Source: Coriobacteriia bacterium | GTDB taxonomy: Bacteria; Actinomycetota; Coriobacteriia; Anaerosomatales; JAENZW01 | Direction: 5' to 3' | Assembly: GCA_029858605.1 (NCBI GenBank) | Contig: JAOUET010000003.1 | Span: forward strand, 1-33,586 | DNA: 33,586 nucleotides | Part shown: positions 1 to 33,586 of the stretch, piece after piece | Layout of the letters: each line of letters opens with the position of its first letter | Numbering within the stretch: position 1 is the first letter of the stretch | The notes under the pieces: model-generated | What the model saw: only the letters and a program-made list of their open reading frames with translations | What the model was told of the DNA's origin: nothing | The model's database searches: none | Translations under genes and position numbers: made by a program

Positions 1-139
1 CGTACCCCAGGTCATGTCGCCTCGAAGGAACGTCGAGGTCGACGGCGTGCCGCTCGTGCCGATGTCGGTAGCGGCGACCGCGGCGACGCTGACGGCTGCT
101 CCGGCCGAGGTCTGCTTCAGGAAGTGGACCGCTCCTCCG
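1..139. repeat. Direct terminal redundancy, left copy (matches 33448..33586)
   Basis: 138/139 identical; one mismatch, g at 127 versus a at 33574. Confidence 0.95.
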
Positions 140-837
140 GTCGTCGAGATGTCGGCAGCGAGGCCGCCGATCGACAGCGCCAGCGTGCCGCTCGTGATGT
201 TGCTCGCGACGTGGTTGTGCGTCGGGAGATCGGTCGCCGCGATGGCTGCGACGCTGACCGCTGCTCCGGCCGCCGTCTGCTTGAGGTAGTGGACCGCTCC
301 GCCCGTCGTGCTGATGTCAGCGGCGAGACCGCCGACGCTGAGCGCAAGGGTTCCGCTCGTGATGTTCGAGGCGACGTGATTGTGCGTCGGAAGATCGGTC
401 GCGACCAGAGCCGCGACGCTGACCGCGCCGCCGGCGCTCGTCTGCTTCAGGACGTGACCGGCTCCTCCGGTCGTCGAGATGTCAGCGGCGAGACCGCCTC
501 GAGCGAGCGCGACGGTCCCGGAGTTGATGTAGGACGCCGCGTGCGTCCCGATCGCGATCGTCAGAGCCGCACCGGCTCCGGCATCGGTCGACGCGAGGCC
601 GGTTCCGATCGTCAGCACGCGCTCGGCCGAGAGGCTCGTCGAGGCCGTGAGGACGAGGTAGGAGAGGTTCGTCGGCGCTCCGCCTCCTCCGCCGCCGCCG
701 GTGATCTCGATGCCGCCGGCGGTCGAACCGTCGCCGACGTACAGCGCCTGCGTGTCTGTCACCCAGATCGGTTCGCCTGCGGCCGGCGTGATCGCGGTCC
801 GCTGAGCATCCGTACCTCGTCTGAACTGAAGCGGCAT
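1..837 (-). CDS. Tail fibre / receptor-binding protein, N-terminal part; continues in frame at 33447..32929 if the genome is circular (451 aa in total)
   Basis: Manual minus-strand translation from ATG at 835-837: MPLQFRRGTDAQRTAITPAAGEPIWVTDTQALYVGDGSTAGG..., an N-terminus typical of Mtd_N-type phage fibres, then three 55-aa repeats and ...TFLRGDMTWGT running off the left edge. Not in the ORF track because it has no stop within the window. Confidence 0.85.
   Translation of the reverse strand, partial: MPLQFRRGTDAQRTAITPAAGEPIWVTDTQALYVGDGSTAGGIEITGGGGGGGAPTNLSYLVLTASTSLSAERVLTIGTGLASTDAGAGAALTIAIGTHAASYINSGTVALARGGLAADISTTGGAGHVLKQTSAGGAVSVAALVATDLPTHNHVASNITSGTLALSVGGLAADISTTGGAVHYLKQTAAGAAVSVAAIAATDLPTHNHVASNITSGTLALSIGGLAADISTTGGAVHFLKQTSAGAAVSVAAVAATDIGTSGTPSTSTFLRGDMTWGT
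55..549 (-). repeat. Three tandem 165-bp (55-aa) repeats inside the fibre gene
   Basis: Anchor gcgacgct at 83, 248 and 413 (exact 165-bp spacing). Repeat units: HNHVASNITSGTLALSIGGLAADISTTGGAVHFLKQTSAGAAVSVAAVAATDIGT, HNHVASNITSGTLALSVGGLAADISTTGGAVHYLKQTAAGAAVSVAAIAATDLPT and a diverged HAASYINSGTVALARGGLAADISTTGGAGHVLKQTSAGGAVSVAALVATDLPT. Confidence 0.9.
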
Positions 838-840
838 GGC

Positions 841-1068
841 CTAGATCGTACCGAAGTCGATCGGCAGTCTCGACGGCGACGTGATCGAGCCGAAGTCGAA
901 GGTCACGTTCTCGAACGCCGCGGTAATCGAGCCGGCGTCGTAGCCGATCCCGGTAAAGCCGAACGGCATCGCTCGCCCGTCCTCGACCATGATCGCCAGG
1001 TACTGCGGAGCCTGGACGATCTCGTCCTCGCCGAGCGTCGACGGTATGCGACGCAGCGTCGGATTCAC
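841..1068 (-). CDS. Hypothetical protein (GTG start, overlaps upstream stop as GTGA)
   Basis: VNPTLRRIPSTLGEDEIVQAPQYLAIMVEDGRAMPFGFTGIGYDAGSITAAFENVTFDFGSITSPSRLPIDFGTI; the track ORF 841..1149 is probably over-extended. Confidence 0.6.
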   Translation of the reverse strand: MNPTLRRIPSTLGEDEIVQAPQYLAIMVEDGRAMPFGFTGIGYDAGSITAAFENVTFDFGSITSPSRLPIDFGTI

Positions 1069-1325
1069 CGCTTCGGCTCCGACCAGTCGTATTGTACGAC
1101 CGTGAAGCCGGGCAGTGTCGATGCGTCCTTCCAGCCGAGGTCGATCCACTCTCCTTTCGCGTTCATCGCCGCGAGGCGAACGCGACCAGATCCCTCCATG
1201 ACGAGCATCGGCTCACCGGTCGGAACGATCATCGGATCGCGGCCTGAACTTGTCGAGCAGCAGCCGGACGGCATGAGCATGACCATAGCCGCCGCCGACG
1301 CGAGGCTGAGCCGGGCGATCTGCAC
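1065..1325 (-). CDS. Small lipoprotein, probable lysis-cassette component (outer-membrane spanin-like)
   Basis: GTG start gives MQIARLSLASAAAMVMLMPSGC with a lipobox-like LMPSGC, followed by VPTGEPMLVMEGSGRVRLAAMNAKGEWIDLGWKD; adjacent to a holin-like gene. Confidence 0.55.
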   Translation of the reverse strand: MQIARLSLASAAAMVMLMPSGCCSTSSGRDPMIVPTGEPMLVMEGSGRVRLAAMNAKGEWIDLGWKDASTLPGFTVVQYDWSEPKR

Positions 1326-1389
1326 GGTCAAGCAGCGCGACCATGAGCGCCACGAAGAACGGAACCAGAGCCGCGAGGATCTCGACCAC
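1213..1389 (-). CDS. 58-aa single-TM ORF overlapping the lipoprotein gene in another frame
   Basis: Manual translation from GTG at 1389: (M)VEILAALVPFFVALMVALLDRADRPAQPRVGGGYGHAHAVRLLLDKFRPRSDDRSDR, stop at 1213-1215. Absent from the ORF track. Confidence 0.4.
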   Translation of the reverse strand: MVEILAALVPFFVALMVALLDRADRPAQPRVGGGYGHAHAVRLLLDKFRPRSDDRSDR

Positions 1390-1390
1390 G

Positions 1391-1600
1391 TCACGGCTCG
1401 ACCTTCGGGCCGCCGGGCAGGCCGGTGACCTTGGCGTCCTTCGCGAAGAGCAGGCCGATACCAGCCGAGATCGCGGCGACGAGCGCGGCCATGTCCGGCT
1501 CGGTCGTCGGATCGCCGTCGATGGTCGCTTTCACGAAGCCGGCGACGGCGGTCACGATCGCAAGGATGCCGAGGGTAGTCGTTCTCCAGCTCTTATTCAT
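1391..1600 (-). CDS. Holin-like small membrane protein
   Basis: MNKSWRTTTLGILAIVTAVAGFVKATIDGDPTTEPDMAALVAAISAGIGLLFAKDAKVTGLPGGPKVEP; two hydrophobic segments and a short hydrophilic tail. Confidence 0.6.
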   Translation of the reverse strand: MNKSWRTTTLGILAIVTAVAGFVKATIDGDPTTEPDMAALVAAISAGIGLLFAKDAKVTGLPGGPKVEP

Positions 1601-1865
1601 GCCCGTTCTCCTGCCGCTGCTCGCGGCCGTTTCGGTGTCCGACATGGTACGCGAGCCGGTTGAGTTCGCTCTGTACCTGGCCGAGGCTGATCTCGAGCTG
1701 CCGGATGCGATGCTCGACGTGCTCGCGGTCCTTTCGGATCTCGGTCGCGAGGCTCTCGATCCGTCCCTCGAGCCGTGCCATGCGAGTCGAGACGGCCGCG
1801 ATCGTGCCGCCGATCGTAAGCAGGACGCTCGCCAACTGAAGGACGATCGGCATCCAGTCGTTCAC
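1593..1865 (-). CDS. XhlA-like / i-spanin-like protein (N-terminal TM plus coiled coil)
   Basis: MNDWMPIVLQLASVLLTIGGTIAAV then a charged coiled coil RMARLEGRIESLATEIRKDREHVEHRIRQLEISLGQVQSELNRL. Confidence 0.55.
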   Translation of the reverse strand: MNDWMPIVLQLASVLLTIGGTIAAVSTRMARLEGRIESLATEIRKDREHVEHRIRQLEISLGQVQSELNRLAYHVGHRNGREQRQENGHE

Positions 1866-2197
1866 GTCGTACTACTCCCGGTCGCGATCTGTACCGCTGG
1901 CGTCCATTCGCCGTATCCGTCCGCGTTCTCTCGACGCAGACGCACGCTGCAATCCCGCGTGACAGTCAGGGCCGCGATGCTCAACGTCGCGGCGACGGCA
2001 GTGCCGGCAGCGGTGACGGCGCTTGTACCGCTCGACGGGCTGAGCAGCTCGTACTCGATGTGCGTCGTGATCGCCGAGTAGGCGCCGGGAGGTCCGTTCC
2101 TCCATGCAACGTCGACGCTGTCGAACGAGGTCGAGATCAGCGACACGTCATAGGACGGAAACGGCAGCGTATGGCACTTGAAGTACCGGATCGGCAT
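1862..2197 (-). CDS. Hypothetical structural protein (FN3-like beta-rich)
   Basis: 111 aa, beta-rich composition (SFDSVDVAWRNGP...YSAITTHIEYELLS). Confidence 0.5.
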   Translation of the reverse strand: MPIRYFKCHTLPFPSYDVSLISTSFDSVDVAWRNGPPGAYSAITTHIEYELLSPSSGTSAVTAAGTAVAATLSIAALTVTRDCSVRLRRENADGYGEWTPAVQIATGSSTT

Positions 2198-2211
2198 CGC
2201 AGGAGTTTACC

Positions 2212-3090
2212 TTACGTCGCCTCGTCGATCCGCGTCTCGATTCGGCATCGCTGCCCGTGCTGATACGACAGCGTCAGCCATGCGGCTCCTCGCGGCTTTG
2301 GAGGCATGCCGCGCTCGATCGCCCAGCCTTCGCCGTCGAGGAACTCGCCCTTGTAGCCGGCGATGCGTACGTGCGTCTGCCGGTCCTCGCGGACCTTGCC
2401 TTGATCGGTGACACGCGCTCGAGCGATCGGCATCGTCCAGGCGTCATGCGTATGACCGCTCACGACGAGGTCGGCGTCGGGCAGGTAGAGACCCATGCGC
2501 GCGGTCTGGATGACGCCGCGAGTCACCGGGCCGCCGCCGCCGTAGCCATGGTGGTAGTAGATGCGGAACGTCGACGACTTCTTCGGGTCTCGCTCGTTGT
2601 GGAACCGGACGAGAATCCAGCCTGCGTACGTGCCTCGATGCAGGAGCGGAGCGCGGCCGGCGGTCTTGAGCGACCGGACGAGCCGATCGGTGAGGTCGAT
2701 CTCGTGCCGCTTGCCGACGCTCGTCTCGTGGTTGCCCGGCGACATCATCACCCAGCGATCGGCGAACGGCGCGTACCGCTCGGCCGCGACATCGACGAGC
2801 CGATCGAGGTAGTGGCCTTCCCAATACTCGGGCCGCAGGTCGCTTCGGTCAGGTCCGCGTCGCGGATCGAACTTGCCCTGCATGGCGTCGAACAGGTCGC
2901 CGAAGTCGAGGATGTACGCGTCGCTCTCGACGGCCTCGCGGAGATGCCGTTCCTCCATCGAGCGGTCGGCGTGCGTGCTGTCGTGATGCGCATCCGACCG
3001 CATCAGGAACCGCAGCTCGTCGCCTGGTGCGACCTTGGCGCGAACGATCAGGACGGAGGCATCGGCACGCTCGACGGTGACGCTTGGCAC
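2212..3090 (-). CDS. Calcineurin-like metallophosphoesterase
   Basis: Motifs SDAHHD, FGDLFD, SPGNHE, YYHHG and SGHTHD; probable GTG start at 3090. Confidence 0.85.
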   Translation of the reverse strand: MPSVTVERADASVLIVRAKVAPGDELRFLMRSDAHHDSTHADRSMEERHLREAVESDAYILDFGDLFDAMQGKFDPRRGPDRSDLRPEYWEGHYLDRLVDVAAERYAPFADRWVMMSPGNHETSVGKRHEIDLTDRLVRSLKTAGRAPLLHRGTYAGWILVRFHNERDPKKSSTFRIYYHHGYGGGGPVTRGVIQTARMGLYLPDADLVVSGHTHDAWTMPIARARVTDQGKVREDRQTHVRIAGYKGEFLDGEGWAIERGMPPKPRGAAWLTLSYQHGQRCRIETRIDEAT

Positions 3091-3500
3091 GCGGTCGCTC
3101 CCTGACCCTCGGAGCCGATCGTCCATAGATCGACTTCGACCCTCGGTCGATCTCGATCGTATCCGATGACGGCCGGCCAGTGGACGAACGTGCGGTCGTC
3201 GACCTTGAGCGCCTCGGCGATGCCGTCGAACGCGTGCTTCATCGAGGCGAGCAGGTTGTCGGCGTCGCGTCGTCGGCGGTCACGGAAGAACCATCGGCAT
3301 CGGACGCCGAAGTTCTGGTCAGTCGTAAGCTGCTGGTTTGGCATTGTCCCGAGCGATACGCCGGGCATTTCGAGAACCTCAACGGTCTCGAAGAACGCGA
3401 CAGCGTGCTGACGCTTTGCGGCCTTCGAGCGAACCGCCCAGTGCGAACGGGCGTTCGGCGAGAGGCAGCGGTCCGGGAGCGGAAGCGAGACCGTCACCAT
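3048..3500 (-). CDS. RusA-like Holliday junction resolvase
   Basis: MVTVSLPLPDRCLSPNARSHWAVRSKAAK... RRRRDADNLLASMKHAFDGIAEALKVDDRTFVHW. Confidence 0.8.
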   Translation of the reverse strand: MVTVSLPLPDRCLSPNARSHWAVRSKAAKRQHAVAFFETVEVLEMPGVSLGTMPNQQLTTDQNFGVRCRWFFRDRRRRDADNLLASMKHAFDGIAEALKVDDRTFVHWPAVIGYDRDRPRVEVDLWTIGSEGQGATACQASPSSVPMPPS

Positions 3501-3519
3501 GTGAAGAGGCTCGCGTCCT
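3494..3519. repeat. 26-bp direct repeat, copy A, at the 3' end of the methyltransferase gene
   Basis: tcaccatgtgaagaggctcgcgtcct, identical to 4645..4670. Confidence 0.95.
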
Positions 3520-4651
3520 TTGCGAAGGCGCTGATCCTTGCTCGTGCTATCTCAACGTACTCGGCTTCGCGTTCAATGCCGATGAACCGAAAGCCTTCAA
3601 CGACTGCCGCCTTTCCGGTCGAGCCGCTGCCGCAGAACGGATCGAGGATCAGTCCTCCCGGCGGCGTGACGAGGCGGCAGAGGTAGCGCATCAACTCGGT
3701 AGGCTTGACGGTCGGATGCGTGTTACGAGCCATCTTCGTAAAGCGGTCGCTTACGGGATCGCCGTCCGCGTCATTTCCGTTATTCATCTTGACTCGAACG
3801 ACAGGGCGCGCCTCTAACCCTTCATCCCGATCTGCCTTGCTCGCCTTCGCGCAGTAGAAGAAGCGAGCGGCGGAACCAGTGAGCGACTCCACCTCATCGC
3901 TGCCGTCGTGGATAAGGTTTGCAGGCCAGCGGCCTTGAAGGGCAGAATCGTCCATGCTGCCACTTGTCGGCGAGCCGATGCACCAACCTTTCGAGGGGTC
4001 TGCCTTTCGCCTGGTGTCGTCTGCGTCGCGGTCGTAGCCAACTCTGCACCCATCCACGTTGATCCCGCCCGTGCCGTGCTTGACCACGTTCTCCGCGACA
4101 GTGCCGATGAGCGACTTGCGAGCGACAATGATCGGCTCCCACGCTGGCTTCAACGCAGTTCCCCAGCCGGACCACTGACGAGCCGCTTCAGTGGCGGGAA
4201 CGGTAAGTAGTCCGCTGCTGCGGTCTTGGAACCACTCGGGATCGGCAATGGCTCCGCTGTTCGGCCTGTAGTTGCGGTTTGGCCCAATCACTTCTCGCTC
4301 TGCTCCCGCCGCCTTGTCTATCGCCTTGCTAACATCGTGCGACTTCGGGAAGCCGCTGCCGTAGACCCACATAACGCAATCGCGGATCTCCCAGCCTGAA
4401 TCCTCGATGGCACACGCGAGCCGGTGATAGGTCCGCGTGCCGCCGAACGCGAGCAAGTGCGATCCCGGCTTCGCGACTCGCAAAGCCTCCATCCAGAACT
4501 CGACGCCGGGAACGCCGTGATCCCAGCCCTTGCCCATGAAAGAGAGACCGTACGGCGGATCGGTGACGATCGCGTCCACGCTCTCGGCATCCATCGAGGC
4601 CATGACCTCGCGACAGTCTCCAAGCCTGACCTCTGCCGCTCGCTTCACCAT
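3494..4651 (-). CDS. DNA methyltransferase (N6-adenine / N4-cytosine type)
   Basis: Catalytic motif TDPPYGLSF near the N-terminus and SAM-binding motif ILDPFCGSGSTGKAA near the C-terminus. Confidence 0.92.
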   Translation of the reverse strand: MVKRAAEVRLGDCREVMASMDAESVDAIVTDPPYGLSFMGKGWDHGVPGVEFWMEALRVAKPGSHLLAFGGTRTYHRLACAIEDSGWEIRDCVMWVYGSGFPKSHDVSKAIDKAAGAEREVIGPNRNYRPNSGAIADPEWFQDRSSGLLTVPATEAARQWSGWGTALKPAWEPIIVARKSLIGTVAENVVKHGTGGINVDGCRVGYDRDADDTRRKADPSKGWCIGSPTSGSMDDSALQGRWPANLIHDGSDEVESLTGSAARFFYCAKASKADRDEGLEARPVVRVKMNNGNDADGDPVSDRFTKMARNTHPTVKPTELMRYLCRLVTPPGGLILDPFCGSGSTGKAAVVEGFRFIGIEREAEYVEIARARISAFAKDASLFTW

Positions 4652-4670
4652 GTGAAGAGGCTCGCGTCCT
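4645..4670. repeat. 26-bp direct repeat, copy B, spanning the methyltransferase start codon
   Basis: tcaccatgtgaagaggctcgcgtcct, identical to 3494..3519, offset 1151 bp. Confidence 0.95.
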
Positions 4671-4983
4671 CGGAGTCGTCGGCGTCAGGCTCGACCGGCG
4701 GTCGCTGGTGCTTCCGCTCCTCGCTCACGACGGCATCGCAGGCGCAAGCGACTATCGCCTCGACGGTATTCGGGCCGTCGCCGCCGACCTCGGCTTCGGC
4801 TCCTGCATGACAGACGGTGGCGGTCCCGATCCGCAGGATGCGAACCTCGCCGTGCCGGACGAGGATCGCGTCGAGCACCTGGAGCGCTACGGCGAGCTCG
4901 CCGCCGGTCTCGGGCCTCAGATCGAGCATCCGTGCCGCGGCTGCGGCTCGGCGGTCCTGAGGCTCGTCCGGCTGTCTCAACAT
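4645..4983 (-). CDS. Hypothetical protein, C-terminus DASLFTW
   Basis: MLRQPDEPQDRRAAAAARMLDLRPETGGELAVALQVLDAILVRHGEVRILRIGTATVCHAG...EDASLFTW; the track ORF 4645..5514 is over-extended. Confidence 0.6.
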   Translation of the reverse strand: MLRQPDEPQDRRAAAAARMLDLRPETGGELAVALQVLDAILVRHGEVRILRIGTATVCHAGAEAEVGGDGPNTVEAIVACACDAVVSEERKHQRPPVEPDADDSEDASLFTW

Positions 4984-5228
4984 GGCGGTTCGGTTCGGCC
5001 GGTCACGTCGCGTAACGGTAGCACTTTCGCGAGTTTGCAGAAGAACTGCGACGCGTCGAGGACCGGCTCGACCGCCCGGAAGATCCACTCGGAGCCGTCC
5101 GTCAGGAAGATCGAGGCGGAGCCGCTCTCGGCGGTCTCGACGAGGACGACCTCGTCCCAGTCGTACGCGAGAGCGCCCCTGGCATCGCCGGCGAGCCAGC
5201 ACGGGAACTCCTCGCGGTCGCGGCTCAT
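4977..5228 (-). CDS. Hypothetical protein
   Basis: MSRDREEFPCWLAGDARGALAYDWDEVVLVETAESGSASIFLTDGSEWIFRAVEPVLDASQFFCKLAKVLPLRDVTGRTEPPC; overlaps the neighbouring gene start. Confidence 0.55.
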   Translation of the reverse strand: MSRDREEFPCWLAGDARGALAYDWDEVVLVETAESGSASIFLTDGSEWIFRAVEPVLDASQFFCKLAKVLPLRDVTGRTEPPC

Positions 5229-5734
5229 ATCGAGATCCCGAACTGACGCTGGTAGACGCGGACGCAGAGCGCGCCGATGTCCTGATCGAGCACGGCTCCG
5301 GGAATCCACCTAGCCGGCGGATGACCGCGGTCCGTTCGGAACGGGAACCGGTCGTCGTTGTTGATCTCCTCGGGCGTGATCCAGCCGACGAGCCGGACGA
5401 ACCTCCGCTCGGGCGACACGACCGCGAGGACGTGGTCGGCGGTCGCCTGCGGCTGTCGGATGATGAGATGCCCGTTCGCATGCGTCGTCGTCCTGACCTC
5501 GACGCCGCAGACATCCGGCTCGGTCGGATCGTCCTTGAACATCTCGACCATCGGATCGACTCCGAGCAACTGGCAGAGCGCGGCCTCGCCCCAGGCTCCG
5601 ATCTCGTCTGGATCGTCGACGACTTTCCACGCTCGCCGCTCCTTGCGTTCGATCGCTCTTGCCCGTTGCCAGGCCGGCTTCTGCATGGCGGCGTCGCGCC
5701 ACTTTCCGACGATCTCGATCGGTTCGCGCATCAT
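5225..5734 (-). CDS. Hypothetical protein, possible PD-(D/E)XK-like nuclease fold
   Basis: GAWGEAALCQLLG...EPDVCGVEVRTTTHANGHLIIRQ...GWITPEEI pattern. Confidence 0.5.
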   Translation of the reverse strand: MMREPIEIVGKWRDAAMQKPAWQRARAIERKERRAWKVVDDPDEIGAWGEAALCQLLGVDPMVEMFKDDPTEPDVCGVEVRTTTHANGHLIIRQPQATADHVLAVVSPERRFVRLVGWITPEEINNDDRFPFRTDRGHPPARWIPGAVLDQDIGALCVRVYQRQFGISI

Positions 5735-6075
5735 TCCTCGGGATCTCCAAGGAGCGCCTGCGACCGCTCGAGCGCCTGGAACGCTCCGGTCTTCTCGGCG
5801 TGCAGGGCGACGAGCTCGTCGGCTGCGGTCCGCATCGTCCGGGCGTGCGCTCGCATGGCCGGGCAGGTCTCGTCGATCCGGTCAGCGCCTGCCCGTAGCA
5901 GGACGGCGAGTACGCCGATCGGCTCGCCGCGTCGCCAGATGTCGGACGCGTCCGCAGGCGAGACCTTCGAGGATCTCGGCGACGGGTTCAAACCATTCCT
6001 CCTCGTCGAAGTCGATCGGCAGCATCGCGACACCTCCGAGAGCGAAGGTATCCGGTCACTTGGCGGCCTCCTCAA
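5731..6075 (-). CDS. Hypothetical protein; true start uncertain (possible frame break near 5950)
   Basis: ASDIWRRGEPIGVLAVLLRAGADRIDETCPAMRAHARTMRTAADELVALHAEKTGAFQALERSQALLGDPEE looks coding; the upstream half looks better in another frame. Confidence 0.4.
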   Translation of the reverse strand: MRRPPSDRIPSLSEVSRCCRSTSTRRNGLNPSPRSSKVSPADASDIWRRGEPIGVLAVLLRAGADRIDETCPAMRAHARTMRTAADELVALHAEKTGAFQALERSQALLGDPEE

Positions 6076-6238
6076 CGAGGTCTCTTAGCCGCTCGATCTC
6101 AGCTTGAGCGCCTCTAAGCACTCTTACCGCGGCGTTGCGTTCCCTCGTGAGCCGCTCGATCTCGTCGGCGGCGTCGGTGCAGACGTTCGGCACGATCGGC
6201 CCGGCCATCGCTCGCAGGCGGTCGACGATGTCGGTCAT
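6056..6238 (-). CDS. Small hypothetical coiled-coil protein
   Basis: MTDIVDRLRAMAGPIVPNVCTDAADEIERLTRERNAAVRVLRGAQAEIERLRDLVEEAAK. Confidence 0.6.
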   Translation of the reverse strand: MTDIVDRLRAMAGPIVPNVCTDAADEIERLTRERNAAVRVLRGAQAEIERLRDLVEEAAK

Positions 6239-6870
6239 GGCTGGATCCCTTGAAGGTTGCGCCTGAGTTCTGAAACGTTCTTCAGGTGCTTCGGCTGAAT
6301 CCTCCATTCGGGCCGGTTTGATTCCGGCTCGAATCGTTCGCAGTCTGATCCATGGCGCCAGCCGACGATCCAGATATCGCGATATTGCACGAGGAGTTCA
6401 TCGTTCGATGACTGCTCGCTCCCGTACTCCATCGGCTTTACCGGAGTTGTCAGGACGTATGGACGGCCAAGGATCTTCCGGTCCCGATCCTTCATGGCGA
6501 TGCGAAGCCGAGGATCGGCCCTGCTGCAAAACTTGACCTCGATCGGTCCGACATCGGCCTCATCGAGCGGATCGCCAAACAGGACAGACCGCGGAGCTCC
6601 GAACCAGACCGCTACCGCAGCCTCGCCGAGCTTGCCTTTCATTCTGTCCCAGTAGTTCTCGCTTCGTCCGTCGAGCGGTTGTGCGCCGCACATGACGCGA
6701 TCGAGATGCTCGGCAGCCGCTCGAACGGCGCTGAGCCATTGATCGTCGAGCGTGATCTTGCAGTGACCGGACGGCCATGACTGCATCGATTCGGCTCGCG
6801 GCCCGAGCGAAACCGAAGCCTCTGGCTTGTCTTGATTGTTCTTTACGAACATCCATCCACTCAGGTTCAT
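6235..6870 (-). CDS. Hypothetical protein, possible PD-(D/E)XK-like nuclease
   Basis: GKLGEAAVAVWFGAP...GDPLDEADVGPIEVKFCSRADPRLRIAMKDRDRKILGRPYVLTT...RDIWIVGW. Confidence 0.55.
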   Translation of the reverse strand: MNLSGWMFVKNNQDKPEASVSLGPRAESMQSWPSGHCKITLDDQWLSAVRAAAEHLDRVMCGAQPLDGRSENYWDRMKGKLGEAAVAVWFGAPRSVLFGDPLDEADVGPIEVKFCSRADPRLRIAMKDRDRKILGRPYVLTTPVKPMEYGSEQSSNDELLVQYRDIWIVGWRHGSDCERFEPESNRPEWRIQPKHLKNVSELRRNLQGIQP

Positions 6871-6882
6871 GCGTCGACTCCG

Positions 6883-7275
6883 TTACAGGCTGTTGAAGAG
6901 ATCCCGAAACTCGATCCGCCCCAGAGCGATCAGATCCTCGATGTCGTCGCTGTTCAGATGCGAGAGGCTCGTGGAGACCGCGTAGTAATCGCCACGATGC
7001 TGATCGGTTCCCGCCTCAACGACGCCGATCGCTTCGAGTTCTCTAAGCGCCCTGCGTGCGACCTGCATCGTGCAGCCTGCATGTCCGGCAAACCAAGACA
7101 GCGTTGCGGAGTCGCATGAGTACGCGTAGAAGTGCAGTCGATCGTCAATGACCTGGCAGGCCACGGACCTCGCGCGCAACCGATCCCAAAGCACCTGGGC
7201 AGCAAAACTGACATTGCGCCACCGCTGGTTTTGCGAGATCTGCTCAAGGATGTGTGCCAGTCTTTCAGGTTCCAT
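6883..7275 (-). CDS. Hypothetical winged-helix-like / replication-associated protein
   Basis: MEPERLAHILEQISQNQRWRNVSFAAQVLWDRLRARS...TMQVARRALRELEAIGVVEAGTDQHRGDYYAVS. Confidence 0.5.
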   Translation of the reverse strand: MEPERLAHILEQISQNQRWRNVSFAAQVLWDRLRARSVACQVIDDRLHFYAYSCDSATLSWFAGHAGCTMQVARRALRELEAIGVVEAGTDQHRGDYYAVSTSLSHLNSDDIEDLIALGRIEFRDLFNSL

Positions 7276-7576
7276 CGGGAGCCTCCGTTGCGTCGTGCCG
7301 CTCAATCTGGTCACGCATGCCGACCGCGTCTGCTTCGGCGAGGCGCTTCCGCATCGAGGCGAACTCGCCGTACATGGTCGGCAGGTGCGAGTCGTCGTCG
7401 AGCATGTGGAACGCGATGTCCGTCGCGAGGTAGTCGAACCGGTACGCCTCGCGGTTGTAGGCCGCGATCAGCCTGCGGACGGTCTCGCGATCGAACTGCA
7501 TCGTGCCGCCGGCGAGTTCGGCCTGCACGCTGGCGACGAACGCGCGCTCGCGCTTGGTCGGACTGGTGTCGCTCAT
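7265..7576 (-). CDS. Hypothetical protein
   Basis: 103 aa; ends are consistent with the tightly overlapping gene arrangement. Confidence 0.6.
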   Translation of the reverse strand: MSDTSPTKRERAFVASVQAELAGGTMQFDRETVRRLIAAYNREAYRFDYLATDIAFHMLDDDSHLPTMYGEFASMRKRLAEADAVGMRDQIERHDATEAPDGT

Positions 7577-8100
7577 GCAGCACCTCGCGCGAGGATCTCG
7601 GCCCGTACCTCGGCCGGCTGCATCGCCGCCCAGATCATGCCCAGCCGGAACGCGCCCCAGGCACGCGGATCGTCCGGCAGGTTCTCGACGACGACTGCGA
7701 CCATCGACCGCGACAGGTACTCGCGAGCGGCCGGCAGCCGCTCGAGGTTGCCGAGAACCCAGGCGAGCATCCGCTCGCGGTCCTGCTCGGCCTCGATCCG
7801 CATCCGCTCGAACGCTGCGGCCCGTTCGGCCGCTCGCTCGTCCGGCGTCTTCGCGGCACGCTCACCGGCCGAGGAGTTGCCGCGCTTGATCTCGTGGAAC
7901 TCGTTCCAGAACCACGACATCTCCGGCACGTGCGACGCACGCCGGAGCTTCACGCGGTTGATCGCCTCGGCGAGCCATTCCTGGTTGAGGTTGCGGAACG
8001 TGTCGCGGAAGAGGTCGATCCAGTCGACCGAGAGTCCGGCGCTCGGCCAGAGTCCGAGGATGCGCTCGATGTTGCGACCGATCGTGAGCGGTTCAGACAT
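7573..8100 (-). CDS. Hypothetical protein (possible replication accessory)
   Basis: MSEPLTIGRNIERILGLWPSAGLSVDWIDLFRDTFRNLNQEWLAEAINRVKLRRASHVPEMSWFWNEFHEIKRG...; preceded by a near-match of the GGAGATGACCGATG cassette. Confidence 0.55.
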   Translation of the reverse strand: MSEPLTIGRNIERILGLWPSAGLSVDWIDLFRDTFRNLNQEWLAEAINRVKLRRASHVPEMSWFWNEFHEIKRGNSSAGERAAKTPDERAAERAAAFERMRIEAEQDRERMLAWVLGNLERLPAAREYLSRSMVAVVVENLPDDPRAWGAFRLGMIWAAMQPAEVRAEILARGAA

Positions 8101-8356
8101 CGGTCACCTCCTCGGGCAGCATGTCGCGGAGTTCGGTGATCTGCTCGGCGCGTTCTCCGGCGATGCGCTCGAGCTCCGCGACGCGTTGACGGAGCGCGAG
8201 GATCGTCTCGACCGCCTCGCAGGCGATCGGCAGGTTCAGGCTCACGTCCTGCCGGAGCAGCCGGCAGCAGATGTCGGCGCGATCGAGGCGGCTCAACCGG
8301 AACTCGCGCTGGAGCATGTCGATCCGGCGTCGCGTGTCGTTCCAGGTATCAGGCAT
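8093..8356 (-). CDS. Small hypothetical protein, paralogous to the neighbouring 8349..8669 product
   Basis: Shares LDRADICCRLL...EAVETILALRQRVAELE with the neighbour's ANDITHRLL...EAVDTILALRDQIVAYR. Confidence 0.6.
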   Translation of the reverse strand: MPDTWNDTRRRIDMLQREFRLSRLDRADICCRLLRQDVSLNLPIACEAVETILALRQRVAELERIAGERAEQITELRDMLPEEVTDV

Positions 8357-8669
8357 TCGCGACCGCCTTTCGCATCGGTCCGAGGATCATCTCGAGCCGG
8401 ATCTTGATCTCGTCGACCTCCTGCCGTGCGGTCTCGATCGCGGCCTGGAGCCGCGCGTTCTCGGCGTCGCTGGCCTGGACGATCGTGCGATAGGCGACGA
8501 TCTGATCGCGAAGCGCGAGGATCGTGTCGACCGCCTCCATGCAGTCGAGGTCGACCGCTCGCGTGTAGTGATCGACGCGATCGAGCAGTCGGTGCGTGAT
8601 GTCATTCGCCGGCACGCCGAGAGCGGCGAGTTCGGCCCGTAGTTGCGTTGCGCGTTCATCCGGTGTCAT
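8349..8669 (-). CDS. Small hypothetical protein (paralogue of 8093..8356)
   Basis: MTPDERATQLRAELAALGVPANDITHRLLDRVDHYTRAVDLDCMEAVDTILALRDQIVAYRTIV...; perfect GGAGATGACCGATG start. Confidence 0.65.
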   Translation of the reverse strand: MTPDERATQLRAELAALGVPANDITHRLLDRVDHYTRAVDLDCMEAVDTILALRDQIVAYRTIVQASDAENARLQAAIETARQEVDEIKIRLEMILGPMRKAVANA

Positions 8670-9544
8670 CGGTCATCTCCTGTCATTCCAGGTCGGTACA
8701 TCCGAGCGCCGCTCGCCGTTCGAGCGACGCCATCGGCGTCGATCCAGCATCCGAGCGGCAGTGTGCGCTCGGCGTTTCGTTTCGTCAACTCGGGACCGCT
8801 CGAGCGGCGGTCCGCGTAGGCCTGACCTCGTGCCATCCATCGCCGCAGTCCGGCCCGTACGTTTCGCCAGCGGCCGGACGGCGACTCGGCCGCGAGCCAT
8901 GCGTGCGCCCTGGCGAGCTCGGCGTCGACATCGACCGCCGGATACGCCGCCGCCCAGGCTCGCCGGTCGGCGTCGGTGACGCCTGCGAATCCGGTCTCGG
9001 GATGCCACTCGATCGGAGAGGTTCGCGAGGCTTTCGGCTCGTTGGCGGTCCCGGTCGATGGCGTTTCGACATCGACAGGGACAAGACTGGAACCGCTAGG
9101 TTCCAGTCCTTGGTTTTCTGTCTTGGTCTTACTCTTACTCTTACTCTTGGCATTGCAGTCGGAATGCGGTCGCATTGCATCCGCATCCGCCTGCTCGTCT
9201 GGATGCCATCGGGCGGAGGCTGCCCGGCGAGCCGACGCCGACCGCCGCTCGCGGATCTCCGCCAGCGTCTCGCCCGGCCACGAGAACCGGATCGTGCCGG
9301 ACCGGCGATTCGCTGTAGCCCAGCCAGAGGCGATTAGAGCGTCCGTCGTGCCTGGAGGTACGCCGGTAGCCTCGTCGACCGCGGACGCGTCTAAAGCCGT
9401 CTGCGGCCCGTAGGATTGAACCCAGCACCAGATCGCCAGCACGCGACCGGCTCCCTCGAACCGTCCTACTTGCAGAGTCCGGCAGAATGCCACAAAGCGA
9501 GGCTTCCGGAACAGGTCGACATCCACGGGAATCCATCGTTCCAT
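8666..9544 (-). CDS. Phage replication-initiator / replisome-organiser-like protein
   Basis: MERWIPVDVDLFRKPRFVAFCRTL... plus an AKSKSKSKTKTEN linker and a C-terminal helical domain. Confidence 0.55.
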   Translation of the reverse strand: MERWIPVDVDLFRKPRFVAFCRTLQVGRFEGAGRVLAIWCWVQSYGPQTALDASAVDEATGVPPGTTDALIASGWATANRRSGTIRFSWPGETLAEIRERRSASARRAASARWHPDEQADADAMRPHSDCNAKSKSKSKTKTENQGLEPSGSSLVPVDVETPSTGTANEPKASRTSPIEWHPETGFAGVTDADRRAWAAAYPAVDVDAELARAHAWLAAESPSGRWRNVRAGLRRWMARGQAYADRRSSGPELTKRNAERTLPLGCWIDADGVARTASGARMYRPGMTGDDR

Positions 9545-9569
9545 CGGTCATCTCCGATCATCCGGTCGA

Positions 9570-9615
9570 AGAACCGGCCCGGCCGCCGCCAAGGAGAGCG
9601 ACGACCGGGCCGGCG
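9570..9615 (-). terminator. GC-rich hairpin (terminator or attenuator) in the gap between the Gp157-like gene and the initiator-like gene
   Basis: Minus-strand CCGGCCCGG...CCGGGCCGG (9-bp perfect outer stem) followed by TTCTTCG. Confidence 0.55.
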
Positions 9616-9624
9616 TGAGAGGAG

Positions 9625-10134
9625 TCAGCGGATCGCGAGGCGCTTGCCTCGCTCTCCCAGTCTGGCGAACGGTAACGCCTGCCCGGCCTCGATGGCAAGC
9701 CGGATGCGTTCCTTATCCGGCTCCGTCCGCGTGACGGTCTTCGTCCAGTCGGCCGGAACCTCGCCATCGAGCAGCAGCGGAGCCTTCCCGCCGTTGCCGA
9801 CGACGCTCACCGCGTACCGGTCCGTCTCGAGCTTCTTCATGCCTCGAGCGTCCAGAGCGGCGAGCAGCCTCGCCGCGAGCCAGTCCGCCGACGCCTCGTC
9901 GACCTGGGCGCGACGGGCGAGGCGCTCGGCCTCGGCACGCCGGATATCCGCCCGAGCGCGGATCGACGTGATGAGCGCGGCGTAGTTGTCGACCTTGCCG
10001 GTCAGGTTCGCGTCGATCTCGGCGAACCACGCGTCGACGATCTCGGACACCTTCGGATCGGTAACGTCGCCGCCGACCTCGGCGAGCAGGTCGTCGAGCG
10101 CCTGCATGTCATCGGTGATCTGTAGCAGCCTCAT
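9625..10134 (-). CDS. Siphovirus Gp157-like protein
   Basis: MRLLQITDDMQALDDLLAEVGGDV...RADIRRAEAERLARRAQVDEASADWLAARLLAALDARGMKKLETDRYAVSVVGNGGK, the Gp157 pattern. Confidence 0.75.
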   Translation of the reverse strand: MRLLQITDDMQALDDLLAEVGGDVTDPKVSEIVDAWFAEIDANLTGKVDNYAALITSIRARADIRRAEAERLARRAQVDEASADWLAARLLAALDARGMKKLETDRYAVSVVGNGGKAPLLLDGEVPADWTKTVTRTEPDKERIRLAIEAGQALPFARLGERGKRLAIR

Positions 10135-10391
10135 CGGTTCACCTCGTTTCGGTTTGACCAGGCCGTGCCTGGGTTCTCGTCAATGTGCGTGTATTGCGTC
10201 TCGCGCTTCGGCTCGTTGATGAACGCCTCGACCTGCGACGGGCGGAACCGCCAGACGCGAGGACCGATCGCGACCGGAGAGAGCCGGCCCTGCTTGATCC
10301 AGCGGTAGACGGTGTCGCGGCTGATGCCGAACCTCGCGGCGAACTGCTCGGGCGAGATCGACGGCGAGTCATCAGAAGGGGATCTCGACAT
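10131..10391 (-). CDS. HTH_17 / excisionase-like DNA-binding protein
   Basis: ISPEQFAARFGISRDTVYRWIKQGRLSPVAIGPRVWRFRPSQVEAFI. Confidence 0.85.
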   Translation of the reverse strand: MSRSPSDDSPSISPEQFAARFGISRDTVYRWIKQGRLSPVAIGPRVWRFRPSQVEAFINEPKRETQYTHIDENPGTAWSNRNEVNR

Positions 10392-11154
10392 CGTCGTCCT
10401 CCTTCGCGACCGGCTTCGCATGCGACTTCGCGCCGCGGATGTCGAGCAACTCGATCCCGCGGCCGCTCTCCTTCACCAGCACGTCGGCCTCAACGCCGAC
10501 GAGCTCGAGCGCCCGTCCGCCGTGCGTCGCGGAGAACGTCGAGAATCGCTCGCCGCCGGTCGTGAACACCGAGTAGAGACGCCACGGGCCTTTCGCCGAC
10601 TGGCCGTCCTTCGTCTCGACTTTCTCGACGGTCACGCGTTCCCAGCCGTCGTCGAGCGTGACCGGCTCGACCGGCTTCGCCGCCGGCTTCGCCTGCGGCT
10701 TCGGAGCCGTCGCCGCGTGAGCCTGCGGCATCGAGACCTGCCGCTGCGGCTTCGGCTCGTTCGTCGCGTTCCCGTCGTCGTCCTCGTCGCCGACCACGCC
10801 GAGAGCGGCCGACAGGCTGTACCGCCTGGCGTACGTCATCGCCGAGCCTGTCGCCTGAGGCTTCGCGAGGTCGACGCGGACTGGCACGGGCGCGAGCCGG
10901 ATCGTCTCGCCGCTTGCGTCGCGGATGACGGTCCAGCACATCAGGTTCCCGTCCGGCATCGGCTCGAAGTCGCTCGCGAGCGCGAGGCCGAACCGGGCGA
11001 GGTGCGGTCGGCACGTTTCGAGGAACGAGCCGAGGCTCGCGTACTTGAACCGGCCGAACGCGGTGTTGACCTTGTCGAGCGCCGGCGACGGCATCTCGGC
11101 AAGTGCCGCGGCGAACGCCGCCGCGATCGTCTCTGTCTTCTTCTCAGGCTTCAT
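10372..11154 (-). CDS. erf: Erf-family single-strand annealing recombinase with C-terminal SSB-like tail
   Basis: AFGRFKYASLGSFLETCRPHLARFGLALASDFEPM...ATGSAMTYARRYSLSAALGVVGDEDDDGN (ERF motifs); C-terminus ends EDDDVEIPF. Confidence 0.85.
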   Translation of the reverse strand: MKPEKKTETIAAAFAAALAEMPSPALDKVNTAFGRFKYASLGSFLETCRPHLARFGLALASDFEPMPDGNLMCWTVIRDASGETIRLAPVPVRVDLAKPQATGSAMTYARRYSLSAALGVVGDEDDDGNATNEPKPQRQVSMPQAHAATAPKPQAKPAAKPVEPVTLDDGWERVTVEKVETKDGQSAKGPWRLYSVFTTGGERFSTFSATHGGRALELVGVEADVLVKESGRGIELLDIRGAKSHAKPVAKEDDDVEIPF

Positions 11155-11341
11155 CGACGACCTCCTCGATCTTGCCGTCCCGGATCAGGTTGGCGAGCTC
11201 GTCGAGCTCCGCGACCCTCCGCTCGATGTTGAGGGCGATGTCGTATCGCTTCTCCTCGGCGGCCATCTTGCGGACTTGGTTCAACTCGAACGCGGCGCAC
11301 TCAAGCGCAAAGCAGAACATTCCGACTCGTTCAGGTGTCAT
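11144..11341 (-). CDS. Small hypothetical protein
   Basis: 65 aa MTPERVGMFCFALECAAFELNQ...; perfect GGAGATGACCGATG start. Confidence 0.6.
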   Translation of the reverse strand: MTPERVGMFCFALECAAFELNQVRKMAAEEKRYDIALNIERRVAELDELANLIRDGKIEEVVDEA

Positions 11342-11469
11342 CGGTCATCTCCATGGCCGGTCTTGATGGTTCCGTCCCGCTTGCCGGCCTCGATCACGAA
11401 CGGGAGGAAGACGCCGGGGATCACGATGATCCCGGCGAGGATGCAGCACGCAAGGTCAAGCCACGACAT
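11338..11469 (-). CDS. 43-aa single-TM small protein
   Basis: MSWLDLACCILAGIIVIPGVFLPFVIEAGKRDGTIKTGHGDDR; stop overlaps the start of 11144..11341. Below the ORF-track length cutoff. Confidence 0.55.
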   Translation of the reverse strand: MSWLDLACCILAGIIVIPGVFLPFVIEAGKRDGTIKTGHGDDR

Positions 11470-11656
11470 CGACGGTCCCTCCGATGCGAGCGGTCCGCTT
11501 GGCCATCGCGAGATCGTTTCGCAGGCTGTCGAGGTCGACCCTGAACTGATCGAGCTGCTCGGCGAGCCGATCGCGTCCGGCCACGCGTGCCTGTTCGGCC
11601 TGCTGCCCGAGGTTGTAGATCGCGTAGTGAAGCGCGGCAGATTGTCGGTTTGTCAT
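11456..11656 (-). CDS. Small hypothetical protein
   Basis: 66 aa MTNRQSAALHYAIYNLGQQAEQARVAGRD...; perfect GGAGATGACCGATG start. Confidence 0.6.
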   Translation of the reverse strand: MTNRQSAALHYAIYNLGQQAEQARVAGRDRLAEQLDQFRVDLDSLRNDLAMAKRTARIGGTVDVVA

Positions 11657-11737
11657 CGGTCATCTCCTACGGTGCGAGCCTGCGACGTTCGCAGGCGAAG
11701 CGGCCCGGTCGCGTTTCCGCGGCCGAGCCGTGAGCGG

Positions 11738-11977
11738 TCAGCCGTACTTCAGCGACCAGCCGAGCTCCTTGAAGAGCGGCCGAGCATCGTCCGAGATGAC
11801 GAGCACGTCGTTCCCGCGGCTCCGGCGAATCGACGCAAGCCCGTGCTTGACGAGGATGCGAGCCTGCATCAGGACCGCGCCCGAGATCATGTCAACTTGG
11901 TTGACCTCGTTGCGAGTGTCGATGTCGCGCATCGACTTGGCCACGGCGTGAATCGCGTTCTTGAGTTCGCTGTCCAT
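11738..11977 (-). CDS. Small hypothetical protein, first gene of the early operon
   Basis: 79 aa MDSELKNAIHAVAKSMRDIDTRNEVNQ...; perfect GGAGATGACCGATG start; the candidate promoter lies just upstream. Confidence 0.65.
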   Translation of the reverse strand: MDSELKNAIHAVAKSMRDIDTRNEVNQVDMISGAVLMQARILVKHGLASIRRSRGNDVLVISDDARPLFKELGWSLKYG

Positions 11978-12037
11978 CGGTCATCTCCTGCTTCGCCGCG
12001 AACCCCGCGGCGGTCAGCTCATCAGGCCGACAGGTGG

Positions 12038-12065
12038 AGGATACAGCCTCCTTCGGCCCTGTCAA
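12038..12065 (-). promoter_or_regulatory. Candidate sigma70-like promoter for the leftward early operon
   Basis: Minus-strand TTGACA (12065..12060), 16-nt spacer, TATCCT (12043..12038), in the longest non-coding gap. Confidence 0.55.
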
Positions 12066-12202
12066 CCCCTACGCCGCACTAAATCGGCCTAGATTCTGAC
12101 AGGTCCGGATAACCAGCCTTCTAGAACGTCGTAGGACGCGTCCGAGCCGGGCCGGACCGGACAGGCTCCCGGCTGCTACCAACGTGTCCCAGCGGAAGTA
12201 AA

Positions 12203-12233
12203 CCGGCCCCGCGCCTAGAGGACGCGAGGCCGG
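12203..12233 (-). terminator. Strong hairpin, candidate terminator of the late/structural operon
   Basis: Minus-strand CCGGCCTCGCG-TCCTCTAGG-CGCGGGGCCGG (11 bp, one G.U) followed by TTTACTT. Confidence 0.6.
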
Positions 12234-12332
12234 GAGATGACTGCTGCCTGAGGCAGCACCGGAGGGGATGAGGCTCCGGGATGGATGGTCGGCGCAAGCG
12301 CCGGTCGGCTCGGGAATCCTACCGGCTCGGCA

Positions 12333-13748
12333 TCACGAGATCAACGCATCCGCGACGGTGACGTTCGTCCCGGTTCCGCTCGGCAGGAAGATCCCGCTCT
12401 CGTACAGGCCGAACATGCGGTCGAGCTCGAGGTTCATCTCGCCGACCGTGTTGTTCGAGATCGCGACCGTCGCGAGATCGCCGCGACGGCTATCCGTCGA
12501 GCCTGCCACGATCGCGACACCAGGACCGCCGGCCGCGAGTCGCTGCATCTCGCAGACCGTTACCTCGTCGATGAGGATCGAGCCGGTCGCGGTGAGCGCC
12601 GTCGTCAACTCGATGACGAGGTCGGTCTCGTCTGGAATGTTGACCGGCGAGACGACCGCGAAGCCGTGCCTGACGTAGGACGTTGTCAGGCTACCCCAGG
12701 CGACCGAGACCGTCATCGAGCCGAGCACCGTATCGGTCTGATCGCGGAACGAGATTCGCAGCGTGCCGGCAACCGCGGTCCCTTCCTGCCGAAGCCACGC
12801 CGAGAGCAGGTAGAGCGTGTCGCCCTTGAGCTTGCCGTAGGTTCCGCTCCCGTAGTTCATCCGCTGTCGGACCTTCGTCAGCGTCGAGCCGTCGCCGATG
12901 AACTTCAACGCGTACGATCCGCGCTGGGCGGTCGTGCTGCTCGCCACGTGAGTCGTCGCCGTGCCGGTCACGAGTTCCCAGCTCACCGGCACGTCGGACG
13001 CGAATACCTCGAAGTCGCTGTTCGTGAGCAGGTTCAGGCCGGGCGAGCCTCCGGCGTCCTGATCGCCGCAGGTCGCGGTCATCCGCATTGCGGTCCCGCT
13101 GCCGGCTCGCCATCGCCGATCGAGGTTCGGGAACGAACGGTCGCCAGTCACGGTCCAGACCTCGGAGCCGCTGGCGACGCCGGCGGTCTTCGTGTCCTCG
13201 GCGCATGAGAACGTCAGCGTCTCGGCCCGGAGGTACGGCTGGCCTGCGACCTTCGTCGCGAATACCACGTTGTTCTTGATGATCTTTGGAGCCTCGTCCG
13301 AGACGATGACGACCGCGTTCCCGGTGTTCGCCGCGTTGTACGAGGTCGCTCCGATCGTGAAGGACGACACCGCAACCTTCTCGCCGTCTCGGTTCATCTG
13401 AAACGCGAGCTCGCGCATCGCCTCGGGTACGGTCTTGGTCGGGAGCTTCGTGTCGGCGTCGACCATCTCGATGAGCGTCCGCTCGGCTGCGGCCTTGATG
13501 CCGACCAGCGTCCCGAGGCTGGCGTCGGCGACGATGTCCTCGTTGGCGACGGCCTGCACGAGATCGGTCGCCATCGGAAGCGTTCCGGTCGTCGAGGCGA
13601 ACACCGAGTAGATCGTGCGGACGCCGCTGGTCGCGGTCGCCGAGGTCGGCGCGATCGCCTGCTGATGCGTCCGGATCGTCTTCGCCAGGCCGAAGAGCTT
13701 CCCGAGACGCGTGAAGAGACCGCCGGTTCCCGTGAGCGTGACTGCCAT
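12333..13748 (-). CDS. Tail/virion structural protein with carbohydrate-binding-like module
   Basis: 471 aa; contains NLLTNSDFEVFASDVPVSWELVTGTATTHVASSTTAQRGSYALKFIGDGS (CBM_4_9-like jelly-roll pattern). Confidence 0.7.
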   Translation of the reverse strand: MAVTLTGTGGLFTRLGKLFGLAKTIRTHQQAIAPTSATATSGVRTIYSVFASTTGTLPMATDLVQAVANEDIVADASLGTLVGIKAAAERTLIEMVDADTKLPTKTVPEAMRELAFQMNRDGEKVAVSSFTIGATSYNAANTGNAVVIVSDEAPKIIKNNVVFATKVAGQPYLRAETLTFSCAEDTKTAGVASGSEVWTVTGDRSFPNLDRRWRAGSGTAMRMTATCGDQDAGGSPGLNLLTNSDFEVFASDVPVSWELVTGTATTHVASSTTAQRGSYALKFIGDGSTLTKVRQRMNYGSGTYGKLKGDTLYLLSAWLRQEGTAVAGTLRISFRDQTDTVLGSMTVSVAWGSLTTSYVRHGFAVVSPVNIPDETDLVIELTTALTATGSILIDEVTVCEMQRLAAGGPGVAIVAGSTDSRRGDLATVAISNNTVGEMNLELDRMFGLYESGIFLPSGTGTNVTVADALIS

Positions 13749-13757
13749 GCGACTAGC

Positions 13758-14006
13758 CTACCAATGTCCTTTCGGGCATCGCTCGGAAGCGATGCGCCAC
13801 TTGGCCGAGAGGAAGCAGCCGCAGCCGCCTTTCGCGAGGTCGCAGCGGCTCGGCCGCTCGAGGTAGCAGCCGGACGGGCAAGCCTCGCAGATCGCGATGC
13901 GTCGAGCGACTTCCGCCGGCTCGGCCGGCTCGACTCTCGCGACCGCCTTCGCGATGCCGATCGCGCCGCCGACCGCTCGCAGCATCAGGCCGGGCCGATC
14001 GCTCAT
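13758..14006 (-). CDS. Small Cys-rich (zinc-ribbon-like) protein
   Basis: MSDRPGLMLRAVGGAIGIAKAVARVEPAEPAEVARRIAICEACPSGCYLERPSRCDLAKGGCGCFLSAKWRIASERCPKGHW. Confidence 0.7.
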   Translation of the reverse strand: MSDRPGLMLRAVGGAIGIAKAVARVEPAEPAEVARRIAICEACPSGCYLERPSRCDLAKGGCGCFLSAKWRIASERCPKGHW

Positions 14007-14812
14007 GTGACATGCACCGTCCCAGGCGACCATATGAGCGTCTCGTTCGCGGCTTGGTACGTCTGCACGTTGAACGGCAGGTAGTCGCCGACGCGTGACC
14101 GGTAGTCGATTCGGCCATCGGCGCAATATGCGACCTGCGGACCCAAGTACAGCACGCCGCTCGCGTCCGGCGTGCCGACTCGACTCACGCCGCCAGTTCC
14201 GCTCCCTGGATCGTTGTGGCAGTAGTCGTAGCCGCTCGACGCGTAGCAGCCGTCACGAATGATCCCGAGGAACCGGATCGGCAGCACGACGTACCAACGT
14301 CCCGCGGTCGGACCTTGCGACGCGGTGTCGGCTCCGAACTCGACGATCGGCACGAACTGCACGTCGCAGACGCCTCCGCTCGCCGTGAGTTCGCCGATTC
14401 CCGAAAGGCACTGATACGCACCGCAGAAGTCCGGCGCTACCTGCTGGCAGGTGTAGAACTGTCCTGAGCCGGGCGGATCTTGCCATTGACACGCACACGG
14501 GCAGTTATAGAAGCCTGTCCCGAGGTTCGCCACGGCTTCGAGTTCGATCCCACACTCGCCGCACGGCGCGAACGGATTCGGATCTGTCCTCGTGATCCGA
14601 CCTCGGCCGACCTGGCCGGAATCGATCGTCGTCTGCCCGTAGCACGGACAGATGAAGTTCGGCACGTCAGGCAGGCACTCGCACGGGTTGAACAGGATCT
14701 GGAACGATCCGCTCCAGTAGATGCCGAACTCGGTCACGCCCGGCTCGCAGCAAGGCGAGCCGCACGGGTTCGCGCCGCAGCAGCACGCCATCGCCGCGAC
14801 GATGGCAGACAT
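14003..14812 (-). CDS. Extremely cysteine-rich tail-region protein
   Basis: 269 aa with 22 Cys, many as CxC or CC (MACCCGANPCGSPCCEPG, NPCECLPD, ICPCYG, CGEC, NCPCACQW). Confidence 0.75.
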   Translation of the reverse strand: MSAIVAAMACCCGANPCGSPCCEPGVTEFGIYWSGSFQILFNPCECLPDVPNFICPCYGQTTIDSGQVGRGRITRTDPNPFAPCGECGIELEAVANLGTGFYNCPCACQWQDPPGSGQFYTCQQVAPDFCGAYQCLSGIGELTASGGVCDVQFVPIVEFGADTASQGPTAGRWYVVLPIRFLGIIRDGCYASSGYDYCHNDPGSGTGGVSRVGTPDASGVLYLGPQVAYCADGRIDYRSRVGDYLPFNVQTYQAANETLIWSPGTVHVT

Positions 14813-15117
14813 CAGGCCGGCACTCCGTGAAACGTGACGGTGACGCCGGCCGCGTCTGCCTTGCCGCGAATCACGTCGCCCTCGTACATCGGGAACCGCG
14901 TCGAGTCGATGAGCGTCCCGTTCGGCGCGATCGCCACGTCGTAGAGGATCGCGTTATCCGTGCCGCTTGCCCTGCCCTGCGTGCAGTGATGCAGCCGGAC
15001 GCGTCGCGTAGCCGCGGTCGTGTTCGCGATGTAGATCGCGTGCATGACCTGCCGCGAGCCGCTCGGCACGACGTAGAGCCGCTCGTCGTTCGTCGTGAGC
15101 GCAAGACTGAGCGCCAT
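14812..15117 (-). CDS. Hypothetical virion protein
   Basis: MALSLALTTNDERLYVVPSGSRQVMHAIYIANTTAATRRVRLHHCTQG... Confidence 0.65.
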   Translation of the reverse strand: MALSLALTTNDERLYVVPSGSRQVMHAIYIANTTAATRRVRLHHCTQGRASGTDNAILYDVAIAPNGTLIDSTRFPMYEGDVIRGKADAAGVTVTFHGVPA

Positions 15118-15911
15118 CAGATGCCTCCGTTCAAGAGCGTTCCGAACGTGCCAGGCGTCGGACCGATGCACTCCGGCCCGAGCGGCGACGGCGCCTCGAA
15201 GGTCCAGACGACATCACCTCGCGGATCGCTCGACAGTACGCCGACGACCGGACCTTTCACCGGACCGAGGATGCGAAGCCGCGACGGTGGATCGTCGAAC
15301 TCGAGCGGCTGGTCGTGGTTCCCGCTCAACTCGTAGACGTTGAACGCGACGCCGATCGGCTGCGTCGGGTTCGGCGACAGGAAGCCGCTCGCGTTGATGT
15401 ATTGCGGCGCGACCTCGTATCGGTACATGCCCGGCACGATCTCGCTCGTGCCGGTGATCGCGAGCAGCGACGCAGCACCGATCGCCGCCGACCGGCCGGA
15501 GAAGCAGAACAGCGGCGTACCGTCCTTCGCCATCATTCGGAAGAGGATCACGGTCTCGCCGACCGCGGCAGTTCCGCCGAGCTGGATCGCACGTCCTGCC
15601 GGCGAGTCGCCGAACTTGGTCGCCTGCTTTCCTCTCTCGGCGATCTCGATCCGCTTACGTTTCGCTCCCTGTCCGACCTGCACCTGCTTCCAGTTCCAGA
15701 TCCTGTAGGTGACGTTGCCCGTACCAGGCTCGAACATCTGGTCGCCAAGATCCTCGGTCAGCCGCGCGACGATCGGCCTCGGGATCTCGATGCGTTGCCG
15801 CTTCCCGTAGTCGCCGAAGCGGCCGACCATCGCGTCCGCGGCGTCGAGAGTCGCGTTCGCCTCGTCGAAGCCGAACCGGCCGACGCCTCCGCTCGTGAAC
15901 CGTACGCTCAT
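15117..15911 (-). CDS. Putative minor tail protein
   Basis: MSVRFTSGGVGRFGFDEANATLDAADAMVGRFGDYGKRQRIEIPRPIVARL...; syntenic with tail-tip genes. Confidence 0.6.
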   Translation of the reverse strand: MSVRFTSGGVGRFGFDEANATLDAADAMVGRFGDYGKRQRIEIPRPIVARLTEDLGDQMFEPGTGNVTYRIWNWKQVQVGQGAKRKRIEIAERGKQATKFGDSPAGRAIQLGGTAAVGETVILFRMMAKDGTPLFCFSGRSAAIGAASLLAITGTSEIVPGMYRYEVAPQYINASGFLSPNPTQPIGVAFNVYELSGNHDQPLEFDDPPSRLRILGPVKGPVVGVLSSDPRGDVVWTFEAPSPLGPECIGPTPGTFGTLLNGGI

Positions 15912-16312
15912 GGGCTGAAGATCTGGAACGAGACGAACGCCTGCGTATTCGTGCCGCTCGTGATCGCCTGGGCGTAGATGTTCGTCGTCGCCGCTCGAGC
16001 GATGCACGATTCGCCGGCGTTCAGCCGGAAGAGCGATATGAGCTGCGTCATGCCGGGCGGCGCCTGCGACGTATAGCCGGTCACGCCGATCTCGATCGGA
16101 ATCGCGGTCGACAGGTTCTGGAAGTACGCGATGCCGTTCGCGGATACGTCGGTGTTCAGGTCGAGCGCCTCGGGCGTCGAGCCGATGACCTGGTTCCCGC
16201 CGGCCGAAGCCTCGCTCGCGAGATCGGCCTGGAGGGTGCTTGGCGCGAAGTAGAACTGAAAAGCGCCCTTCGCGATCTGGAGTCGATGCGTGATTGAGAT
16301 CTCGTTCGCCAT
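15908..16312 (-). CDS. Putative minor tail protein
   Basis: MANEISITHRLQIAKGAFQFYFAPSTLQADLAS... Confidence 0.6.
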   Translation of the reverse strand: MANEISITHRLQIAKGAFQFYFAPSTLQADLASEASAGGNQVIGSTPEALDLNTDVSANGIAYFQNLSTAIPIEIGVTGYTSQAPPGMTQLISLFRLNAGESCIARAATTNIYAQAITSGTNTQAFVSFQIFSP

Positions 16313-16313
16313 G

Positions 16314-17201
16314 TCAGGTCACCTTCAAGAAGAGCGTATCGATGTTGCGTAACTCGGTCAGGTCTGGGAACGGCTGGACGAACCGGACATCCTCGGCGGA
16401 TGACATGCCGGGCGATCCCGGTCGCGGCCCGAGCAGCGCCTCGCCGTTCATGTCGCGCATCGGAACCTGCCGCATGTGGAAGAACTGGTCGTAGACGAAC
16501 TTGTGCGCATACTGGAACTTCCGTTCCCCGATGCGGTTGACGGCCGCACCGCAGTAGAGCACGCTGCCCGGCTCGCAGTCGAGGAAGTCAGTCTCGTTCC
16601 GCTTCCAGACGAACGCGAGCAGGTTCCGCGGCTTGAACCTGCCGTCGCGGACGAGCGTGATGTTGACCTCGAACTGCCGGAGGATCATCGATACCGGGTG
16701 TCCTCCGGCGTCGATATGGGTTCCTCCGATGTTGAGCTGATCCGGGATTCCGCGAGCGTGCCGGCCGCCCGTAGCGCACTGCGCGATTATGGTCGCCCTG
16801 TCGAATGCGCGCCACGTGTCGACGTGCGACGCCGAGAGCGACGCGTTGACCTCGATGTATCCGTGAACGGCCGCATCGGTCGGCTCGTCCGGCGCCGGCG
16901 GCGGCGGTTGAACGATCGTTCCGCCTCCGGTGACCTCCTGATATTCCCAGGTCACCGACCATAGGTCGTTCTGCCCGTCGACGCGTGCGATGCTCCAGTC
17001 GGTCGCTCCGAGGCTCGTCGTGCCTGGGAACGGCTCGCCGAAGTACGGCAGACCGTACGCGCCGAAGAGTTGCGAGATCTCGTTCGGCGTCGTGAGCGGC
17101 GTCGCGGAATCCCAGACATGGAACGTACGCGTCGCCTTGAGTTTGCCCTGCGTCCTCGAGACGCTTCGGCTGCCGAGCTGTTCTACGACGTTGACGCTCA
17201 C
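16314..17201 (-). CDS. Putative distal tail / minor tail protein
   Basis: 295 aa, immediately downstream of the tape measure gene. Confidence 0.55.
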   Translation of the reverse strand: MSVNVVEQLGSRSVSRTQGKLKATRTFHVWDSATPLTTPNEISQLFGAYGLPYFGEPFPGTTSLGATDWSIARVDGQNDLWSVTWEYQEVTGGGTIVQPPPPAPDEPTDAAVHGYIEVNASLSASHVDTWRAFDRATIIAQCATGGRHARGIPDQLNIGGTHIDAGGHPVSMILRQFEVNITLVRDGRFKPRNLLAFVWKRNETDFLDCEPGSVLYCGAAVNRIGERKFQYAHKFVYDQFFHMRQVPMRDMNGEALLGPRPGSPGMSSAEDVRFVQPFPDLTELRNIDTLFLKVT

Positions 17202-18109
17202 GTGATGACCGTCCCTTGGTTCCTGAGTATCTGGAGGATCTCGCGCGCGGTGAGGACGAGGTTCGCCTGGTATCCGGCCTGCTGCATCGCCGCAGTCTGC
17301 AAGCCGCGGAGGATGTTGTTCTGCGCGAAGTTGAACATGCCTCCGATGCTGGTCGTCACGGAGTTCGCGAGACCGATCCCGGCCGCGCTCGGAGCCTGCA
17401 TCGCCGCCTTCCGTCGCGCTTCCTCCTCGGCCAGCCTCGCGGCCTCGTCGGCCTGCTTCGCCCGTATCGCCTCGACATCCTGCCTCGCCTTCTCGATGAG
17501 CAGAGCTTCCCTCGCGAGATACAGGTTGCGGCTCGTCTTCGCGTCGATCTGGTCGGCCATCTCGAGCATCTCGCTGCGCAGTTGTCGCTTCTCGTATTCG
17601 AGTTGCAACTCGCGCTTCCGGATCGGGTCCATCTCCTTCTCTATGGCCAGCATGTCGCGCAGGTTGCGCACCTCAAGCGACGCCGCTTCGGTACGGTCGT
17701 CGACCTGCTGCTTCATGGCGCGGAACCGCTCCTCTTCCGCCTTGACCGCTTCGAGCACCGCATCGCGATATCCGAGCGCCTGGCCGGTCAGGACGCCGGC
17801 GAGACCGATGATCTTCAGATATGGCGTCGGAAGCATCGCCATCGCCGTACTGACGCTCGTCACGGCGTTCGCCGTCGTCGAGTAGTCGCCCTGCGTCGCG
17901 ACTGCGACCGCCGAAAGACTTCTCGCGAACTTATTCAGTACGGCCGGATCGGTCGCGGCCGCGAACGCTCGCGACAGGCCGGACCGCTGTACGGTCTGGG
18001 TCATCCTGTCCGTCGACCGCGCGACGCTCGATTCGGCCTGGCGTAGGTTGGCCTCCAGTTGCGCCAGATCCGCCGAGATGAGGACCGAGATGAATGCCGC
18101 GTCAGTCAT
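17198..18109 (-). CDS. Short tape measure protein
   Basis: 303 aa, largely helical with coiled coil (EVRNLRDMLAIEKEMDPIRKRELQLEYEKRQLRSEMLEMADQID...) and a hydrophobic segment; directly after the G/GT pair. Confidence 0.75.
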   Translation of the reverse strand: MTDAAFISVLISADLAQLEANLRQAESSVARSTDRMTQTVQRSGLSRAFAAATDPAVLNKFARSLSAVAVATQGDYSTTANAVTSVSTAMAMLPTPYLKIIGLAGVLTGQALGYRDAVLEAVKAEEERFRAMKQQVDDRTEAASLEVRNLRDMLAIEKEMDPIRKRELQLEYEKRQLRSEMLEMADQIDAKTSRNLYLAREALLIEKARQDVEAIRAKQADEAARLAEEEARRKAAMQAPSAAGIGLANSVTTSIGGMFNFAQNNILRGLQTAAMQQAGYQANLVLTAREILQILRNQGTVIT

Positions 18110-18691
18110 TGAGTAGCCGCCTCATCTCGCGATCGACGGCCGCGCGACCGCCTTCGGAGTTCTCGCCACGCAGCATATCGCACACGGCGTCGCAGACCTC
18201 CGCGAACATGTCGACCGGCATTCCCAGCGGATCGCCGAAGCCGGGCGCGTGCTTCGCGACGAACGCCGCGCTTCCGATGTAGTCCGGCCGAGTCAGGTCG
18301 TCGAACTCGCCGGACCTTTGCCGTTTCCCGGTTGCGGTTCCTCGCTCATCTCGTAGCCGACCAGCCGTTGCGCCGTGCGGATGATCTCGGCCGGCGTCAT
18401 CGAGCCGAGCGCGACCTCGACATCGGTCCCGGCATTCTTGCCGGCTCGCCTGATGATCTCGGCCGCGAACTCAAGTCGCATCGTCGCCAGCAGGAGCACT
18501 ATCGCGGTCCCGCGTCGAGTCGAATGCTCGCGAAGCGCCGCGAGCCGCTGCTCGGGCATGGCCTGCGACGTGTCCAGATCCTCGAGCACGGAGCGCCGTT
18601 CCGCGTGCCATGCCTGCTCCGTCAGGTCGATCATGTCGCGGATCGTCAGGAGTCGCAGGCAGACGCCGCCTCCGATGTCTACGGTCTTCAC
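18102..18691 (-). CDS. Tail assembly chaperone G-T product via -1 frameshift at GGGAAAC
   Basis: Minus-strand slippery heptamer G GGA AAC at 18329..18323, in correct phase in the 132-aa ORF; the -1 frame is open to TGA at 18104..18102. Confidence 0.8.
18293..18691 (-). CDS. Tail assembly chaperone (gpG-like, unshifted product)
   Basis: MKTVDIGGGVCLRLLTIRDMIDLTEQAW...; 132 aa between tail-tube-region genes and the tape measure. Confidence 0.75.
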   Translation of the reverse strand: MKTVDIGGGVCLRLLTIRDMIDLTEQAWHAERRSVLEDLDTSQAMPEQRLAALREHSTRRGTAIVLLLATMRLEFAAEIIRRAGKNAGTDVEVALGSMTPAEIIRTAQRLVGYEMSEEPQPGNGKGPASSTT

Positions 18692-18954
18692 TTCGTGAGC
18701 CTCCCTCGGTTCTCGACGTGCATCTCGGCGACCGAGCCGAACGCATGCACGCGTCGCCGTAGCCTAACGTCGACAAGTTGTCGCGTCCTGTTCCGCCAGC
18801 CGACGACATGCCGAACGCGCTCGAGCGCCTCGGACTCGCTGAGATGCGGCGAGATTCCAAGTCGAGATCGCGTGCCGTCGCTGAACACGACCTCCGCGAT
18901 CCAGTCGTCTGGCGTGAGTACCGTCGTCGGCCAGAGCCTCAAGTCTCGTCCCAA
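18688..18954 (-). CDS. Hypothetical tail protein (probable TTG start)
   Basis: ...LRLWPTTVLTPDDWIAEVVFSDGTRSRLGISPHLSESEALERVRHVVGWRNRTRQLVDV...; in-frame TTG codons at 18954 and 18942, overlapping the upstream stop. Confidence 0.5.
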   Translation of the reverse strand: MGRDLRLWPTTVLTPDDWIAEVVFSDGTRSRLGISPHLSESEALERVRHVVGWRNRTRQLVDVRLRRRVHAFGSVAEMHVENRGRLTK

Positions 18955-19361
18955 GTCTCGGTCGGAACCGCGCCGCCTGCTAGCGCCCAGTTGAACGATA
19001 TCGCAGCCTCGCCGGTCTTGGTGCTGCTGAGCGCGACCTCGGAAATGATTGCCGTCATCGACATCGTACAAGCGGTCGCAGCCGTAGCCGCGCCGCTGCC
19101 GCGAGCGTGCAGGTAGATCGCGTTTCCGTCCGTCTGCCAGTTCGTGACGTTGATGCCCGGCTTATTGCTCGCGGCATCCGCAAGCATGAAGCCGCCGGCC
19201 GAGCCGTTCGCGTCCCAGACGCCGAGCTTCCGACGCCGACCGGCATCGCCGAAGCCGGTGATGTCCGAGACCTGTCGCGAGAACGTGCCGTTCCAGGTGT
19301 TGAACTGCGCGAAGTGCGAGCCAAGATGTACGCCGCCGTCATTGCCAACGAGGTAGCCCAT
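18939..19361 (-). CDS. Major tail tube protein-like
   Basis: MGYLVGNDGGVHLGSHFAQFNTWNGTFSRQVSDITGFGDAGRRRKLGVWDANGSAGGF...; synteny. Confidence 0.65.
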   Translation of the reverse strand: MGYLVGNDGGVHLGSHFAQFNTWNGTFSRQVSDITGFGDAGRRRKLGVWDANGSAGGFMLADAASNKPGINVTNWQTDGNAIYLHARGSGAATAATACTMSMTAIISEVALSSTKTGEAAISFNWALAGGAVPTETWDET

Positions 19362-19362
19362 G

Positions 19363-19767
19363 TCAGGAACCCTTGATAGCGGTCAGTCGGAACCGCGAGG
19401 TCGTCGAGATCGCGTCGTCCTCCATCGCGGGAACGCCCCGCGATTCGGCCCGGATCACGATTCGATCATAGCCGGTAGCCGTCAGCGCCTTATCGTCGAG
19501 CAGCGTATGGAGCTTCTCGGCCGATGCCAGCGCGACGGCGACGCCGGACGTGTGAGGATGGTACTGCGTGAACTCGATCGAGAACGCCTCGCGATCGGTC
19601 CCGAACGTCTGCTCGATCCGATGGTCGACGACGCCATATACGGCCAGCGGCAGCGCCGTATCGCCCGGCGCCTCGTTGACGTAGACGCGTCCTCCGAGAC
19701 CTTGGAACCACGAGGTCGACGCGGTATCCGCGATGCCGGCCGCGATGGTGTCGAGTATCGCTTTCAT
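19363..19767 (-). CDS. Tail terminator / DUF3168-like protein
   Basis: MKAILDTIAAGIADTASTSWFQGLGGRVYVNEAPGDTALPLAVYGVVDHRIEQTFG... Confidence 0.65.
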   Translation of the reverse strand: MKAILDTIAAGIADTASTSWFQGLGGRVYVNEAPGDTALPLAVYGVVDHRIEQTFGTDREAFSIEFTQYHPHTSGVAVALASAEKLHTLLDDKALTATGYDRIVIRAESRGVPAMEDDAISTTSRFRLTAIKGS

Positions 19768-20219
19768 CTGATCGCACCCGTTGCCCGTCGTAGCGCCTGG
19801 CCGATGTATGCCTTCATCACGCGATCGACTCTCGGCCTGATCCTGTCAAGCGCCGGACGCAGATACGGCCGCGGAGCGATGAAGCCGCCTCCGAACTCCA
19901 GTCGCCGAGCGTATCGCAGGTTCGAGCCGAGCCGCCAGCCGAGCCGCATTCCGGCCGCGACCTTTCGGACCGTGCCTGTCTGCCACGACCGGCGGAGCGT
20001 CCCTGTCTGAACGGCCGGAGGCTGTCCCGGAGCGCTGCTCGTATACCGCAGGCCTGGATGCTTCCTGCCCGAGCCGGCATGTGAGAGGTTCTTCTTGACC
20101 TCGATCTGCGCCTCTAGGATGAGCCGCTGCGTTCCTCGAGCCGCGCCATCGATCACGGCCCGTACGAGCGTCTGCGTCGGCAGCGACCATCGAGAACCGC
20201 CAATGGAGCCGCTAGCCAC
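19764..20219 (-). CDS. HK97 gp10-like neck / head-tail protein
   Basis: KHPGLRYTSSAPGQPPAVQTGTLRRSWQ...YARRLEFGGGFIAPRPYLRPALDRIRPRV pattern. Confidence 0.75.
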   Translation of the reverse strand: MASGSIGGSRWSLPTQTLVRAVIDGAARGTQRLILEAQIEVKKNLSHAGSGRKHPGLRYTSSAPGQPPAVQTGTLRRSWQTGTVRKVAAGMRLGWRLGSNLRYARRLEFGGGFIAPRPYLRPALDRIRPRVDRVMKAYIGQALRRATGAIR

Positions 20220-20586
20220 GAGGCAGATCCTCCTCGAGCGTCGCGATCAGGTGATACAGGTTGTCGGCCGTCGACCGGTCGTCCGGCACGCGAACCGAGT
20301 CGACGCGATACGTGCGGACCTCGCTCGCGATCGTGACCGTGAGCACGTCGTTCGCCTTCAGATCCTGCGAGCCGTCGCAGTAGAGCGTCGCGCCGAAGCG
20401 GACGTTCTCGCGTCCGTACCGGAGCGACACGCCGCCTCCGCCGATCTGGAGGTAGCCGGTGATCGTCGCCGTCGTCGTGCCTGCCGTGGTCGATTGAGCC
20501 GCGCCGCCGCTCTCGTCGCGAATCCAGACCGGACGCGTCCTGGTCATCGTCCGACCATAGGCCGAGATCAGCGAGCCGATGGTCAT
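20212..20586 (-). CDS. Head-tail joining / head closure protein-like
   Basis: Synteny between gp6-like and gp10-like genes; 124 aa, beta-rich. Confidence 0.55.
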   Translation of the reverse strand: MTIGSLISAYGRTMTRTRPVWIRDESGGAAQSTTAGTTTATITGYLQIGGGGVSLRYGRENVRFGATLYCDGSQDLKANDVLTVTIASEVRTYRVDSVRVPDDRSTADNLYHLIATLEEDLPRG

Positions 20587-21437
20587 CGGATGCGTACCCT
20601 TGCTCCGAGCATGCCGCGAATCTGCTGCACGATGCGACCGGTCGCGGCGACGCTGTACGAGTAGTCGCCGAGGCTCTCGCTCGTCACGCCGAGATCCTTC
20701 TTGCGGTCACGGTACAGGCTCGCAGCCGTTTCGAGGCACGCCTGCTCGATGTCGAACGGGACCGTATCGTGACCTCCGTTGTAGGCCACGAGGACCGAGC
20801 GGTATTCGGCAGGGAACTCGGTCGCCCAGTGATCGCTCGGGAACGCGTCCGAGACCATCGAGATGATGCCGGCCTCCTGATCGACGCGAAGGTCCGCGGT
20901 CGTGTCCCAGGCTGCCGAGAGGTAGGCCGTCGTCGTGAGCACGTTCACGCCGGCCCGAGGATGCAACTGGTACGCGGAGAAGTCCTCGATGGCCGACGCC
21001 TCGAAGCCGGTCACGCCGTTGATATGTGTCGCGAGTTCCGCAGTCGTCTCGTGGTTCGTGAACTGGACCTGCTCGGTCGATTCCGAGCCGGTCGAGGTGA
21101 CGCGGAAGAGCCTGATATGACTCGGCGTGACCTCGACCGTCGCGAGGATGTCCGTCGAGCCTGACGCCGCCGACACGCTGAGCGCGTTCTGCGAGCCGAA
21201 CGCGACGTACTTCACGTGGTTGATCGGCCGCACCTTGACGCCGATCTGATCCGTGCCGAGGCTGTCGTGCCACTCGTACAGGTTCCGCGCCTTGATCGGC
21301 CTTCCGAGGATGGCCTCGATCAAGGCCGAAGCACGGTCGATCGAGCGCTCGAGGATCGTCTCGTCTACGCCGGCAGAGATGCCGAGGTACGACTGGAGGT
21401 TCGCGAGCGTGGTCAGTGAGTTCGCGTCGACGGCCAT
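20583..21437 (-). CDS. Head-tail connector (gp6-like adaptor)
   Basis: SLTTLANLQSYLGISAGVDETILERSIDRASALIEAILGRPI...DIEQACLETAASLYRDRKKDLGVTSESLGDYSYS. Confidence 0.75.
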   Translation of the reverse strand: MAVDANSLTTLANLQSYLGISAGVDETILERSIDRASALIEAILGRPIKARNLYEWHDSLGTDQIGVKVRPINHVKYVAFGSQNALSVSAASGSTDILATVEVTPSHIRLFRVTSTGSESTEQVQFTNHETTAELATHINGVTGFEASAIEDFSAYQLHPRAGVNVLTTTAYLSAAWDTTADLRVDQEAGIISMVSDAFPSDHWATEFPAEYRSVLVAYNGGHDTVPFDIEQACLETAASLYRDRKKDLGVTSESLGDYSYSVAATGRIVQQIRGMLGARVRIR

Positions 21438-22541
21438 TCAAGTCCTCGCGTATGCCGGCTTCCCGCTGGTGACGTACTCGTTATGGTACTGGTGTCGCGC
21501 GGCGAACCTCTCGTCCGGCCACGAGATCATGACCTGCATGTGACCGATGCGGACGCGGTTCGCCTGCCAGACCTTGTAGCCGGATCGCTTCCACTGCCGC
21601 CAGAACTGGATATCGTCGTCGACGCGGCCCTCGCCCCAGGTTCCGTCCGGCGCAGGCTGGCCATGGAACCACGGCTTCGGCAGGTTCCGCAGCGCCTCCG
21701 CCCGGATCAGGGTCAGGCCGAAGTGCGCGGTCGCGACCTCGAGCGCCGGCGCGTTGACCTCCTCGGACGTGAGCGATGTACGCGCGTTGCCTTCGGCGTC
21801 CTCGCAGGTGATGAGGACGGTCTGCCGCTCGCGGCCGATCTGCATCGCCGCGACCGCGTCGAGGTTCCGCTCGGTCGCCAGCCGGTACAGAGCGACCACG
21901 TCCTCCTTCTGGAAGATCGTGTCGTAGTCGAGCGTGAGCACCCATTCGCAGGTCGGCTTCTTGATCGCCTCGGCCAGCAGCCGCGACAGGCACTGGCCCC
22001 AGAATGCGCCCGTGTGTTTCGTGATGTTGATCTTGAGCGGGATGAGAGCGCCGATCGCGCAGAACATGTTCTCCGTCCAGGCGAGCCGCGGCATCGATAT
22101 CAGCGCTTCGACGTTCGGTAGCGTGTGTATCGGAGGAACCTTCCGGGCCGCGATACCGATCGTCCACTGGCCTTCTCCGTCCGGCCATGGCTGGCAGTCG
22201 TCGAGACCGGCTTTCCGAAGCGTCTCGATGACCTTCGTCCGGTTCCAGAGCGAGCCGTGCTCGCCGGTCTTGCCGCAGACGATCGGCTCGATCTCGTGGC
22301 TCGTGCCGTTCTTGTACGCGTCGACGGCTCGATCGAAGTCCGGCACGCTGACACGCAACTCCGCTCCCTCGCGGAGTTTCGCTGTCCAGCGCATAACGGC
22401 TTGCGTAGCGGCCTCGCCGACGAACCGCTCCAGACCTTCCCGCACCTCGATCGCGTCGCAGGAGCCGTCCTCGACCGGCAGGTTCCCGGCCTGCTCGATC
22501 GGATACTCGGTGGCCTGCCCTTCTTTCCAGACGCTGAGCAT
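21438..22541 (-). CDS. Glycosyltransferase (GT-A-like) with N-terminal partial methyltransferase-like segment
   Basis: LTLDYDTIFQKEDVVALYRLA (DxD), WGEGRVDDDIQFWRQWKRSGYKVW; N-terminus LPVEDGSCDAIEVREGLERF...LREGAELRVSVPDFDRA. Confidence 0.75.
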   Translation of the reverse strand: MLSVWKEGQATEYPIEQAGNLPVEDGSCDAIEVREGLERFVGEAATQAVMRWTAKLREGAELRVSVPDFDRAVDAYKNGTSHEIEPIVCGKTGEHGSLWNRTKVIETLRKAGLDDCQPWPDGEGQWTIGIAARKVPPIHTLPNVEALISMPRLAWTENMFCAIGALIPLKINITKHTGAFWGQCLSRLLAEAIKKPTCEWVLTLDYDTIFQKEDVVALYRLATERNLDAVAAMQIGRERQTVLITCEDAEGNARTSLTSEEVNAPALEVATAHFGLTLIRAEALRNLPKPWFHGQPAPDGTWGEGRVDDDIQFWRQWKRSGYKVWQANRVRIGHMQVMISWPDERFAARHQYHNEYVTSGKPAYART

Positions 22542-22563
22542 GTTTCCGCTTCCCTGTAAGAGA

Positions 22564-22596
22564 CACGGCCGAGCGCCAACGTGACGCCCGGCCGTG
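22564..22596 (-). terminator. Strong hairpin after the decoration-like gene
   Basis: Minus-strand CACGGCCGGGCG-TCACGTTGG-CGCTCGGCCGTG (12 bp, one G.U), then TCTCTT. Confidence 0.6.
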
Positions 22597-22623
22597 CCGT
22601 GATCCCGTGCGGTGCGGATCGTA

Positions 22624-23076
22624 TCAGCCGGCCGCGTTGAAGAGGAGCGCGCCGGCAGCGGTCGCGTTGACCGGAGCCTGTCCGGGATTGTCGAGGATGC
22701 AGACTGCATCCATCGTCGGCGTGTTCGACGACGCGCGGAGGCCGAGGCGCAGATAGCGCTTCTTGCCGCGGAGGTCGACGTTCACGACGGCGAATGCGTC
22801 CTGGTTCGTAAGCGCCGTGCTGTTGATCTGCGTCGGAAGGCCCGACGAGATGGTGGTGATGGCAGCGAACGACGTGCTATTCGTGTCGTCGGCGTGCTCG
22901 ATGATGACGTGCGATGGGACGCTCGTCGCGGTCGCCGAGCGAGCGCCGATGATGAAGGTCGCCGAGTCGAAGCCGCGCACGTCGAGCGTGTTGCCGTAGA
23001 CGTTATTCGTGGACGAGCCGACCGTCTGCGGGACGAGAGCGACGCGAGCCTTGATGTTCTGAGCAGGAACGGACAT
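22624..23076 (-). CDS. Putative capsid decoration / head protein
   Basis: MSVPAQNIKARVALVPQTVGSSTNNVYGNTLDVRGFDSATFIIG...; immediately after the capsid gene. Confidence 0.6.
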   Translation of the reverse strand: MSVPAQNIKARVALVPQTVGSSTNNVYGNTLDVRGFDSATFIIGARSATATSVPSHVIIEHADDTNSTSFAAITTISSGLPTQINSTALTNQDAFAVVNVDLRGKKRYLRLGLRASSNTPTMDAVCILDNPGQAPVNATAAGALLFNAAG

Positions 23077-23095
23077 GGGTAGAGGATCCTTTCAA

Positions 23096-23124
23096 GGCGG
23101 AGCCGGCCGAAGCCGGACTCCGCC
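23096..23124 (-). promoter_or_regulatory. UUCG-tetraloop hairpin between major capsid and decoration-like genes
   Basis: Minus-strand GGCGGAG-T-CCGGC-TTCG-GCCGG-CTCCGCC: 12 bp, one bulge, C(UUCG)G loop. Confidence 0.65.
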
Positions 23125-23144
23125 GAGGGAAGAAGGCTGATGTA

Positions 23145-24527
23145 TCAGAGCTTGAGCGCGACGATCGGACCGGCGTCCGTGGCGTCGCCGAGGTTGGCGC
23201 ACTTGATGTCGAACCGCTCAGTGCCGCGGACGGCGACCTCGTCCTGCTCGAACGCGTTCAGCGCCGAGTCGGAGAAGGCGATCGAGGTCTGACGGCGGTC
23301 GCCGAAGTAAGCGGCCATCGCCAGATCGCCGAAGAGACACTGAATGGTGTCGGCGGTAAAGGTCTTACGCATGACCTGCACGTACTCGACCGGGTATCCG
23401 AGCAGGGTCGGAGTCGCGGTCCCGTCCTTGAGCTCGCGAGCGGTCACGCCGCCCGAGGCGTAGACGAGCCGCTCGAGGCAGGCGTGATAGAACGCCTTCG
23501 AGCAGTAGAACTTGCAGTTCGGCGAGTCGGCGTAGGCCGGCAGTTTGGCGACGAACGCCATGAGATCCGCCATGTCGAAATCCGAATAGGCGCTCGTCAG
23601 AGCCGCATCGCTGATTCCAGCCGCCGACGAGATGCCCTCGATCTCGGGAATGACGCCGACGATTCCGCCGTAGGTCGACGTGCCGTCGCCGTTGAAGCCG
23701 CACTCGTCCTCCTTCAGCGCGAACGCGTACGCGATCTCGTTCGCGATGTCGTCGCCGAGGTTCACGATGGCGTCCTCGTTGAGCTCGTTGCTCGCTGTCG
23801 TGAGGACCATGAACTTCTGCGCGACGAGGTTGACCTGGTCGAACACCTGCTGCGACTCGGTTCCGGCAGCAGCCTCGCCGACCGCGTAGGCGGTGAGCGT
23901 GGTCTTGCGACGCGGCATCCGCCTGGTGTCGCTGGACATCGGGACGTTCTTCGCGTTCCGGCGGAACACGCCGTAGCGCTCGCGGAGCGAGATCAGCGAC
24001 GACTCGAACTCGTCAGGGACGAGGAAGCCGCCGGCGCTGTTCACGCTCTCGGTGTGGCCCTTGGTGACGATGCCGTTCGACTGACACCAGTCGAGGCTCT
24101 TGCGGTGGCCGCGAGCGGCCATGATGAAGCGGCCGAAGCGATAGGCTTCCTCGGCCGACTTGAGGTGACGGGCGCGGCCGTCGATCTTGATCTGGTCGGG
24201 CATGGTGATCCTCGGTGCAGCGGCGGCCTTGACCTCCGCGGCGATGGTCTTCTGGACGGTGTTACGAACGGCCTTCTCGGCGTCCTCGATCGGCATCTCG
24301 TCGGACGGCTTGACGGCGTCCTCCTCGACTTCGACCTCGGCAGCCGTGGCCGGCATGAGCTTGACCTCGTAGGCGATCTGATCCGGCGCGAGAGGGTTGC
24401 CCTCTGCATCGGTCACGAGCACGCCCTCGAGGTAGAGCGCCTTCGCCTGCTCAAAGCCGGCGGCGCCTTTCTGGTCGGCGATCTTCTGGAGATCGGCCTG
24501 GACCTCGGAAACGGACTTGGTCTTCAT
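23145..24527 (-). CDS. Major capsid protein (HK97 fold)
   Basis: SVNSAGGFLVPDEFESSLISLRERYGVFRRNAKNVPMSSDTRRMPRR...; downstream of the prohead protease. Confidence 0.88.
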   Translation of the reverse strand: MKTKSVSEVQADLQKIADQKGAAGFEQAKALYLEGVLVTDAEGNPLAPDQIAYEVKLMPATAAEVEVEEDAVKPSDEMPIEDAEKAVRNTVQKTIAAEVKAAAAPRITMPDQIKIDGRARHLKSAEEAYRFGRFIMAARGHRKSLDWCQSNGIVTKGHTESVNSAGGFLVPDEFESSLISLRERYGVFRRNAKNVPMSSDTRRMPRRKTTLTAYAVGEAAAGTESQQVFDQVNLVAQKFMVLTTASNELNEDAIVNLGDDIANEIAYAFALKEDECGFNGDGTSTYGGIVGVIPEIEGISSAAGISDAALTSAYSDFDMADLMAFVAKLPAYADSPNCKFYCSKAFYHACLERLVYASGGVTARELKDGTATPTLLGYPVEYVQVMRKTFTADTIQCLFGDLAMAAYFGDRRQTSIAFSDSALNAFEQDEVAVRGTERFDIKCANLGDATDAGPIVALKL

Positions 24528-24614
24528 GGTGAATCCCGGTTGGTGCGAATGTGACGACTCAGCGCCGCCGCACCGATCCGGCATTCAGCCACTCGTCCGG
24601 GCAAGGCTACGCGA

Positions 24615-25280
24615 TCATAGCACGATGCGACCGCGTGCCTTCGCGATCTCCTCGCGAGCGATCCTCGTGGCGATCTCGCGTCCGATCGCCGGCACGCTTA
24701 CCGCGATTGAGAACTTCCTGACAGGCGGTCGCTCGATCTTCGCCGGAACGTCGACGCGACCGAAGCGCTCAACAGCGGTTCGCGTCACGTAGCCCTTCTG
24801 GACCGCCGTGATGAGCGCGTCCTGATTCGCCGGCACGCTCACGACCGAGACCTCGAGCAGCTTCCACTTGGAGTAGACGCGTCGCACGTCCGGCCCGTAC
24901 TTGTCAACGTCGCCCTTCGTCGCGAGCCGCTCGCCGCCGTCCATCGGCACAAAGCCGATCGAGACGCCGCGGAGCACCTTCGCCTGTACCAGGCCGCGGA
25001 CGTAGTCGGGGAACCAGTCGCCGTCGAAGTCGTCCGGTCGCTTGGCGAACTCGAAGTCGGCGACGATCTCGCGATCGGCGCGCTTGAGCGTGACGGCCCG
25101 TCCGACAGGCTGCGACGTGTCGTGATTCCAGAGGAGGACCGGGTTCCGCTCGTAGTCCTTCGCGTTCATGCCGGCCGGAACCATCACCTCGCCGTCGCGG
25201 TCTACGCTGTCGGTGGAGATGGTCGCCTTGAACATGCCTCCGACGATCTCGCCTTCGGCCTTGAAGTCTTTACGGTTCAT
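24615..25280 (-). CDS. Prohead protease (HK97/U35 family)
   Basis: MNRKDFKAEGEIVGGMFKATISTDSVDRDGEVMVPAGMNAKDYERNPVLLWNHDTSQPVGRAV...LRGVSIGFVPM...KWKLLEVSVVSVPANQDAL. Confidence 0.88.
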   Translation of the reverse strand: MNRKDFKAEGEIVGGMFKATISTDSVDRDGEVMVPAGMNAKDYERNPVLLWNHDTSQPVGRAVTLKRADREIVADFEFAKRPDDFDGDWFPDYVRGLVQAKVLRGVSIGFVPMDGGERLATKGDVDKYGPDVRRVYSKWKLLEVSVVSVPANQDALITAVQKGYVTRTAVERFGRVDVPAKIERPPVRKFSIAVSVPAIGREIATRIAREEIAKARGRIVL

Positions 25281-28267
25281 TCGGGCAGATCCTCGAGGAC
25301 GGGAATGATGTCGCAGCGGCAGTTCGGATGCAGAGGCGGTCCGGTCACGTTGTCGAAGTCGACGACGAAGCGCGAGCCGTCCGAGGCCGTTATGACGTCG
25401 CCGACCTTGTAGAACGCGTCGTTCATGCCTTTCGTCTGGTCTTCGCGTCCGACAGCCTCGCAGAAGGGACATGCCTCGGGCGCGACGAGCCACTTCTTGC
25501 CCGTGACCATGTCGGTCTGCTTCCAGGCCTGAACCTGCCCCTCGACGTAGGCTCGTGCCGACTCGGTCCTAGCGATGGTCTGGGCGCGAGCCGGATCGAA
25601 TCCCTTCGCCTCGATGTCGTCGGCGATCTCGTCGATCGTCTTGCCTTGCTCGAGGCCGCGACCGAGGATCGACTCGACGCGACGTACGGTCGTTCCGCCG
25701 ACGCTGTTCGCGAGTCGCGTCGTCGACCTGTTGACCCAGCGCTGCACCTCGTCGTTCGCGAAGTCGAAGCCGATAGCCTCGGCGACGTCGCGATCTGCAC
25801 GACGCAAGGCCGCCTCGATCGATGAGATGCCGCGATCTCCGCCGAGTTTCATGACCTGCTCGATATGCGGCTTCGCCGCGTCCTTCAGGTCTTGCGAGAA
25901 CTTCGCGATCGCGAGTTCCTGCCGTGCTCGATCGAAGAGCGCCGATCCCTCCAGGCCGCTCCCGCGAAGCGCCCTCACGACCGAGCCGATGCGATCGCGT
26001 CCGACCTTGACGAGCGTCCTCTCCAGTTGCCGGATGATCCGCATCTCGTCGCGGCTGTAGCCTGCGGCCTTCGCGTGGAAGCCGTCGTCCTGCCACGCCT
26101 GCGATTGTGTAATGGTCTCGCCTTTCACGTGCGAGCAGCCGCACTTCTTACTCTTCGACTCGCAGTAGTCGATCGCGATCGCGACCGCTTGGTCCTGCGG
26201 ATAGCCTTCGTCCATTAGCGTTCGGACCTTGTCCGAGACGCAGTCGTCAGCCTGCTTCGTGCCGTCCGTCTCGTCGTCGGCACGGTCCATCCTCTCGACG
26301 ACGCGAGCCGACCAGTCGCGGCCGTCGTCGCCGCCCCAGAGCAGCCACGCGATGAACCCGGCCGAAGGATCGCTCGGATCGTCCCAGCCGGGCCGCTTGT
26401 CGACCGCGTGCCTGGCGAAGTAGGACGCCATGCGACGGACGGTGTCCGGCGACAGTACCTCGCGGTTCTTGAGCTGCGTCGCTCGAGCGACTCCGACCTC
26501 GGTCCCGCCTCGGTTGAACTCGCCGCGGAGCCTGAGACCGCGATCGGCCGCCTCGGACATCTCCTCGGTCGGCGTGAAGTCTATCGCCTCGTACCGGGCC
26601 GGAGCGTCCGCCGTAATCGCCTTTACGGCCTCCTGAGGCGCTTCGGCCGCAACCGTGGCCTCCGGGACCGGCTGCACGTCCGAAGGTTGTATCGTCGCCT
26701 GAGCAGCCACCATACGAGCCGCCTGAGCCGGCGATAGACCAACCGCTACGAGGAGCGCCTCGCCAGCCTGAGGAGCCAGAGATCCGGCCGTGATCGCGAG
26801 CAGGATCTCTTGTGCCGCTTGGATCTGGGCGCCGTTGAGTGGCTCGACCTTCTCGACCGGAGCCGCCGGCTGCGTCGGCTCGACGGTCGGAGCCGTCTCG
26901 GGAGCGGCCTGCGTCGGCGCGTCCGTCAGGTCGCCGCCGAGATCGAGGCCGCTGCCGAGCGGCATCCCGCCGACGATCGGTGCGTCGGCGTCTGGATGGT
27001 CTATGGGATCGAAGCCGCGGAGCTCGCGAACCTCGTTGATGGTCAGCACGCCGGACGAGATGAGTCCCTGATGCTCCTGCAAGTCGAGCGCCCGGTTCGC
27101 CGGGACCGGATCGTCGTACGCGAGGACCGCCTCGTCCTGTAGGCCGAACATCGGAAGCAGCTTCTGGTTCAGCGTTTCCTCGTCAAGCCGCAGGAGCGGC
27201 AGGATCGTCGACTCGCGCCACTGCGCGAAGCCGGTCGTGCTGCTCGCGAGGTTCGGATCGTTCGCCTTGAGCATCGTGACCGGCACGCCGAAGATCGCCG
27301 CGATCTCCTCCACGATCTCGTCGCGACCGCCAAGATCCTTCGGAGGGAACGCCATCGGCTTTAGGTCGACCTGTCCGGTCAACGCGATGAACTTGCCGGC
27401 CTTGCCTGGACCGCGGAGCCGCTCGTTCACGGCTCGCTCGAACTCGGCGATCGCGTCCTCGGATGCGTCCTCGTTCTTGATCGTCGCGAGGTAGTCGGGC
27501 CGAGCGTGATTCGCCGCGAACGCAAGGTCCATCTCGTGGAACGCGTCGTTCAGGTCGACCGCGCCCCAGGCCGCTTCAACCTTGCCGAGACCGTAGAACA
27601 GGTCAGCCGGGTTCGGGCGCTTGAAGTGCAGCACCTCGTCGGGCGCGAGCGTGACCTTGTTCTGAGTCTCGCGGCCGTACAGGTAGCCGGCGATGAACTT
27701 CTGCGGATCAGGAATGATCTCGACCCACTGCGGAGGCATCGGCCAGAGTTCGGCCGGCACGCCGAGCGTGTTCGGGATCACGTGGAGATACGCGTTCCCG
27801 GTCAACTCCTGCCAGAGCGTACGAGTCGCGGCCAGGTCAAACCCGTTCATCGCCGGATTCACCTTGCGGAGCAGGTCGAGGACCGGATGCGCCTCGGTGA
27901 CCTCCTCGAAGTCGGCTCCGAAGTCATGCATTTTCGTCATCACGGAACGAGATGGCGTGCGAGCGGCATCGCCGAGGAGGTACGCCTTTCGTCCCTTGGC
28001 AGGCTTCGCCGTCCGGTACAACTTGCGGCCCGTGCCTCCCTTGACATACAGCCGCAGCGGCACGGCCGAGACGCCGAACGCGTTTATCTGGGCAGCCGCG
28101 TACACCCACGAGCGGTACTTGCGGACGGCTGCGGTCGCCGTGTAGACCGGCCGATGATCGATGCCCGAACCGCCGGAGATGATCCCGAGCGACGCCCGAA
28201 GGTAGCGGTTGACCTGCTGCTGCTCGGCCTGCTTGCGTCGGAAGAGGGATCGGATTCGATCGAGCAT
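25277..28267 (-). CDS. Portal protein fused to an internal domain and a C-terminal MuF-like head morphogenesis domain (996 aa)
   Basis: MLDRIRSLFRR...YRSWVYAAAQINAFGVSAVPLRLY (HK97 portal); ADRGLRLRGEFNRGG...VGVARATQLKNREVLSPDTVRRMASYFARH...AWLLWGGDDGRDW; C-terminal ARTESARAYVEGQVQAW...CPFCEAVGRED...PPLHPNCRCDIIPV (MuF). Confidence 0.88.
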   Translation of the reverse strand: MLDRIRSLFRRKQAEQQQVNRYLRASLGIISGGSGIDHRPVYTATAAVRKYRSWVYAAAQINAFGVSAVPLRLYVKGGTGRKLYRTAKPAKGRKAYLLGDAARTPSRSVMTKMHDFGADFEEVTEAHPVLDLLRKVNPAMNGFDLAATRTLWQELTGNAYLHVIPNTLGVPAELWPMPPQWVEIIPDPQKFIAGYLYGRETQNKVTLAPDEVLHFKRPNPADLFYGLGKVEAAWGAVDLNDAFHEMDLAFAANHARPDYLATIKNEDASEDAIAEFERAVNERLRGPGKAGKFIALTGQVDLKPMAFPPKDLGGRDEIVEEIAAIFGVPVTMLKANDPNLASSTTGFAQWRESTILPLLRLDEETLNQKLLPMFGLQDEAVLAYDDPVPANRALDLQEHQGLISSGVLTINEVRELRGFDPIDHPDADAPIVGGMPLGSGLDLGGDLTDAPTQAAPETAPTVEPTQPAAPVEKVEPLNGAQIQAAQEILLAITAGSLAPQAGEALLVAVGLSPAQAARMVAAQATIQPSDVQPVPEATVAAEAPQEAVKAITADAPARYEAIDFTPTEEMSEAADRGLRLRGEFNRGGTEVGVARATQLKNREVLSPDTVRRMASYFARHAVDKRPGWDDPSDPSAGFIAWLLWGGDDGRDWSARVVERMDRADDETDGTKQADDCVSDKVRTLMDEGYPQDQAVAIAIDYCESKSKKCGCSHVKGETITQSQAWQDDGFHAKAAGYSRDEMRIIRQLERTLVKVGRDRIGSVVRALRGSGLEGSALFDRARQELAIAKFSQDLKDAAKPHIEQVMKLGGDRGISSIEAALRRADRDVAEAIGFDFANDEVQRWVNRSTTRLANSVGGTTVRRVESILGRGLEQGKTIDEIADDIEAKGFDPARAQTIARTESARAYVEGQVQAWKQTDMVTGKKWLVAPEACPFCEAVGREDQTKGMNDAFYKVGDVITASDGSRFVVDFDNVTGPPLHPNCRCDIIPVLEDLPE

Positions 28268-29472
28268 CAGATGACTCGGAAGCGGAACGTGGCCGGCCGG
28301 TTCGCCGCTCGACGTACGGCCAGGGCGAGCGCCATAACGCCGTCGTCGTGCATACTCGCTGGTGCAGTGTATCGAACGCCGGTACGCGTCGACTCCCACT
28401 CGAACGCCTCGAGCTCGACTCGAAGGAAGCCGTCAGGGAACCGGACCTCGCTCCGCTGGATCGCCGCGGCCAGTCCTTCGAGCAGTTGCTGACGGCTCGT
28501 CGCGGTGAACTTGAACCCCTCGACGTTGGGCCTGCCGCGCTGGAGATCCTCGACGATCGGATCGCCGACGCCGGTCGAGTCGATCATCGTCGGAACCTTG
28601 CCGATGGTGGACGCGATCCGCTCGCGTGTCGCCTGCCAGTCGAGCCGGAAGCGATCGAGGTAGCAGACCGTGCCGGTCGCATCGAGGCCGAGGATCACGG
28701 TCCAGTCTGTCGTCTTGGCCAGGTCGATCCCGAACGCAGCCGGCTCGGCCGTGCTGAGCGGTCGGATCGCCGCACGGATCGCGTCGAGGCCGAACGGGTT
28801 CCCGCCGTCGTCCGACGCCTCGACGAGGTAAAGCTCGCGGAACACGTGGTCGGGCAGTTGCCGCTTCGCCGCCTCGACCTCGTCCGAGGCGAGCACGCCG
28901 CCGGCGACCGCGTCGGCTGCGGTCAACTTGTGGTACGCGCAGTCCGGCTCCGCTCCGGCCTCGGCAAGCCTCGCCAGCCGGTACGCCCAGTTCTTCCGGC
29001 CCTTGAGGTTGCCGATGATCCGGCACGGGCCGCGTGTCGCCGACAGCGTCGACCTGACCGCGTGCCACGACTCCTCCGGGCAGCGTGTCGCCTCGTCGAT
29101 GACCGCGGCGTGAACGTCCTCGCCGTAGAGCGTGTCGGGGTTGTCTGCCGACTTGAACGCGACCTTCGAGCCGTTCGCGAGCTTGATGACGAGACGCGAC
29201 GTGTTCTCTTCCCAGATCCGCTTCTCGGGATCGGCGTCCCGGAGCATCGCCGCGAGCCGCTCGAAGCCGACCGTCTTGGTGACCTCGAACGTCGGCGCGA
29301 CCCACCAGCAGACCGAGTTCGGGCGGTTCCAGGCGAACTCCAGTACCCAGAGCAGGCAGCCAACGGTCTTGCCGCTCTTGGTGCTCGCCTCGATGATGAC
29401 GAACCGGGCCGGATCGCAGATCGCGTCGTGCTGCTTCCGGTACAGCGGCGGGAGTTCGATCGCGGCCTGCAT
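28267..29472 (-). CDS. terL: Terminase large subunit
   Basis: Walker A ASTKSGKT, Walker B AAVIDEA, nuclease motif FGIDLAKTTDWTVILGLD and HDDGVMALALAV; true start probably ATG at 29472. Confidence 0.9.
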   Translation of the reverse strand: MQAAIELPPLYRKQHDAICDPARFVIIEASTKSGKTVGCLLWVLEFAWNRPNSVCWWVAPTFEVTKTVGFERLAAMLRDADPEKRIWEENTSRLVIKLANGSKVAFKSADNPDTLYGEDVHAAVIDEATRCPEESWHAVRSTLSATRGPCRIIGNLKGRKNWAYRLARLAEAGAEPDCAYHKLTAADAVAGGVLASDEVEAAKRQLPDHVFRELYLVEASDDGGNPFGLDAIRAAIRPLSTAEPAAFGIDLAKTTDWTVILGLDATGTVCYLDRFRLDWQATRERIASTIGKVPTMIDSTGVGDPIVEDLQRGRPNVEGFKFTATSRQQLLEGLAAAIQRSEVRFPDGFLRVELEAFEWESTRTGVRYTAPASMHDDGVMALALAVRRAANRPATFRFRVI

Positions 29473-29477
29473 GGATG

Positions 29478-29828
29478 CTAGTCGCGCACTCCGATTCGGA
29501 CCGGTGCGAGTTCTATCCGCTCGGTCGCCTCGCCGCCCTCGAGCCGCTCGATCTTGTCCAGCGTCGCGAGCGCGTTGATGTTGTCGCGGTCGAGCGCCGC
29601 GAGCAGTTCGATCGCTCGCAGCTTCTCGCGGTCGGTCTTGCCCGTGAGCGCGATCCGCTTCGCGATCAGCGGTGCGGCCGATCGGATGTCGTCCGGGATC
29701 GGCCAGCGGTTGCGTACCGCACGTATGAGCATCTGGAGCGTCTGCCGGTCGTGACCGGCGTCGCGCTCGATCTGCCGTGCGAGCGGCACGATCGCGGACG
29801 CGTCGACGGTTGGCTCGGTGTCGCTCAT
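29478..29828 (-). CDS. Putative terminase small subunit
   Basis: 116 aa immediately upstream of terL; helical. Assigned by position only. Confidence 0.45.
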   Translation of the reverse strand: MSDTEPTVDASAIVPLARQIERDAGHDRQTLQMLIRAVRNRWPIPDDIRSAAPLIAKRIALTGKTDREKLRAIELLAALDRDNINALATLDKIERLEGGEATERIELAPVRIGVRD

Positions 29829-30607
29829 TGAGTGTCAAGCGCCGGGATCGGAGTTGAACCGTCCCTTCCGGACTGGATGCCCGGCGTGCCGCCCTCAGCA
29901 CTTCCGGCGCGCTTGGCTCCGCGATACATGCTTGCGCCTATATCGCGAATCTTGGCGAATGGTATCTCCGGAACCGATAGCGCGCGACGCGCGTCGCGGT
30001 CTATGAAGAAAATGTAACGGAGTTGAAATCCTGGCAATGGCTTTGCGTCGGCCGCTTTCATCAATGCCTCTACCGAAGCGGAAGGCATCTTCAATCTTGC
30101 TCGCAAGATTCTTTGTTGCGGAGTTGGCCTTGCCGTCTTATATGTCATCTTGTGCGCAATCGTTCCATCTCCGAACTTGAATAGTTGGCTGTTCTTTTTT
30201 ATGGCCGTTAGCACAAAGCCTGACGCTCGATAGATCGCTCCGTCTCCGCATTGTGTCGCGTCAGCAAACGAGATTACCCACCGGAGTTGCGGATACGTCG
30301 CCTTCAGCCATCGCATCGCAAAGCCGATTGCGCGACTCTCGCTGTTCCGTGGAAGCCAATCCGCGAACGCCATGCGATTCAACTCGATGAACTCATGCCA
30401 TCGCGTGCCGCGTACGAGACCCTGTATCTTCCGCTTGTCCAAGGACGGGCCGAACTGCATCGCTCCTCCGCATCGTCCGTTCATGAATACGCCGAGATGG
30501 ACCTGCGAGTTCTGGACGATCTTTCCGGAGTAGTGCAGGTCTTGAATGATGCGGTTTCCGTCCGCCGCGGAAATCGGTTTGACGATGATGGTCTTAGCGT
30601 CACCCAT
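29825..30607 (-). CDS. Mom-like DNA base modification protein (GNAT-like fold)
   Basis: HYSGKIVQNSQVHLGVFMNGRCGGAMQFGPSLDKRK...HEFIELNRMAFADWLPRNSESRAIGFAMRWLKATYPQLRWVISFADATQCGDGAIYRASGF, the Mom-family pattern. Confidence 0.72.
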   Translation of the reverse strand: MGDAKTIIVKPISAADGNRIIQDLHYSGKIVQNSQVHLGVFMNGRCGGAMQFGPSLDKRKIQGLVRGTRWHEFIELNRMAFADWLPRNSESRAIGFAMRWLKATYPQLRWVISFADATQCGDGAIYRASGFVLTAIKKNSQLFKFGDGTIAHKMTYKTARPTPQQRILRARLKMPSASVEALMKAADAKPLPGFQLRYIFFIDRDARRALSVPEIPFAKIRDIGASMYRGAKRAGSAEGGTPGIQSGRDGSTPIPALDTQ

Positions 30608-31211
30608 TGAGATAGGCCGCACATATGAACGTCAAGGCGTTGGCGTTGCCGTTCTCGTTGAGGTCTCCGGTATCGCCTCCTGACTGCTTTGCCTTGCGAA
30701 TCGCGGCGTCCACTGTTTCGGCTTGCTCGTCATGCAGCACGAACGTAACTTGCCGGAACGGTTCTCGATCATCGCTCGGCAGTTGCGGCGGCTCTACTGC
30801 GTCGATGTCGTACGATCCGGACAGGTCGTCGATCATCTGCCGCAACGCTTCGCTGTCCGTCTCGACCGTCGCAACCAGAGACGCGAGCGCGTCGGCATCG
30901 ACCGTCGCCATCGCCGCCAGCGGATCGAGCGTCGCGAGCAACTTGTCGGCCTCGGCCTCGTCAACATCGAGAACCAGGACCGGCACGGCCGTATCGCCGA
31001 CAGTCTCGGCGCGTAGGTGTCCGTCGATCAGTTCGAGCGTACCGTCCTCAAGTTCGCGAGCGACGAGCGCCTCGGCGAAGCCGATCTCGGCGAGCGTGCC
31101 GCGGAGCGCGTCGGCCTGCTCCTTCGGATGCGTACGCCAGTTCTTCGGGTTCGGTCGCAGGCTAGAAGCCGGTACGCGACGCAGTTCCTTGATGCGGTCT
31201 CGGATGTTCAC
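30600..31211 (-). CDS. ParB/Srx N-terminal domain protein (GTG start)
   Basis: VNIRDRIKELRRVPASSLRPNPKNWRTHPKEQADALRGTLAEIGFAEALVARELEDGTLELIDGHLRAETVGDTAVPVLVLD. Confidence 0.85.
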   Translation of the reverse strand: MNIRDRIKELRRVPASSLRPNPKNWRTHPKEQADALRGTLAEIGFAEALVARELEDGTLELIDGHLRAETVGDTAVPVLVLDVDEAEADKLLATLDPLAAMATVDADALASLVATVETDSEALRQMIDDLSGSYDIDAVEPPQLPSDDREPFRQVTFVLHDEQAETVDAAIRKAKQSGGDTGDLNENGNANALTFICAAYLNG

Positions 31212-31807
31212 TCGGTGACCTCCAGCAGCTCGAAGAACCGCGTATGCAGTTCCTCGACATCGAAGACCTGCGGATCGACCCACCAGTCATCATGAGCGAC
31301 CTCGGCGAACAACTCGTAGCCGTTGGCCTCCATAAAGGCACGCATACGCTCCTGCCGAGCCGGACCGCCTTCGCGGTACGAGTCGTGCTCAAGCGCCACG
31401 ATGCCGAACCGGATCGCGTCCCACGGCAGGATACGCATCGCGTACTCGGTCAGCGTCGGAGGCTCCAGGTCGAGCGACAGGAAGTCGCAGCGGCCGCTCG
31501 GGAACACGGTCGAGACCAGCGTCCTCCAGTCGACGAGCAGAGCGTCAGGCAGCACGAAGCCGGCGCGTCGTTCGCGACGGAGCGCCTCGTGGTGCTCGAT
31601 GTCGCAAAGGACGCCGGTCCAGTTCAGGCCGCGTTCAAGCGCGAGCGTGTTCGAGAGTCGGATCGGCTCGCCGGCTCCGATGTCGAGGAACGTCCCGTGC
31701 TGCTTCCGGTTGTACGCCTCGATCACGAACCGATCCGCGCCGAGTTGACCGCGTAGCAGTTCGGGATCGATGCCGGAACACGGCAGATCGATAAAGGTTC
31801 TTCCCAT
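31208..31807 (-). CDS. FkbM-family methyltransferase
   Basis: MGRTFIDLPCSGIDPELLRGQLGADRFVIEAYNRKQHGTFLDIGAGEPIRLSNTLALERGLNWTGVLCDIE...DFLSLDLE...IRFGIVALEHD. Confidence 0.8.
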   Translation of the reverse strand: MGRTFIDLPCSGIDPELLRGQLGADRFVIEAYNRKQHGTFLDIGAGEPIRLSNTLALERGLNWTGVLCDIEHHEALRRERRAGFVLPDALLVDWRTLVSTVFPSGRCDFLSLDLEPPTLTEYAMRILPWDAIRFGIVALEHDSYREGGPARQERMRAFMEANGYELFAEVAHDDWWVDPQVFDVEELHTRFFELLEVTE

Positions 31808-31817
31808 GCCCGGCAGT

Positions 31818-32288
31818 CTAGCGGCCGAGCACCTCGTTGACACGAGCAAGCGTGAGGATGCCGATCGCCGAGAGGTAGTTCACGCCGGCGACCGTACGCG
31901 GATCGTCCGAGACGACCTCCTGCGCCGCCAGCGCCGCACGGTAGAACGACTGCACGATCTCGTCGCTCTCGCGAGCCGTCTCGATCTGCGCCATTTCGGC
32001 CGTGCTGAACCGTCCGAGGAAGTCGAGCGCGGTCCAGACCTGCCGCAGCTCGTCGGCGGTCTTCGGACGTACCGTCCAGGTGCGGACGATTCCAACCGAT
32101 GAGACCATTCCCCAGCCGGACACGAGCACCTCGCGAGCGGCGTCGTAGGTCGGCTTCGGATCGTCAATGATCCGCAGGTAGACATCGGCCTTCGGGTTGC
32201 CGGCCGCGATCCACGCGTACCGCACGGCCGGATCGAGGTCGACGATCTCGGCGACGGTCCCGTTCTCCATGCGAGCGTGTTCGGCCAT
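31818..32288 (-). CDS. Tail-fibre-assembly-like protein
   Basis: RIIDDPKPTYDAAREVLVSGWGMVSSVGIVRTWTVRPKTADELRQVW; position after the fibre genes. Confidence 0.5.
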   Translation of the reverse strand: MAEHARMENGTVAEIVDLDPAVRYAWIAAGNPKADVYLRIIDDPKPTYDAAREVLVSGWGMVSSVGIVRTWTVRPKTADELRQVWTALDFLGRFSTAEMAQIETARESDEIVQSFYRAALAAQEVVSDDPRTVAGVNYLSAIGILTLARVNEVLGR

Positions 32289-32929
32289 TACCCGTACCTC
32301 CGATGATGCGGCGTGACTGTCGTCGCGTTCTGGTTCAGCGTGACGCCGCGAGCGTAGTCGGCGATCTCGCGGATGATCGGCGCGTAGAACACGAGCGCGT
32401 TCGGCCTGATCTGCGTCGGCTTGAAGCCTTCAGACAGTGCCTTGATCTCGGCAGCATCGAGCGCGACGTTCCAGATCGCCGCCTCCATGACCTCGCCATC
32501 GAAGTAGTTCGACCGTGTCGCTCCAGGCCTGACTCCGATGCCGAGCGTGTCGATGCCCGACATCGTGAGCGATGTCGTGTTGGCGGTCCCAGCCACTCCA
32601 TCCCGATATGCAAGCCGGTTGTTGGCAGCCGAGAACACGGCAGCTCCGTGGAACCAGTTGTTCGCCGTGAATGCACCGGCCGCGGATGTCGCGTTCGTCG
32701 TTGCTCCCGAGGTGACTCTCGTCTGCGCCTGTACCGGATCGCCGGGCGAGGCTCCTCCTGCGATCAACGCGAACGAGTTGTCGACGGTTCTGGCGGCGAC
32801 CGACAGCATGACGATATTCGTCGTGGCTAGATCTGCGTTGAACCACGCCGCTAGCGTCAGCGGAACGTCGGTCACTGGAGCACTTGTCGCCTCGATGTAC
32901 GAGGTCGTTCCGTTGAAGTCGCGTGACAT
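32288..32929 (-). CDS. LamG / concanavalin-A-like lectin domain virion protein
   Basis: MSRDFNGTTSYIEATSAPVTDVPLTLAAWFNADL...NNWFHGAAVFSAANNRLAYRDGVAG...YFDGEVMEAAIWNVALDAAEIKALSEGF; the track ORF 32288..33196 is over-extended; ATGA overlap at 32929. Confidence 0.85.
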   Translation of the reverse strand: MSRDFNGTTSYIEATSAPVTDVPLTLAAWFNADLATTNIVMLSVAARTVDNSFALIAGGASPGDPVQAQTRVTSGATTNATSAAGAFTANNWFHGAAVFSAANNRLAYRDGVAGTANTTSLTMSGIDTLGIGVRPGATRSNYFDGEVMEAAIWNVALDAAEIKALSEGFKPTQIRPNALVFYAPIIREIADYARGVTLNQNATTVTPHHRRYG

Positions 32930-33447
32930 CAGGTCGCGTCCCGGATCTCGACCGCGACGAGGCACGCGTCGTTGGTGAGCGTGTCGCTGGCGTTCGTGCC
33001 GTCGCGGCTGATCTTGATGCGGTAGAAGTCGCCGGCGACGATCGAGTCGAGGTTCGCCGTTCCCGTGATCGTTATCTCGGTTATGACCGGCACGCCGGCC
33101 GTGCCGCTCGCGGCTGCGGTCGCCGTGACCGTGTTCGAGAACGCGTCGGCGTCGAGGTCGGTAGCCGTGTCGATCCTCTGCCACTGGATCGCCCATACGA
33201 CCGCGTCGGTGTTCGTCACGGTGTCGGCGGTCCAGGCGAGCCGTACCTTGAGGCCGCTTGTCGTGACGGCGGCCTCGGGCAGGCAGCCGACGAAGATCGC
33301 AGACTCGAGCGCGGCTTGGTCATAGTCGAGCACGGCGACGCCGCTCGTCCTGGTATCGAGCGTCGCATACGCCGAGGTCGGCGGCTGGTTGTCGAGCGGC
33401 GTGAACGCGGCGTAGGTCTTCGTCCCGCCGCCTCCTCCGCCTGCCGG
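32929..33447 (-). CDS. Tail fibre protein, C-terminal part (joins 837..1 across the circular junction)
   Basis: The track ORF 32929..33462 starts at an internal Met (MTWGTPAGGGGGGTK...). The same MTWGT lies at 15..1 inside the longer fibre frame. Total 1356 nt = 452 codons including stop. Confidence 0.8.
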   Translation of the reverse strand, partial: PAGGGGGGTKTYAAFTPLDNQPPTSAYATLDTRTSGVAVLDYDQAALESAIFVGCLPEAAVTTSGLKVRLAWTADTVTNTDAVVWAIQWQRIDTATDLDADAFSNTVTATAAASGTAGVPVITEITITGTANLDSIVAGDFYRIKISRDGTNASDTLTNDACLVAVEIRDAT

Positions 33448-33586
33448 CGTACCCCAGGTCATGTCGCCTCGAAGGAACGTCGAGGTCGACGGCGTGCCGC
33501 TCGTGCCGATGTCGGTAGCGGCGACCGCGGCGACGCTGACGGCTGCTCCGGCCGAGGTCTGCTTCAGGAAGTGAACCGCTCCTCCG
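33448..33586. repeat. Direct terminal redundancy, right copy
   Basis: Same 139-bp sequence as 1..139. Confidence 0.95.

Follow-up and report, generated by a model that had tools for sequence, protein, structure and literature searches.

The window, that is, the whole 33,586-nt stretch of DNA that was analysed, is a phage contig (IMG/VR 3300022208_000017) carrying portal, terminase and HK97-type capsid genes. Its ends are repeated over 139 nt with one mismatch, and therefore the phage genome is probably complete. Near the contig end, at 65-559, a 165-nt unit is present in three tandem copies (81% and 70% identity to the first). The early operon, on the minus strand, has the order 112-aa gene, DNA methyltransferase gene, rusA, phosphoesterase gene. 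Its features are given below together with the gene for a candidate recombinase; identities refer to orthologues in locus L085 of a sister phage (IMG/VR 3300044729_001702, 31,700 nt; loci L085 and L122+L123).

2212..3126, minus strand: calcineurin-like phosphoesterase gene (DNA repair exonuclease-like; PF00149, PHROG 7339), next in the operon; 94% identical in L085
3048..3500, minus strand: gene for a RusA-like Holliday-junction resolvase (PHROG 34, 2.9e-15), downstream of the insertion; orthologue 82% identical
3494..3519, minus strand: 26-bp repeat, downstream copy (exact match); methyltransferase C-terminal tail and stop, plus the rusA start ATGGTGA
3494..4651, minus strand: predicted DNA methyltransferase gene, 385 aa, N6_N4_Mtase (PF01555; Pfam 6e-29; PHROG 67, 5.7e-73)
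3520..4644, minus strand: inserted unique DNA, 1,125 bp, wholly methyltransferase coding sequence, delimited by BLAST block borders against the sister phage
4645..4670, minus strand: 26-bp repeat, upstream copy (exact match); the 112-aa gene's own 3' end (DASLFTW*) and the methyltransferase start ATGGTGA; its syntenic counterpart is the one copy of the sister phage (L085:5026-5051)
4645..4983, minus strand: gene for a 112-aa protein of unknown function, on the upstream side of the insertion and source of the duplicated tail; orthologue 95% identical, ending DASLFVW*
10372..11154, minus strand: gene for an Erf-family single-strand annealing protein (PF04404, 1.9e-21; PHROG 2324, 1.4e-32), candidate recombinase for the insertion

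Exact matching and ORF analysis confirmed what the sequence-only reading had claimed for this locus: the 26-bp sequence TCACCATGTGAAGAGGCTCGCGTCCT occurs in two identical copies, at 3494-3519 and 4645-4670, in direct orientation and at a spacing of 1151 bp, and these copies bracket the methyltransferase gene, each containing the junction DASLFTW*/ATGGTGA. No further copy was found in the window even when 3 mismatches were allowed, and 100 shuffles of the sequence gave 0 matches. Among the 2.9 million contigs of IMG/VR, the 26-mer was present in one, the window itself. On the minus strand, the 112-aa ORF (4983..4645) and the 385-aa methyltransferase ORF (4651..3494) share the C-terminus DASLFTW* in the same frame, and both stop codons sit within ATGGTGA, which is the start of the following gene (the methyltransferase gene at 4651 and rusA at 3500). 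The 26-bp copies provide the first codons (ATGGTGA), the last residues and the stop of the methyltransferase gene, and both of its neighbours retain a stop/start overlap.

The best PDB match of the methyltransferase was CcrM (6pbd, 4e-20). Its motifs TDPPYGL, near residue 30, and DPFCGSGSTG, near residue 340, place DPPY before the FxGxG-type SAM-binding motif, which is the beta-class order, so that the protein is predicted to be an N6/N4 DNA methyltransferase. No adjoining restriction enzyme was recognised by family search, and the methyltransferase is predicted to be of the orphan type. Environmental phages hold many homologues with 52-70% identity. These could be aligned from about residue 5-8 to about residue 367-384, and the ends were unrelated. 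DASLFTW was not found as the tail of any of these homologues, whose tails vary. Since homology starts only downstream of the repeat-derived codons and the ends are unrelated, the first codons and the tail of the methyltransferase were apparently derived from the recipient. The case considered earlier in which DASLFTW would be a conserved functional tail of both families independently does not hold for the complete heptapeptide; part of it may be donor-like, considering that LF was found in the last six residues of 23 of 58 distinct methyltransferases (homologues L002-L080), compared with 1% elsewhere in the same proteins. Others terminate in QKELALA or QMELALA. Beta-clamp-binding motifs include QxxLF and QLxLxL. 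The C-termini of the LF and QKELALA types resemble such motifs and could tether the enzyme to the clamp.

The codon usage of the methyltransferase gene was the most deviant of the 34 genes tested (z -6.15; GC content 61.8%). The next most deviant group included the 211-aa and 132-aa genes, which belong to a second insertion specific to the window. The codon usage of the replication-type gene rep292, which is common to the window and the sister phage, was nearly as atypical as that of the methyltransferase gene. The methyltransferase tree did not pinpoint the donor.

The sister phage was reached from searches with both the phosphoesterase and the 169-aa gene and was the sole close relative found. 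The two genomes are collinear throughout, with matching blocks of about 70-88% DNA identity. The sequence-only reading had predicted an empty site in which one junction copy joins the 112-aa gene to rusA, and exactly this structure was found in L085, where the orthologue of the 112-aa gene directly overlaps rusA at ATGGTGA. The single junction copy, at 5026-5051, matches the 26-mer of the window at 22 of 26 positions (4 differences). The BLAST blocks stop at 3519 in the window and resume at 4645, and their overlap in the sister phage, 5026-5051, is exactly 26 bp; the net difference in length across the junction is 1,151 bp. A close relative of the methyltransferase was not found anywhere in the sister record, in which the only match (31% over 69 aa) belongs to a different gene, a ParB-methyltransferase fusion (L122:10697-11860). 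The case considered earlier in which relatives always carry the methyltransferase without a repeat does not hold, because one close relative lacks the gene. Searches with the 112-aa protein, rusA, the 169-aa gene, the phosphoesterase and a degenerate junction pattern revealed no empty-site relative beyond L085, and none was found among phage isolates. A donor phage with matching ends was not found either.

Taken together, these results favour, with a probability of about 0.82, the recent insertion of a methyltransferase ORF from another phage at the point where the stop of the 112-aa gene overlaps the start of rusA, by staggered joins at short homologies. An assembly artefact, in which two strains were joined into a chimera, was considered because the contig comes from a metagenome assembly. 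This is very improbable: the methyltransferase ORF is intact, its start and stop are supplied exactly by the junctions, and 26 bp is below the length of the k-mers on which assemblers normally join contigs.

The same arrangement of genes and repeats could also have arisen in the opposite direction, with the repeat-flanked methyltransferase gene as the older state and its loss from the sister phage by recombination between the copies. Deletion between perfect repeats would yield exactly the structure of the sister phage. Moreover, in the distant phage locus L046, a methyltransferase of the same family lies one gene upstream of rusA-phosphoesterase, so that an older association of the methyltransferase with this operon, followed by loss in the sister phage, is conceivable. 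However, the copies in the window are still identical, whereas the junction of the sister phage differs at 4 of 26 positions. If the duplication had predated the split of the two phages, the chance of zero differences over 26 positions would be 0.013-0.065, given a local divergence of 10-15%. The duplication of the junction is therefore probably younger than the split, as judged from the sequences of the copies. The foreign codon usage of the methyltransferase gene also speaks against loss, as does the tree, in which the L046 methyltransferase forms a long branch within a group of unresolved branching and does not cluster with that of the window. Since only one empty-site relative was present in the searched collections, the polarity rests on the identity of the repeats and on codon usage; gain in the window phage is favoured over loss, which is unlikely, but is not proven.

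Formally, a sequence that is single in the empty site and doubled around the insert is also the signature of a target-site duplication, which would result from a staggered cut by a transposase, an integrase or a homing nuclease. This origin is considerably less probable than loss. The 1,125-bp insert encodes the methyltransferase and neither a recombinase nor a nuclease, the repeat forms a stop/start junction compatible with the ORFs, and no second insertion of the element was seen in the binned genome. Among the longest 25 of 51 inverted-repeat pairs, none paired the insert ends. With neither an encoded enzyme nor terminal inverted repeats among these pairs, a transposable element or a homing nuclease was also rejected as a known system for comparison. 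The earlier claim of an insertion without a transposase agrees with the family search, in which the only ORF of the insert that was recognised was the PF01555 methyltransferase. As the inserted DNA consists of coding sequence throughout, it brought in neither regulatory DNA nor a gene for a transposase or an integrase.

The identity of the ends could in principle be convergent, if the same functional tail and the same stop/start were needed for translational coupling. The over-representation of LF near the C-terminus in the methyltransferase family is in line with this, as is the reuse of the sequence GGAGATGACCGATG by the phage at several gene starts. It was nevertheless the least probable of the explanations considered, because the 26 identical nucleotides include free synonymous positions, DASLFTW occurs in no homologue, and none of 2652 cross-locus junction pairs shared at least 15 bp. 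Convergence over the full 26 bp is refuted; it could still account for similarities of 9-15 bp elsewhere. As to GGAGATGACCGATG itself, which contains a Shine-Dalgarno-like GGAG and ATG, it was found on the minus strand at six gene starts in the window (8098-8111, 8667-8680, 9542-9555, 11339-11352, 11654-11667 and 11975-11988), five of them exact and one with a single mismatch, in a search that allowed up to 2 mismatches and for which about 0.4 matches were expected by chance. In the sister phage, it was present at four exact sites.

For the favoured reading, an insertion from a foreign phage, the following course of events may be proposed, as reconstructed solely from its end products. The start region of the donor methyltransferase gene would have joined one recipient molecule at ATGGTG(A), a rusA-type start, and the 3' end of the donor gene would have joined a second recipient molecule at AGGAC, in the 3' end of the upstream gene. 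The recipient sequence between these two staggered crossovers would then have become the 26-bp repeat. Some LF-ending methyltransferase tails have a preceding KD, for example PKDTLF, which is coded by AAGGACACGCTGTTC in L007; a donor tail of this type would give short homology with the recipient sequence GAGGACGCGAGCCTSTTY. The joins may have been made by short-homology (homeologous) recombination, plausibly via the phage Erf protein during multicopy infection. It was shown that Rad52-like recombinases, including Erf, efficiently recombine diverged sequences (PMC3945230). Selection would keep only those joins that preserve the coupled reading frames, and the methyltransferase gene may have been retained because the insertion left operon translation in step and an orphan methyltransferase would aid resistance to restriction. 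Reverse recombination between the 26-bp copies would precisely restore the empty state.

The window differs from the sister phage by another clean insertion, at 6239-7272. It comprises the 211-aa and 132-aa genes, is low in GC and entered at an ATG overlap; it shares only 3 nt, which indicates that insertions need not be flanked by long repeats. An ExK-like stretch in the 211-aa protein, PIEVKFC, suggests a PD-(D/E)XK nuclease, with no supporting database match. A modification slot lies upstream of the terminase gene at 29825-31283 and contains, in the window, a Mom gene (PF25680, 2e-52; 29825-30607) next to an ORF with weak similarity to ParB_N. In the sister phage, the same slot is occupied by the ParB-like N6/N4 methyltransferase fusion mentioned above, the ParB part of which was read from the sequence. 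This turnover of DNA-modification genes between the sister phages would fit selection by host restriction.

The recurrence of such repeats at other methyltransferase loci was also studied. At least 15 bp were common to the 5' and 3' junctions in 4 of 52 distinct methyltransferase loci (26 bp in the window, 18 in L005, 15 in L006 and 15 in L046). Such sharing was found in 0 of the 2652 cross-locus pairs that served as one control and in 0 of about 1,360 random same-locus pairs that served as the other. The anatomy of the window locus, with a stop/start overlap and an identical tail in the upstream gene, recurs in L005 and L046. The repeat is confined to the two methyltransferase ends in L005 and L006, and weak extra matches are present in L046. 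When about 1.04 Mb of loci were scanned irrespective of gene type, 9 ORFs bracketed by repeats of at least 15 bp were detected versus 0.5 expected. Adjacent methyltransferases share stretches of 110 and 81 bp in L048, and the repeat in L101 is 22 bp long; these matches were discounted as tandem methyltransferase paralogues, the L101 pair being D12-type. Those in L109 and L057, which include a GGAGG of the Shine-Dalgarno type, may have arisen by convergence. A 95-aa gene of the sister phage with no evident counterpart in the window (L122:3127-3411) is bracketed by a decayed repeat, TCAAGGGAGACGGCAAATGAACGAAGC / TCGAGGAGTATGGCAAGTGAACGACGC, which matches at 20 of 27 positions and is the best-matching adjacent junction pair in that phage. 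The loci with short repeats could partly reflect Shine-Dalgarno and overlap constraints. Tentatively, phage methyltransferase loci carry end repeats more often than expected. A more speculative and rather unlikely generalisation is that stop/start overlaps are reusable docking sites at which beta-class methyltransferase genes repeatedly enter phage operons, with one join at the start codon and the other at the 3' end of the upstream gene, each entry duplicating the junction.

The window and the sister phage form a clean and recent before/after pair in which a phage operon gains one gene and the translation of its neighbours is left undisturbed. A newcomer can evidently take its start, C-terminal tail and stop from the duplicated boundary itself, and the case bears on the debate over illegitimate versus short-homology recombination in phage mosaicism.

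Several known systems may be compared with this locus. The sequence-only reading had described the gene as a moron. Like a moron, the methyltransferase gene is an extra gene with foreign codon usage located between genes that adjoin in the relative, and to this extent the description stands; unlike a moron, the insert is wholly coding, has no promoter or terminator of its own and rides on the translation of the operon. The enzyme is an ordinary member of the PHROG 67 phage methyltransferases (N6_N4_Mtase, CcrM-like C-terminal motifs), and it differs from its relatives in that its last 7 residues were taken from the recipient junction. The short conserved boundary sequences of lambdoid phages (discussed in PMC3029335) resemble the 26-mer as short gene-boundary sequences usable as homology for module exchange, whereas the 26-mer is, in IMG/VR, limited to this phage and, in diverged form, its sister.

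The closest parallels were described in mycobacteriophages. In Island3, the last 60 bp of gene 68 (18 C-terminal residues) duplicate the end of gene 67, and Brujita has a single copy (Pope et al. 2011, PMC3029335, Fig. 5C). As in the window, an extra gene and the gene preceding it have a common 3' end, and the relative has a single copy. The single copy of Brujita is, however, a recombinant of the two, which leaves the polarity open, whereas the copies in the window are identical; in addition, the repeat of the window spans the stop and the next start codon, and the inserted gene is a methyltransferase gene. In LRRHood, a 1.35-kb insert with genes 43-46 lies between 29-bp direct repeats, one at a gene's end and the other ahead of the following gene; Cali has only one copy, and acquisition was favoured by the authors (Pope et al. 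2011, PMC3029335, Fig. 7). This too is a repeat-flanked insert with a single copy in relatives, but it contains four genes rather than one, and its repeat was not described as supplying both the stop and the start of an inserted gene. The hallmarks of these two cases were all found at the present locus, namely an insert absent from L085, a repeat present twice versus once, and a shared 3' end. The kind of event is therefore known from mycobacteriophages and is no new system; what the present locus adds is a clearer example, with a signature that can be counted.
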